Position numbers and translations under genes: made by a program. The notes under the pieces are model-generated. The model was given only the letters and a program-made list of their open reading frames with translations, did no database searches and was not told the DNA's origin. DNA of 64,000 nt, from assembly GCA_030068145.1 (NCBI GenBank), contig JAPJBO010000035.1, positions 1 through 64,000 on the forward strand. Reading direction: 5' to 3'. The stretch's first letter is position 1, and every line of letters begins with the position of its first letter. This stretch comes from Diplonema papillatum (lineage: Eukaryota > Euglenozoa > Diplonemea > Diplonemida > Diplonemidae). Positions 1-64,000 of the stretch are shown one piece after another.

Positions 1-78
1 CACAGGTCAAACTGGATTTCTGTCTTGATCTTCCCTTGGGAAGAGACACAGGCTAAACCAGGTTTCTGTCTTGAGGCC

Positions 79-117
<39 letters not shown>

Positions 118-278
118 TATTTTGTCCTTTATTTTCTCTCTGCTCCCTTTCTTTCTTTTTGCAGCACAAGTGTCCAGCACAACAGAGACAATGAAGAAGT
201 AGTGAGCAGACCATTGGAAATAACCCGAAAAATGACACACCACACACCAGGAAACAACAGAGGAACAGCAAAAACAGA

Positions 279-934
279 ATGGAAATCCCAGAAGCCACAT
301 CAGCAGTTGTGCAGGCACACAGACAGCGTGGGAAGGCTCGTAGTTGGGTGAATGTAAAAGCTTCAAAAGGTCTGCAGCTTTCTTTCTCCTCCCAATTACC
401 TGTTAATAAATGGATATGTTCTTCCTACACCACACTCTCTCACAGGAGAGAGGGCTCTGCTGTACTCTGGTTGCACACGAAACAAGAAGAGGGCCAGGCC
501 TCAAATCCAGGTCATTGAAGTGATAAGTGATGGGAAGGAGGCTGTTGTTGAGTTGCTCCAGCTTTATGGATTGATCCCTGAGGTGGTAAAGTGCAAGTGT
601 GGAGAAATTCTTGCCAAGTGGGAGGTGCAGGCAGACAGCCTTGGGTGGCCTTTCTGGAAATGCCGATGCCGGAACAAGGGAGTCTCTGGGTCTTCCCTAT
701 GCAACATTGCGATCAACAAACTTGATTCCAACAACGACAAGAAGGGTCACATGCGCACGAGCCCAACAGCAGTACTCTTAAAAGTGCATGCATTCAGCCA
801 TGGGGTGTCCAATGATGCAGTTGACACTCTCACTAAAATGGCACCCGAGACACATGCTCGCTTCTCTCGGGTTCTTGCCAAGACAACCAAGGTTGCACTT
901 ACCGAAGCGGAGAAGCTCGCTCTGCCTCTGGGAG
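279..934 (+). pseudogene. Merlin/IS1595-like transposase, 5' part of broken copy 1
   Basis: This is the N-terminal part of a DDE-type transposase closely matching the intact copy at 2755-4550. Exon 1 is 279-369, ending in an AAAAG|GT donor. Exon 2 begins at 446 after a CACAG acceptor; the same 91-bp exon 1 and the same phase-1 junction occur in the intact copy, which supports the intron. The Cys-rich zinc-ribbon-like region (KCKCGEILAKW and WPFWKCRCRNKG) is at about 580-690. The frame runs to LPLGG and stops being transposase at 934, where the element at 935-5637 is inserted. The reading resumes at 5638. A (CTTT)n microsatellite lies upstream at about 78-118. The gene is dead as it stands. 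Confidence 0.85.
925..934. repeat. 10-bp target-site duplication, left copy
   Basis: CCTCTGGGAG here is repeated exactly at 5638-5647, directly flanking the element between. Removing the element and one copy restores the transposase reading frame (LPLGG then PE.F.ELDEF), so this is a real insertion footprint. Confidence 0.85.
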
Positions 935-1920
935 GCAGGTCTTTAGTCACAGTCGCACAAGGCATTTTACCAGGAAAATTCTTTAGTCACAGTCGCGATT
1001 GTGAGTCATGGCATTTTCACTATGAAAATCTTTAGTCACAGACGCGATTGTGACCTTTAACATTTTCACTATGAAAATCTTTAGTCACAGTCGCAATGCA
1101 AAATTTTGCTTTACCTTGGAAAAACCTTTAGTCACAGTCACACAAGGCATTTTACCAGGAAAATTCTTTAGTCACAGTCGCGATTGTGACCCTTCACATT
1201 TTCACTATGAAAATCTTTAGTCACAGTCGCGATTGTGCCCTTAACATTTTCACCATGAAAATCTTTAGTCACAGTCGCAATGCAAAATTTTGCTTTACCT
1301 TGGAAAAACCTTTAGTCACAGTCGCACAAGGCATTTTACCAGGAAAATTCTTTAGTCACAGTCGCGATTGTGACCCTTCACATTTTCACTATGAAAATCT
1401 TTAGTCACAGTCGCGATTGTGACCCTTCACATTTTCACTATGAAAATCTTTAGTCACAGTCGCGATTGTGGCCCTTAACATTTTCACTATGAAAATCTTT
1501 AGTCACAGTCGCGATTGTGACCCTTCACATTTTCACTATGAAAATCTTTAGTCACAGTCGCGATTGTGACCCTTCACATTTTCACTATGAAAATCTTTAG
1601 TCACAGTCGCGATTGTGACCCTTCACATTTTCACTATGAAAATCTTTAGTCACAGTCGCGATTGTGGCCCTTAACATTTTCACTATGAAAATCTTTAGTC
1701 ACAGTCGCGATTGTGACCCTTCACATTTTCACTATGAAAATCTTTAGTCACAGTCGCGATTGTGACCCTTCACATTTTCACTATGAAAATCTTTAGTCAC
1801 AGTCGCGATTGTGGCCCTTAACATTTTCACTATGAAAATCTTTAGTCACAGTCGCGATTGTGACCCTTCACATTTTCACTATGAAAATCTTTAGTCACAG
1901 TCGCGATTTGACCCTTCACA
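935..1920 (+). repeat. Array 1, left arm: about 20 subrepeats of about 48 bp
   Basis: The unit is roughly CTTTAGTCACAGTCGCGATT plus GTGACCCTTCACATTTTCACTATGAAAAT. Each unit contains two short palindromes: GTCACA..TCGCGA..TGTGAC, and ATTTTCA-CTA-TGAAAAT. Variants with GTGGCCCTTAAC alternate irregularly with the main type. A different terminal unit (CACAAGGCATTTTACCAGG) occurs at the outer end and again near 1140 and 1325. ORFs crossing the array are repeat artefacts. Confidence 0.9.
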
Positions 1921-2754
1921 TCGGACCTTGACTCCGCCGACCTTGACTCCGCCTATCTTGACTACTCCGCGGGGTAAAGATCGCTAAAATCTTGGGCAAA
2001 CTTTTGAATCTCTATCCCGCAGAGTAAAGGTCTGAAAAACTTGGTTCGAAAAAGGGAAGAGATTTGGGTTCAAAGTTTTGGTTCTAAATTTTTTCAGGAA
2101 AAAATTCAAGAAAATTTCTAAGAAAATTTTTCAAAAAAATTTCTGATAAATTTTCTGAAATTTTTGAAAAAAAATCTCGGAAAATTCCCGAGTTTTTTGC
2201 ACTGGGGCATGCCAAAATTCTCTATTTGGTAAAAAAAACGCGGCAGCCTTTCAGGAGACAGTTTCTGAAGTCAGTCACTTGTTCAGTTCATTCTTTTTCA
2301 TTTCCTGTTCTACAGTTCAATCCTTTCCATTCATTTCAACTTTTTTTGTTCCCTCTACAATGTTCATCCTTTCCCTTCAGGTTTTGAGTACCACAGGCCT
2401 GACAATCACCAGTGCAAGACCACCAGTGAAAGACAAGATGTGTGTTCATGAACTCTCAAACTCAACAGGAAAAAGGAAGAATATACATTATGGCAGGCAA
2501 CATCCAGCAACATGTTCAAAGAGGGAAGGGTCGTTGGATGGAAGGTGTACAGAAGGAGGAGAGAGAAAAACTTCACTACTGTGGATCTGCTCACTTGAAG
2601 AGAAGAGCAAAGCCAGAGTTGTCACTCCTGCAAGTTGCTCTGCTTGGATTGGATGGCGTTGTGAGTGTGATGCAAGGATACGGTCTGCTCCCAAGGCAAA
2701 GTAACTGCAACAAAATCACAACAGGACAAGGAGAGAAACAAGAAGTCATCTAAA
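1921..2754. other. AT-rich spacer and leader of the intact transposase gene
   Basis: It starts with short CCTTGACTCCGCC repeats, then A/T-rich sequence (about 2040-2210), then a pyrimidine-rich leader before the ATG at 2755. Overlapping ORFs here (for example 2279-2704) show no recognisable protein. It probably holds the transposase promoter, but no promoter motif can be defended. Confidence 0.4.
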
Positions 2755-2867
2755 ATGGAACTTCCAGAGGAAGCAACAGCTGCTGTGCAGGCACACAGAC
2801 AACGGGGAAAAGCTCGCAGCTGGATGAATGCAAAAGGCTCAAAAGGTGTGAATCATTCACTGCACAA

Positions 2868-2904
<37 letters not shown>

Positions 2905-4550
2905 TCTCCCCCATCACTCACACAGGAGAGAGGGCCCTTCTTTACTCTGGTTGCAAGAGAACCAAGAACAGGGCCAGACCCTACATACAGGTTGTGGAAG
3001 TTATCAGCGACGGCAAGGAGGCAGTTGTAGAGCTACTCCAGCTGTATGGAGTAATTCCTGAAGTTGTGCGATGCACCTGTGGAGAGGTCTTAGCCAAGTG
3101 GGAGGTTCACGCTGATTCACTTGGCTGGCCGTTCTGGAAGTGTGGATGCCGGCACAAAGGAGTTTCAGGATCCATGGTGTGCAACTCTGCCATAAGCAAG
3201 CTTGATGGGAAGGAAAGCAAGAAGGGTGGCCACATGTGTGTAACTCCAACTGCTGTGCTGCTGAAAGTACATGCCTTTAGCCATGGGGTGACCAATGAAG
3301 CACTGGACAGCTTTGTAAAAGTATCATCTGCGACCCACACACGCTTCTCACGAATCCTTGCAAAAACAACCAAGGCTGCACTTGATGAAGCAGAAAAGCT
3401 TTCCCTGCCCCTGGGGGGCCCGGAACACTTTGTTGAACTTGATGAGTTCTCTATCGGACTCAAGAAGCGAGGTGAGGGTGAAAACCAGCAGGTTTGCTAC
3501 CAGAGATTCCTGGGAATCGTTGAGCGGGGGTCATCCCTGTTTGTTCTCCGTGAGTTGCCTGAACGTTGGCAAAATCTTATGAACCCTGGGGAAGAGGTTG
3601 ATCTCCCGTCAGGTGGAGGGAAATGCAAGAACACAAGCACCAAGAAGTGTGTCCCGCCCCCTCCCCCTATCTCTATAGTAGAGCTAGACGCTGTCCTTGC
3701 CGAAGAGGTTATCCAGCTTGGAACAGACAACAAGCCGGTTTTCATTACTACAGATGGGGCTGGAACGTACCGCAGCCGACTTGACCCCACCTCTTCCAAC
3801 TTCTATTGGGGTGAAGAAAAGAAAGGGAATGTACGATATGGATGGGTCAACCACGGCCGCGAGGAGTTCACAGGGCTCCGGACAGCGTGGAAGTTGGTGG
3901 ATACAGTCACCGAGTTTAAAGAGCTGTCAGTTGAGAGTGAAGAGCGGATCCTTGCCTCAATCCATGGTGGGGCAATTGACGGTCTCAGCTCAGCAGAGCT
4001 TGTGCACCTCAGAAAAAATTACAGTGAACAGCAATGGCTTGCTGGCACACAGAAGGGAGACGGCACATGGGGTCATCTCAAGAGATTGATCAAGATGAAG
4101 GGAGCAAGGACTGCAACAAAAGTTGCTGAACTGTATGTAGCCCAGTGGAAGCTGCACCACGGGGGCAAAGATAAGCTCCATTTTACTTTACTGGCCTTTG
4201 GAGATGCTTTGCGGTTGGTGTACAGCGAGATCTTCAACCAAGGGGAACCCAGGGTTGTGGCATTGCAACAGCAGGTGGAGTCGTTGCAGTTGGCTTTAAA
4301 GCTCTTGCAGGAAGCTGATGCAAGCAGATCCATCTGTGCTGCAAGCAGTGCACCATCAAGCTCCCCTGGGGAAGAGCCAAAGAGGAGAAAGGTCGAAGAA
4401 GTTCCTGCAGTTGCAGCAGCAACTCATCAATGTCTCGATTGTGTTGATGATATTGATGACCTTTATGACATTGATGACATTGATGAAGACCCTGAAGCAG
4501 AACAGCCAAGTGTCCCGCTCTTTCCTATTTGTTACGACATCCTCTGGTAG
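2755..4550 (+). CDS. Merlin/IS1595-like (ISXO2-fold) transposase, intact, two exons
   Basis: The inferred product is a cut-and-paste transposase of 571 aa, from exon 1 (2755-2845) joined to exon 2 (2926-4550). The intron has an AAAAG|GTGTG donor, a CA microsatellite and a CACAG acceptor; phases match and the same junction exists in copy 1. An N-terminal zinc-ribbon-like stretch (CTCGEVLAKW, then WPFWKCGCRHKG) precedes the ISXO2-like catalytic fold: VELDEFSIG (first acid), GIVERG, ITTDGAGTYRS (second acid), VNHGREEF, then GDGTWGHLKR where IS1595 proteins have a Glu before G-x-W. The third acid would therefore be Asp. The C-terminus is acidic (DDIDDLYDIDDIDED) after a basic KRRKVEE patch that may act as a nuclear signal. 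No stop or frameshift breaks it, so it may be active. It lies inside the 935-5637 element. Confidence 0.85.
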
Positions 4551-4689
4551 TTCTGTTTTTTTCAAGCAAAAGCTCTCTTACTTTCTATTTTTTCCTGTTT
4601 TGAATTGCTACTCTCCTGTCATTTTTTCCCTCCTTCCTTCCTATTTAAATGCCATTCTACTTTAGAATGGGAGGTGTTCCTGAACACCA

Positions 4690-4895
4690 AGTTGAAAACC
4701 AAAAAAAAAACACAAAAAAAAACAAAAAAAAAAAAAGGGGCCCTCCCCCCGAAAAAAAAAAAATAACCAAAAAAGGGAGGGGGTGGAGATTAGGGGGGCA
4801 GGCAAGAATGCCGTAAGCCCTCGACACTCCACCTAAAAATAAAAAACGCGCCTTGTTGACTACCACCCTCTTGAGGCTCTGGTGGTGGGGAAACG
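4690..4895. repeat. Dispersed A-rich repeat, copy 1
   Basis: An A-rich tract is followed by GGGGCCCTC, AGGGGGCAGGCA, a shared GCCCTCGACACTCCACC block, and GAGGCTCTGGTGGTG. The same order occurs at 10340-10566. It follows the 3' end of both transposase copies, so it may be the shared 3' part of that element family or a separate inserted repeat. Confidence 0.7.
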
Positions 4896-4915
4896 TCAAC
4901 AGCTGCCCTTTCAAC

Positions 4916-5310
4916 TCAAAATTTTGAACCCAAAATTTTGACCAAATTTTTGACCCAAAATTTTTGACCCAAAAATTTTGACCAAAATTTTTGGGTCAAA
5001 ATTTTTGACCAAATTTTTGACCCAAAAATTTTGACCAAAATTTTTGACCAAATTTTTTGACCAAAAATTTTGACCCAAAATTTTTGACCCAAATTTTTGA
5101 CCAAAATTTTTGACCCAAAATTTTTGACCAAAATTTTCGACCCAAAATTTTTGACTGACAAAATTTTGACCCAAAAATTTTGACCCAAAATTTTGACGAC
5201 CCAAAATTTTGACCCAAAATTTTGACCAAAATTTTTGACCCAAAATTTTTGACCAAAATTTTTGACCCAAAAATTTCGACCCAAAATTTTTGACCCAAAT
5301 TTTTGACCCA
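4916..5310. repeat. Minisatellite of GACCCAAAATTTTT-type units
   Basis: Units of about 14-17 bp, ACCCAAAATTTTTG with variable T/A run length, are repeated about 25 times. Minus-strand ORFs reading GQKFWVKNF-like repeats in three frames come only from the short period and are not genes. Confidence 0.85.
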
Positions 5311-5637
5311 AAATGTTAAGGGTCACAATCGCGACTGTGACTAAAGATTTTCATAGTGAAAATGTTAAGGGCCACAATCGCGACTGTGACTAAAGATTTT
5401 CATAGTGAAAATGTGAAGGGTCACAATCGCGACTGTGACTAAAGATTTTCATAGTGAAAATGTTAAGGGCCACAATCGCGACTGTGACTAAAGATTTTCA
5501 TAGTGAAAATGTGAAGGGTCACAATCGCGACTGTGACTAAAGATTTTCATAGTGAAAATGTTAAGGGCCACAATCGTGACTGTGACTAAAGAATTTTCCT
5601 GGTAAAATGCCTTGTGCGACTGTGACTAAAGACCTGC
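5311..5637 (-). repeat. Array 1, right arm (inverse of left arm)
   Basis: About seven units of the 48-bp repeat in inverse orientation end in the exact inverse of the element's left terminus. It is much shorter than the left arm, so the arms have gained or lost units independently. Confidence 0.9.
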
Positions 5638-5860
5638 CCTCTGGGAGGTCCAGAGACCTTCATCGAGCTCGATGAGTTCTCGATTGGCCTCAAGAGACGG
5701 GGTGAGGGTGCAAACCAAGAGGTTTGCTACCTGAGATTTCTGGGAATTGTTGAACGAGGATCTTCCCTGTTTGTTCTCCGTGCGTTGCCTGCTCGTTGGC
5801 AAAAGCTGATGAACCCAGGAGATGTGGTTGACCTCCCATCAGGAGGGGGAAGTGCAAAGC
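5638..5860 (+). pseudogene. Transposase copy 1, middle fragment
   Basis: After the right target duplication (5638-5647) the frame continues the product interrupted at 934. It carries ELDEFSIGLKRRGEG, GIVERGSSLFVLR and VDLPSGGGSAK, matching the intact copy at 3415-3620. It stops at GSAK where array 2 begins. Confidence 0.85.
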
Positions 5861-7087
5861 GTAGAGCATTTCCATTACAAAAAACTTCGGTTAGAGTCGC
5901 AAGCCATTTTCATTGAGAAAAACTTCGGTTAGAGTCGCATAGAGCATTTCCATTACAAAAAACTTCGGTTAGAGTCGCAAGCCATTTTCATTGAGAAAAA
6001 CTTCGGTTAGAGTCGCGTAGAGCATTTCCATTACAAAAAACTTCGGTTAGAGACGCAAGCCATTTTCATTGAGAAAAACTTCGGTTAGAGTCGCATAGAG
6101 CATTTCCATTACAAAAAACTTCGGTTAGAGTCGCAAGCCATTTTCATTGAGAAAAACTTCGGTTAGAGTCGCGTAGAGCATTTCCATTACAAAAAACTTC
6201 GGTTAGAGTCGCAAGCCATTTTCATTGAGAAAAACTTCGGTTAGAGTCGCGTAGAGCATTTTCCATTACAAAAAACTTCGGTTAGAGTCGCAAGCCATTT
6301 TCATTGAGAAAAACTTCGGTTAGAGTCGCGTAGAGCATTTCCATTACAAAAAACTTCGGTTAGAGTCGCAAGCCATTTTCATTGAGAAAAACTTCGGTTA
6401 GAGTCGCGTAGAGCATTTCCATTACAAAAAACTTCGGTTAGAGTCGCAAGCCATTTTCATTGAGAAAAACTTCGGTTAGAGTCGCGTAGAGCATTTCCAT
6501 TACAAAAAACTTCGGTTAGAGTCGCAAGCCATTTTCATTGAGAAAAACTTCGGTTAGAGTCGCGTAGAGCATTTCCATTACAAAAAACTTCGGTTAGAGT
6601 CGCAAGCCATTTTCATTGAGAAAAACTTCGGTTAGAGTCGCGTAGAGCATTTCCATTACAAAAAACTTCGGTTAGAGTCGCAAGCCATTTTCATTGAGAA
6701 AAACTTCGGTTAGAGTCGCGTAGAGCATTTCCATTACAAAAAACTTCGGTTAGAGTCGCAAGCCATTTTCATTGAGAAAAACTTCGGTTAGAGTCGCATA
6801 GAGCATTTCCATTACAAAAAACTTCGGTTAGAGTCGCAAGCCATTTTCATTGAGAAAAACTTCGGTTAGAGTCGCGTAGAGCATTTCCATTACAAAAAAC
6901 TTCGGTTAGAGTCGCAAGCCATTTTCATTGAGAAAAACTTCGGTTAGAGTCGCATAGAGCATTTCCATTACAAAAAACTTCGGTTAGAGTCGCAAGCCAT
7001 TTTCATTGAGAAAAACTTCGGTTAGAGTCGCGTAGAGCATTTCCATTACAAAAAACTTCGGTTAGAGTCGCAAGCCATTTTCATTGA
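5861..7087 (+). repeat. Array 2, left arm: about 16 composite units of 78 bp
   Basis: Each 78-bp unit has two alternating monomers: AACTTCGGTTAGAGTCGCAA followed by GCCATTTTCATTGAG, and AACTTCGGTTAGAGTCGCGT followed by AGAGCATTTCCATTAC. The copies are almost identical, which suggests recent amplification or homogenisation. The inverse array lies at 7756-10337. Confidence 0.92.
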
Positions 7088-7755
7088 GTCTTTTCAGGTG
7101 GCCCCAAGTGCCGTCCCCCTTCTGTGTCCCTGCAAGCCACTTCTGCTCTCTGTACTTTGTTCTCAGGTACAGGAGTTCTGCTGAGTTAAGACCGTCGATG
7201 GCTCCACTGTGGATTGAAAGGAGAATCCTCTCCTCACTTTCAACAGACAGCTCTTGAATATCTGTCTCCTCGTCAAGGAGTTTCCAAGTCGTTCGGAGCC
7301 CTGTGAACTCTTCGCGACCGTGGTTGACCCATCCATACCGTACTTTCTCTTTGTTCTCATCACCCCAAAAGAAGTTGGATGAAGTGGGGTCAAGCCGGCT
7401 GCGGTATGTTGCAGCCCCATCTGTTGTTATGAAGACGGGCTTCTCATTTGTTCCCAGCTGGATAACATGCAGGGTCAAAACCTTGTGTCTTTTTAAAACG
7501 CTCCCGCGGGGCTGATGGAGCCCTGAAAATTTTTTTGGAAAAAAAAAAATTTGGTCAACTTCCTCAAAAATTACCGCAGAGTTTGTTCCAAATTTTTAAA
7601 ATTCAAAACACCCATTTTTTTTCCGGAAATTTTTTCTTTGCCATTTCCAAAAAGACACAAGGTTTTGACCCTGCATGATAAGAACTTCTTCGCTGAGGAT
7701 GGCATCCAGCTCTGCTATGGAGATAGGAGGGGGTGGAACACATTTCTTTGAGGTG
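7088..7755 (-). pseudogene. Transposase copy 1, catalytic fragment, inverted
   Basis: On the minus strand, reading from 7755 down, this encodes NTTSKKCVPPPPISIAELD through AILSEEV. A 212-bp MITE (7466-7677) interrupts it, and it continues with FITTDGAATYRS, VNHGREEF and GDGTWGHLKRL. It picks up where the + strand fragment at 5638-5860 stops (GSAK), matching the intact copy's order, but it lies in the opposite orientation between two inverted satellite arrays. The simplest explanation is inversion by recombination between those arrays. The C-terminal part after HLKRL is missing. Confidence 0.85.
7466..7677. mobile_element. 212-bp MITE, copy M1 (TSD ATAA)
   Basis: It begins CATGCAGGGTCAAAACC and ends with the inverse. 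The terminal inverted repeats are about 28 bp and it has no coding capacity. It is flanked by ATAA at 7462-7465 and 7678-7681, and inserted into the inverted transposase fragment. Confidence 0.88.
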
Positions 7756-10337
7756 GTGTTTGACTCTAACCGAAGTTTTTCTCAATGAAAATGGCTTGCG
7801 ACTCTAACCGAAGTTTTTTGTAATGGAAATGCTCTATGCGACTCTAACCGAAGTTTTTCTCAATGAAAATGGCTTGCGACTCTAACCGAAGTTTTTTGTA
7901 ATGGAAATGCTCTACGCGACTCTAACCGAAGTTTTTCTCAATGAAAATGGCTTGCGACTCTAACCGAAGTTTTTTGTAATGGAAATGCTCTACGCGACTC
8001 TAACCGAAGTTTTTCTCAATGAAAATGGCTTGCGACTCTAACCGAAGTTTTTTGTAATGGAAATGCTCTACGCGACTCTAACCGAAGTTTTTCTCAATGA
8101 AAATGGCTTGCGACTCTAACCGAAGTTTTTTGTAATGGAAATGCTCTATGCGACTCTAACCGAAGTTTTTCTCAATGAAAATGGCTTGCGACTCTAACCG
8201 AAGTTTTTTGTAATGGAAATGCTCTACGCGACTCTAACCGAAGTTTTTCTCAATGAAAATGGCTTGCGACTCTAACCGAAGTTTTTCTCAATGAAAATGG
8301 CTTGCGACTCTAACCGAAGTTTTTTGTAATGGAAATGCTCTACGCGACTCTAACCGAAGTTTTTCTCAATGAAAATGGCTTGCGACTCTAACCGAAGTTT
8401 TTTGTAATGGAAATGCTCTACGCGACTCTAACCGAAGTTTTTCTCAATGAAAATGGCTTGCGACTCTAACCGAAGTTTTTTGTAATGGAAATGCTCTACG
8501 CGACTCTAACCGAAGTTTTTCTCAATGAAAATGGCTTGCGACTCTAACCGAAGTTTTTTGTAATGGAAATGCTCTACGCGACTCTAACCGAAGTTTTTCT
8601 CAATGAAAATGGCTTGCGACTCTAACCGAAGTTTTTTGTAATGGAAATGCTCTACGCGACTCTAACCGAAGTTTTTCTCAATGAAAATGGCTTGCGACTC
8701 TAACCGAAGTTTTTTGTAATGGAAATGCTCTATGCGACTCTAACCGAAGTTTTTCTCAATGAAAATGGCTTGCGACTCTAACCGAAGTTTTTTGTAATGG
8801 AAATGCTCTACGCGACTCTAACCGAAGTTTTTCTCAATGAAAATGGCTTGCGACTCTAACCGAAGTTTTTTGTAATGGAAATGCTCTACGCGACTCTAAC
8901 CGAAGTTTTTCTCAATGAAAATGGCTTGCGACTCTAACCGAAGTTTTTTGTAATGGAAATGCTCTACGCGACTCTAACCGAAGTTTTTCTCAATGAAAAT
9001 GGCTTGCGACTCTAACCGAAGTTTTTTGTAATGGAAATGCTCTACGCGACTCTAACCGAAGTTTTTCTCAATGAAAATGGCTTGCGACTCTAACCGAAGT
9101 TTTTTGTAATGGAAATGCTCTACGCGACTCTAACCGAAGTTTTTCTCAATGAAAATGGCTTGCGACTCTAACCGAAGTTTTTTGTAATGGAAATGCTCTA
9201 CGCGACTCTAACCGAAGTTTTTCTCAATGAAAATGGCTTGCGACTCTAACCGAAGTTTTTTGTAATGGAAATGCTCTATGCGACTCTAACCGAAGTTTTT
9301 CTCAATGAAAATGGCTTGCGACTCTAACCGAAGTTTTTTGTAATGGAAATGCTCTACGCGACTCTAACCGAAGTTTTTCTCAATGAAAATGGCTTGCGAC
9401 TCTAACCGAAGTTTTTTGTAATGGAAATGCTCTACGCGACTCTAACCGAAGTTTTTCTCAATGAAAATGGCTTGCGACTCTAACCGAAGTTTTTTGTAAT
9501 GGAAATGCTCTACGCGACTCTAACCGAAGTTTTTCTCAATGAAAATGGCTTGCGACTCTAACCGAAGTTTTTTGTAATGGAAATGCTCTACGCGACTCTA
9601 ACCGAAGTTTTTCTCAATGAAAATGGCTTGCGACTCTAACCGAAGTTTTTTGTAATGGAAATGCTCTACGCGACTCTAACCGAAGTTTTTCTCAATGAAA
9701 ATGGCTTGCGACTCTAACCGAAGTTTTTTGTAATGGAAATGCTCTACGCGACTCTAACCGAAGTTTTTCTCAATGAAAATGGCTTGCGACTCTAACCGAA
9801 GTTTTTTGTAATGGAAATGCTCTACGCGACTCTAACCGAAGTTTTTCTCAATGAAAATGGCTTGCGACTCTAACCGAAGTTTTTTGTAATGGAAATGCTC
9901 TACGCGACTCTAACCGAAGTTTTTCTCAATGAAAATGGCTTGCGACTCTAACCGAAGTTTTTTGTAATGGAAATGCTCTACGCGACTCTAACCGAAGTTT
10001 TTCTCAATGAAAATGGCTTGCGACTCTAACCGAAGTTTTTTGTAATGGAAATGCTCTACCATGCAGGGTCAAAACCTTGTGTCTTTTTGAAAATGGCAAA
10101 AAAAAACTTCCAGAAAAAAAATGGGGTTTTTGAATTTTAAAAGTTTGGAACAAACTCTGCAGAAATTTTTGAGGAAGTTGAGCAAGATTTTTTTTTTTCC
10201 AACATTTTTTTTTGGGTTCCATCGGCTCCGCGGGAGCGTTTTAAAAAGACACAAGGTTCTGACCCTGCATGCTACGTGACTCTAACCGAAGTTTTTCTCA
10301 ATGAAAATGGCTTGCGACTCTAACCGAAGTTTTTTGC
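7756..10337 (-). repeat. Array 2, right arm: about 30 composite 78-bp units, inverse orientation
   Basis: Same two-monomer unit as 5861-7087, inverted, and about twice as long. One unit near 8270-8310 repeats the ATTTTCATTGAG monomer twice in a row. It is interrupted at 10060-10271 by a MITE and ends near GAAGTTTTTTGC at 10337. With the left arm it could form a giant fold-back around 7088-7755. Confidence 0.92.
10060..10271. mobile_element. 212-bp MITE, copy M2 (TSD CTAC)
   Basis: Same termini as M1. It lies inside a unit of array 2: the uninterrupted unit reads GCTCTACGCGAC, and CTAC is present on both sides of the insert (10056-10059 and 10272-10275). It therefore arrived after the array expanded. 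Confidence 0.9.
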
Positions 10338-10339
10338 AT

Positions 10340-10566
10340 GAACTAATTAAAAAAAACCAAAAAAACCAAAAAAAAAAAAAAAAGAAAAGAAGGGGCCCTC
10401 TCCCCATAACTATAAAAAAAAAAGCACAAAAAAAACAAAAAAAGAGAGAGGGGGTGGAGACTAGGGGGGCAGGCAGCATGCCATAAGCCCTCGACACTCC
10501 ACCTAAAAATAAAAAACACGCCATACAGACTACCACCCTCTAACTGAGGCTCTGGTGGTGAGGAAA
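10340..10566. repeat. Dispersed A-rich repeat, copy 2
   Basis: Second copy of the repeat at 4690-4895, with the same block order and a longer A-rich start. Its position after array 2 suggests it is the 3' end of the broken transposase element. Confidence 0.7.
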
Positions 10567-10587
10567 TGTCTGTCTCTGCACCATGTA

Positions 10588-10696
10588 CCTCTAAGTTCCG
10601 CTGAACCGCTTTTTTTTGGGTTCAGCGGAACTTAGAGGGTATTGACGTCTAAGTTCCGCTGAACCACTTTTTTTTGGGTTCAGCGGAACTTAGACG
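10588..10696. repeat. Two tandem hairpins, 19-20 bp stems
   Basis: Stem CTCTAAGTTCCGCTGAACC (arms at 10588-10607 and 10619-10638) is followed by a second hairpin with the same stem (10647-10665 and 10678-10696). Both loops are T-rich. They sit at the truncated end of the older retrotransposon (see 10697-10769). Confidence 0.85.
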
Positions 10697-10769
10697 TAGG
10701 CTACAGCTAAGTTTCACATGCCGGCCGACACGACTGCGTCGTTCAAACGCTGGCTGGCAGTACACATCT
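10697..10769 (-). pseudogene. Distal RNase H fragment of the older, interrupted retrotransposon
   Basis: Read on the minus strand from 10769, this gives MCTASQRLNDAVVSAGM, matching the younger element's MCMASKPLNEAIVAAL. It joins in frame to the RNase H fragment that ends at 15332 (..TTVAAVAQK). The two pieces are one gene split by the 10770-15331 element. A TGA follows soon after and the rest is lost. Confidence 0.8.
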
Positions 10770-10857
10770 TCTCGTAGTTTAACTGAGGGAATATCGATAT
10801 TGCAAGCATACCTTCACAGGTTCCCCCTCCCCGTTTACACACAACACGTCCCGTTCG
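10770..10857 (+). repeat. Split direct repeat A1
   Basis: Starts TCTCGTAGTTTAACTGAGGG and ends CGTCCCGTTC. It recurs as A2 at about 15107-15194 with two mismatches. It is the left terminus and should contain the transcription start of the full-length RNA by analogy with related elements; no promoter motif is visible. Confidence 0.9.
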
Positions 10858-11234
10858 CCCATCCTCCAAAAAATTGTGGCCACCGTATCGCTATCGATCA
10901 CGAAGGACAATTTGGCATCTGGGCGCAGTTTAACAGGGTCGTTGGAAGCGTTCAACCTGCATCTTGCCAAGATAAAGCAGGGGAAGGCATACATTTGCTG
11001 AGGCTCTGAAGACGATGTGCGTGAAGAGTCAGCACAGATCAACAAGTCGTCCTTCTATTCGTGTACTTAAGCCGCACCGACATCCCGACGTCTGCCGAGA
11101 CGCTCTCGAACAAACTGCTCACCGGCAAGGGTTATCGCTCAAAGGTGCATGAGGTTTGAAGCGCACTAAAAGGAAAGACAAAAGTAACATCGGAAACACA
11201 AGAGTTTAGCACCGAGTTTGCTGGAATATTTTCT

Positions 11235-11738
11235 ATGTCGAGTCCGGAGCCCAACTTTGCTCCATATACCCTGAGTGAGATGCACACCGCACGAGCCAGG
11301 GCAGTTTCTCCCTCCGCAACAGCTGGTCAAGGTTTACCAGCCCCGACACAAATGTCGGAACGTATGCTCCTGGATCAGGCAGAGGCGCTCGTCGGCAAGC
11401 TAGTGGTATACTCTTGTAAGAGGAAAGACGATGCCTCTGAGTGGACCAAGCATGCCGGAGTGTTAACAAAAGTGGGAGTGTCGGAGGGAGAGACCCCGTA
11501 CCGTGTGCGATTAAGTGAAGCATTCAACTACTTGCACGGGATTTCATCATTTGATGGCCCAGAAAAAGAGTTTTTGCTACCAGACCCGAATTGGTTGTAC
11601 AACAGATTAGTCGAGGCCTCTGTGCATCAGACTGAGGCGGCCCAACATGAAATGAATCTATTGCAGCAAACTATGGAAGCACGACTGGCAGGGATGGAAA
11701 GGAGATTACGATCGCAACAGGAACAAGAGAAAGGTTGA
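11235..11738 (+). CDS. Retrotransposon ORF1 (gag-like, unassigned)
   Basis: A 167-aa ORF starting at ATG 11235 (MSSPEPNFAPYTLSEMH). It has a Ser/Pro/Ala-rich start, a central region with LVGKLVVYSCKRKDDASEW, and a C-terminal helix rich in Gln, Glu and Arg (RLRSQQEQEKG) that could be a coiled coil. No known domain is recognised. Its place, first in the element, is that of gag. ORF2 begins 25 bp after its stop in another frame, so the two may be a gag split by a frameshift or two real proteins. Confidence 0.55.
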   Translation: MSSPEPNFAPYTLSEMHTARARAVSPSATAGQGLPAPTQMSERMLLDQAEALVGKLVVYSCKRKDDASEWTKHAGVLTKVGVSEGETPYRVRLSEAFNYLHGISSFDGPEKEFLLPDPNWLYNRLVEASVHQTEAAQHEMNLLQQTMEARLAGMERRLRSQQEQEKG

Positions 11739-11763
11739 TTTCGATCAAGAATCAGAGGCCCAA

Positions 11764-12234
11764 ATGAAAAGTGCCGATCATACGTGGTCTCATCCTGCTG
11801 CAGTAAAGAGTGTAGATGAGTGGAAAGAAATGTTTGAAACGCGTGGCCCAGATGGGTTGTTGTTTGCTTTGCAAGCACAATATGTAAGTGGGTTAACTGG
11901 GCTGCAAGGGGGGAAGGATTTGGAAGCTGCCTTTGATCAACTACGGCTTTGGGTAATTGGGTGTGCAATGACTTCAGGTTGGGAATCCACGGCTTTGCTG
12001 GAGTTGGGAAACGTCCTGTTGCGCAATTTGCGCGTACATCATTATCATGTACGAGACCGTATCCCACGGGGAGCACTGCTGGACAAATTGAAGTTGTCCA
12101 ACTCTTCGTCAGACGAAGTAGCGAAAGCGGCGATTGCGATTGGTAAGAAAGGAAAAGGAAAACGGCAATTCTTTTCAGCTTCTGCAAAAGGATACAAGGG
12201 ACAGGGAAACGCCAGGGCAGAGAGAAATCATTGA
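11764..12234 (+). CDS. Retrotransposon ORF2 (gag-like)
   Basis: A 156-aa ORF from ATG 11764. The first part is helical in character (WKEMFETRGPDGLLFALQAQ and a following AAFDQLRLWVIG). The C-terminus is strongly basic and Gly-rich (IGKKGKGKRQF and GYKGQGNARAERNH), fitting nucleic-acid binding by a Gag protein. No zinc knuckle is seen. The call rests on position and composition, not on a recognised family. Confidence 0.55.
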   Translation: MKSADHTWSHPAAVKSVDEWKEMFETRGPDGLLFALQAQYVSGLTGLQGGKDLEAAFDQLRLWVIGCAMTSGWESTALLELGNVLLRNLRVHHYHVRDRIPRGALLDKLKLSNSSSDEVAKAAIAIGKKGKGKRQFFSASAKGYKGQGNARAERNH

Positions 12235-12363
12235 CTGGCGTTCTTTCTGCCTTCTCCCCCGCCAGTCACGTCGATATTCATACCTCAGTTTGGCAAACAG
12301 AAGATCTGCACGGCCAAGAATCCGATTCGCTCACGAAAAGAACTTACAACACTCGGACACCAA

Positions 12364-13383
12364 ATGCGAAAAATGCAGCGCGACGCATTGCCGACAGAAT
12401 TTGGAGACTCCAACCTACAGCCTCGAAAACAGACAATGAATACCTTTGCCAAGGCTGTGCTCAAAAATCTGGCAGCAGGAATAGGGAGAAAGAGAGCTCA
12501 CACCAGAGAAGAAGGTGTTACTGCAAACGAAGCAGAAATTCTGCTCCAAGATCTGGTCTCAATTATGTGGGCTCGATCCACAACAGCCCAAAGACGCCAC
12601 CTGTGGAACAGGTTGGTAAGATGGACTTCAGCCCAGGGATTACCTCTGAACGCCGACTCAGCAGCGCTATTCGTAATGGCAACCCGTGTCAGCCCTCAAG
12701 CACAGTTGGCTTATGCGAAAGGAATATCAGCAATGTTGGGGTATTTGGGGCTCGACAATCTCCCTATTTTGAATGTAGCAAGGGCTCTCCGAGCCGTTGG
12801 GGGAAACATTCCCATTCGACAGGCATTGCCGATGGACAAGAAGGTTCTCTTGAAGTGGGCGCAAGAGCAGGACCCAGCCCTCTGTTTGGCGGCTCTATTA
12901 GCATGGAAGTCGGCGAGCAGGTGGGGAGAAGTCGCAGCTCTGGGATCGTCCCAGTTTCTACTGGTCCAGGAAGAGGAGGTGATTGTGGACTGGGGCACAA
13001 CCCCGAAAGGAAAACGGGCCAACCCTTTTTCTCCGTCACGCTGGACAGTGATAAAAGGCGACCTGACCAGAGTAATTGCGACACTTGTCCGAAGCTTAGG
13101 CAGTTTTCAAAGTCTGACCCAAGTAAGCACGGCCGAGCTAAACGCGCTTTGGAACAAGGATCCTCGAATGCGGCCGTTCTCCGGTCACAGTATCAAGCGA
13201 GGAGCTCTTTCACATCTTTTCCAACTGTTGTCTCAAGGTGTCCCTCTACAAGATTGGCTTATAGCGCGTTTAGCGAAACATCAAGGGGCATCGGGTCTTC
13301 CCGAAATGACCATAAGATATGGAGGCGATCCAATTGCGTTAGCGCGTGCCCTGAAGACTGGGGAAGTGACGCGATATTTATGA
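12364..13383 (+). CDS. Retrotransposon tyrosine recombinase (YR)
   Basis: A 339-aa tyrosine recombinase, the integrase of this element class. The N-terminal half resembles a core-binding domain (MWARSTTAQRRHLWNRLVRW; then an AYAKGISAMLGYLG region). Catalytic motifs are visible: Arg in KSASRWGEVAAL, the H-x-x-R box in FSGHSIKRGALSHL, and a C-terminal Tyr in MTIRYGGDPIALARAL. It should excise or integrate circular cDNA at short identical sequences. The stop overlaps the RT start as ATGA at 13380-13383, which suggests coupled termination and reinitiation. A frame that is open across this gene belongs to the RT only after 13380. The older copy at 16781-17746 has the same motifs. Confidence 0.9.
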   Translation: MRKMQRDALPTEFGDSNLQPRKQTMNTFAKAVLKNLAAGIGRKRAHTREEGVTANEAEILLQDLVSIMWARSTTAQRRHLWNRLVRWTSAQGLPLNADSAALFVMATRVSPQAQLAYAKGISAMLGYLGLDNLPILNVARALRAVGGNIPIRQALPMDKKVLLKWAQEQDPALCLAALLAWKSASRWGEVAALGSSQFLLVQEEEVIVDWGTTPKGKRANPFSPSRWTVIKGDLTRVIATLVRSLGSFQSLTQVSTAELNALWNKDPRMRPFSGHSIKRGALSHLFQLLSQGVPLQDWLIARLAKHQGASGLPEMTIRYGGDPIALARALKTGEVTRYL

Positions 13384-15023
13384 GTTCACACAACAAGCAT
13401 ACTCTGACCCGGCGTGCCCATTGTTCCAGAATCCCGGCAACAGATGAAGAAAGAAACGCTCCACTGCACGCTACAAAGGTGCAACCTTTACAGGTTGAGA
13501 AGCTGAAGCTAAGAATGAGGAAATGCGTACGGGAACGTTTTGATCTCGTTTGGAATGCAACTTTTAATCCCCCGTCTTCTCAATCGTTACCAATGAGAGG
13601 TATCCGTTCTTCATTCAGTGCTGCTCATGCAGAACAATTGGTGAAGTGTGATATTGCTGCTCCTGCAACGGGACCAGGAACCTTGATGTCTGTACCTTTC
13701 ACGGTGTTGGAAGAGAAGCCCTCGGGCTTGAGACAGAGGTTTATATTATGGACACGTGAAGCAAATGAAAACTTGAGGGCTTCATACAAAGCTCAGGTGC
13801 CGTTAGAACATGTTTCTAAGTACATACATGTAGTATCGAACGAGTGTGCATCCCTGAGGGACTTACGGTGTGGATTCTATCAGGTAGAAATACCTGAGGG
13901 TTCGCGGAAGCATTTTCGATACACCGACGATAAAGGCAGATGGTTCGAACTAACCCGGTTGCCTATGGGACACAGTTGTGCTCCAGAACTTATGCACACC
14001 CTGACATCAACCATTGGAGGGCACCCGGACTATGTCAAGGAGGAATACAGGGCCCAAGACGTGACTGTCCATACCTGGATAGACAATATTCGTCTAACGG
14101 GGAGCGAAAGGTCGGTAAAGGCAGAAACAGCCCGTCTGGACAAGACGGCGCAGGGAGCCGGTGTGACTTGGAAACCGGAGGACAGCGAGGATGCAGCCTC
14201 CGTGTATGATTTTATCGGGGTAAGTTTTGACCACACAAAAGGTGAAGTTTCGCCTTCAAAAAGACTCTTGTCAAAGTTAGAGAGCGTGCAGTTTGATAAA
14301 GTAACTGCCGGAGAGTTGGAGTCTTTTGGAGGCCGACTCATGCACGCAAGCGCCGTATCAGGGGTACTACTTGGTCGGTTTTGGTTTGCGATTAAGTTCT
14401 TGCGGCGAGTCATTAACAGCCTCAACTCCGGGAAAAGAAGCGCTTCCTCTCTTGTAAGTATCCCTCCTTCCGTTCAAAAGGAGTTAAAAGTTTGGCGTGC
14501 TGCTGTTGGAAAACCGCTCAAAGTACAAAATATCCTTCCATGCACCCCATTTGATGTTTTTGTTGATGCTTCACTGCGAGGATGGGGCATGGTTGCAATC
14601 GACAACACTACTAAGGAAGTAATCGTCGCAGGCAATTCATGGACTGATGCTGAATCCTTGTTGCACATCAACATTCTAGAAGCGTTGGCGTTCCGCAACG
14701 CAATATTTGCTCTGCCTCCCGCTTTTCTGAGTAATAACGTTCATTTTAAAGTCGATAACACGACTGTAGCATCCGCAGCAAGGAAGGGTATGTGCATGGC
14801 CTCAAAACCCTTAAATGAGGCTATTGTAGCAGCTTTGTCAAGACTGCGTGAAGTGGGGGCCACCTTCACAATTGCTTGGGTGCGCTCTGCGTCGAATATT
14901 GCGGATTTACCTTCCCGCATGTCGCCCCAGCTGCTTTCTTCCAGGAATGGAAAGAGGGTAGTTGAACAAGCGTTGCGGAAGTTTTTTACACGCGATGGGG
15001 TTCGTTCTCGTTCGGAAGGTTAG
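13380..15023 (+). CDS. Retrotransposon reverse transcriptase/RNase H
   Basis: A 547-aa protein starting at the ATG that overlaps the recombinase stop. RT motifs: DLRCGFYQVEIP (motif A Asp), LPMGHSCAPELMH (motif B) and HTWIDNIRL (motif C). Motif C has Asp-Asn in place of the usual Asp-Asp; the older copy has the same, so it is a lineage trait and not a lesion. RNase H motifs follow: FVDASLRGWG, INILEALAF, KVDNTTVAS and SNIADLPSRM, giving the full D-E-D-D set. No DIRS-type methyltransferase domain is present. The last 25 bp lie inside repeat B1. Confidence 0.92.
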   Translation: MSSHNKHTLTRRAHCSRIPATDEERNAPLHATKVQPLQVEKLKLRMRKCVRERFDLVWNATFNPPSSQSLPMRGIRSSFSAAHAEQLVKCDIAAPATGPGTLMSVPFTVLEEKPSGLRQRFILWTREANENLRASYKAQVPLEHVSKYIHVVSNECASLRDLRCGFYQVEIPEGSRKHFRYTDDKGRWFELTRLPMGHSCAPELMHTLTSTIGGHPDYVKEEYRAQDVTVHTWIDNIRLTGSERSVKAETARLDKTAQGAGVTWKPEDSEDAASVYDFIGVSFDHTKGEVSPSKRLLSKLESVQFDKVTAGELESFGGRLMHASAVSGVLLGRFWFAIKFLRRVINSLNSGKRSASSLVSIPPSVQKELKVWRAAVGKPLKVQNILPCTPFDVFVDASLRGWGMVAIDNTTKEVIVAGNSWTDAESLLHINILEALAFRNAIFALPPAFLSNNVHFKVDNTTVASAARKGMCMASKPLNEAIVAALSRLREVGATFTIAWVRSASNIADLPSRMSPQLLSSRNGKRVVEQALRKFFTRDGVRSRSEG

Positions 15024-15110
15024 GTTCATCCTGCCCGGCCGAGACGATTTCCCCTTCGCTTCTTTACTGCGCGTCCCCTTTCCGTTCACATGCATGCAAG
15101 ATGGAATTCT
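14999..15110 (+). repeat. Split direct repeat B1
   Basis: A 112-bp repeat starting GGTTCGTTCTCGTTCGG and ending GATGGAATTCT, identical to B2 (15220-15331). Its end abuts A2, recreating the junction expected when the two element ends are joined in a circle. Confidence 0.9.
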
Positions 15111-15194
15111 CGTAGTTTAACTGAGGGAATTCCGATATTGCAAGCATACCTTCACAGGTTCCCCCTCCCCGTTTACACACAACACGTCCCGTTC
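15107..15194 (+). repeat. Split direct repeat A2
   Basis: Internal copy of A1 directly following B1. A 25-bp pyrimidine-rich stretch (15195-15219) separates it from B2. Confidence 0.9.
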
Positions 15195-15219
15195 TTCTTT
15201 TTCCCTCCCTCCCCACCCT

Positions 15220-15331
15220 GGTTCGTTCTCGTTCGGAAGGTTAGGTTCATCCTGCCCGGCCGAGACGATTTCCCCTTCGCTTCTTTACTGCGCGTCCCCT
15301 TTCCGTTCACATGCATGCAAGATGGAATTCT
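15220..15331 (+). repeat. Split direct repeat B2 (right terminus)
   Basis: Identical to B1. The older element's RNase H sequence resumes at 15332 on the minus strand, fixing the right end. Confidence 0.9.
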
Positions 15332-16784
15332 TCTGTGCAACTGCGGCCACCGTTGTGTTGTCCACACGGACATCGACGCTTCCGACCCCGCTTTGCGGCA
15401 ACACGGCTATGGCTCGCTCAAAAGCCAAGGCCTCGAGCTTGTTTATGTGCAGGGCACCTTCGGATTTAGTCCAGGACCCACCGAAGACGTGCATCTCACC
15501 AGTCTCGCGCGAAACAATCACGGCACCCCAGCCCTTCAACGAGGCATCCACAAAAATAAGAAACGAAGGTCCATCGGACTCAGAGGGAGGCAGGGAGGGA
15601 GAAAGAACACGTGCCTTGTGAACCGAACGAATCCAATCTTTCAATTCAGAGGCTGCACAGCGGGGCACTTGAACTTTGTCAGCCGGTGTCCGCGAACATC
15701 GATTCAGCGAGTTCGTGACCCGCCGCAGAAACTTCAACGCCCACCAAAAGGAACCGGGAAACACTCCAGAGATTGAGCTTGCGTGAAGCAGCCGTCCCCC
15801 TAGAGACTCCAGTTCTCCAGCCGTGATGCAAGACAAGTCGGCCTTGTCAAGCTTCCCGAGCAGCTTCTCTGACGGGGCGACCGTGTTGGCGCCGTGATCG
15901 AAGTCGACTCCGATGAAGTCGTATCGACATACCCCGTCGTTGCTGTCTGCTTCTTTCCATGAGGCATTTGCCTCCTTCGCCAAACAATCCATTTTCATTG
16001 TGTGGGCGGCGATCTCACGGGCGGAACCGTACAACCGGATGTTGTCAATCCAGGCATGTACACCCACGTTCTTTGCCGCGTGCTCTGGAGCAACAAAGGC
16101 CGGATCCGCGGCCAATACCGATGTCAGCGTGTGCATGATCTCTGGTGCACAGCTGTGGCCCATTGGCAACCGATTCATTTCGTACCAGGTCCCCGAGTCG
16201 TCTACGAAACGAAAATGCTTTCTTGACTCGGGTGGGATCTCTACCTGATAGAAACCTGTCCGCAGGTCGCGGGTTGTCGCACACTCGCCGAGCACCGCGT
16301 CGAGGTATTCTGACACGTGCCCCAGTGGGACATAGGCTTCATAGCCCTCACTCTTTAGAGCAGACTTAGCTTCCTGGGTCCACAAAATAAAACGCTGTCG
16401 CATTCCTGTCGGCTTGACAGTGAACGGGACAGTTTCCAAGGTTCCTGGGGCTTGCGCTACTGAAGCAATACCGTTCTCGACGAGGGTTCGCGCGTGCGAC
16501 CCTTGGAACATAGAGCATCGGGGTGTCTCTTTTTGACGCACGTTTTCTTCTTTTTTCAAGCAGGTTTTTGGTTGGAAGGTGGTGTTCCACACGGACTCAA
16601 AACGATCGCGGACGCTTTTCCGCATCCGGTTCTTCAAGAAATCAACACGCATGGGTGTAATGCTAGCAACGTGTAGCGGTGATTCCCGTTCCTCTGCCGT
16701 TCGAGGCAGGCGGGTCGCATGAGAGCGCCGTGTGATTGTATGGCGAGTTTTGAGAGGAGAGGGAGAGGCAGGAGGAGGAATCAC
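15332..16784 (-). pseudogene. Older YR retrotransposon: RT/RNase H, interrupted
   Basis: The minus-strand reading is open from 16784 to 15332 with DLRTGFYQVEIP, LPMGHSCAPEIMH, HAWIDNIRL, FVDASLKGWG and DVRVDNTTVAA. It stops inside RNase H where the younger element is inserted; the continuation is at 10769-10697. The junction with the upstream recombinase is GTGA (GTG at 16784, recombinase TGA at 16783-16781), where the younger copy has ATGA. It is clearly homologous to, but diverged from, the younger copy, so it is a separate lineage and not its duplicate. Confidence 0.88.
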
Positions 16785-17746
16785 AAGAGGGCCGTCGCGT
16801 GGGCTGTTCCCAACGCTTCGGCCATTGCTACCGAATCGCTTCCGTAACGGAGCGTCATGTCGGGAATCCCACTCCCTTGGCCTTCTTTGTGTTTCGCGAG
16901 CCGTCCAATCAACTCTAGAGGCAACCTGGCCCCTTGCTCTACCGCCTTGAAAAGGTGTGTTGTGGCTCCCCGCTTGATGCTGTGACCTGTAAAGCCGCGC
17001 ATCTGGGGGTCTTTCTGCCACAAAAGTGCTAATTCTGCGGTTGTTACGGGACAGAGTTGATGGAACGGCTGCAGTGTTTGGAATAGGGAGGCGATCTCGG
17101 ATGTCAAATCCCCAACCACCACAGCCCACCTTGAACGAGTGAACGGGTTGGATCTTCGCGACTTCGGAACTGAGGCCCAGTCTAAGACCACTTTTGAGTT
17201 TGTCACTTTCAAGAACTGGTGTGATCCTAACTGGGTCACTTCCCCCCAACGACTTGCGGTTTTCCACGCAAGAAGGGCCGCCAGCTGCAGCTCGGGTACT
17301 TGACGGCGTGCCCAAGCCACCAACTTTAATTTGGTTACCGGCCGGGCCTGGTGCACAGGAATGGCTCCCCCGACCGCTCTTAGTGCCCCCGCAAGACTGT
17401 GCAGGGACTGGGCAGGCATGCCGATATGCCGGAATGTCCCCGCTAATGCTTTTGCTTTTGCATAGGCGAGCTGTCCTTGCCGGCTGACCTTTGTAGCCAA
17501 TACAAACAGAGCCGCCGAATCCGCGGTCAACTGCAATTTGTTTGCGGCTGTCCATCGGACTAACCAGGCCCACAAATACTGGCGCTGGGTCGAAGTGGAC
17601 CTGGCCCACATTCGACTCACCAGCGATTCCAACTCTCCCCAGGCTTCCTCTGCTGGAACCACTGCTTCGTTGTTCACAAAAAACAAAAGAGTCGAGGGAC
17701 GAGGAAACCTTTCGGTGTTTAGTATGTACACTAAAACAAGGATCAA
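16781..17746 (-). CDS. Older YR retrotransposon: tyrosine recombinase (5'-truncated element)
   Basis: About 300 aa match the younger recombinase: MWARSTSTQRQYLWAWLVRW, KTASRWGEVTQL (Arg), FTGHSIKRGATTHL (H-x-x-R) and MTLRYGSDSVAMAEAL (Tyr). The catalytic set looks intact. No in-frame ATG precedes the conserved part; the first codons shown by the open frame (TTG at 17746) are not a credible start. Upstream of about 17755 the gag region is gone, so the element is 5'-truncated. Confidence 0.8.
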   Translation of the reverse strand: MILVLVYILNTERFPRPSTLLFFVNNEAVVPAEEAWGELESLVSRMWARSTSTQRQYLWAWLVRWTAANKLQLTADSAALFVLATKVSRQGQLAYAKAKALAGTFRHIGMPAQSLHSLAGALRAVGGAIPVHQARPVTKLKLVAWARRQVPELQLAALLAWKTASRWGEVTQLGSHQFLKVTNSKVVLDWASVPKSRRSNPFTRSRWAVVVGDLTSEIASLFQTLQPFHQLCPVTTAELALLWQKDPQMRGFTGHSIKRGATTHLFKAVEQGARLPLELIGRLAKHKEGQGSGIPDMTLRYGSDSVAMAEALGTAHATALL

Positions 17747-17866
17747 TCATCTCTGCTCTCGGTCGCTATTTATTCCCGCAGCGAGCCTGAGAGTAAAATT
17801 GGGTTCTTGCCCACTGCCAGTGAAAAAAACTTCTCAGTGTGAGAGAAAAAAAAAAAGCACAACTAA

Positions 17867-17992
17867 AGCTCAACTTCATCAAAAATTACTGCAGAGTTTG
17901 TTCCAAAATTTTAAAATTCAAAAACCCATTTTTTTTCTGGAAATAAAATTTTGGCCATTTCCAAAAAAGACACAAGGTTTTGACCCTGCATG
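17867..17992. mobile_element. MITE M6, right part only
   Basis: The right half of the 212-bp MITE, ending GACCCTGCATG and followed by TTATGTAAA as after copy M5 (23384). It sits at the left edge of the duplicated segment, so it is the same insertion as M5, copied and then truncated. Confidence 0.75.
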
Positions 17993-18435
17993 TTATGTAA
18001 AAGTCAACCTGCCCCGATTCTTTTCTCCTGAGATGTGTCTTTTGGCTTGGCTAGTCAACCTGTGAGGCAATACTAATATGCCTGGCCGCGGACGCCTTCA
18101 ATAAGCTGACAGCCAAGGAGGATGAGCAGGTTGATGTGCGGCAGTGTGAAGCGACCATCGAGCAGTGTGATATTAACTTACTTACGAACTTTCACTCTAA
18201 TCAAGATCGTCCCACCTACTATTTTCTAAGAAGCAATCATGTGCTTTGTTCCTCTTTTCCCCCTTTGAAACGTCCTGCCCACTCCTTACCGGAAAACAAG
18301 TATGCATTGTAAACAACTACGCACTTTTTCCTTCGTGTTCTTGCAGGAGGTCCGCAACAAGGTGGCACCAAGCCAACTGCACAAAACCACGAAGCCCGCA
18401 AAGTGATGCTGATGTGGACTTGGCGACCCAAATAT
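17993..18435 (+). repeat. Duplicated segment, copy 1
   Basis: Nearly identical to 23385-23840 (GTCAACCTGCCCCGATTC onward). It contains the start of a possible short ORF (MPGRG..) that is broken here but reads through 113 aa in the other copy. The segment continues after two MITEs at about 18865-18950 and again, after an insertion, at about 19065-19120. Confidence 0.85.
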
Positions 18436-18647
18436 CATGCAGGGTCAGAACCTTGTGTCTTTTTAAAACGCTCCCGCAGGGCCGATGGACCCCAAAAAAA
18501 ATTTTTGGCAAAAAAAAATTTTGCTCAACTTCCGCAAAAATTACCACAGAGTTTGTTCCAAAATTTTAAAATTCAAAAACCCATTTTTTTTCTGGAAACA
18601 AAAATTTGGCCATTTCCAAAAAAGACACAAGGTTCTGACCCTGCATG
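18436..18647. mobile_element. 212-bp MITE, copy M3 (TSD ATAT)
   Basis: First of two tandem MITEs at one ATAT site. The empty site is preserved in the duplicate segment (CCCAAATATGGCAAG near 23833). Confidence 0.9.
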
Positions 18648-18651
18648 ATAT

Positions 18652-18860
18652 CATGCAGGGCCAGAACCTTGTGTCTTTTTGGAAATGGCCAAAAAAATTT
18701 CCGGAAAAAAAATGAGTTTTTTGAATTTTAAAAGTTTGGAACAAACTCTGCAGTAATTTTTGAGGAAGTTGAGCAAATTTTTTTTTTCCGAAAATTTTTT
18801 TAGGGCTCCATCGGCCCCGCAGGAGCGTTTTAAAAAGACACAAGGTTTTGACCCTGCATG
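18652..18860. mobile_element. MITE, copy M4 (TSD ATAT), opposite orientation to M3
   Basis: Separated from M3 only by ATAT and followed by ATAT at 18861-18864. The second MITE therefore landed in the target duplication made by the first, or the reverse. Confidence 0.9.
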
Positions 18861-19205
18861 ATATGGCAAGTTGGGGGCAGCCTCCCTACCAGACTACACC
18901 CTGAACCCTTTTCTGGAGCTTGTACCCCTCCTGCATGAAACTCGGAAAAGTTTTTTTTTTTTTTGGAACAACATACCACGCTGGACATGTCAGTACAAAA
19001 AAGAAAGTTGGCAGCGTTGGAACCTGCCATGTAAAGATACAAAACAGGTCCTTCGCACACACACTTTCCGCACGTTCCGCATGTGAATTAAATTTGAGCC
19101 CAAAAGCATCGGAAGCCATGATTACTAGGTAAAAAAGCCTTTTACAGTCCCTCGGAAGGGTTTATTGTCCCTCGGAAGTTTTTTTTGCCCTCGGGTCCCC
19201 CTTGA

Positions 19206-19639
19206 GTCTTTTTAAAATGCTCCCGTGGGGCCGATGGACCCCAAAAAAAAATTTTGGAAAAAAAAAAAAATTGCTCAACTTCCTCAAAAATTATTCTAAT
19301 TTATTCGGGGAATCAGCCCATCCGAAGATGCTAAACCAGTATTGTGATCACTACTGCGATCCAGGAGTTGGTGAGTTGGGAGTTGGGTCCGAAAGTTTGC
19401 CCGCCCCCCCTTGCCCCCTGTGGCCTTGGCTTTCGTCAAGGCTTTCCGTTTTTCCACAGCGTAAAGTACAAACGTGCCGATTCTTGCTTTCCCCTTTTCA
19501 TAGCTGGCAGCTTAAATCGAAGGACAAGGCCGATTCCTGCAGAGTTTGTTCCAAAATTTAAAAATTCAAAAAACCCATTTTTTTTCCGGATTTTTTTTTT
19601 TGCCATTTTCAGAAAGACACAAGGTTTTGACCCTGCATG
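19206..19639. mobile_element. MITE M7, split by an inserted segment
   Basis: A MITE left part (from about 19206, lacking the first 17 bases) and right part (about 19540-19639) are separated by about 240 bp of unrelated sequence at 19300-19540. Confidence 0.7.
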
Positions 19640-21150
19640 TTACACTCCCTGCGACCCTTTTTCCCTTTCCCCTATTTTATTTTGCACTTTCTTCGACGAA
19701 GACTTGATGCTAGCATCAAACATGCATGCGAGGCAGCGTTCTGCCTAAACATTAAACTAAGTTTTTCCCCCCAACAGAGTCTGCCGGCCCTCTGAGGGCA
19801 CAGGTCTCACTCTGCTCTCCAAAACGGAGAGGACAACGATTCTCAGAAAATATGGGAATACCCAAAAACCTACAAAGATAGGAACTCCCAGCCGACCGCG
19901 ACAAGGCAGCACCGGCAACGGACATAGCACCGAGCTGACAGAGACCCCACCTCCGACTTTACAAAAAATGTGAAGCTTGGAAAGGACCGCGTTGTCTACG
20001 CGGGAAAAGGTTGACTGTCAGTAATTCTCTTCCCTCCTTCAAACCCAACAAGAACAGTCTTCCGGATGGTAAACAGAAAGCGAACCATACAGCCTTTCCC
20101 CTCCCCACCTAACAGATGCAAATGTGACGTCCCAACGCTTCTCTGCAGCAACGGCGACTGAAGTCCGGAAGCAAAAACCCCCGCATCCCTTTGTTGGCCG
20201 CGAGGCCGGATCTATAACATGATCACAGTGTGGAAAGCCATCTAACTGCGATTGACTGAGGCTGAGGGGCGAAGAAGAACCCCTTGTGTTGTGAGACTGT
20301 ACCTGGCCCGGAATCTGGGGTCATGGGACGATGGGCCCTACTACTGCTGGCACTGGGCTCGTGAGCTTGCCCATCCTTTTGGAAACATCTGCCACACTGT
20401 GGGCACCTTCTAGGCTGTGGAACTGCTTATTCGCATTGTTTCCTTCCAGTTTCCTGGCATCTGCAGTGAACTTCACGAAGCCGGGAGCGTCGACACTCGT
20501 TGCACAGATTCATGCCACAGGTTTCAGTGGAGTACTCTTCTCCCTGTTGCGAAAGCGGGATCCCTACCGACAGCATAGTAGAGGAATAACCCCCGACAGT
20601 GACTAGGATGGCAACCACCGGGTGATGGTGGTTGCCCAACCATGCTCCGGCTCTTCTTCAAACCCGAGCACTTCCCCTGGGATGCATCTGTGCGAGGTCC
20701 CTCCAATCGAGAGGTCCAAAGCAAGCAGCCAACCTCGAGCATGTGCCAAAAGACACAAACTGGACCCATCGACGCCAACTTCACATCGTATCTCGTTGGC
20801 TTCATGGGAACCACGGGAAGTCCATGTGGACTCGCTGTTCATCAGCAAATCCCCAGCAACGGTGTACCATGTGCCTGCTGGTCTTGTCTTTTAGATACTT
20901 TGTGAACTCGTGTTGGCGTTGTCGATATGTTTTCGGATTATTTTGAGGGGTTGAACTTAAAATGCATCCGAGAACGGTGAATGCCAACCCAAGATTGGAC
21001 TCAGGGCTCGAATGGCACTGCGGCCAGGTGTCCGTCAAACTATTTTTTTTTTTTGTAATTTTCTGCCCTATTATTTTTTTTTTAGCGCGCGCGCCCAGAT
21101 TTTTTTGAGGTGCCCGAGCGCGAGCCAAAAGTAAAAAATAGTCAGCCCTT
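19640..21150. other. No recognisable gene
   Basis: Mixed-composition sequence with only short overlapping ORFs in several frames (for example 20622-20946) and no protein-like conservation that I recognise. A GAGGGC/GCCCTC-containing stretch occurs near 19785. Nothing else can be supported. Confidence 0.3.
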
Positions 21151-21247
21151 AATGGAGAAAAAAACACTCTCGAACCCAAATTTTTGGCTCTCGACCCCCG
21201 GGTCTCGAGCCAAAAGTTTGGGTTCTCGAGTGTTTTTTTTCTCCATT
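21151..21247. repeat. Hairpin of about 45-bp arms
   Basis: AATGGAGAAAAAAACACTCT is matched inversely by AGTGTTTTTTTTCTCCATT. The arms meet around a CCCCGGG centre (CTCGACCCCCGGGTCTCGAG). Confidence 0.85.
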
Positions 21248-21261
21248 ATTCACCATACATG

Positions 21262-21415
21262 TACGCCTATATATATTTAGCCTATATTCGATTATTTTCG
21301 CGTTTTTCCCAAAAAATAATAAAGGCGAAATATAGGCTAAATATAGGCTAAATATGGGCTAAATATAGGCTAAATATAGGCATATAGGCGAAATAAATTT
21401 CGCATTATTTTTGTG
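21262..21415. repeat. TATAGGCTAAA minirepeats
   Basis: Repeated TATAGGCTAAATA motifs (about 21326-21390) lie next to the inverse TTTAGCCTATA near 21276. Related GCGCCTATAT motifs recur at about 24000-24060. Confidence 0.65.
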
Positions 21416-21961
21416 CAATATTTTATTCGAAAATATTCCTGGTCACCATCTGGACCGAGTGTCATGCATAAACGCGCTGTTTTGTGCGGAATTCGTGCGC
21501 AAACCCGATGATCCGGTAGCCAACGAGCTGAAAGTGCCAATAACGACATGTTAGGGTTGGCTGACTGGAAAAATTAGGTCGTAGACCCGGCGGATAAACC
21601 GGACAAACCATAAACTTGCCACGTCTATGAAGTTGCCGTAGGCCGCTACAGCCGCAAGTCGCACACTTCGCTCTTTGCGGAGAAGATGTCATTCACTTCG
21701 GCCGTGGGTGTCTCCGCTGGTTTTTTTTGTCCTTTCGTCTTGCACGCTGCTGCTGTTGTATTCCGCTGAAGTCGGCTCTGGGTGGTAAGGAGGCGCACCA
21801 CTCGTCGTAAACCACCGTATCGCTCGGCAGTCAGCCCCGTTTCTCACATCAGCTTCTCAAATCGGGCGAGGCAACTGCTGCACTTGCCAGGTAGACCGAT
21901 GCAGCGGCGGCCACTCCACCGTGCTTGATGGCATGTCAGCCGCGTGAGTCGTGCTTCTTAC

Positions 21962-22246
21962 CTGGAGGCGTTTTTGACTGTCGTCGTCGGCTTGTCGTTT
22001 GTCGGGTTTGCGTCTACGCCGGGCTGCGCTGCAGGCAAGGTCAGCGCGAAAGCATTGCCTTTCGGCTTGTGTTTGCTGCCCTTGGGCGACCTCGTTTGCG
22101 CTTTGGCGCTGGCTTCTTTTCGGACGACTTTCTGTCTTCGCTGGTATCTCGGCTTCGGGCTCTTCGTTGTCAGACTCGGTCGTTGTTGCGACCGAGTCAG
22201 ACGACCCAGACGAGGCGTCAGAAACGACCAGCTTTCTCTTGACCAT
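21962..22246 (-). CDS. Possible exon, unrecognised basic/acidic protein
   Basis: On the minus strand an ATG at 22246 opens a 95-codon frame (MVKRKLVVSDASSGSSDS, then DNEEPEAEIPAK) ending at a consensus donor CTCCAG|GTAAGA at 21962/21961. A second frame over the same DNA encodes KRKRGRPRAA, an AT-hook-like motif, and a third is also open and Lys/Pro-rich. Which frame, if any, is used cannot be settled. No downstream acceptor partner was identified. Confidence 0.3.
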
Positions 22247-22730
22247 TCTTTTCCCGTTCTGGAAGAATAAGAAGGAACCAACACGTGGATAAGTGTTGGC
22301 AGTCGTGTTTTCACACTCATGCAAACTAGACCACCGTCGACCAACCTCTTGTCGACCACACTCGATGCGAAGATGTCCTGTTCTTGGTGAACGTGCTCTA
22401 AACGCGGACAATTGCTGTTTCGACGGCATGACACAGCCTTTGTTGTGCACGAAGGCGCAGCAAACATGGACCCAGCTATGCGTACATTCTCCAATCTGCC
22501 TTCATCATGCACACAAGCAAAAGCATGTAGTCAAAGTCGAACCTAACTACGTGACCTTGGGTCACTGTTTTTTCGCGAGAACAAGTTCCAGCAGCCTTTC
22601 TCAGCTTCTGACAGCACAGAGCCGCGTTTCTGCACGAGAAAACAGCCAGGGAAGTCAATAGGAAAATATTCATAAAACATTATTTTTGAATATTTCTCGA
22701 ATATTTCTGCATTGTTTTATATTTTTTTGA

Positions 22731-22870
22731 ATTTATTTCGCCTATATGCGCAGGCCTTGCGTTCCGCATGCAGAACGTACGGAATTCCGCACGTGAATAA
22801 AATTGTGATTTTCCGTACGTGCGGAATTCCGTACGTGTTTCCGCACGTGTTTTCCGCATGTGTTTCCGCA
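22731..22870. repeat. Dispersed palindromic repeat, copy 1
   Basis: Contains CCTTGCGTTCCGCATG, CGTACGGAATTCCGCACG and its inverse CGTGCGGAATTCCGTACG around ATAAAATTGTGATTTT. The same order occurs at 27545-27668 inside an intron. Confidence 0.85.
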
Positions 22871-23172
22871 TGTATTAAAATTGGCACTCACATGTGTGCA
22901 AGGTCAGCCACCTACTATCATTGGTTTGTCACAGTCGGGAATTCCGTCCAGACCTTGGACCGAAGGGTGGGTCCGTCCGTCGGGCAACAATCCATCGACT
23001 GATCGCGTGGACCATTAGCACACACAAAAGCAAAAGTGGATGTTCTTGAGGTTCTTGTACGAAATCTTGCTCTCATTTCGCCTTGTAGACCCCTGTGTCC
23101 CGCCAAACCAACACATATGTTTGTTCCTGCACCGGTCCCAGCTTGCGATCATGGACTGTGAGCAGGGCTTAT

Positions 23173-23384
23173 CATGCAGGGTCAAAACCTTGTGTCTTTT
23201 TGGAAATGGCCAAAATTTTATTTCCAGAAAAAAAATGGGTTTTTTGAATTTTAAAAATTTGGAACAAACTCTGCGGTAATTCTTGCGGAAGTTGAGCAAT
23301 TTTTTTTTTTCCAACTTTTTTTTTTTGGGGTCCATCGGCTCCGCGGGAGCGTTTTAAAAAGACACAAGGTTTGGACCCTGCATG
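23173..23384. mobile_element. 212-bp MITE, copy M5 (TSD TTAT)
   Basis: Full-length copy with TTAT at 23169-23172 and 23385-23388. Confidence 0.9.
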
Positions 23385-23995
23385 TTATGTAAATGTCAAC
23401 CTGCCCCGATTCTTTTCTCCTGAGATGTGTCTTTTGGCTTGGCTAATCAACCTGTGAGGCAATACTAATATGCCTGGCCGCGGACGCCAATTCAATAAGC
23501 TGACAGCCAAGGAGGATGAGCAGGTTGATGTGCGGCAGTGTGAAGCGACCATCGAGCAGTGTGATATTAACTTACTTACGAACTTTCACTCTAATCAAGA
23601 TCGTCCCACCTACTATTTTCTAAGAAGCATTCATGTGTTTTGTTCCTCTTTTCCCCCTTTGAAACGTCCTGCCCACTCCTTACCGGAAAACAAGTATGCA
23701 TGTAAACAACTACGCACTTTTTCCTTCGTGTTCTTGCAGGAGGTCCGCAACAAGCGGATAGATCCCGTGGCACCAAGCCAACTGCACAAAACCACGAAGC
23801 CCGCAAAGTGATGCTGATGTGGACTTGGCGACCCAAATATGGCAAGTTGGGGGCAGCCTCCCTACCAGACTACACCCTGAACCCTTTTCTGGAGCTTGTA
23901 CCCCTCCTGCATGAAACTCGGAAAAGTTTTTTTTGGATCTTTTCCGCACGTTCCGCATGTGAATTAAATTTGAGCCCAAAAGCATCGGAAGCCAT
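23385..23995 (+). repeat. Duplicated segment, copy 2 (with empty MITE site)
   Basis: Matches 17993-18435 and then about 18861-19120, but lacks the MITE pair and the insert near 18960-19065. A 113-aa ORF (from 23470, MPGRGRQFNKLTAKEDEQ) runs through it with a possible intron ending CTTGCAG at about 23739. I do not recognise the product and it may be a decayed gene. Confidence 0.75.
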
Positions 23996-24147
23996 GTATA
24001 TGCGCCTATATGCTATTATTTTGTTGCCTATATGCGCCTATAAAAAATATATAGGCGTACATGTATGAATGTATGATTCACGGGGAATAAATAGCTATTT
24101 TCCGCTGCGCGGGCCACTCCCCCCCCACTGGGACAACAGGGCAAAAC

Positions 24148-24198
24148 CTTGAGTATGTCACCCCCCCTCTCAGGCCTTGGGGGGTGACATACTCAAGG
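24148..24198. repeat. 20-bp inverted repeat
   Basis: CCTTGAGTATGTCACCCCCC (24148-24167) is matched inversely at 24179-24198, with an 11-nt loop. A third partial GGGGGTGACAT follows near 24209. Confidence 0.85.
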
Positions 24199-24836
24199 GG
24201 TTTTTGGGGGGTGACATGTTCACGGGGGGGGGTAGGTACGAGTGTATTCACCGTAGTGGGTCACCCGAATGAGTGCTACTTTGGACGGTACGTTATGCGC
24301 CGAAGAAGCAATGCCAGAAGCCACCCAGGCACACAAAAGCTGCTCAAACGTACGTCTGAGTTAGCTGTGTATGCGCGGGTCGTTAACGGGCGTGATGCCC
24401 CAAGCAAGAAGTTCAGCGAAGACAGTCCCACCCACCCTCACTCAATGATCACGAGGGCTCCCAGCTGCTAGATGCCTACCTCAGGCAGAGGATGCACGGG
24501 ACCTGTTAGACATGGCGCCATACTTCTATATTCTTGCGCGTATCTCTGTCGGATCTAGAAGGCTTGGTGAAGAAGACACACCTTGATTCCGAGATGTGCT
24601 TCAATCTTGACCTCGGCGTGCACGTCATGTCTACAGCACCAAGTATCATCGATTCAACATACACCGTTGAGGAGCGCTCCTAGTCAGCACTCCTTGTCAC
24701 CTTCGTGTTTCTCGGTTGAAGGCATCCCAAACGCTCTACGAAGCGAAAGAAATATCAGTCGTTGAACATATTGACAGAAGTAGATTTGTGCAATTGTTTT
24801 CACTTTCAGGAGAGGGACAACACGGCGGGGGAAAAT

Positions 24837-26228
24837 ATGGCTCTCTCGCATGCGCTACTGTTCGGTTTAGTCCTCGTGTGGTGGACCGTTTTTAGCGAAA
24901 CGGTGACCGAGCCATACATGGACGAGCCATTCCATGTTGGGCAGACATTGCGGTACGTTGACGGGAATTGGTCAGAATGGGATCCTAAGATTACGACACC
25001 ACCCGGTCTCTACGTGATTGGCTGTGCCTGGCATCATGCCTGGACTTCATTGCAGACGTTCGAACCGGAGCTGTTTTCTAAGGAAGGTTTCAACAATCTG
25101 GCTGTTCTGAGGTTGCTGTGCATTGTGATTTACATTGCTCTGCTGACCATAAGGCGAGCACTTCAGGAGAAGGAACAGACTAGAGCTCTCGTAGCTAACT
25201 GCGAAACTACGCAGTCAGATGCTGAAGCCGAGTTTGGAAAAGACAGGGCTTCTTTGGCCTCATTGACGATGCCAGTGTTGTTTTTTTACGCACCCTTTTA
25301 CTACACTGACGGTGCTTCCGTGTTGACAATCAGCACCTTGTTTGCAGTGCTTGCACGAAAAGCTGGGGGCGCTGACTCGGCCGTCTGCTTCGGTCTCTCT
25401 GTGTTCGCTGTCTCTCTTCGGCAAACGAACATAATCTGGGTCGGGTTCTGTTACGGAGTTGCGTTGCTGCATGAGTCCGGAGTTATATCCATAGCGGACA
25501 TCTTCGGCTCTTTTGACAAGGTCCGCAGCATATTGTCGAATCTTTTTTTCAAGGCGCGATACCTCGCGCTTCTACTGCTGCTCGTGTTGTTTTCCGCATT
25601 CGTCTGTGTTAATGGTGGCATTGTCCTTGGCGACAAGTCCAACCACCAGGCGGTCTTTCACCCGACTCAACTTGTCTACTTAATGTGTTTGCTGCCGTTT
25701 TTCTACCCCATCTACAGCCTCCAGGCCTTGTCACTTGCAAGCAAGCAGAAGGTTGCGTGGACTCTCACCATCTGCGCCTGGGCAATGTTCGCCACCTACT
25801 GCCTTCGGTACCATCTGATTTCGCACCCTTTCACCCTTGCCGACAACCGGCACTACACCTTCTACCTGTGGAAGTGCTTGCAACTAGCAGACCCGGAGTC
25901 CCTTCGCCGATACATTCTTGTTCCAGTTTCAACGTTCGGACTTGTCGGTCTGCTGCACGCGTTCTCACGAGTTCGCTCGACAGTCTTCGTATTGTACACC
26001 ATCGCTACGACGTGCACTTTGATCTTCTCCCCCCTGTTTGAGCCACGGTATTTTGTCCTGCCCCTCTTCTTCATCCAGTACGCGGCTAGTGTCCCAGAAC
26101 CATCCTCGCAAGTCGCCGATTCTCTGCACATTCTGCTGCATGCCGCCATCAACGCCGTGACCATATTTGTGTTTGTAGCAAAACCTTTTGTGTTCGCAGA
26201 TGGCACCGCAGGACGGTTCATGTGGTGA
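24837..26228 (+). CDS. ALG10: Dol-P-Glc:Glc2Man9GlcNAc2-PP-Dol alpha-1,2-glucosyltransferase
   Basis: A 463-aa multi-pass ER membrane enzyme that adds the last glucose to the dolichol-linked N-glycan precursor, the mark recognised by oligosaccharyltransferase. The DIE2/ALG10 signature is at residues about 20-60: TEPYMDEPFHVGQTLRY, then WDPKITTPPGLY. Many hydrophobic segments follow, for example YLALLLLLVLFSAFV and QLVYLMCLLPFFYPIY, and LADNRHYTFYLWK near residue 345 is also typical. The length is close to the human protein. ATG 24837 is chosen; the frame is open upstream to 24762 but without ATG, and a CTTTCAG acceptor-like site at 24803-24809 suggests a 5' UTR intron or a trans-splice site. 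No introns are seen in the coding part. Confidence 0.92.
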   Translation: MALSHALLFGLVLVWWTVFSETVTEPYMDEPFHVGQTLRYVDGNWSEWDPKITTPPGLYVIGCAWHHAWTSLQTFEPELFSKEGFNNLAVLRLLCIVIYIALLTIRRALQEKEQTRALVANCETTQSDAEAEFGKDRASLASLTMPVLFFYAPFYYTDGASVLTISTLFAVLARKAGGADSAVCFGLSVFAVSLRQTNIIWVGFCYGVALLHESGVISIADIFGSFDKVRSILSNLFFKARYLALLLLLVLFSAFVCVNGGIVLGDKSNHQAVFHPTQLVYLMCLLPFFYPIYSLQALSLASKQKVAWTLTICAWAMFATYCLRYHLISHPFTLADNRHYTFYLWKCLQLADPESLRRYILVPVSTFGLVGLLHAFSRVRSTVFVLYTIATTCTLIFSPLFEPRYFVLPLFFIQYAASVPEPSSQVADSLHILLHAAINAVTIFVFVAKPFVFADGTAGRFMW

Positions 26229-26825
26229 CATCGCAGGGGAAGCAAGATGAAGCGCTTTCGTTCGCGCTGCCCTGAGAGATCCGAGATTCTGTGCAGAAGT
26301 CCTAACATGTTGAGCTGTTTTGCGATGCCCTCCAAGGTTGTCTGCAGGGTTCCTGTTTTCCTCCTAATATATCTAAGCGGAATATTTACGATCTGCTGAG
26401 CAAAGCCCGCCGTGTCATCCTCCATACATTTTGGCAACGAAGAAATTAGAGCGCCATTCCTCTCCTTTCTTTTCCGGGTAAGCGTGAGGTCGTTGCCAGG
26501 GTCCATTCACAAACGCACCCGTGCTTGGCTGTCTTTCGACTGAAAATGTTGGCCAGGCTCCTTGGTCCATTACAGAGACCTATGAAGGTCACCGGCTGGT
26601 CGTCAACTATGTGTTTCGGGTTCCGTTTTCCCTCGGTTTTCACCTTCAAACTACTTCCGTAGGAACCAAGGAACACGGGAAGCGAGAATCTTTTTCTGCC
26701 CAAAATGGGGTCGATGAGGCTGTCGAATCAGAAACACACAGGAAATAGGGTGGGCGTTGGTGGGCAGTAGAACACCCTTCATCGACAGCTAAGACGGCGC
26801 GGTGGACGTGGTGCGAAAGCAGCTC
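26229..26825. other. Intergenic region between ALG10 and RELCH-like gene
   Basis: About 600 bp with no supported gene. Short ORFs occur in several frames. It should hold the 3' end of the ALG10 transcript and the start region of the next gene. Confidence 0.35.
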
Positions 26826-29800
26826 ATGGAAGCTGCAGAGGAAGCGGTTGTTGCATATGTCATACAGAATGACATGTCTCTGACAGCTTTGGAGCTGTAC
26901 GAGGAGCTGAAGGAACGAGGAGTGTGCTCCGCCGAGCTCAGAGCATACGTAGACGCTTCAGTCAAGAAAGCGGGCGACTTGCCCGAAGATGATATAAGTA
27001 CCGAAGCTGGCATACTCCAGCCGACACCTGCCCCCATGGATGGACGTCTCCGTGAGGCTCTTGCTGAGAATGCCATGCTCAAGAAACAGCTCGCAGCTGT
27101 GCACCGCGACGGCTTCGCAACCACGAACATCACCAACTGCCCGGGGTCGTACGAGTCGCCCCAGGTCCTGACTGCAGAGCTGCACCAGCTTTCTTTACAA
27201 TTGAAGAAGCTTGAGGATCGCGAGAGCGCGCTGCTGCAAGTCATTGCTGAGCGCTTGCCGACCATCATCACTTCAGTCCGAACAAGCCGCAAGGAATGCC
27301 TCGTGCAGGTGTTGCTGGCTATCATACAGCAGCATTCGGACCCCAAGGTTCGAACTTCGCTTCTGTTCCACTACGTTACCTTGTTCAAGCGACCCGACGG
27401 GGAGCAACGTGGGCTGATTGTCGATGGTATTCTTACTCATAATCTACTCCTCCCGGAACGTGCATTATTGGAAACGCTTTCTCGTCTTTTTGTTGAACAG
27501 TGCCATGGCAGGACTCATTTTTAATTTATAAATCATTAATCATAGATGTACGCCTGTATGGGCGGAGCAGGCCTTGCGTTCCGCATGCGGAACGTACGGA
27601 ATCCCGCACGTGAATAAAATTGTGATTTTCCGTACGTGCGGAATTCCGTACGTGTTTCCGCATGTAGGTAGATAAATTCGGAGCCAGGCGGTAGCTATTT
27701 TCGCCCGCTGTTTCGGAATCTTAGAAAGTTCTATTGACCTAATCTAGAGCAATTAACCATGTTTTCAGGGCAGCGGGTGCACCGAGGCCGGAGAACTTCG
27801 CTCTTTCAACGAATCCACACCTACAGGCTTCAAGCAAGTCGCGCAAATACTCTCGCGAAGCGATCCACGAAGAATTGAAACAGAAATACTGGCTTCTCTC
27901 AGTGTTCTTACCCAGAATCGGTACCCGGAACACCGTGTTCTCGCCATTGAGGCAACAAGTGCCTTGTACGAGTATCTGCGACCAGCACTGCAGCGGGAGC
28001 TCCTCACGGACGTGTTTCACGAGTGGGAACGTGATGCCTCCGGCTTGGTCAGAGAAACCGTTGTCAAAACCATCGCCGGAATGGCGGACACCACCAACGT
28101 CCGCCTGTGCTGTCCATTCCTAGTATCGGGCCTGACCGACGGGTCCCAGCGCGTTTTGAAAGCAGCGGTCCAAAGCACGAAACATCTGGCAGCCCTTGCC
28201 GTCGTTGAACGGTGCCTCGTCCCGTGTATCGTTGACCCTTTAGCAGCGACGCTAGCAGTCGACTCATCACCGCCGACCGTGGAACGAACTAATTTGCGGT
28301 TCTCCGCCTTCAGCTGCCTGCTGGATGCTGTGAAAGAAGAGCTGGCGCAAACCGTCCCGGCCAGCATAGGCTCGCGTTCAGCTGCGCTCAGCCTCCTAGT
28401 TACAAAGGCGATCCAACGGCAAGTCAAAGGGCAGTGGCCCGCCATAGAATGGCTGGTCGGACCTTTCGTTACCCGCGTCCTCTCAGCCATTGTCACGACA
28501 GCGAAGATGGACACGAGCAAGGGTGCGCAAAATGCGAAAAGAGGCAGGGACGCCGTTGCCCCCAGAGAGCTTGATGGCGTGCACCCGCCCGTGTCAGTAG
28601 GTGGTGCAAAAGGGCCACCGGTGCTTGGGAGGACTGCAAGCCAGCCACTTGCCAACAACGGCAATTCATCGACTTGTGCACCTGGGCAGCAGCAGCAGCA
28701 CGCACAGCCGCAACAGCAGCAACCGCAACTACCACAACAGATGGACAGCACTGCCGGGCCAGCCTCGGGCCTGTTGCACCTGGCCGTCGATGTCTTGTCG
28801 ATGTCTTCAAGTCGCTTCGGGGCTTCCTTTGATGCTGACGTTGTGACGCCGTTGTTCACAGACGTTATCCTCAGCGGGCCTGAAGTGCTCGAACCCCACA
28901 GCACCCTCCCTACCGACGTGCGTTCCGCATCCTCTCCCCAGTGGCACCTCCTCCCCGCCTTCATCCGGTACTGTGCTGCAGTTAAGCACCTTCACAAACA
29001 CCCATCTCCCGAGCCTTGCACTGCCGAACCGCCCGAAGAGCTGAGAAACCGAGGGACCAGTGACGCGAATCTCGTTAGTGAGAACGTAGAAATTGGGATC
29101 CCGTCATCCCCCCTGTCCTTGTTGCTGGCGACTGCGATTCAGTCATCAGTCGATGAAGAGCGGTGTAAAGAGATGGGGAAGGCAGTGTGTGAGGTGTGCA
29201 TTGAGGGTGAAGACCGGCAAGCCGTGCAAGCGACGGTAGTTGATGTACTCTGGGATTGCCTGCCTATGGAAGATGCGTTGGTACGTGTGACAGCTGCAAG
29301 GTTGCTGGCCATTCTGCTAGAGGGACGATGTTTGCACAGGGAATTGGTTGCGAAACGTGTGCTGCCGGCAGTGTTGGCGCTGAGCAGCGATACGTGCAAT
29401 ACCGTCCGCCTGTCGGCGATGCGGTGTTGTGCATGTTTGGCCACCACCGCGCCTTCTGCAGATGTCCTGCAAAGACTAGCCGCAGCCAGTAGGGGAACAT
29501 ACAATTTCTCCCAGAATGATTTGTCGTCCTGCCACGCATGGCTGTCCTCTGTGCAACATCACATCCCACGAATGCCACCTGCCTTCATCTCCTCTGCCAT
29601 TCTTCCGCAACTTGATAAATCCGTCGTTGCTGCTCTTGAAGCAGCTTGTCCTGGCGGGCTTCAGGGGACAATCGAACCGCAAATGCATTGCACTGGCATC
29701 CTGAACCATCTGATCCCCCTCATCTGCGACTGTGTCAAGCTGCTACCTCCCGGGATCTCGTCTTGCACACCGTTCACCCAGGCGGATGAAAACTCCGGAG

Positions 29801-30210
29801 TCACGCTTAATGCACTACTTCAATCCCTCCGTGGGTTGTCCAAAGCGATGAACGACCCCGTTCTGAGCCCTTTGTTAGGCTCCACGCTCGTGCACCTCGA
29901 AGCCTTCGTTGACCGCGATGAGAAGGAAAACAAGCGAGACCGGCTGTTCGCCAAGTTCCGCGACCTCCTCCCGACCAACGAGCACCCGACCCTTGATTCC
30001 AGGGACAGAGTCCCGGTGCCCAAGCCCACGTCCGGTACCCCAAAGCATGATCACGCACCACATCACAGCCCTTCGGCGGACGACATGCCGGACATCTCTT
30101 GCCTGTACCCCGTAAACACAAACCTTTCTGTGACCCCCGCGGCATACCAAGCCAAAAACCGCTCTCTGTTCTCGAAAGTCCAACAGAAGCTGTTCGGCGG
30201 TGTAGATTGA
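26826..30210 (+). CDS. RELCH: RELCH-like LisH/HEAT protein, two exons
   Basis: 994 aa from exon 1 (26826-27426) and exon 2 (27827-30210). The intron (GTATTC donor, CTACAG acceptor, phase 1) is placed so that KRPDGEQRGLIVDG joins FKQVAQILSRSDP, matching the human RELCH order. A LisH motif is at residues about 5-40 (AVVAYVIQNDMSLTALELYE), followed by a helical region and HEAT-type repeats (NRYPEHRVLAIEATSALYEY, then SGLVRETVVKTIAGMAD). A polyGln insert lies at 28690-28740. In animals RELCH binds RAB11 on recycling endosomes and helps sterol transfer to the trans-Golgi network; the same role here is inference. The frame is open upstream to a GTG at 26802 but ATG 26826 is preferred. The protein is shorter than human (about 1200 aa). 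Confidence 0.85.
27545..27668. repeat. Dispersed palindromic repeat, copy 2, inside the RELCH intron
   Basis: Almost the same sequence as 22731-22870, including the paired CGTACGGAAT.. and ..ATTCCGTACG blocks. It is a MITE-like insertion that forms about a third of the intron. Confidence 0.85.
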
Positions 30211-30675
30211 TTGTGCACGACCGATGTCCGGTTCGTAGTAGGATTCAACCGGTCGACCACTGGTCTTTGTGCCGAATCAATCGGCCCATCCTATTGTATC
30301 TGGGTTAGAATACACCCCGCCTGTCGTGTGTTTTAAAGCGATTGATCAAGCAACCTTATCCTTGAACAACAAAGCTTCTGAGGGATTCTGCATTTACGCG
30401 CATTCTGCACCAACGCGTAGTACGGGGTGTTTGAGAAGCATAACCAAAAGGCGACAAGCAGAAATATGGTAACCCCCCCTCTTCAAACCCAAGAAACATT
30501 TCCCCCCTCGCGGTTAAATAACCTGGCCGCAGTGGTGCAAGCACCACGCGCTCTTCAAACCCAAGAAGCATTTCCCCCCCCCCTAGAGGCAGTGCCCTGC
30601 CTAAACATTAAACTAAGATTTTCCCCCCCTCGCATCGTATTATTAAATAGCTCTTGTTATCAAAGGGAAAAATTA
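30211..30675. other. No recognisable gene
   Basis: Downstream of RELCH. It contains two similar C-rich stretches (CTTCAAACCCAAGAA followed by a C run, near 30480 and 30550). Confidence 0.35.
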
Positions 30676-30790
30676 GCTTATATCCAAAAGTCAAATTTTC
30701 GTTTCGCTTATATCCAAAAGCCAAACTTCGTTTCGCTTATATCAAAACCTGGATATAAGCGAAACGCAAATTTGACTTTTGGATGTAAGC
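30676..30790. repeat. Hairpin of 40-bp arms (GCTTATATCC type)
   Basis: The left arm 30676-30715 and the right arm 30751-30790 are inverse with two mismatches. The motif CGCTTATATCCAAAAG also occurs in the loop. It directly precedes the 30813-32495 element. Confidence 0.85.
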
Positions 30791-31469
30791 GAAACGAAAT
30801 TTAGCTTTTTGGATACCGTCTTCGGAAAAATATTGGATAGGAAAAATATCCAAAATTTTCTGGGACGGCCATTTTATCCAAAATATTTCCTATCCAAACA
30901 TTTTTCCTATCCAAATATTTTTCCGGTCCGATCAAAGTTCAAGCCGATTTTCCGGTTGTTAAGTCCAGAACGTATTCCCCCGCCCCCTAATTTTGATTTT
31001 CTCCCCGCGCCTCATGAGCCACGGAATCCTAGGCTGAGAGCGCTTTGGACGCTCCGACCCAGCGGGTCTGGGTCTCGGTTCGCGGCCGGTACTAGGAAGC
31101 AACGGGGACGCTGATGGTTCGATTCGCAGAAGGGAAAGCGCTTGCTGATGGAACCGTTTCTTGCGCCCTCACCATTCGATGTACTGCTTTGTTGTCGCGG
31201 TGTTGGCCCATTTATTCGGGGTCGAGGTCAAGTGGAACCCCTTCGTGTCTGCGACCTGGGGAATGATCCGGCTCGTTTTCCCCGCAAAGATCACTTGGTA
31301 CTACGGGGATGGGTGTCCCGTCCGCAGCCCCACCAGTCACAACAGCAACGCTTTGCTTGTCGCCCATAGTCAATGTGCACATCACGAGTACCTTTCGGGG
31401 CGAGTGTCGCATGGCATGAAATGCGCCGCAGCATGGTCGCAGTTCAAGACGCAGCTTTGTCGGACATCG

Positions 31470-31889
31470 TTACTCCATTAAAGCAGGATGAACAGCTGGC
31501 CGCATCTCTTCTTTCTTTTGTTCCGTCTGGGTTTCATCCAGTACTCTGCTTGTCTTCGTCGTCTGTACGTAGTTGTGCTTCCGACACCACTTCCGAGCCC
31601 ATTCTGTGCTAAGTTCTGAGATTACATGACTGGCAACCCAGTAGTTCGGGTGACGGTCGCGCGCGCAAGCACGCTCACGAGCGAGTAAGTGACAGCGGCC
31701 CCGTTCGTTCATTTTTCGCTCGATCAGTTCTAAAAGGATCACGGTATCCTTTTTTCTTAATGACAATAGACGGCCTCTCTTGGCCTTTTGTTCGTCAACG
31801 TCGATCGGTTCACTCCGACTTCCGCCTAGAGCGTGCGCAATGGAGTTAGTTTTTCCCGTACAGCGTACGAGCGCGAGTGGTCGTTGCAC
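31470..31889 (-). CDS. Unrecognised ORF inside the 1.68 kb element
   Basis: A 139-codon minus-strand frame with a protein-like centre: RKKDTVILLELIERKMNE, then HPNYWVASHVISEL and WARKWCRKHNY, loosely like a helix-turn-helix. The frame opens with GTG at 31889 and has no good ATG upstream, so it may be an exon or a fragment. The function is unknown. Confidence 0.3.
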   Translation of the reverse strand: MQRPLALVRCTGKTNSIAHALGGSRSEPIDVDEQKAKRGRLLSLRKKDTVILLELIERKMNERGRCHLLARERACARDRHPNYWVASHVISELSTEWARKWCRKHNYVQTTKTSRVLDETQTEQKKEEMRPAVHPALME

Positions 31890-32147
31890 GCGAAACCTTC
31901 TTTTTGCCTGGCATGCTGTTCCACTTCTGCATCTCTCCCGTGAGTCCTAGACGGCAACAAGCTCACCTATTTCAAGGTCTCTTTCCTCCCACGAGCTGTA
32001 CTCCCGCGCTTTTCTGCGGTGCGTTCTGCGGTGTTGCTCGTGCGGTATATCTGATTGATATCCCTGGTTTGTTTTGTGCTGCATGGCACTGATGCGTAGC
32101 CTTCTTATTTGACCATTTCTTACACCCCGGACTTCAGCAGCCATATA

Positions 32148-32230
32148 CTAAGTCAATGCGGGAGTGAAAAAGTGCGGGAGTGGCCACTCCCGCATTGAGG
32201 AGGTCCCACTCCCGCATCGAGGAGTGAGGC
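32148..32230. repeat. GCGGGAGT/ACTCCCGC inverted minirepeats
   Basis: Several copies of TGCGGGAGTG and its inverse CACTCCCGCA lie within 85 bp and can pair in alternative ways. Confidence 0.75.
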
Positions 32231-32495
32231 CGACCGCACAAATGACCGCAAAACTACTACCCCGCAATCCGGAGTGGGAGTCCGGGGTGTACATCAAGTG
32301 AGCCGAACAGAAAATCCCGTCCGGGTAAAGCAGCTACTGCTGTGCGGGCACTCAGAGGAGACATAAAATCAAAACAAAGTTTCCGGAAAAATATCCAAAT
32401 GTTCCGCGGAAGGCCGTTTTATCCAAAATATTTCCTATCCAAATATTTTTCCTATCCAAATATTTTCCTATCCAATATTTTTCCGAAGACGGTAT

Positions 32496-35167
32496 ATAGA
32501 ATCCACTTTGTCGTTTTCCCTTCCCTTAATATTATGCGGGGGGGGGTTTTTTTACAACGCGTTCAGTAGTTCACGGTCTGCCTTTGCTCAGAATATTGAC
32601 AGCACAGAAGTGCACCCTTTTGACACGACGAAGGCACAACGCGTACCACAGCAGACTTACCACGGTGGGCCAGCCTCAGCAGCTGAAGCTATAGTCCAAG
32701 TCACACCCGAAAGCGGGTACACCGCTCTTGTTCTCAGCTTCAGCTCCAGCTTCCGAGATTCAACCGACCCCTAACACGCTCATGCAACCCATTCCTCCCC
32801 CTCTTGATACTTCAACCATTGCTGCACACGGCAACCCCATATCCACTTCGCGGAGTTTACTCCCAGATTGCCCGAAGAAAAAGAAAAAGAGAACTAGGTT
32901 TGCGTTCTAGCGCAGTCTGAAGCACATACACACCTGCCGTCCTGTCTGCCGACACTAGGTTCCGCTCCGATGGTGATCTGCCTAATGTGTGCGTACCGAA
33001 GCACCATGCAGCATTTCAAGCAGCTGCCTTAACATTGCCAAAACTCTCCTGTTTTGAACACCCAACGTTAATGCAAGACACCAGCGTAGCGCTCAGTTCT
33101 TCTAGCTGCGGGAGTTCACGAACGGCACAAACGGCTCGCCCGAATCCGACTCAGTATTGTTGCCACAAGGTTTCAGTTGGTCATCCGTGCGTTTCGACTC
33201 GCGTCGACTTGATCACCCAGCCCTGGCGTATTGGAGAGAGCCCGCCAATCAACTGGCGAGCGCTGTGTTAGCGCTAGAAGCTGTGTTTCAGCTTTTTGGA
33301 TGTGTCCAACGTCTGCCTGCTTAAAAGGTGTCTTCTTAAGCTTACAGGCTCACTCGGAACGGACGCGAGCAGTCGAGAAGACTTCTGGAAACTTGAAGCA
33401 AATCCAGCACCCAGCGTGTACCCTTGCGTTCCATTCGAATTCCTGCGCTTCAAACTTCTCCACCGCTTTAACGAGCCCTTGCCCCATTTCTTTAGCAATT
33501 CGTTTTCGTCATCCGTATTGCTGCAACTCAACCCCGTTACATTCCGTTCACAAGACGTTTTTGTCGGGCCACGCTCTGGGAAGTGGTTGGAGAAGGGACG
33601 AGATAAAAAGTGGCACCGTTTGGTACGTGTGGGTACCGGGGCAGAAGAAACCCCCGGTAAGAAGGAACGACGAGCCCAGGAGAAGATTCCTCGCCTTTAT
33701 GGTGTGTTCCAGACCCCGGTAGAAAGTCGGTAAGAAGTCGCCAAGAACCCGGCAAGAACCCGGCAGAAACCCGGCAGAACTCAGGGTGGGGTCCATTTTT
33801 GTTTTTACCTTTCCTGCAGGAACTCTCAGAACTACTCCGGGTTTTGAGGAGCATCCCAGGGTGGCTTGTATCCTGCGCAGTATTTGCCCCTCTCCCCGGG
33901 CCCAAGGCAAAAAGGTGGGACTTCAGGACCTCCGATTATACAAAAAGAGAGGAATATGAGACGATGCCAGGGGGGAGGGTTTGGGCAGAAGTATTCTGGC
34001 AAGTACGATGCTGTGCATGTGGGGTGTGCGACCTCTGAGGCGAAACCGGGTTCTATGCTCAGAAGAAGGGATAAGGGCCCCCACTCAGCCTCAGAATACG
34101 GGGTTCTGAGGGTACAATATCCCGCGGCGTTGACAATTTGTGTCAATATACCCGAACCCAGTATTTGTCGAGAAATGTTTGAATGAGACACTATTTCTGA
34201 CTTTGTGGAGAATGGATTCGGACGTTTTTGGGTCAGATCGTCGGCGACGTCAGCGACACAGACTTTCTGTGAACGGGCGAGGTGTGGCTGCAACTGACTC
34301 TATTGTCAGCCTCAGCCGATGTTTCGACGAAACGCATTCCGTGTCACGTGGATTCTGTTGCCTGCGGGCCAGCAGCTCTAAAGGGACCCCGAAAGCTGCG
34401 AAGAGGGCCCCATTCGGTCCACTCCGGTTGCAGTGGGCGCGAGAGGACGAGACACCCGAGACTGCGACGATGTTTCAGGAGTGTGCTCGCCGTTTGAGAA
34501 GCTGACGGAGATGACGACCGATGATGTCAATGTGACAAGGAAGAGCGCTCGTGTGATGAGCGCCCTTCCTCGATAAAACGCGGGGGAAACGCGGGGCGGC
34601 ACTGATCCTTTTCTAGAAGCTGTCCAGCGGGGGCAGTCCCAGCCACGCGTAGTTTCGAATTCGGCGACAAGTACCCGAACAAGGGTCAGTCAGGGAGTGA
34701 GAGATGCTTGCTGGCCAAGCGCTGCTTACGACTAGCATCTACCGGTTCTTGAGGAGACTCTGTAAACGAGTTCACCTCTGAACCGTGGATTTGCAAGCAC
34801 GGAAAATGCGACTTGACGCTTAAGTTGCAGTCGAGGGCAGCGAAGGCGAAAGAGCGAAAATAACACAATAAACACTAGAACGACGGACTGCCTTGCTTGC
34901 AGAGGTTGATTACACTGCAACTTGGGCAAAACCGCTTCTGGCGGAGCAGGCCCTTTCGCCAGGCTTGACATCTTGGCCGAAGTCAAAGTTAGTGGCGACC
35001 ACTGAAAAATCAGACAAAAGGCTCGATTGGATGAGCTGAAGCAGCACGCCGAGAAGCAACATGTGCGAGGTGTTTCTACTACGCTTCTGAATAATTAGCA
35101 GACCACGACAGTAAAGCGGACACTCCAAGCGAGGTTTTGCGTTGAACTGTTGTTGACGACAGCGTTG
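32496..35167. other. No recognisable gene
   Basis: About 2.7 kb with only overlapping unrecognised ORFs (for example 33231-33722 and 33296-33733 in two frames). It contains a short minisatellite of AACCCGGCA units at 33745-33780. Confidence 0.35.
33741..33780. repeat. AACCCGGCA(G/A) minisatellite, copy 1
   Basis: About four units of GAACCCGGCA/GAAACCCGGCA. The same repeat occurs at 36825-36885, 3 kb away, again beside ..GGAACACACCATT-like sequence read on opposite strands. Confidence 0.75.
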
Positions 35168-35542
35168 CCGCAGACATTAGTGATGACTCTGGCAATTCTG
35201 ATGCGACACGACTCGACACAAGCTGTGGGCACAAACACGACGAAGGCGCCAAAAGTGCGATGCACCCGCATTCCGGAGCAGCAGGTGCGTGACCGCAGAC
35301 ATTAGTGATGACTCTGGCAATTCTGATGCGACACGACCCGACACAAGCTGTGGGCACAAACACGACGAAGGCGCCAAAAGTGCGATGCACCCGCATTCCG
35401 GAGCAGCAGGTGCGTGACCGCAGACATTAGTGATGACTCTGGCAATTCTGATGCGACACGACCCGACACAAGCTGTGGGCACAAACACGACGAAGGCGCA
35501 AAAATGAGATGCACCCGCATCCCGGAGCATCAGGTGCGTGAG
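35168..35542. repeat. Three tandem copies of a 125-bp unit
   Basis: CCGCAGACATTAGTGATGAC starts at 35168, 35293 and 35418, and each unit ends near CAGGTGCGTG. The first two units are nearly identical; the third has small changes. ORFs through it repeat and do not look like protein. Confidence 0.93.
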
Positions 35543-36157
35543 CCAGAACCGCTATGCTACAGATTTTTGCAAGCTCCGACATGAAATCTCCCGAAAATCG
35601 TTCTTGATTTCCCTTTCCTTCAGATCACATAGATGCCCGGATATACCAGGATACCGGCGGGTGCATTTGAAAGTCGCACCAGGTAGCATGCCATGCAACC
35701 ATATCAAAGTTCTCCAGGTCACTGTCGTCCGAGCCTGACAGCTCACGACGTCCGAACGGAAGCCAACTCTGTCATGCCTGTAGCTGCTGGATGGATGCGG
35801 TTCACATATCAGTTGAGGTTCTGCAGATACCTCCAGAATAGCACGCCGGCCTAAGAAATGCCCCCATGAGGGATTTAAGGGATGGGTACCTGGTATACTA
35901 CCCAATATACCCACTCGGGGGCATCTATGGAGGCTTCTATACACTACTTAACCCTCACGGCTCTCCTGTTCTCGGTGATTGACACCTGACCTCAGCACTG
36001 CATATCCAGGGAGTTTGAAGACTATTCTGTTGCCATATCGCGGCAGGTACTGCGTGAAGCGTCGACAAATGCCTGAAAGAGCTAGCAGCGACTCGGTTGG
36101 AGATGCAAGCAGGGATTTATACGCCGGTCTAGATGGGCGGGTCACCCGTCCATCCTC
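35543..36157. other. No recognisable gene
   Basis: Unassigned sequence. Short ORFs only. Confidence 0.3.
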
Positions 36158-36306
36158 AAAAAAAAAAAAAAAAAAAAAAAAAAACCCACGGGCTGGCGGG
36201 TGTGGGTAGGCTACCACAGCAGTCATAGGGGGTCATGGGGGGGCCCATGGGGGGTCCATAGGGGGGTCATGGGGGGGTCCATAGGGGGGGGGGGGGGGGG
36301 GGTCAT
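36158..36306. repeat. A27 tract followed by a G-rich minisatellite
   Basis: A run of 27 A at 36158-36184 is followed by CCATAGGGGGGTCATGGGGG-type repeats to about 36306, including a G run of about 22. The plus strand has many runs of four or more G and could form quadruplexes. Confidence 0.85.
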
Positions 36307-37240
36307 GGAGGCGAGCAAGCGGCCCAACCCGGCGAGACACAGCCGAACTTCCAACCGCAGTGGTGGATTCTATCACGCCCAACTCAGGATGGGGCCGGGA
36401 CAATGCCGGGGAAAAGGAAGGACATGCTAGGGCAACATACGTTGTTCAGCTCCTGGAAGAGACAGTGCACGGCAACCCGCAGTGCGCAGTGATGCACGGT
36501 GATGCACAGTGATCCACGCTAGTGCGGTGTGCACAGTGACACGATAGCGCATGGTGGTGCATAGTGATCCACAGTGGAGGACAGTGGTGGCACTAATTTT
36601 CGGGCCCTCAACGACTTTGCAGGGCTGGCTGGGGTGGCTGGACAGGCTGGACCACCACTGGGGGGGGGGGGTCTGGGGGGTCGACAAACACGTGCTCGGC
36701 ACCCCGGTGCAAAAGACGGGTACCCGTCCATCTACATGGACTATTGCTCTAGGCCGAAATCCCCTTATAAATCCCTGGATGCAAGCCGCCAAAAATAAAA
36801 AAATGGACACCCCCCCCGAAAAGAACCCGGCAGGAACCCGGCAAGAACCCGGCAGAAACCCGGCAGGAACCCGGCAGAACTTGGTTTGGAATACACCATT
36901 TTAGAAGCTTCTTGCAAAGGGAAATCCGATGAGGACGGATTCTACGTTGTACTGTCAAAGCCTTTTACTTTCAGTTCTCAGTTGACAACTTGTGCAGTTT
37001 GGTGAATTAGCTTCCGAAGTCTTTGCTTTGAGCGCGTGTTGGTGGGTCCACCGGCTGCTAGCTGGACTCGGAAGTGGCTTGACCCTCCTCTTCAAAAATA
37101 CCAGAATCTTGACAGCTTCTGATCCCCCTAGTATCGCTGCAGACTCGTTCTCTCGCTTACCTTACCGTAGTACAAACCAAAACGTGCAGGAAGAAAGGAG
37201 AGAGCACACGTAACCAGGAGGGAATTTTCATGTGGACGGC
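36307..37240. other. No recognisable gene; short repeats
   Basis: Contains irregular GTGATGCACAGTGATCCAC repeats at about 36483-36590, a G run near 36660, and AACCCGGCAG minisatellite copy 2 at 36825-36885. The stretch before 37240 is the leader of the kelch gene. Confidence 0.4.
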
Positions 37241-40200
37241 ATGACGGCCGTAGAAGGGCACAGCTTGGTGTGGTACAAGTCGGCGTTGTACGCGTACGGA
37301 GGGAAAAATGCACGGGAGGAGTACACGAATGAATTGTGGGAGATAGTGCTCAGCGGAAATGGTGCGACGATGTCGAAAGTTGAGACGACCGGTGAGAAAC
37401 CGCCGCCGAGAGCTTACCACGCCTCCGCCCTGTGGCGGGACCGCTACTTGTTGGTGATGGGCGGGGTAGGAACAGACCCTGCGTATGATGGGGCTGTCGT
37501 GCACGTGCTGGACCTCGAAGAGAAAGCGTGGAGGCAGCGGTCTTCAATAGGAGATGTCCCTGCACCCCGATGCCACCACACAATAACTGTTTCACCGGCG
37601 CAGGACCGGCTCTTTCTGTACGGGGGCTACCCAGTTGGGAAGGATAGCGACCAGCTGATGCCCCCAGGAAGCTCTGGCGTCAACCCGGAGCAGCGCACTT
37701 TTTTTGAAATTCACGAGCTTGATTTGAGCGGCTCGCAGCTGCAGTGGCAGCGCGCCGAGTGCACGGAGGACTTCCCCCCGACCCTCTGGGGCCACTCCGC
37801 GTCGATTTACCACAACAATCTGATCATTTTCGGCGGCGTCGATGTCGTGGACAACCGGGAAAGCCCGTTGGCCTGCGTCTGGCACTGCGTGAAAAAGCAG
37901 TGGCGCTGGGTCGAGTTCACCCAGGTACCTTCTGGGCGTGCCTTGCACACCGCGACTGCCTGCTTCGACGGTAGAATCTTTTGCTTCGGCGGCTTCGGGC
38001 AAGGGAACACCGTAAAATTCAACGACACCTGGGTTTTCTCGATGGACTCCGGCGTTTGGACGGAGCTTTCGACAGGGGGCGACCACCCGAGCCCGCGGTC
38101 TGGGCACGCCAGCGTCATGTTGAACGACCAATTGCTAGTATTTGGGGGGATGGACACATCGCACAGAAGAATGGGCGACGTGCACATCTTGCATTTGCCG
38201 ACCGCTCGGTGGTCGGATGTTCCTGTGCACGTGAACCCGATGCGGGCTCTACCCTCGCCGGAACATCCGAAAGCATCTATTCCCCACACCCAATTTAACC
38301 TCAGCAAAGCTGAGTCCCTGCTCACCCGAGCAGATGCGCAACGGTATCAGTACGAAGCTGTCCACCAGCAGTACTTTGCGCCCAACCCCGCAGAGTCACC
38401 GACCCGATCCCTCGGATATCCCACCTTAAATTTCGCGGCCGAATCACCCCACCCGCAAGCGCCCCTCACCCTCATGCAACCCCCCCCAGCCTCTCATCCA
38501 GCATACCCGTACTCCGGGATTCATGCACCTGGCCCCCCGAGCCGCAGTATTGAACGAGCCAACCGCGATACCTCCCATCCTCCCCCACCGCCACCCATCG
38601 CCCTGTCGAGTGTCGGTCCGATAGGTCCACCCGCACCTGCTGGTCCGAGGCACGACTACTTGAACAATCTCCCTGCTTCCAACAGCCAACACCAGCTTGC
38701 CCTCATCGGCAATCCGAATAGCCACTTCAGCGCACATCCCGAGCATTCCTTTCCGTCCGCGCACCCGTCGCGTTCTCCTTTCTCTGCCATCCTCCCCTAT
38801 GGTGATCAGCAACCGGAAACCGAAGCTAGAGCAACGTCCCCAGCAAGACGGACCGCATTCGGGGTACAGCCCCCACCACCACAAGACCGAAGCGTCGACT
38901 TAGCTGCCTATGGCGTTGTCCCTTTGTCTAACGCACAGCTCGATTACCCCAGCGCTGACCCGACATCCGGCCCGCAAGCGACACAGGGCGTGCAGACCGA
39001 CAACAGGACAGTCGTGCTGCCACACTACAGAGGGTCATCTCCGTTGCACCATTCCGAACCGGCTTCAGGGGCGCTGCAGGAGGAAGCTGCGACGATCATT
39101 CAGAAACAGCGGCAGGAGATCGATATGCTGAGGAACTTGCTCGAGAAGAGGAACGAGCCGATGCACGGGCGGGTTGGTCTGAGGGAGGACGGAATGGAGA
39201 TGGCAGTTGTGCCGCAAGGGCCGTCGATAAAACTGACGACCGAGACCATCACCGACATGATGCCGACAATGAATTTGAATATGATTGACACGCCAGTCCT
39301 CCGCCAAGACGGGAACCAGGCCAGACCCGGTGAGAGCAAACCCATGTCGCGCGATGCACTGCTGGACCTCATACGGCGCCGTATCCCCGGGGGCGCCCGA
39401 AGCAACCCACTGCAACACACCGCGTCACCCCTTCTGTACCCCGGCCTCCTCTCGACCGCGCCTACCGACACCTCTCGTCACACTGTCCAACGCCGTGACA
39501 TCGGCCGGTCCGGTTTGGCTGGCACGACTATCCTCCAGGAACCTCTATCGCCGCCGAAGGCTCGTAGCGGCGACGCCACCGACATTGTTCAATACGGTAT
39601 GCTTTTTGGTTCACGAACAAAAGCTACCCAGTTCTTTTAATTCTCCCGACACTTTTTATTCAGGGACGAGTGATGCTGTTATGCGAGCAAAACTAGTGGA
39701 ATGCCAGCAGGTGTTCTACACACACTCACGCACACACATGGGTAGCAGTCGTCAGCATTGCACAATGCCTGGTGACATGATTCGCGCAACTTCCCTGTGC
39801 GAGCGAGTCGTGGAACAGGACTTAAAACTGTGACCCAGGCGGCAAATGCCGACCTTGACGGTACTTGCACCAGGAGTTTGGAGCAGCTTGTAGGTCAAGC
39901 TCATTGCACAGAGAGAGCTTGCCACATCCTCGGATGAGATGTGTGCCGCCTGTGTAAAAGGGATTTAGGGGGCCGAACCCCCGGCGCAGCTAACACTGCA
40001 AGATGAAACAGAAGAACCACAATAAACACTAGAAATCTTGAGTGCCGGATTGAGAAGCTGACAACCTCCCACGTTCTATCAGTCAGCACACCCCACCACC
40101 CTTCGGAGAGGAGTCACAGCACTCAAAAGCAGCGTGGAAACTCAAAGCCGACTGGTGAAGAGAGACGAGTGGGCTATACTTCGTTCAGACGTTACCACTT

Positions 40201-40780
40201 GAAGCCATGCACTTAGCACGCAGACCCACACACAGATCCGCTGAAAATTCTGGGCGGGCCGAACAACACGGGTCCACCGATGCCGTCGTACCACCCGTCC
40301 GTGTACAAGCCGCCGGCGTCGTACTCAGATCTCCTCTTGCGGACGCAGGCCCCGGCGACACCGCGCGCAGGGACGCCTGCCAACGAAAACACGCAGCAGC
40401 AGCAAGGACTGGCCCACAAGTCGCCCTCCCTTGCGAAGATCCTTCGCGGTGACGCATCGATGCTTTCCATCACGCACGTTCAGGTACCACTCCGAATCTC
40501 CCTGTTTATTTTATCTTGCTTGATGGGGTCGTGGCACCAAGCAGCATCTCGCGTGCATACCTTCGACAAACTCGGGGAAAACGTCCCCGACACGTTTTCG
40601 AAGCTTTTGTTACCAGTGTCAGCTGCTTCGGTCGCAGTGCCCGGTTCAATTGGGTGCCAATACGGAATGCTCGTAAGACTTGGGCCCCAGGGCGGGTGAT
40701 TACACGCACGCACATGCACTACGAACCCACTTCCACAGGACCGTCCTCAACCGCTGAACCCTAGGGCTCTCGCCCCGTGA
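37241..40780 (+). CDS. Kelch-repeat protein with Pro-rich tail, three exons
   Basis: 881 aa from exons 37241-39596, 40236-40483 and 40739-40780. Splice sites are CAATACG|GTATGC/CACAG|AT, GTTCAG|GTACCA/CCACAG|GA. Both joins keep the frame, and the last gives QDRPQPLNPRALAP before TGA. At least six kelch blades fill residues 1-345, with the GG and Y..W pattern clear: LYAYGGKNA, LLVMGGVGT, LFLYGGYPV, LIIFGGVDV, IFCFGGFGQ, LLVFGGMDT. Residues about 380-610 are Pro/Ser/His-rich and likely disordered, then a short coiled coil (IIQKQRQEIDMLRNLLEKR). The partner is unknown; kelch propellers bind proteins. Without the downstream exons the first exon would run on to a stop at 39640, which is less likely. 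The first upstream in-frame stop is at 37211. Confidence 0.82.
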
Positions 40781-42397
40781 CCCGTGCCATCAGCAGACTT
40801 TAGGCCTTTGTACCATGCCTCCCTTCCTCCATGTAAGTGACTCCCCTGAGGGGGTTCTCTGAAGTATTACAAGCGTCTCACCAATCAAAGATGTTATGAA
40901 TGCACACGACCTCTACCTCACACGCCCCTCCAACCAATAGATTTGAAACATTCCTAGACAAATGAGCTTTCCGTCTTTTTCTTACGCTTTTCTTTTCAAA
41001 AGTTGTGTGGAGGAAACCATTGTGGACACAAATGAATCGAAGGAGCCCCGTGCTGACAAGTTCACGCCGAAGTTCTTGTCTTATCTGCAGAATAACACGA
41101 TGAGCCTCCAGGCAAAACCCCGTTTTCACATTTATTTGACCAGTTACTGCGTGGCTCCCGGTGAGCAACGGCTTCGGTTGTGCTCCGAAAAAGATAAATG
41201 ACCGGAAGTGCTGGTTCATTGCCATGACAGGACACGAGCAGCTTAGTTTCGGGAGGAGTGCGATCCCCACAAGCACGTATCGGCATACGAGAAAGCTCGG
41301 GACGAACCGATGCAAACTGCACGAACTATGAAAGTCTGTTTCTCGTGCCTGGGAGTGGCGGCTACGCGAAAGAACTCAAAGAACCCTGTACTACTTCCGA
41401 ATTGATCGAAATGTTGCTGCATGCTTCACGGCGGACGCCTACCTGCGAACTGCGTGCTTTACCCTCACCCATGGGTAGACCTATGCGTCGGTGCATGCAT
41501 CAGCGGCTTTAAGCAGACGGCATCTCCTACAAGGCGCCAGTACCTTTCAGCTGCGGCTCCACGTCTTGAGTACCAAGCCAGGGCTCGTGCTTCTTTTGTT
41601 CGGTTGTAAGGGAAGGAAAACGCGTACCACTGGGCCCGCCCCATATCTTTTTAGTACCAACAGTCTTGCGGGTTGCCCTTCTACGGACTGCAGGCTGAAC
41701 ACGCAGGCAGCGTGTTTTGGTGGTAGTTCAGAATTCCTAACCTGAAACAGGGTGAATCTAAGTGGTAAAACGATCACAAGGCACGCACAAACAAAACGAA
41801 GTGTCTGTCTTTTTTCGAATGGCCGCTTAACGCTGTGCAAATGGATGGACTGCTTTCACACCCTTGGCGGCTCGAAGCCTCACGTTACACCGGTGAAGAG
41901 AGATAGCTACCGTTTTGGCTCGTGTGAAATGCTTTGCTGCTGTGCATGAGCTTTTAGACCCCTCTTCCCCTCCTCTGTCCTGTTCCTCCGCCCCCTGTTT
42001 CGTTTTCTATGTGTAAGCGCACGTTTCTCAAGTGCACTCTTCGGGCTTTACCCGCAGAAGAAACCTTTAAAACTAGACAAAGAACTATTATTCTCGCTCA
42101 CCGCTTTCTTCCCGCTTGCCAGAAACGCGGACTGCACAAGCATGGAAGACGACTTCATCGAACATTTCGGGTTGCTTGCGGGGAATGGCTGCCTTCGCCC
42201 CGTCTCTGCAGGCTTGTGTGTTGTGTTGAGTGCATACCATTCCAAGCACGGCACGTTCTTGCATCCCTTCGGTCCTTGCATTTGGGTATCTCGCTGCACG
42301 CGACAAATGAGCTGCGCATCAACCACACACAGCGCTCGTGCGCTACAAGAGCAAATAAAAAAGGTGCTGGAGAAAAGCTAGCGACATCGTTAGCAAA
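40781..42397. other. Intergenic, contains a 46-bp repeat shared with 50.75 kb
   Basis: No gene supported. Positions 41088-41133 (GGCAAAACCCCGTTTTCACA core) recur at 50754-50799 with few mismatches. The rest is unassigned. Confidence 0.4.
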
Positions 42398-44185
42398 ATG
42401 GGGGCGCTCTCTGGCAAGTTCAAGGCGGCCACCAAAGCACACAACCCGATGGATTTTATGCGCGACATCTGCTCCGAGTTTAGCAGGGATTTCGTGGTCC
42501 TGCTCGGCAGCAGCTATTTCGGAGTGAAAGGTTCAGCTTACGCCATCATGACGAAGGGACAGCTCCCGTACTATATGGACTATATGAAAGCATCAGGGAT
42601 GGAATACCAGCGGTACTCTACTTTCGGAATGACGCCTTGGGCATTGAAGTCGGCCATAGGCGCAATTTCGGACACGTTTCCGATTTACGGGTACCACAAA
42701 GGGCCGTATCTGATCGGAGCGTCAGTTATGGGGTGCCTCAGCTTTTTGGCCGTCGCGGTTCTGCCACTGCGGGGAGAAGATGTTCCTCCCGGGATTCTGG
42801 AGAACTCGTCTTCCGACGAAGGTTTCGAAGCTTCGGACTTGAGCTTCCTGCCGACGTCTTCATGGATTGCGCCCATGCTCTTCTTCTTCATCTCGCTCCA
42901 TCTGGCCACAGTCGACTTGCTTTGTGAGGGCCGGTACGCCGCGAAAATGGCAGCACTGCCGCATACCAGCTCGTCCTTGGTAACCTGGGTTTGGCTATGC
43001 ATCTTCATCGGGCAGCTCACCATCGGCAGCGCCGTCGGTCCCATGGCAGACGACTCCCGAATGGATGCCCGGGCGGTCTTCTACATAGGAGTCCCGCTGA
43101 GTGCGCAGTTTCTGCTTCCGTTGTTTCTCGGATACTTGCAGGAGGAGCGGGTGCCCCCTGGGCCGAAGTACGAGAAAATCAAGCAGAACCCGAGGCTGTT
43201 TGCGTTGGCTTTCGTCATGGCGGCTGCCGTGCTGACGAACGCTGTAACGTCCTTGTGGCTCGAGAACGTGAACTACATGCTGGCTTTAACGATAGCTTGG
43301 TCGTTGCTGTTGATCGCTCTGTCATTCTACAGCCTCCCTCGGATGCTTGCCAGTGCGAACACGTACCTTTTTCTGGTCCAGGCGCTCTACCTACAGATAC
43401 CTGGTGCCATCAACAGCTGGTTTCAAGCCAATGAGTCCTGCGTTCCCGGTGGCCCGAACTTCTCGAACACATACTATCTGACATACAGCTCGATCGTGGG
43501 CAACCTTGCCGCTCTCCTAGGTGTAGTCCTGTTCCAGGTGTGTTTCCGAAAAAGCACTTTTCGTGTGGCTTTTTGGACTACGACCGTTTTACGTGTGATG
43601 GCCAGTGCTTTTGACATCATCATCGTCCAACGACTGCACCGTCCGTTTATTTCCGACAAAGTCATGTACATGCTGGGAGACGGGATTGTCGGTGAGGTGA
43701 TTTCGCAGTTGGAGTTCATGCCGTCTGTGGTGCTCGTTTCGAAGCTTTGCCCCTCTGGATACGAGTCCATCGTGTATTCCTTACTGGCCGGGTACCAAAA
43801 CTTCGGCCAACAGGTCGCAATGTACGCAGGCGAGTTCTTGACCGACAATCTTGGACTGAATCCTCGCAAGGAAGCCCCGTGCAACTTTGACAATCTAGCG
43901 TGGCTCATTGCGATCGCGCACACTTTGCTCCCTATGTTGTCTATCCCACTTGTCTTTGCAATGATTCCCGACGTGAAGCTCACCGACGACCTTCTAGTCG
44001 GTGAACTGGCGTGCGTAAAACCCAGTATGCAACCCGAGGAACTCACCGAGTTGCACAACGACTGTGACGATGAATCTCGTGGCGTCCCCGAGGCCGAAGA
44101 CGAACACCACGAAAGTTGGCTCACCGAGCAGCTGCACCTGGCGGCACCACCGATGCCCTCCACTGTAGCCCCCACTGCACAATAA
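42398..44185 (+). CDS. BT1-family folate/biopterin transporter, single exon
   Basis: A 595-aa membrane carrier of the major facilitator superfamily, BT1 (folate-biopterin transporter) family. The family hallmark is at residues about 70-105: FGMTPWALKSAIGAISDTFP followed by IYGYHKGPYLIG. About twelve hydrophobic segments follow, with a long hydrophilic loop at 120-150 and an acidic C-terminus. VGEVISQLEFMPSVVLVSKL and YESIVYSLLAGYQNFG near residues 430-475 are typical of the second half. In kinetoplastids and apicomplexans such proteins import folate or pterins; some family members carry other solutes, so the substrate here is open. ATG 42398 starts the conserved N-terminus. Confidence 0.9.
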   Translation: MGALSGKFKAATKAHNPMDFMRDICSEFSRDFVVLLGSSYFGVKGSAYAIMTKGQLPYYMDYMKASGMEYQRYSTFGMTPWALKSAIGAISDTFPIYGYHKGPYLIGASVMGCLSFLAVAVLPLRGEDVPPGILENSSSDEGFEASDLSFLPTSSWIAPMLFFFISLHLATVDLLCEGRYAAKMAALPHTSSSLVTWVWLCIFIGQLTIGSAVGPMADDSRMDARAVFYIGVPLSAQFLLPLFLGYLQEERVPPGPKYEKIKQNPRLFALAFVMAAAVLTNAVTSLWLENVNYMLALTIAWSLLLIALSFYSLPRMLASANTYLFLVQALYLQIPGAINSWFQANESCVPGGPNFSNTYYLTYSSIVGNLAALLGVVLFQVCFRKSTFRVAFWTTTVLRVMASAFDIIIVQRLHRPFISDKVMYMLGDGIVGEVISQLEFMPSVVLVSKLCPSGYESIVYSLLAGYQNFGQQVAMYAGEFLTDNLGLNPRKEAPCNFDNLAWLIAIAHTLLPMLSIPLVFAMIPDVKLTDDLLVGELACVKPSMQPEELTELHNDCDDESRGVPEAEDEHHESWLTEQLHLAAPPMPSTVAPTAQ

Positions 44186-45726
44186 GAAACAGAACCTCGT
44201 GACATCGACAATCAAACCGGTCTCTGCTGCTTGTCAGGCGACCAATTACTCAGCACGTTCTGGCGGTATGGTGATCTCAGAAGATCTGAAGTTCTAGTGC
44301 GTCGGATACTGACACATCTATTGAATAGAGATGTCGTGCACAGAGCGCGAAACCTTCATAACTGTTTCGCAGAGAGTCCATAGGTGGTAAGAGAGCTTCC
44401 ACCTCCAAGCAACAGAAAATAGCGACGAAATATTTGCAGCGTTCGATGAATTCCCGATCCTTGAAAACATTTGAAGCTTCGACGCATCAGAGATACGGTA
44501 GTCTTGAGGCCTCACAAACCCAAGTTTCCGATGATCGTGCATCGCAAAGCGACAAACAAAGTGTAGCACCTGTTCTTCTTATCTTTTGGCGTTAGAAGTA
44601 GCGTAAGATTCTGGCAACCGTGAGACCTGTTCCTGCACAAGCCAAACCTGATGCGGTGACTCTTCACTCGGCAACAGTCCCAATCACCATCGCAGTAGTG
44701 GTAGTTTAAGAAGTGTGCGAGAATGCACGAATCCGAAGACGAACTCGAGCATTGCCGAAATTCAGGACCGAGGCATGGTGCCGGGAGCGCTTCTGGAAAA
44801 TACCAAAGACGGTGTGGCAACAAGAAGCGGGTGGCCGCGCCTCGGTTCTTGGGGTCAGTAGCGACCATCTCCTGGTGGATGCCAACCGGGCGAACTACAA
44901 ATCGAATTTCGAGACCAAGAACAGCAGTGCGCGTTTTCTGGTATAATACGCGCACCGTAGCGACACGTCAACCCCCCCCTTACAAGCATCCTCTTTCTGC
45001 TGTCTGTCAAGAGCTACGACTCATTACCCACTCATAGTGTGAAAGAACCTTTTGAAACTGCGCTGATTCGATATCTGCTTTCGGAGCCTCTCGAAATGCG
45101 CGAACGAAGGGGGGGGGGGGGGTCAAAAAGCGCAGGTTCCCTTCTGCACGAAAAAGAACAGCCAAACCAGTACTTCCCGCATGAAGGCCGTTTCGACCCA
45201 GAATAGATTAGCCGTCGTCAGTTGTAGGCATGCAGCTGGCGAGATCTGGCTCTATATCCTAACATGTACCCGGAACGCGAGGCATCAGCAATCAGCCGGA
45301 CTATCAAGCGATCCCGCACCACCAACACCTCACACTTTGCTGCGAGCGCAGAGCCGCCCCCGAATTAGCCTTGCGTCTTCCAGCTTCCGCGTCCACGAAT
45401 CCTCGTCTGTTGCTGCCTCCAAGACAAGAATGCTCCAGAAACCGGCTCTCGGGAGCCCGCAGGCTCCGAGCCTGCTTGTCCGGGACTCCGCCTTGAAGCC
45501 GACTCGTGGAAAGGCCTTCCGGGGTTCAATTTTGGCCAAAGCTACGCAGTTCTTCGCGTGTACCGTATAACCCCTCTATCTGGAGCGACGTACACTGCCG
45601 TAGCAGTACGGAGAGAAGCCTGCACTGTCGTCTCTCTCTCCCTCTCTGAGGCTCGGGCAACACACGTGATCGTCCCCAACTCGGACCGCCCCTTCCCCCC
45701 CAAACGCTTGACATCACACTTTTTCG
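44186..45726. other. Intergenic
   Basis: No supported gene. An ORF at 45181-45570 (129 aa, Ser/Thr-rich) is unrecognised and may be chance. A G13 run is at about 45110-45122. A CT-rich tract (TCTCTCTCCCTCTCTG) is at about 45630-45647. Confidence 0.35.
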
Positions 45727-46701
45727 ATGAGGGACGGCCACGCCGTTCGCCGGTTTCTCTCCCGCGCACAACGCACCGCACCGACAGTGGGGGAGCGTCG
45801 AAGAAACTGGGAGGGGGCTGAGGGGAACCGCGGAGGGATGATGACGCTCCTCGAGAGGATGCCTCGGTCGCTCGACATCGACATGGAGAAGCTGCACGAG
45901 GTGCTCCAGCCGCCGCCGCACAACATCAAGGTGGACTGGGTGCTTCGCCAGCTGCGGGCGGCACCGCTGACGTACGAGTTCGACTTCGAAAAGGCGGTCG
46001 TCAACGCGCACATGACCCAAAAGCTCGACGCGCGACCGGAGCGGGTGCGCCGAGCGTTTCGAGCCCGCGAGGCCAAGGGCAGGCAGGGCATCCTGCGCCA
46101 GGCGTCGGAGGAAGGCATGCTGATATGGAGCCAGATCCAAGCGATGACCGGCCTCTGCAACAAGAAGCGGGAGGAAGAGTTCCGCATGCGCGCGCTCACG
46201 TCGGCGTACGAGGAGTCGGTCTCTCGGCGAGACGTCGAAGGCGAAGAGACCCGCTGCCGGATGTCCCTTGCAGCTTTGTCCAGAGATTTAGCACATATGG
46301 CCGCAGAACAGAACAACGCAGTCCAGCAGCTGAAGCGGCAGAATGAAGAAGCTGTGCGCCTGTACCAGCTCCAGCAGCGCCAGCAGCAAGAGTCGCAGTT
46401 CAGGGCCAAGGCGGAGGCGATGCTCGCGTCGGAGATGAACGAACGCGCCCTGCGAGATGCTGAGCAGAAGCGGCGCTCTCGCCTCGAAGAGGCGCGGGAC
46501 TTGGAAGAGGAGCAGCATCGTCTCGAAGGCGAACTCGCCCTCTGGCGGCAGATGGAGCAGCATTCGGCAGCTCCAACGCCTCGCTCGGTATCCCCGAAGA
46601 GCCCCGCCGACCGGCACTCGCCGGTGCCGGCGGCGAACGACGACTCCATCAGCCAGCAGCTGCTCAGGGAGCAACGGCTGTTGGTGGCGCAACAGCAGCA
46701 A

Positions 46702-46733
<32 letters not shown>

Positions 46734-48488
46734 GCAACAAAAGCAGCAGAAGCAACTGCAACACCAACAAGAGCACCAGCATCACCAGCAGAAACTGCAG
46801 CAGCACCAGCAACAGCTGCAGTTGCAGCAGCAAAAGCAGCATGAAGACGACCTGCGGCGGCGACGCGAACTCGCGGCGCTCGAAGCGCAGCTGCAGAAGG
46901 AGCAAGAAGAGCAGCAGCGCGCGCTCGAGCAGGAGCAGCTCCGCAGGGAGCGCGCGGAGGAGGAAAAAAGGCTCGCCGCCCTGCTGCAGCAGCAGCTGCT
47001 CGAGGAGCAGCAGCGGCAGGAGGAGGAGCAGCAGCGGCTGGCTGCGGAGCAGGAGACGTATGCCCCTCGAACCCCTTTCTTTGGACGCTGGTTTGCGACC
47101 GTCCCACGCGGCGTACCCCGGACACGGGGTAAAGGCGGTGGAAGTGACACCTCTTTTGGGTCCTTCGCTTTGTTCTTGACGAACGTTCTGCCACCGTATC
47201 CGTGTACCCTTGAGGGCACAACCTCACACCGAGCAGTTACGTTTTAAGACGGGTAACGGGGAGAAGAAGGCAAATCGAGACACAATCAGTGTGTTTCAGA
47301 GCTACAAGGTGCTGCTTCTGGGCGGTTCCCGCTCCAGGCATTGTACAGTTTCGTCATCTGTGTCAGGAATTCATCTGTTCCCACCAGATGTCCCTGTGCA
47401 GAAACCACTTTAGATAATCTAAGGAACGTGTTTCGACTTGGCGCAGTTGAGTATGTCGTATCGAGGCTCGAAAGGCTCGGGGTGCCAAAGGTCCAGAACT
47501 GGTTCACAACATGAAACGTTACATCCCACCCGTCCAGAAAAGATGTGTGCCACAGGTGTGATGGAAAGGTGACAAGATTGGCCTGTTCGTCCGAGTGTTA
47601 AGACTCATTCGGAAAGGGAGTCAGCGTCATCGGGGACGATTGCTTCACGGCTTGGGGGGTGGATGAAAGAGCCGCAATCAGATATGAAGAATACAGCTGA
47701 GCAACTCACACTGGCGCAGCATCTTATAATAAAGTCCCTTTTGAAGATAACCCTAGGCTGGGGGACAAGACGTCCCGACACGAATGCTCTCTTTACGTTT
47801 TTCGCGAGTGGAGTTTGCTGGCTCAAGACATTTTCCCCCAGGGTAAGACCCTGCTTCGAAGTTGAAGGCAAATTAGAGATCGGGGCGTATCTGAATCAGA
47901 ACAAACAACCGTGCAAAAAAAGAGAGACTACGTCAGTTCCGGAGCAAGCCAGCTTTTGAATCGAGCGAAACCGCCCACAGGATGCGAGTCATTTCGATGT
48001 TGGAAGAACAGGTCCGGAAACACGAAGAGGAGATCCAGCAGGGGCAACGAATGCTTGAGGAGCAAGCGCGGCTGGAGCAGCTGCAGCGAGAAGAAGAGGA
48101 GATGCAACGGGTCTTGAAACAGCAGCTGGAGGAAGAGGCGAGGGCGGAGGAGGAGAGGCGCGAAGAGGAGAAGCTGGTTGCGATGCAAGCGGAGCTTGAC
48201 AGGGCTCAGAGAGAGTTCGAAACCATGGAGCGGCTGCGGCAGGAAAGGGAGGAGGAAGCACTCCAGGAAGAGCTCCGTGCGAAGGAGGTTGCACTGCTAA
48301 TGCTCGAGCAGGAAGAGCTCGCCCGTAAGCGTGAGCAGGAGCGCCGCCAGGAGATCGCCAGGCAGAACGAGCTGGAACGACAGCAGGAGCTAGCTCGCCA
48401 GCAAGAAATTGCCCGCCAGCAGGAGCTTGCCCGCCAGCAAGAAATTGCCCACCAGCAAGAAATTGCCAGGCAGCAACAGCAACAGCAT

Positions 48489-48544
<56 letters not shown>

Positions 48545-50153
48545 ACAAAAGCAGCAGCAGCAACAACAGCAGCAGCTGCGTCAGCAGCAACATCAGCAGC
48601 AATTGTGGCAACACCAGCTGCAGCAGCAGCACCACCAACCTCAGCAGCAGCATCAGCACATGCAATACAACCCATCGTATCTGCAGCAACCAGGGCAGGT
48701 GCCGGCCGCTCGCGGGTACTCAGCTCAGCATCAGCAACATGCGCCCCTTGGCAAAGGCCTTCCTGATTTCGACTTGGAAGACAAAGTATGCTCCACAGAT
48801 GCCTTCTTTTCTCTTGGCAGCCCCGTCATAGGATAGGTCGCATCAAGACTGACACGAAAGGCTCGAGATAGTGCGCACAAACACACAAACAAAAGAAAGC
48901 GCCGTACCGGAAATTGGAGATGAGCTGCACCATTAGCTTTTTTCCGGACTAAGTTAAGTTTTGGCGCTGCCACCACGAACGTTGCAACTAATATTCACAC
49001 AATGCAAAGCAACATCTCTAATACGGAGTCCTAGACACTGCTCCGGAGTCCTCGACACTGCACTGGACACGGAGTCCTAGACACTACTGCTACCATTTAC
49101 CCGACAGTACGAGGCCTCTTGAGGAGGTCGTCACCCGCATTTCAGACTTTCTATGAACTCCACTCACTTCGACTTTTCGGGTCTTTCTCAATACGGCCTC
49201 CGGCCCGACGTTTCATCGAAACCTTCTTTCAACAGGAAACCGAGTCCCTGCTTCAACACCTCGAGAAGCTGGAAGAGCTGGTCAAAATGGGGTTCACCGA
49301 TGTCGAGGTCAACGAACGGGCGCTCGCCGACAAGAACGGCGATTTGGAGGCTGCCGTGAGCGAGCTGTTGGACCGGGCGCAGCCCGAGCCCGAGAATGAG
49401 CAAACGCTGCTGAAGAAGCTGGAGGAGGAGGAGCGCAGGCTGGTGGCTTTGCAGCGGGGCCGCACCCCGCAGAGCCGCGTAACCGAGCTCCCCCGGCCGC
49501 AAGCTGCCGGGAGGCCCGGCCACCAGGCGCAGCAGTACCCCGCACAACAGCACAGCCAGGGGCAGCGCCCTGCTCCGCAAGCCGCGCAAGGGCAGCTGCC
49601 GTACGCGAGGGTGCCTGCGCAAACGCAGAACAACGCGGCGCAGCACGATCACCAGGGGATGCACCCGCAAGGCTTACAATGGCAGGCGACCCAGCAAGGA
49701 CACCAGCCGCACGCGGGAACGTCATCGCAAGGCCCGCGATACGGTGTGGCACAGCAAGGACAGCTCCAGCACGCAGGGGGACCCCAGCAAGGCTCACAAT
49801 ACAACGTGACTCAGCAAGGGTCACAATACAACGTGGCTCAGCAAGGTCACCAGTCGCACGCGGGAACATCGCAAGGCTCACAATACGGCGCGGCGCCGCA
49901 GCAGGTTGGAGGGATGCCTTCGCAAGGCTCACTGCAAGGCTACAACGTATCGCCGCAAGGGCACCAACAGCACGGCTACCCGGCCCCGCAGTACTCCGGA
50001 CAAGGCCAGCATGCCCCCCCCGCGCCGCCACCCCCGGCGCAAGACTTCGACTTCTTCGCGCAGCCGCCGAGCCCGTTTTCGTCCTTCGGCAACCTGCAGC
50101 AGCAGCAGCAGCAGCCGCCCCCGCCGCCGGCGAACGATCCTTTTCCCTTCTAA
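45727..50153 (+). CDS. PolyQ/coiled-coil protein with UBA domain, three exons
   Basis: 1017 aa from exons 45727-47057, 47981-48785 and 49236-50153. Donors are GAGAC|GTATGC and GACAAA|GTATGC; acceptors are CCCACAG|G and TTCAACAG|GAA. All phases fit (2/1 and 0/0). Exon 1 has an unrecognised helical head, then long Glu/Arg/Gln coiled coil and a first polyGln tract (46690-46745). Exon 2 is continuous coiled coil with repeated ARQQE units and a polyGln tract at about 48473-48575. Exon 3 carries a UBA domain at residues about 725-762 (LVKMGFTDVEVNERAL..NGDLEAAVSELLD), then a Gln/Gly/His-rich tail ending NDPFPF. The UBA implies ubiquitin binding, and a DPF motif can bind clathrin-adaptor ears, so an endocytic or ubiquitin adaptor is possible. 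ATG 45727 is first in frame; 45838 is an alternative. Confidence 0.8.
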
Positions 50154-51936
50154 GGGTCTAAAGGCCGCGTCGTCATTCGTTACTGCAAGCTGTACTCGCC
50201 AACCAGCCTACGACTTCCTGCTTCGCCCCGCGCAATCGACTTTAGTCTGGCCCAGACCCAGGCAGTCACAGCTCTCGTAAAAACCTGTTCGCTCTGACTG
50301 CGACTGTCTGAGTGAGACCGAGTCTGCCGCAATCGAGCTGAAGTCGAATTGTGGCAATCTCCGGAGACAGTCTGCAAATGACTCCTACCTGGCAGAAATA
50401 GGCGCGTGCTTCTGGTAAGTGCCATTGATACGCGCCACTCTTGACTGCACGTTGGATCATTCCAAGCACGTTCGTGCAATCCAAGCACACCCCTCTCGCT
50501 ACTAACGAAAACCTGATGCTAGCATCATACAGGACTAAGTGAAGCAGAATTCTGCGGCACGCTCTAGCATTTCTCATAGCCTCAGAGTGTGAACTGATTC
50601 CAAGGTGCATTAGCTACGCCCTGCTTGGGGCGAGCGAAGTGGCTTGATTCGCGAGTTGACCAGCTGCCGCACTAGTCAGAAATGGCGAATATCTTCCCGT
50701 TCTCACATTTCGACGACTGAAAGCACAGACACAAAGATAGCTCAAAGCATTTGCAAAATAACACGAAAAGCCTCTAGGCAAAACCCCGTTTTCACATTTC
50801 TTCTCCTTTGTGTGGAAACGAGCTTCTCTTAAGAGCTCTTCACACGACAGAAGTCAGTGGAAGCGTGCAGCGCTACACATGTCGAAAAATAGGATACATG
50901 CACACACATCGCTAGTGCGCACAAAGAAGGCCCAGACTTCTTCACATACACGAGCGACCTTTCATGTCCAAGGTGGCGACCACGACAGCCACGCCATGTT
51001 GCGGGTTGCTGCACTCGTCCACTCACTTGATGAGCCGCTCCTCAAACCTTTGATTGGTGGACTCTGTACGACGGTGCCGCCTCCTGTTTTCCTCACCCCG
51101 GGCCTGCCGAAGCTTTTCCCCTCCTTGCCTGGCTCGCAGCCCCCCTCTTGCCTAGCCGTGTTTTTGTGTTCCATTTTGTTTCTTGCATTTGCTGGCTTCA
51201 CGTAGCTGTGGCGTGTATTGTCTCTCATTCTCTCATTGAAAGCGAGAATTTGGGGTACACCCGTGACTCACGGTTGAACGAAGCTAGCGCACGAGGTTTG
51301 CCTGATCTCGCGTCTACTTTCGATAACAGAATACTCTGGTCTAACTCTGTCCTCCCCCTCGTCCAGCAGAGCGATCCAATTTGTAGCCGGCGATCGTTCC
51401 CTCCCCGCGATCGGCCGTTCTTCTGGTAATCACGGACCAAGGAGCCGGCAGTCGAAGGAGGTTCTTGACAATCCTCGGGTAGGTTTTTCTGACTAGGCTT
51501 TGATATCGGAGAAGCTGCTGAAGCTCTGTTTCTGTTTTCCTCCGAAGCGGTCGAAGGCGCAGATTGCCAACAATTTTAATGAGCCGTTTGCAAACCTACT
51601 GCCAATCCATGTGGTTCATGTACTCAAAATAACCCAATGTTGATTCATGTACTTTGAGACTCGCATGGCTCATCCTGGGAACAAGCAGCCAAATGAAGTA
51701 TAACTAGTGGCCGAACCAACCGAGTTCTAATTACTCGACCCGGACTTGAACGAGGATAGTATGACGAATCGGAGAGAGGAGCGGGCTTCAGAGTTTTGAT
51801 TGTTAGTACCCGACGACCTCCAGGCGTTTGCGGCGGCAGAGTTTTCAAACCGTAGGTTGTTTCCCTCTCCCGCACCCCGCCCCGCTCCGGGGGTGCATTA
51901 GAAGAGGAAATACAGAAGAAAGGGGGGCACCCAAGA
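50154..51936. other. Intergenic
   Basis: No supported gene. Holds the second copy of the 46-bp repeat (50754-50799) and unassigned sequence. The region just before 51937 is the leader of the next gene. Confidence 0.35.
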
Positions 51937-54900
51937 ATGGCCAGGCGACACGCCTGGGAGAGCAGTGCGGGGAGTGTGTGGTCGTCAGAGGGGAGCAGGG
52001 AGACGACGCTGCTGCAGCACTATATTGAAGCCAGCAGCGTCAGTCCCCGCCAGAGGCACCCGTGGGAGCTGCCCCTGTACGCCGCGGACGACGAGACGAG
52101 GGCGGCGGAGCACGCGGAAAGAAGGCAGCTCAGCCGGCTGAGCGTTGAGAACAAAGACTTGCGCACGCGCTTGGCCTCGGCGCACGCGCGCGTGGACGAG
52201 CTGCAAGCTGAGGTCGCGAGGCTGCGCGAGGAGGCTCGCACGAGAGGGTTGCTCCTCACCCAGTCGGTCTCCCCCAGCCGCGGCGACAACAACGATGGTA
52301 GAAAGAGGTGTGCGTGTGTGTGTTTGTGTGAATGTGGTACTCATTTGCTTGTAAATGACCCCCATTAACGCAACAAGAAGACGTGTGTTGTGTGTAAATG
52401 TGTGAGAGTGTTTTTCCTCATTACTTCAAGTGGGTAATTATGAAGCGAAGCATGGCTATTTCACCAGTCGGTTTTAGGCGGCCCGTCTCAGTAGGGAAAA
52501 CCCAACCTGTCTCACGGCGGTCTGAACCTGCACACGTTCCCTGTCCTTTGGTGAGCAATCCAGTTGATGGTGGTTTTCTGTCACCTCCAGCCTCGTCTTT
52601 TGAGCATGATCTTTTGAGCATGGAGCGAGGGCAACATGGATCGGCGGGCCATGTTTTCACGCCAAGGATCGATCCTGGAGATCGTGCGTCGAGTAAGCTT
52701 TTGCCACGCGGCATGCTGTTGACAGCTGCCCCTTGCGTCGTCGGGTGCGCCGTCGGCGGCGCGATTTGCCCGGCCTCCGGCGGCTAATGCAGTCGCAGTA
52801 GGCCGCTGCCCACGCCCAGTCTTTGGCTCCCGCAACATAGTGGCAGAAACAACCGACGGCGGGCACGAACCCACCGCTGGTGGTCTACCGCTCGTCGTAA
52901 ACATGCACCGCGAACAGCGAGTTGTCACATCCATCGTTTCGTCGAACGGCAACACGCGGCGGCACTCAAAAACCTCGAGTGCTGTCCGTCTACCCTCCGT
53001 TACAATTTATACTTGCGAGCACAGTACCAACATATTGCCGCAGGACGGCCGAGGAGCGCGCACTCATCCACTCCCTCGCACTGGAGCACAAAGCTGAGAT
53101 GCAGGCCCTGCAAGACGAGAGCGACGCTCGGCATCGCAAGCTGACCGAAATGCTTGCGAAGGTTGTCAACGAGAACCAAGAGTTAGCGCGAGCACTCGTA
53201 TGGCAATTCTTCTCCCACATTTCTTTTGTGTTTTGATGTCAGGCTCAGTTTTTCTTTTGGAGGAAACGTGCTTTGCCACACTGGGACTTTTTTCAGCAAC
53301 GCGTGAGCAACGATTCGACGCTAGCTACCTCACCACTCGCAGTAGCAGTGCAAAAAACTCACAACAAGTGACGCACCAGTGCGAAGGCTTACCGCAAACG
53401 GAAGCAGATGTAGGAAAGCAGAACTGCGAAACCTTGGGCGAGAACCCTGCTCGCGACCTCCTCTGTCGAAAGGCTACAAACGAACCCAGGAAAACCAAGA
53501 TGGCCACTTAGACGGGTTGCGCACGAACATCCAGCTGAAGAAACGACTTGACGAGCTCGTCGAGCGGACAAACGAGCAAGTGCGGCTTCTGCAGGTACGC
53601 TTCTTTCGTACGTACATACAGTGGTGGGAGTTCCGTTAATTAAGTTTTTTCCAAGGATAAGGCTACGGAAGCATACTGCCATCGTGTTCACGGGTGCAGT
53701 GTTCACTTAACTTCTCCGACTCACTTCGGGCTTCCTCAGATCTGGGCATTTGAGCATCCGGCAATCTACGAGGCAACCTTGAAACATGCTCGCAAACCCG
53801 GGAAGTTCGAGGTCCCAGAGCCTGGCAAGCGCAGATTGAGAGATGAGTTTACCCAGAGACGCTCAACTGCACGCACAATCTCGACAGGTTTCACCGCGGA
53901 GGAACGACGGAACGGGATCAAAGGTTTCGTGGAGTCTGCCGCGGGACGAGGGAGAGGCACAGCGGCAGACAACCGCGCTGCAGTACGCGGACGAGGCGAG
54001 CAAAAAGAAGGCAGAGAAGAAGAGGCCGTCTTCCTCATCTTCGTCGTCATCGGACTCAACCAACGACAAAAAGAAACAAGCTGCATCGGAGCTGTCGTAC
54101 GGTCCCACTGAGGGAGGGGGTGTGAATCGCAGGCCGACTGCTGACGCGCCAGTGCAAGTGCTGACACCTGCCATTGCGTGGCACGACAAACGAGGCGACG
54201 CTGCAGGCGATCCTCCGAGGAAAATAAAGGCGATGAAGAAGAAGAAGGAAAAGAGAACGTCACCGTCGTCTTCTTCATCTTCTCCGTCACCGCAGTCTTC
54301 CCCTCAACATCGTGCGGGGGAAGAGCAGGCTCCTGCGCGAGGACAGGTGCAGACATGGCACGTGCCGCCTCCGCGGCGCGTCTCAGAGGAATACCACGAG
54401 ATTGTCATCGACTATGGGAACAAAGCAAGCCCAACGAGCAAGCAGCAACCCACCGTTGTCCGGTACGTCGAACCAGTAAGCGTCATCGACATGGAGAACA
54501 AGAACGAGAAGAAGGACAAGAGGGAGGAGAAGAAGCGGGATTCGTCGTCTTCTTCTTCTCCTTCTTCTTCTGCTTCTTCGCCATCGCGGGCCACCCCTTC
54601 ACCCCGTGCAGGGGCGAGTGAACAGGTCCAGATTTGGCACGTGCCACCTCCTCGGCGCGTCTCGGAGAAATATCCCGAGGGTGCCATCGCTTATGGGGAA
54701 AGGTCAAAGACCCCGAAGAGCGAGCAGACACCTACCGATGCCTGGTACAAAGAGGGCAACCAGGAGGAGAAGAAGAAGAAGAAGAAGAACAAGGAGAAGA
54801 AGGACAAGAAGGAGAAGAAGCGAAGCGCGTCGTCGTCCTCGTCGTCGAGCTCTTCGTCTCACCGAAAAACAAGCAGCGCAGGCCGGGTAAAGGCGCCACC

Positions 54901-57900
54901 GCCCGGCATACCGGAACCCCGAGTCCTGGCTCAGCGCCCCACGGTGGTCGCTGCGGGGCACACGTTCAACTCCGCCCCGCGGCGCGACGCGTCGGACCAG
55001 AAGGGCGCCGGCCGACCAGGGCGCGCTCCGGAGGAACCCGCGCATCCGAGCCGCAAGCGTGACTCGTCTCGTTCGTCTTCGTCGTCCTCCTCGTCGTCGT
55101 CGGCTTCTTCGCGCCGAAAGTTGAAGGGCGCCGCCCGGGAAAAGGTGCCGCCGGGCGCTGGTGCCCTGGAGCAGCGCCCCGCGGTAGTCGCAGCCGGGTA
55201 CACGTACAAGTCTGCCCCGCTGCACGACGGCTCCCGACCGACGACCGGGTGCGCGTCGGAAGCAACCGGGCATCCGAGCCACGAGCAGGTGCTGCCTCCC
55301 GCGGTCGTCCTCGCCGGGAATCGGTATAAGTCACCTCCAAGGTCCGGTGCCGAGGACGCCGGGCCGCCTTCTCCGGGTTCTCCGTACGCTTCGCAGCGGC
55401 AGGAGAAGAGGAAGTCGAGCCTGAAGCCCGCCTCGACGAAGTTCCCCGTGAACAGCCCGACGCACGGACCTGCTGCGCCCAGCCGGGAGCACGTGTTGAC
55501 ACCGAAGAATCCTGCGTCGTCGGCGTCGTCGTCTTCTTCTTCTTCTTCATCCTCGCGCCGCCGGAAGTCAGCCAGCAGCGGGACGGCGAAAACGAACGAG
55601 CAGACACCCGCCGTCGGCTGGCACTCGTCTCCTGTCGAGGGGAGTGTGAAAGGCTTCCGCCCCCACGTGTTGCTGACGCCTGCCGCCGACGGCGCAGCGG
55701 CGCCGGCAAAGAAGAAGGGGAGGACGCGGGCCTCCTCCGCTTCTTCTTCTTCTTCTTCATCGTCTTCTTCTTCGCCGCCCCGGCGTGCCTCGTCAACCCG
55801 GCCTGGGACGTCAGTCGGCATTTCGGGTGGAGGTGCGAAAGTAGGGACTACCAGCAAAGGAGACATGCCGCCGGCACCGTTCGTGCAGGAAGAGAACATG
55901 CACCAGTACACCACGGGGCAGAGCCAATCCTTCAAAAAACGAGAGAGCATCGTTACCGATCAGTCGCGCGCGAAGAAGAAGAAGAAGCAGAAGAAGAAGG
56001 ACAGGAAGCAGTCGTCGTCTTCTTCTTCTTCTTCTTCCGCCTCGTCCTCATCTTCGCCGTTGTCGCCTCGCGTGCGGGACCCAAGCGCTCCGAACGGAGG
56101 CCGGCAGGAATCGAGGGTGCCGCCCACCTCCGATGGCCCTGCGCAAAGCTGGCAGATGCCGGAACTGCACAGCGACGGGCGTGGGCGCGTGTCCGAGGAG
56201 GGGACCCCGCAGTGGAACGGGGCCTGGGGCGGGGCGGAGCGGGCGAGCGCGCCGCCCACCGACGCCCACAGGAAAGACTGGGAGGACACGGGCCCGGTGC
56301 TCCACAGGGAGTCGACGCCGGTCTGGGTGGCGCCCCGCGAACGGGAGAACCGTGCGGACACCCCGAAAAAGCTGTCGTCGTCGTCTTCGTCTTCCTCGTC
56401 GCCGTCTTCGACGGGGAAGTCGAACGGGGGGACGAAGCCGGCGCGCGCCCACAAACAACGCGGCGCACCAAACACAACACCACCCGCCCAGCCCCCAAGG
56501 GCAGCCCAACCCCAGGGCTACTACCGCAGCGGCTTCAGCACGCCGCTCCCCAAGACCGCCGTGGCTCCTGCTCCGGGACACGGCGTGCGTGCGGAGTGGG
56601 ACAATAAAAACAGTACGCCCTTTTCGACCCACCCGTCGTCATCGCAGGACACGTCCACGGAGGTCGCGCAGCCGCGTGTTCCAGCGGAACACCGGCAGAG
56701 CCAGTACAGCACCGTCGGCTTCGGCCCGTCGAACAACTCTCCGTCGCCTGCAAACGACCAAACCTCGTTCCCGTGGGCCCTCGCGGACACTGGGGGTAAA
56801 GAGAAAGGGGTCGCGCACGTGTTGGTCCCGTACGTGGTCACATCGCACGACGTCGATCTGGCAACGCAGCACGCCGGTGGGGAACAGCAACCCCCCACCC
56901 CGCAGTCCACCCCCTTCCACTCCAGAGCACTCGGGCCTGGGCATCATTCCGAGTCGCCGAGCTACGGCGCCCACCCGGCGCGGAGGAGAGCGGCTCAGAC
57001 CCCGGTCGAACCGGGGCGGGACGGGAGGCGGCCGTCGCCCGACGGCAGGGCGGCGCCGCGCCCGATCACCGGTGCCGGGCTGCCCGAGCTGCAGCTGCCG
57101 CACCTGACGCAGTACGCCGCGTCGGACCGCCGGGACGCCGAGGACGTGGCCGGGCGGCGCAACTTCTCGCCGATCCACTCGACGCCCCCTGAGCCGCCTC
57201 TTCGGTCCTCGTCGCTCCTGGGCCCCGCCCGACGGTCCTCCAGCATCACCGGCTCCGGACCTGCGCCCAGGGCAGGCGCTCAACAGCACCACCCGACCAC
57301 CACCCGCAGTATCAGCCCGGACGGTTACTTTCCGGTTGGCAGCAGGCACACCACTTCTCCCGTTATGGCTGGCACCCGGTCGGTATCCAACGGGTTCCAG
57401 TACGCTTCCGGGCCTACCTCGCGGCGGTCTCCGCCGCAGGTGCATTTCACCCAGCATGACAGTCCGAACGTGACGCGGGGATACTCGGGGGACAAGCAGA
57501 TGCCTCAGTTGGTGGTGCGTGGCACTCGCGTGCAACGGAACGCGGCTTGCTGGAAGTGGGGCGACCAGGACGGCGGGGACGGCGGCGTCGGGACCGTGCT
57601 CTCGGCGGGAGACGGGTGGGCGACCGTCCAGTGGGACGCGGGCGTGAAGAACAGCTACCGCTGCGGGGACCAGGGGTTCCACGACGTGCTGCCCGTGCCT
57701 CCGCTGTCGCCGAAGGGGCGGCACGGGCGGTCTCCTAGCGTCAGGGACCCGTCGCAGCCGCCGACGTCGCCCGGGCCGAACCCGGCTCTCGGCGGAAGGA
57801 GCCAGTCACCGACTTCGGCTACGCTGTACATAAAGACGCCTGTCATGCCAGCGGGCCGGACATTTTCCAGCGCGTTGGCAAGCGACAAAGGGGTCAGTGA

Positions 57901-57916
57901 AGGGGCAGTCTACTGA
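51937..57916 (+). CDS. Large Ser-rich protein with N-terminal coiled coils and C-terminal MIB/HERC2 domain
   Basis: Best model: exons 51937-52297, 53025-53197, 53490-53594 and 53888-57916, about 1555 aa. An alternative first junction (52307 to 53044) also keeps phase. Exons 1-3 encode coiled coil (VENKDLRTRLASAHARVDEL, then LALEHKAEMQALQDESDARH and KKRLDELVERTNEQ). The last exon has at least eight runs of 8-13 Ser after Lys/Glu blocks, and repeated motifs: WHVPPPRRVSE twice, and VVAAG.T..SAP several times. At residues about 1421-1481 is a MIB/HERC2 domain (VRGTRVQRNAACWKWGDQDG, then GTVLSAGDGWATVQWD and SYRCGDQGFHDV). That domain occurs in Mind bomb and HERC2 ubiquitin ligases, but no RING or HECT domain is present here. 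The stretch 53740-53885 reads well in another frame (IWAFEHPAIYEATLKHARK), so the exon 3-4 join is unresolved. Confidence 0.72.
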
Positions 57917-59039
57917 TTGATCCTTCAACACCATGGCGAACGAGCCAGTCACTTGTCGGCGACGCCGGGTCGTCCGTCCGGACATCCGCCAGAGCATGTT
58001 TCCAAGTCTTCGATTTGCAACGTTGGCTGATCGACAAGATTGGCGGGGGTTTAGCAGAATCATGATTAATTCTCGAACGGAACCGGTACTTGACAGTAGC
58101 TGACATGCGCCTTCCGTGAGAAACTCTACTACACTGCTTTCGACTGTAACATATCATCCCTCCTGAGGAGACGCCCGAGAGACCTTCCATGCAATCCTTG
58201 TACATGAAGAGACGGTCCACAAATCTAACACACTTCCAGTCCATCCACATTCTGCAGCGAAAGTCGTTTATGCACCGCCAGTCAGCCTGTTCCCTTTGCT
58301 TGGCGGGTTTTGTTTGCGCCAATCAGGAGTCCTCGGCAGGCCATCCAACAATCACAGGCTCACAAGCCCATTACACACCTGCTCCGAGGGTTTCTTTTCA
58401 CGCAGGGCGGAAGCAGTTCTTGCGGCTTGGAATCGGCCACAAAACCGATGTAAAGAAGAATGGTCATCCGGCAGGGTGTACCCCGGTCGGGCTCGATTGC
58501 ATTTGTACCCGTGTGTTGTTGATTCGTGCACCATGCTGAAGCACAGGGTCTGCCTGTGCCCAGCGCATTCCCACCCAATTCCTTCCAGTGTACTTCTTTT
58601 CATTTCTTCGAGGCTTTCGCCGCTTGGCCAGCGCCAGGCAAAGCCGGTGCAATGTATGCGTGTCTCGGTACTTCGGTACTTCGTTCAGCGCTTTGCTCTC
58701 CTTTCTCTCTTTTCAATCGCCAAACGAGTCTTTCGACATCACGTCAGCGGTGCCGACAGACCGTATGTCAAACACGAAAAGATGTGGGTAGAGAAACGAT
58801 GCTGTATACGCAGGCAAGGATAGAACCGAAACGTAGTGCACTGCTCGCTTGCGCAAGTACCGCGGCTTGCAGCTCGGCCGGCCGCTCCAGCAGACGCTGC
58901 CAGAAACGTTCGGTACACCGGGTTCGCGGTTTGTAACCAGAGACACGCCAAGCTACGTGCTTCAAGTGTATGTAAGGCCCCAGCTGCATCAACCAACACC
59001 GACCGCTAGGCTACAAAAATAAAGAACAAGGAAGCAACG
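57917..59039. other. Intergenic
   Basis: No supported gene. It should hold the promoter of the acyl-CoA dehydrogenase gene. Many short ORFs in all frames. Confidence 0.35.
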
Positions 59040-60602
59040 ATGTCGCAGTCTTACGACATGTCGGCCGTGGCCTCGCACAACAAGCTGGGTGACTTGTGGG
59101 TCGTCATCGACGGCGATGTGTACGACCTCAGCAAGTTCGGGAAGATGCACCCCGGCGGCGAAGCGGTGCTGAAGGAGTACGCGGGCAAGGACGCAACCGA
59201 AGTGTTCTTCGAGCAGCACCGCCTCGACGTCCTGCGCAAGTACCAGCGCTTGAAGATCGGCCGCCTGGCAGGCGCCAAGGACCACTCGCTCCTCGCTGCG
59301 AACCCGGCTGACGCCGTTTCGAACGTCCCATACGCCGAGATCCCCGGCATGCAGCCGGTCTTCCACTCGCCGTACTACACGGATTCCCACAAGAAGTTCA
59401 GGATCGGCTGCCGCGCCTTCGTGTCGAAGCTGCAGGCCAGGGCCGACCAGTTCGACCGAACCGGCAAAGAACCCACCAAAGAGATCCTCTCCGAAATCGG
59501 AATGAACGGCATGTTCGCCGCCCGCCTGGGCCCCGGACCATGGATGAAGCAGCTGAAGGCCCTCGGGATCACCCTCCCCGGTGGCGTGGCCCCCGAAGAG
59601 TTCGACCAGTTCCACGAGCTGATCGCGCAGACCGAGTTCAGCCGGCTGATGACTCCCGGGTTCATCGACGGCATCGGCGCAGGGCATTTGATCGGCGTGC
59701 CGCCAATTATGCACTTCGGGTCCCCCGCCATGAAGGAGAAGTACACAGCGATGTGCCTGAAGGGTGAAAAGATCGCGGCCCTGGCCATCACGGAGCCCTT
59801 CGTCGGCTCCGACGTGGCGGGGATGCGCTGCACGGCGAAGAAGAGCGAGTGCGGGAAGTTCTACATCGTGAACGGAGCGAAGAAGTGGATCACCAACGGG
59901 ACGTTCGCCGACCTGTTTGTGACCGCCGTGCGAACGGGAGGGAAAGGCGCGAAAGGGATCAGCATGCTGATGGTTGAGCGGTCGCCGGGTCTCACCACAA
60001 AGTTGATCACAACCGCGTATTCGCCGTGCGCTGGTACAGCGTACGTTGAGTACAACGACGTGAAAGTCCCCGTCGAGAACCTGATGGGCCGCGAAGGAGA
60101 CGGGTTCAAGCTGGTGATGCACAACTTCAACCATGAGAGGTGGGTCATCATCGCGAACACCCTCGCGCAAAGCAGGTTCATTGTGGAAGAGTGCTTCAAG
60201 TGGGCCACGCAGCGGGTCGTGTTCGGGAAGAAGCTGATCGACCAGCCGGTCATCCGGTTCAAGTTCGCGTCGATGATCGCGCAGCTCGAAAGTGTCTGGT
60301 CGTGGCTCGAGACGATCACCCACGAGATGAACACGATGGACTTCAAAACGCGGCAAGAACGGCTCGGCGGCACCATCGCGCTCTGCAAGTACCAAGCCAC
60401 CCGCGTCACGCAGCACATCGTCGACGAGGCGGTCCAAATCTTCGGCGGACGCGCACTGACCAAGTCAGGCATGGGAGTGAAGCTTGAAGCCTTCTCTCGC
60501 TTCGTGAAGTACGGCGCCGTGTACGGCGGCTCGGAAGAAATCTGCGCGGACCTCGGCGTAAGGCAAGCGATGCGATTCTACCCCAAAGACGCTCGCCTCT
60601 GA
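59040..60602 (+). CDS. Cytochrome b5-acyl-CoA dehydrogenase fusion, possibly peroxisomal
   Basis: A 520-aa flavoprotein that should oxidise an acyl-CoA to the 2-enoyl-CoA. Residues about 1-75 are a cytochrome b5 domain with heme ligands His37 (MHPGGEAVL) and His60 (EQHRLDVL). An acyl-CoA dehydrogenase follows: ALAITEPFVGSDVAGMRCTA, then GAKKWITNGTFADLF (FAD/substrate region) and TQRVVFGKKLIDQPVIRFK. The usual Y-E-G-T Glu near the end is Gly here (VYGGSEEICADLGVRQA). A Glu at residue 366 (FNHERW) lies where isovaleryl-CoA dehydrogenase keeps its catalytic base, so that is the likely base. The protein ends ..KDARL; ARL fits the PTS1 consensus, so peroxisomal import is plausible. No intron; ATG 59040 is directly before the b5 domain. 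Confidence 0.9.
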   Translation: MSQSYDMSAVASHNKLGDLWVVIDGDVYDLSKFGKMHPGGEAVLKEYAGKDATEVFFEQHRLDVLRKYQRLKIGRLAGAKDHSLLAANPADAVSNVPYAEIPGMQPVFHSPYYTDSHKKFRIGCRAFVSKLQARADQFDRTGKEPTKEILSEIGMNGMFAARLGPGPWMKQLKALGITLPGGVAPEEFDQFHELIAQTEFSRLMTPGFIDGIGAGHLIGVPPIMHFGSPAMKEKYTAMCLKGEKIAALAITEPFVGSDVAGMRCTAKKSECGKFYIVNGAKKWITNGTFADLFVTAVRTGGKGAKGISMLMVERSPGLTTKLITTAYSPCAGTAYVEYNDVKVPVENLMGREGDGFKLVMHNFNHERWVIIANTLAQSRFIVEECFKWATQRVVFGKKLIDQPVIRFKFASMIAQLESVWSWLETITHEMNTMDFKTRQERLGGTIALCKYQATRVTQHIVDEAVQIFGGRALTKSGMGVKLEAFSRFVKYGAVYGGSEEICADLGVRQAMRFYPKDARL

Positions 60603-62011
60603 GAACACCCGCGACCGCCAATGAGTTAGGGCGTGGACGGCCAAAGCTATGAGTCTTGCTAAGGACGCCCAGTCAATAACTTGAGAAGACGTCGGTCAGT
60701 TTGCATCAGGCAAAGCCCACTTGAGCCCGAAGAAGCTGCACGATGCCCGCCGGGGCAAGCCGCGCGTCTCTGCCCACAGACACTCAGACACTTGGCCAAT
60801 CAATTGAGTGGGACAGACTTGCCAGTGGCTGCATCCAAATGCTCGAGCGTTCTTTTTTTTGATAACTAGCAGCTGCCGCCTCAGCAACGTTCGGCGGTTT
60901 GATCTGAATCCGAAGAGGCTCACCGCACTACAGATAGGCTCCGAGTCTCGGGTGAACTTCGAGCGCAACAGCGCCAAGCCCCAAGGCGATGCTTTTTTTA
61001 GGAAAAGAAAGAAACCTGGCAACGTGGCCCATCGACCCGCGGAGCTGAGCGAAGCGCTTGACCCCTGGTCCACGGACATGGCGGGCCTCCGCCGGCTTCT
61101 CAAGATGGTGCCTCAAACGCAAGGCAGTTCTGCTGCGCACACCCGTACCACCGAACGAAGTATTGGCGTTTCCCCTCCCACCCCCTTACACCGCTGCCGC
61201 GAGAAATACACTGGTGAATCTTTCATCACTGTCGGTCGGCGCACTGCCACCTCGCAAGGCGAGCATCCCCCATAGGCATAGGCATACATACGGTCCTCCT
61301 TGCAAGCTTCCTCCCAACACCGAAGAAGTCGCGAGAATAGCTCTCGTATGCTAGTCGGACCGGATACCTGCCCAGGACGAAAAGACGGATGGAAACCGTG
61401 TTCCGAAGCACCCTTTCGAAAATCGGAAAGCGAAAGGAGCGTTCGCTGAATTGGACGGTCCGGTGCTTCTCCAGGGCTTTTGCCCCCAGGTTTCTCCGTT
61501 GCAGAAGCAACGGAGAGTTTTCCATCTAAGGCCACCCAGGCCACCCTACTACCCTCACTAACCCTGCATAGACGCATCGTCAACGATTGCGTCGATCTAC
61601 GCTTGCCATCGTTTCTAGCTCGAGGACTCAGGTTCTCGAGCATTTCTGTTCCATTCGCTGTCCATCATTGAGACTTGATGCTGAACCCTTTTTTCCAGCT
61701 GCCGACCTGACCCGACCGGTCAACTTTTGGGACTGACCCAGAGCAGCAGTCTGGGCCACTCAAAACGACTCTTCCGGACCGAGAAAAGCACCAATTAGGT
61801 TGATCACTCATGGAACAGGTAAGAGAGCAACACATCGACCAAACGGTTTCGGCCTTCACGTGCGCACTCGATATTAGGAACAGCAGGGAACCTTGTCATG
61901 AAGGATGGCGTTTTTTTTTTCGTATAAGCACCTGCTTTGTAGGAAATGCTTGAGGAGACTGCCAGTTGCGATAGATCAAAGGAGGTAAATGTGCTGTAGC
62001 CCACACGAAAC
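60603..62011. other. Intergenic
   Basis: No supported gene. Positions about 61931-61985 (CTGCTTTGTAGGAAA.. ..CAGTTGCGA) resemble 62878-62931, a short dispersed repeat. Confidence 0.35.
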
Positions 62012-62126
62012 ACAGGTAAATCTGGGTTTAGTGGCGGGCGTAAGCGTTCAACAAAAAAGACCCACTTTGTAGCTGGGTCTTTTTTGTTGAACGCTTACGC
62101 CCGCCACTAAACCCAGATTTACTTGT
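62012..62126. repeat. Long near-perfect hairpin, 53-bp arms
   Basis: The left arm 62012-62064 and the right arm 62074-62126 pair with a single mismatch around a 9-nt loop (CTTTGTAGC). The arms contain GTGGCGGGCGTAAGCG and an AAAAAAGACCCA/TGGGTCTTTTTT top. It could be a fold-back MITE or, if transcribed, a double-stranded small-RNA precursor. It lies 0.9 kb upstream of BCKDHB. Confidence 0.95.
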
Positions 62127-63064
62127 ATTGTTTTCTCCCCCTCTAGCCTCCTTCGAAATGAGCACAAGGCAGTCCCTCGAGTATTTTTTTTGACAGGCAA
62201 CACATGCTGACAACCATCAACCACGGCTGCTAATCGGCACCTGAAAGCGCAGCATACTGGCTTTTTACGGCTCGCGAAGAAGCACCCGGCCAACCATGCC
62301 CGCCATATCTTGACATACTTACCCCTCTTCAGGAAATGGCGTTGGAACACTTTTAGGACTGTCTGCCTGGAGTATTCCTTGCGAACCGGGTGGTTTAGCC
62401 AAAGAATTACCGGGAAGAAAAAGCAGTATTTTTGCCACTTTTACCGAGGAAATGTTCTTCGTGCCCGGAGTTCCAACACCAGAAGGAGCTGCAGAAGGCG
62501 TAGTCTGACGAGCATGTGGATGGCGGTCCATGTTCGTTTGTCCGGTGGCTCCTCCTTCCCTCCTTTTTTTTTCCTTCATCGCTGCCGGAGTCAGTATAAC
62601 TTTTGTCCGGGCCACACTCTTTTCAAAAAAAGATGAGCGATAACTTTCCCCGCCACCCTGCCCCCGCATTCCGTTCCGCATACATGCCTTCTTATTTTTG
62701 CTTTTGTTCGTCGTAAGTAATTTCCGAGATACGATTCGATCCAGCGCAGTCTGCACCAGGAGTTCATCTGCCAGCTGGGCCAAGCCCTATTCCGTGTTAC
62801 ATGTATCTGTGCGTTGAACCGACTCACTCGGGTCCAGTATCGCCGGCCAGTTATAAGCAGATTGGCGGCACTGTGCGCCTGCTTTGTAGGAAACTACTGA
62901 AGGCGGTTCAGTTGCGAATCACAAAAGAAGGCGAACCGATTCGCGAAACAGGGTCCGGTTACCGTTTGCTTGGTCGCTACACACGTCTTCTGCACTTTGA
63001 TAACGCCAAGCCCCTCCCCCCAAACTCAGGCTAGCGAAGAGGCCGGAGAGCCAAGCGAAGGAGA
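62127..63064. other. Intergenic, leader of BCKDHB
   Basis: No supported gene. Contains the second copy of the short repeat at 62878-62931. An in-frame TAG ends at about 63034, before the ATG at 63065. Confidence 0.35.
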
Positions 63065-64000
63065 ATGCAAGCGGTACGGCGTCAGGCGGCTGCCAGCGCG
63101 AAGCTCGCGGCACGTCGATGGGGCTCGACCGAGATCAATATGTGCACGGCCATCAACCATGCGATGCGTGACGCCCTGAAGCGAAACGACAAGACCGTGC
63201 TGTACGGAGAAGACGTCGGGTTCGGCGGCGTGTTTCGCTGCTCCGTGGGGCTGAGAGACCAGTTCGGAAAGGACAGGGTCTTCAACACCCCCGTCAACGA
63301 GCAAGGCCTGATCGCGTTCGGCGTCGGCTTGTGCGTGGCTGGGTACGACGTCATCGCAGAGATCCAGTTCGCGGATTACATCTTCCCGGCGTTCGACCAA
63401 ATCGTGAACGAAGTCGCGAAGTACAGGTACCGCACCTCGTCGACCTGGAATTGCGGCGGCATGGTCATCCGGGCGCCCTGCTCCGCCGTCGGACACGGCA
63501 GCATGTACCACTCGCAGTCGGTTGAAGCATTCTTCTCCCACTGCCCCGGGCTGACTATTGTGATCCCCCGCGGCCCGTACCAAGCCAAAGGGCTGCTCAC
63601 GGCGGCCGTCAAGGAGAGGAACCCGGTCCTCTTCTTCGAGCCGAAGATCCTCTACCGAAACTCGGTCGGCGAGGTTCCGGACGAGGAGTACTCGTTGCCC
63701 ATCGGGCAGGCGGACGTCGTGCGGAGCGGGACGGATATCACTTTCATCGGATGGGGCACGCAGGTGGCCAAGATGCTGACGGCTGCCGACGAGCTGGCGG
63801 GCAAGGACATCTCGATCGAGGTCATCGACCTGCAAACCATCGTGCCGTGGGACGTCGAGACCGTGACGGCCTCGGTGAAGAAAACGGGGCGCTGCGTCAT
63901 CACCCACGAGGCGCCCGTAACCAGCGGCTTCGGAGCAGAGCTCTCGGCCAGCATCCAGGAGCGCTGCTTCCTGCACCTCGAGGCACCGATCTCCCGCGTC
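63065..64000 (+). CDS. BCKDHB: Branched-chain 2-oxoacid dehydrogenase E1 beta subunit, partial (3' end outside window)
   Basis: 312 codons of the thiamine-diphosphate-dependent E1 beta subunit, which with E1 alpha decarboxylates the 2-oxo acids of Leu, Ile and Val in mitochondria. Start ATG 63065 gives a basic, Ala-rich leader ([20 protein letters not shown]) typical of a mitochondrial presequence, before [11 protein letters not shown]. Family motifs are near-identical to the animal enzyme: [19 protein letters not shown], then [43 protein letters not shown] and [27 protein letters not shown] and [14 protein letters not shown] follow. The window ends inside LEAPISRV, roughly 50 residues before the usual C-terminus. 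No intron so far. Confidence 0.95.

Follow-up and report, generated by a model that had tools for sequence, protein, structure and literature searches.

A VIPER-like tyrosine-recombinase retrotransposon in the diplonemid Diplonema papillatum, with broken copies that seem to preserve stages of its copying

Introduction

The working of split direct repeats in retrotransposons has so far rested on models. The stretch of Diplonema papillatum DNA analysed here, 64,000 nucleotides in length (the window), holds an element with such repeats, a tyrosine recombinase (YR) gene and a reverse transcriptase (RT)/RNase H (RH) gene, and it raises the questions of which known group this element belongs to and how it is copied. 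The best explanation, in which we have high confidence, is that a diplonemid retrotransposon of VIPER-like (DIRS-order) type lies here, with the replication cycle proposed below. The element is a further member, in a marine diplonemid flagellate, of a type that is itself already known; broken copies elsewhere in the genome seem to preserve stages of its copying.

Results and discussion

Boundaries and repeats

Repeat comparison within the window bore out the arrangement described in an earlier reading of the letters alone (the sequence-only reading), namely A1...B1-A2-B2 with B1 and B2 identical and two mismatches between A1 and A2. The A repeats (10769-10856 and 15107-15194) match over 88 nt at 98%, and the B repeats (14999-15110 and 15220-15331) over 112 nt at 100%; chance is ruled out as the source of such long exact repeats. 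An empty site and other copies move the outer limits to 10772 and 15330 (Table 1). Because A1 is identical to A2 over 91-93 nt in copies L037-L041, both mismatches belong to the window's own A1. No inverted pair joining the two element ends was found in the repeat comparison, the terminal repeats being direct, and the join between B1 and A2 is the sequence predicted for a circle junction.

Absence of the A and B repeats elsewhere, which the sequence-only reading had set against its own claim, was looked for, and both the arrangement and the ORF layout were found to recur in other copies and other families of the genome. The full set is present in the window's copy, in C52 of family 2 and in C1522 of family 5; C9 of family 3 has one additional A-B unit, and in family 4 B1-A2-B2 lies in L032 and A1 in a different copy, L060.

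The element is inserted in an older relative from family 4, of which about 48 nt (10724-10771) are left on the other side. L032 holds the empty site; 138 of the 180 flank letters aligned there with 3 mismatches and no gaps, and cutting the join 1-3 nt elsewhere introduces gaps. There is no target site duplication at this exact empty site, and none was seen by eye at nine insertion sites. In C1275 the target repeat continues exactly across the insertion; a 22-nt repeat flanking this copy was rejected as a target duplication, the target being a tandem repeat.

Table 1. Features of the element and its insertion site, in window coordinates.
Feature	Position	Strand	Remarks
VIPER-like element (family 1)	10772..15330	+	4559 bp, TCGTAG...GGAATTC; ends from empty site in L032 and other insertions
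Repeat A1	10772..10856	+	2 private mismatches to A2; repeat comparison
AG trans-splice acceptor in A1	10818..10819	+	TTCACAG|GTTCCCC; spliced leader joined exactly here in C1275
Gag-like region	11235..12234	+	here split into ORFs 11235-11738 and 11764-12234
pol (RT) reading frame	12147..15023	+	958 codons stop-free; spans entire YR gene
GGGAAAC slippery heptamer	12204..12210	+	gag frame (G_GGA_AAC), 28 nt before gag stop
Frameshift stem S1, predicted	12216-12226/12241-12251	+	11 pairs, 5 compensatory, 90.9% cells paired
Possible pseudoknot helix S2	12232-12240/12260-12268	+	9 pairs (family 1), 8 (family 2), 6 (family 3)
Tyrosine recombinase (YR)	12364..13383	+	339 aa; Foldseek and alignment
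Reverse transcriptase/RNase H	13380..15023	+	547 aa
Repeat B1	14999..15109	+	repeat comparison
Repeat A2	15110..15199	+	repeat comparison and other copies; B1|A2 = GGAATTC|TCGTAG
A2-B2 spacer	15200..15219	+	C-run-rich; read by eye; similar C-rich spacer in 5/5 families
Repeat B2	15220..15330	+	repeat comparison
Older family-4 relative	15331..17790	-	element's insertion target; 5' limit approximate

Genes, copies and recent activity

The ORF listing, together with domain and fold evidence, gives the gene order gag, YR, RT/RH, so that YR does stand ahead of RT/RNase H as first read. Alignment of the YR shows conserved R186, H275-S-I-K278-R279, H306 and Y319, and we take R186, H275, K278, R279, H306 and Y319 to have catalytic roles. 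The identity of this protein is supported by its predicted fold: in a Foldseek search of the PDB using the first of two low-confidence models (mean pLDDT 55.7 and 56.6), ranks 1-30 were all tyrosine recombinases with Cre at the top (E 2.8e-4), 4 of the 178 matches having E <= 0.001. A Pfam scan of the YR and a YR-profile sequence search of the PDB led nowhere. The RNase H residues are D396, E434, D459 and D509, and motif C of the RT reads WIDN, where Asn replaces the usual second Asp, a feature that we count against the best explanation. For the proteins scanned, the RT ORF included, Pfam gave no methyltransferase domain at E <= 1.

The sequence-only reading had seen two gag-like ORFs in a complete element. 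A single gag ORF of 335 aa is present in four of nine family-1 5' regions (C1125, C310, C94 and C84), the window copy and four others being without it, and families 2, 3 and 4 have one ORF each (336, 357 and 330 aa). Two genuine gag genes are therefore rejected in favour of one broken gene, and the element is complete in its anatomy but not in its coding.

Further full copies, which the sequence-only reading had proposed searching for, are numerous in the genome. Full-length RT copies at >=99% identity number at least 18, with 17 of 18 free of stops, and related families have at least 18 at 78-79%, at least 8 at 58% and at least 11 at 54%. Nine of the 18, including the window's and selected for unbroken alignment, show 0-3 nt of difference across 3230 nt, which supports recent activity of family 1; the activity first read into the window copy is thus supported for its family, the copy itself having a broken gag. 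The sister family 5 has a fused gag-RT ORF and no detectable YR and has kept the split repeats. A relative at 38-39% identity, L061, has the YR-before-RT order and an RT frame open through YR; profile scans of viral contigs and genome contigs gave no relatives beyond it.

An open RT frame and a predicted frameshift

YR sits in the gag frame, right after the gag stop. Across the YR gene the RT frame contains no stop in four families, where synonymous-codon shuffles give expectations of 11.5, 9.5, 6.3 and 6.1 (P <5e-5, <5e-5, 4.5e-4 and 7.5e-4), and no such depletion is seen in the other frame (25, 25, 19 and 21 stops). L061 likewise has 0 stops, against 8.2 expected (P 1e-4). In all four diplonemid families (1-4), GGGAAAC stands in the same phase, 28 nt ahead of the gag stop; it is absent from L061, where GGGGGGA and GGGGGGC are found instead. 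The stem has z-scores of -1.0, -2.93, -1.42 and -3.95 in the four families. Among families 1-4, helix S2 was not found in family 4, and for S1 and S2 jointly, shuffles matched the five measures in 44, 60, 75, 250 and 38 of 500. Judged from sequence, the heptamer and stem in four families predict -1 frameshifting from gag into the RT frame.

RT could instead be made by re-initiation after YR, as in the window's family the RT ATG overlaps the YR stop as ATGA. This overlap, however, occurs only in family 1 among the five elements compared. Moreover, re-initiation would not need a stop-free RT frame through YR, yet the frame is stop-free in 5/5 elements, and GGGAAAC plus stem recurs in every diplonemid family compared. 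We consider re-initiation improbable and favour frameshifting, whose conserved signal would be the reason for the wide overlap of the YR and RT ORFs.

Comparison with known elements

In the available parts of published accounts, VIPER and TATE elements have the order gag-YR-RT/RH, split direct repeats, YR/RT overlap, no target duplication and no methyltransferase, and VIPER-like elements are described from kinetoplastids only (PMC6681497, PMC12278014, PMC4157794). The assignment of the Diplonema element rests on anatomy, in which every feature tested agrees with VIPER/TATE as far as described there (PMC6681497). Its size is also similar to that of VIPER from Trypanosoma cruzi and other kinetoplastids, for which the available T. 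cruzi alignments give a YR of 338 aa and an RT/RH of 948 aa (PMC6681497), as against 339 aa and a 958-codon frame in the Diplonema element. It differs from VIPER in its diplonemid host, its shorter repeats and, by eye, the absence of a CH-box from the family-2 gag; the frameshift signal, spliced-leader capture and YR-less sister family are not mentioned in the accessible portions of VIPER descriptions. TATE shares gene order and repeat plan, but is described, in the part available, as targeting telomere repeats (PMC6681497), which is not apparent for the Diplonema element in the 14-nt flanks of nine sites. TATE-like ORFs are reported in the genome paper on Diplonema and counted there with the DNA transposons. 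Bodo TATE copies whose ORFs are fused into one resemble family 5 with its fused gag-RT ORF.

DIRS1 is also a YR retrotransposon with extensive ORF overlap, but its terminal repeats are inverted and it contains an internal complementary region; the methyltransferase domain of DIRS elements was not found by Pfam in the Diplonema element. Ngaro and PAT resemble the Diplonema element in their split direct repeats and in having YR plus RT/RH. In Ngaro, however, YR is placed after RT/RH, which makes 'Ngaro-like' the weaker half of the original VIPER/Ngaro label; the VIPER half stands on gene order, split repeats, ORF overlap and lack of target duplication and methyltransferase. PAT, in the text available, has a methyltransferase (PMC4157794). 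A Ngaro- or PAT-like element with rearranged gene order would account for the split direct repeats, which are common to PAT, Ngaro and VIPER in the passages available (PMC4157794, PMC6681497), but we think it very unlikely: YR-before-RT order and the open RT frame are kept in families 1-4 and L061, so the order is old in the group, and the RT ORF has no methyltransferase match. Diplonemids, furthermore, are the sister group of kinetoplastids, which also speaks against rearrangement. That a diplonemid has many-copied families suggests that VIPER-like elements predate the diplonemid/kinetoplastid split.

Broken copies and the proposed replication cycle

The host spliced leader (SL) is joined at the same AG of repeat A in two DNA copies from different families, C1275 at the site in Table 1 and the family-2 copy C1379 at the corresponding CCCACAG|GTTACC. 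In both, on two contigs, the SL is intron-free and joined exactly at the AG; trans-spliced element RNA would read ...TTATTG|GTTCCCCCTCC or TTATTG|GTTACCTTACC at A1. The SL-A1 join is an RNA-derived junction in these copies, and we take SL RNA to be the usual template. The SL is found on only 1 of 17 family-1 5' ends (L037 and L038 among them having a flank in common; L046, without the start of A, was left out), and therefore SL RNA may serve as template only occasionally. C1379 begins at the SL, without the start of A, ends at the beginning of RT and has no poly(A) run at its end; it may therefore have entered by another route. Truncated copies, in turn, look as if A2 templates a new 5' end: C1489 has an A2-type 5' end with 15 nt of the A2-B2 spacer, the A2-type stretch is just 4 nt in C749 and 3 nt in C397, and the 5' end of C1091 is compatible with either A. 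Breaks of different shape are internal deletions (L004, L010) and an inversion (L017/L018).

DNA recombination or misassembly, rather than reverse transcription, could have produced both kinds of copy. The inverted pair L017/L018 on a short contig (C2788) shows that some copies are rearranged, the available text of the assembly paper notes artificially duplicated or collapsed repeats (PMC10161547), and the A2-type stretches of C749 and C397 are short. Against this, an intron-free SL stands exactly at the AG in both copies, which belong to different families and lie on different contigs, and crossing-over between A1 and A2 would remove the body and cannot yield joins of A to internal points at four separate positions. 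We regard such an origin as unlikely and prefer reverse transcription.

In the cycle that we propose, host read-through RNA would undergo trans-splicing at the AG in A1, where the SL would take the place of the element's first 48 nt. Translation would give Gag and, after a -1 frameshift at GGGAAAC ahead of the stem, would run on in the other frame across the entire YR gene into RT/RNase H. RT would then copy the RNA as far as its 5' end; because this end would lack the start of A, synthesis would move to A2, which, to judge from the A2-type 5' ends, would supply a new 5' end and the adjoining B end. The product would presumably become a circle with the GGAATTC|TCGTAG junction, which YR may recombine into short TTC-like sites, leaving the target unduplicated.

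Taken jointly, a trans-spliced host mRNA serving as genomic RNA would lose the first 48 nt of A1, B1-A2 would restore them through A2 strand transfer, Gag-Pol would arise by -1 frameshifting across YR, and the YR-less family, with its similar A/B junction, would parasitise the recombinase in trans. We give this combination slightly less than an even chance. If true, genomic fossils reveal how YR retrotransposons with split direct repeats replicate. Given the SL-capture copies and the A2-type 5' ends, the strand-transfer step can be tested with existing reads.

Neighbouring elements

The older family-4 relative in the window is without gag, its A1 being joined straight to YR; an A2-type 5' end was rejected for this copy, the end being A1-type. 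An insert of ~212 nt in A1 of C1963 and C394 was rejected as part of the element and is an inverted-repeat element. This inverted-repeat element is also present in the window at 10057-10274.

Anatomy, copies and insertion of the window element

The window carries a family-1 VIPER-like tyrosine recombinase (YR) retrotransposon (Table), in which both the split direct repeats A1...B1-A2-B2 (A1/A2 98% and B1/B2 100% identical) and a YR ahead of the reverse transcriptase/RNase H (RT/RH), as claimed in a sequence-only reading, were borne out. Pfam matches to the RT/RH were weak (RVT_1, E 0.059; RT_RNaseH, E 0.0081), and the Pfam scan gave no match to the YR. The AlphaFold2 model of the YR is of low confidence (mean pLDDT 55.7); this low-confidence model retrieved tyrosine recombinases from the PDB at ranks 1-30, with Cre at the top (E 2.8e-4), and unrelated folds from rank 31 on, with E <= 0.001 in 4 of 178 matches. 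The RT profile matched the enzymatic polyprotein 8r0s (E 0.0026) and the Ty3 RT 4ol8 (E 0.054). At motif C of the RT (residues 233-236 in the window protein), where a second Asp is usual among RTs, five of seven aligned RTs read W-I-D-N and two W-V-D-N, and where YRs usually have HxxR, four of five aligned YRs have HSIKRG and the remaining one HSVKRG. The A2-B2 spacer holds four C-runs, forming a G-quadruplex pattern on the opposite strand, and is similar across families 1-4 of this genome and roughly so in family 5.

Table. Coordinates of the features discussed
Feature	Sequence	Position	Remark
Family-1 VIPER-like element	window	10772-15330	4559 bp
YR	window	12364-13383	
RT/RNase H	window	13380-15023	
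C-runs of A2-B2 spacer	window	15203-15219	four C-runs
518-aa ORF	window	2994-4550	
78-bp satellite, array 1	window	5859-7088	~16 copies
78-bp satellite, array 2	window	7762-10059	~29 copies
Inverted-repeat element	window	10057-10274	~210 nt
A1 of family 5	L058 (C1522)	556-745	
B1 of family 5	L058 (C1522)	4026-4215	
A2 of family 5	L058 (C1522)	4216-4405	
B2 of family 5	L058 (C1522)	4423-4612	
A-to-internal join	C749	12579	4 nt of A2-B2 spacer past part shared by A1/A2
A-to-internal join	C1489	12207	15 nt of A2-B2 spacer past part shared by A1/A2
A-to-internal join	C397	near 14711	3 nt of A2-B2 spacer past part shared by A1/A2
A-to-internal join	C1091	14899	A1 vs A2 type ambiguous

Further full copies, a search for which had been proposed, are present in the genome (2910 contigs, 271,365,524 bases; the window lies in contig C35). 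The RT protein matched at least 83 places, all such counts being lower bounds with 79 of 3003 candidates scored. At least 18 rows, 17 of the 18 without a stop, span all 547 RT residues at 99% or more and constitute family 1; other near-full rows number at least 18 at 78-79%, at least 8 at 58% and at least 11 at 54%, the remainder being fragments or more distant. Nine family-1 copies including that of the window were picked out of 18 for break-free alignment; in their 36 pairings, 0-3 of 3230 nt differ, and the window copy is recent. The 'two gag-like ORFs' of the sequence-only reading do not represent the design of the element: four of nine family-1 5' regions (C1125, C310, C94, C84) carry gag as one ORF of 335 aa, and families 2, 3 and 4 carry it as one ORF of 336, 357 and 330 aa, while it is interrupted or incomplete in the other five family-1 regions (L036, the window's own copy, L037, L040, L047 and L048). 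As judged from its reading frames, the window copy cannot encode a normal Gag.

The insertion site lies within the RNase H gene of an older relative, a family-4 copy on the opposite strand. When joined at 10771/15331, the 90-nt flanks align with the uninterrupted locus L032 for 138 nt without gaps and with 3 mismatches, and each of six cuts shifted by 1-3 nt adds gaps. In C1275 the target tandem repeat continues exactly through the insertion. The first few nucleotides of the left ends (TCGT) vary, whereas all 16 right ends seen intact read GGAATTC, and the next base is C in 12 of them; this pattern would fit a recombinase-mediated crossover at a short, TTC-like core.

Reading frames and a putative frameshift signal

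In families 1-4, the YR lies in the gag frame after the gag stop, and the RT lies in the -1 frame, which is open from upstream of the gag stop through the end of RNase H. Across the YR, the RT frame contains 0 stops, while synonymous shuffling of YR codons predicts 11.5, 9.5, 6.3 and 6.1 in families 1-4, respectively (P < 5e-5, < 5e-5, 4.5e-4 and 7.5e-4); by the same shuffling the third frame has 25, 25, 19 and 21 stops vs 22.2, 22.5, 13.7 and 15.5 expected. In all four families G_GGA_AAC stands in gag phase exactly 28 nt ahead of the gag stop, followed 3-5 nt later by a stem (S1) of 12-16 bp. In the four-row alignment, S1 shows compensatory change in 5 of 11 pairs, and 90.9% of cells are paired. 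A possible pseudoknot helix (S2) has 9 pairs in family 1, 8 in family 2 and 6 in family 3; no such helix was found in family 4. For S1 and S2 jointly, five measures were reached by 44, 60, 75, 250 and 38 of 500 shuffles, and all slid versions pair less (at most 56.3% vs 82.5%). Given these shuffle counts and only four sequences, support for the predicted structure is moderate.

The same gag-YR-RT plan is encoded by L061 (RT 38%, YR 39% identity), a contig filed under the bacterial MAG ErkenSummer, by our reading a lake, which we take for a eukaryotic contaminant. Its RT frame over the YR also has 0 stops (8.2 expected, P 1e-4); L061 has no GGGAAAC, and GGGGGGA and GGGGGGC are found instead. 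The same MAG holds a second, distant YR and RT/RNase H element (L066, G001 contig C631; RT 25% identity; motif C T-D-N), probably likewise eukaryotic contamination.

A sister family without a detected YR

In the family-5 copy on C1522, the A and B pairs are each 190/190 identical, and a single ORF fuses a gag-like part with RT/RH. No YR was detected by tblastn in the two loci tested, L058 (C1522) and L057 (C13). Family 5 comprises at least 12 full-length rows at 88-100% and at least 14 rows of a 75% subfamily, plus partial rows; all 26 are stop-free. The split repeats were mapped in C1522. There the B/A junction, AATTC/TTGCAGTTTACTGAGGG, is similar to the one in families 1-2, so family 5 may plausibly use their YR in trans.

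Truncated copies and captured spliced leaders

Four truncated family-1 copies have A joined to an internal point (Table), and family-2 copies in C701 have B1-A2-spacer-B2(33 nt) so joined; three presumed template jumps land at the start of the A2-B2 spacer. Both kinds of join are, in our reading, marks of a strand transfer to the A2 region. Other breaks differ: the family-4 copy that received the window element has an A1-type end, and L004, L010, L017 and L018 are rearrangements of other kinds. Tandem A-spacer-B units occur in C1850 and in the family-3 copy C9, reminiscent of the T. cruzi SIRE unit (PMC6681497).

In the C1275 element, A runs to position 70 (from 10769), followed by 38 of the 39 nt of the host spliced leader (SL), without its intron, and by A again from an AG acceptor. 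Leader plus GTTCCCC occurs once genome-wide, in C1275, as does the matching family-2 pattern, in C1379, where the copy starts with the leader joined at CCCACAG/GTTACC, stops early in RT and has no poly(A) run. A leader is present in 1 of 17 family-1 5' ends seen (L037 and L038 share a flank). The captured leaders in L045 and L067 have T at position 1 vs A in the SL genes of L034 and L035, perhaps a misreading of a modified cap nucleotide.

Of the 46 listed genes for U2 snRNA, a single contig holds 27, mostly spaced ~1240 bases apart. L033 shows U2 next to 5S rRNA, and L034 and L035 show it next to the SL; the three genes were not seen together in a single locus. The genome paper reports a U2-5S-SL unit in Diplonema papillatum, which we infer to be the host, and describes it as seemingly absent from other diplonemids (PMC10161547).

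Comparison with known elements

Every feature tested in the window element matches the description of VIPER/TATE in Ribeiro 2019 (PMC6681497). The Diplonema genome paper mentions TATE-like ORFs without detail (PMC10161547). Among the open-access matches listed, none described VIPER-like elements in diplonemids, a frameshift signal in the VIPER/TATE-like group or spliced-leader capture.

Other features of the window

The window also contains a 518-aa ORF that, by its motifs, we take to resemble a Merlin/IS1595-type DDE transposase; the Pfam scan gave only a sub-threshold unrelated match. Elements of the Merlin type have been reported from Discoba and kinetoplastids (PMC8101967). Two arrays of a 78-bp satellite (98% matches) lie in opposite orientation, and the inverted-repeat element (CATGCAGGGTCA...) recurs in L047, L048 and L064, occupying the same spot in repeat A, after GTTTAC (contigs C1963, C394 and C1850).
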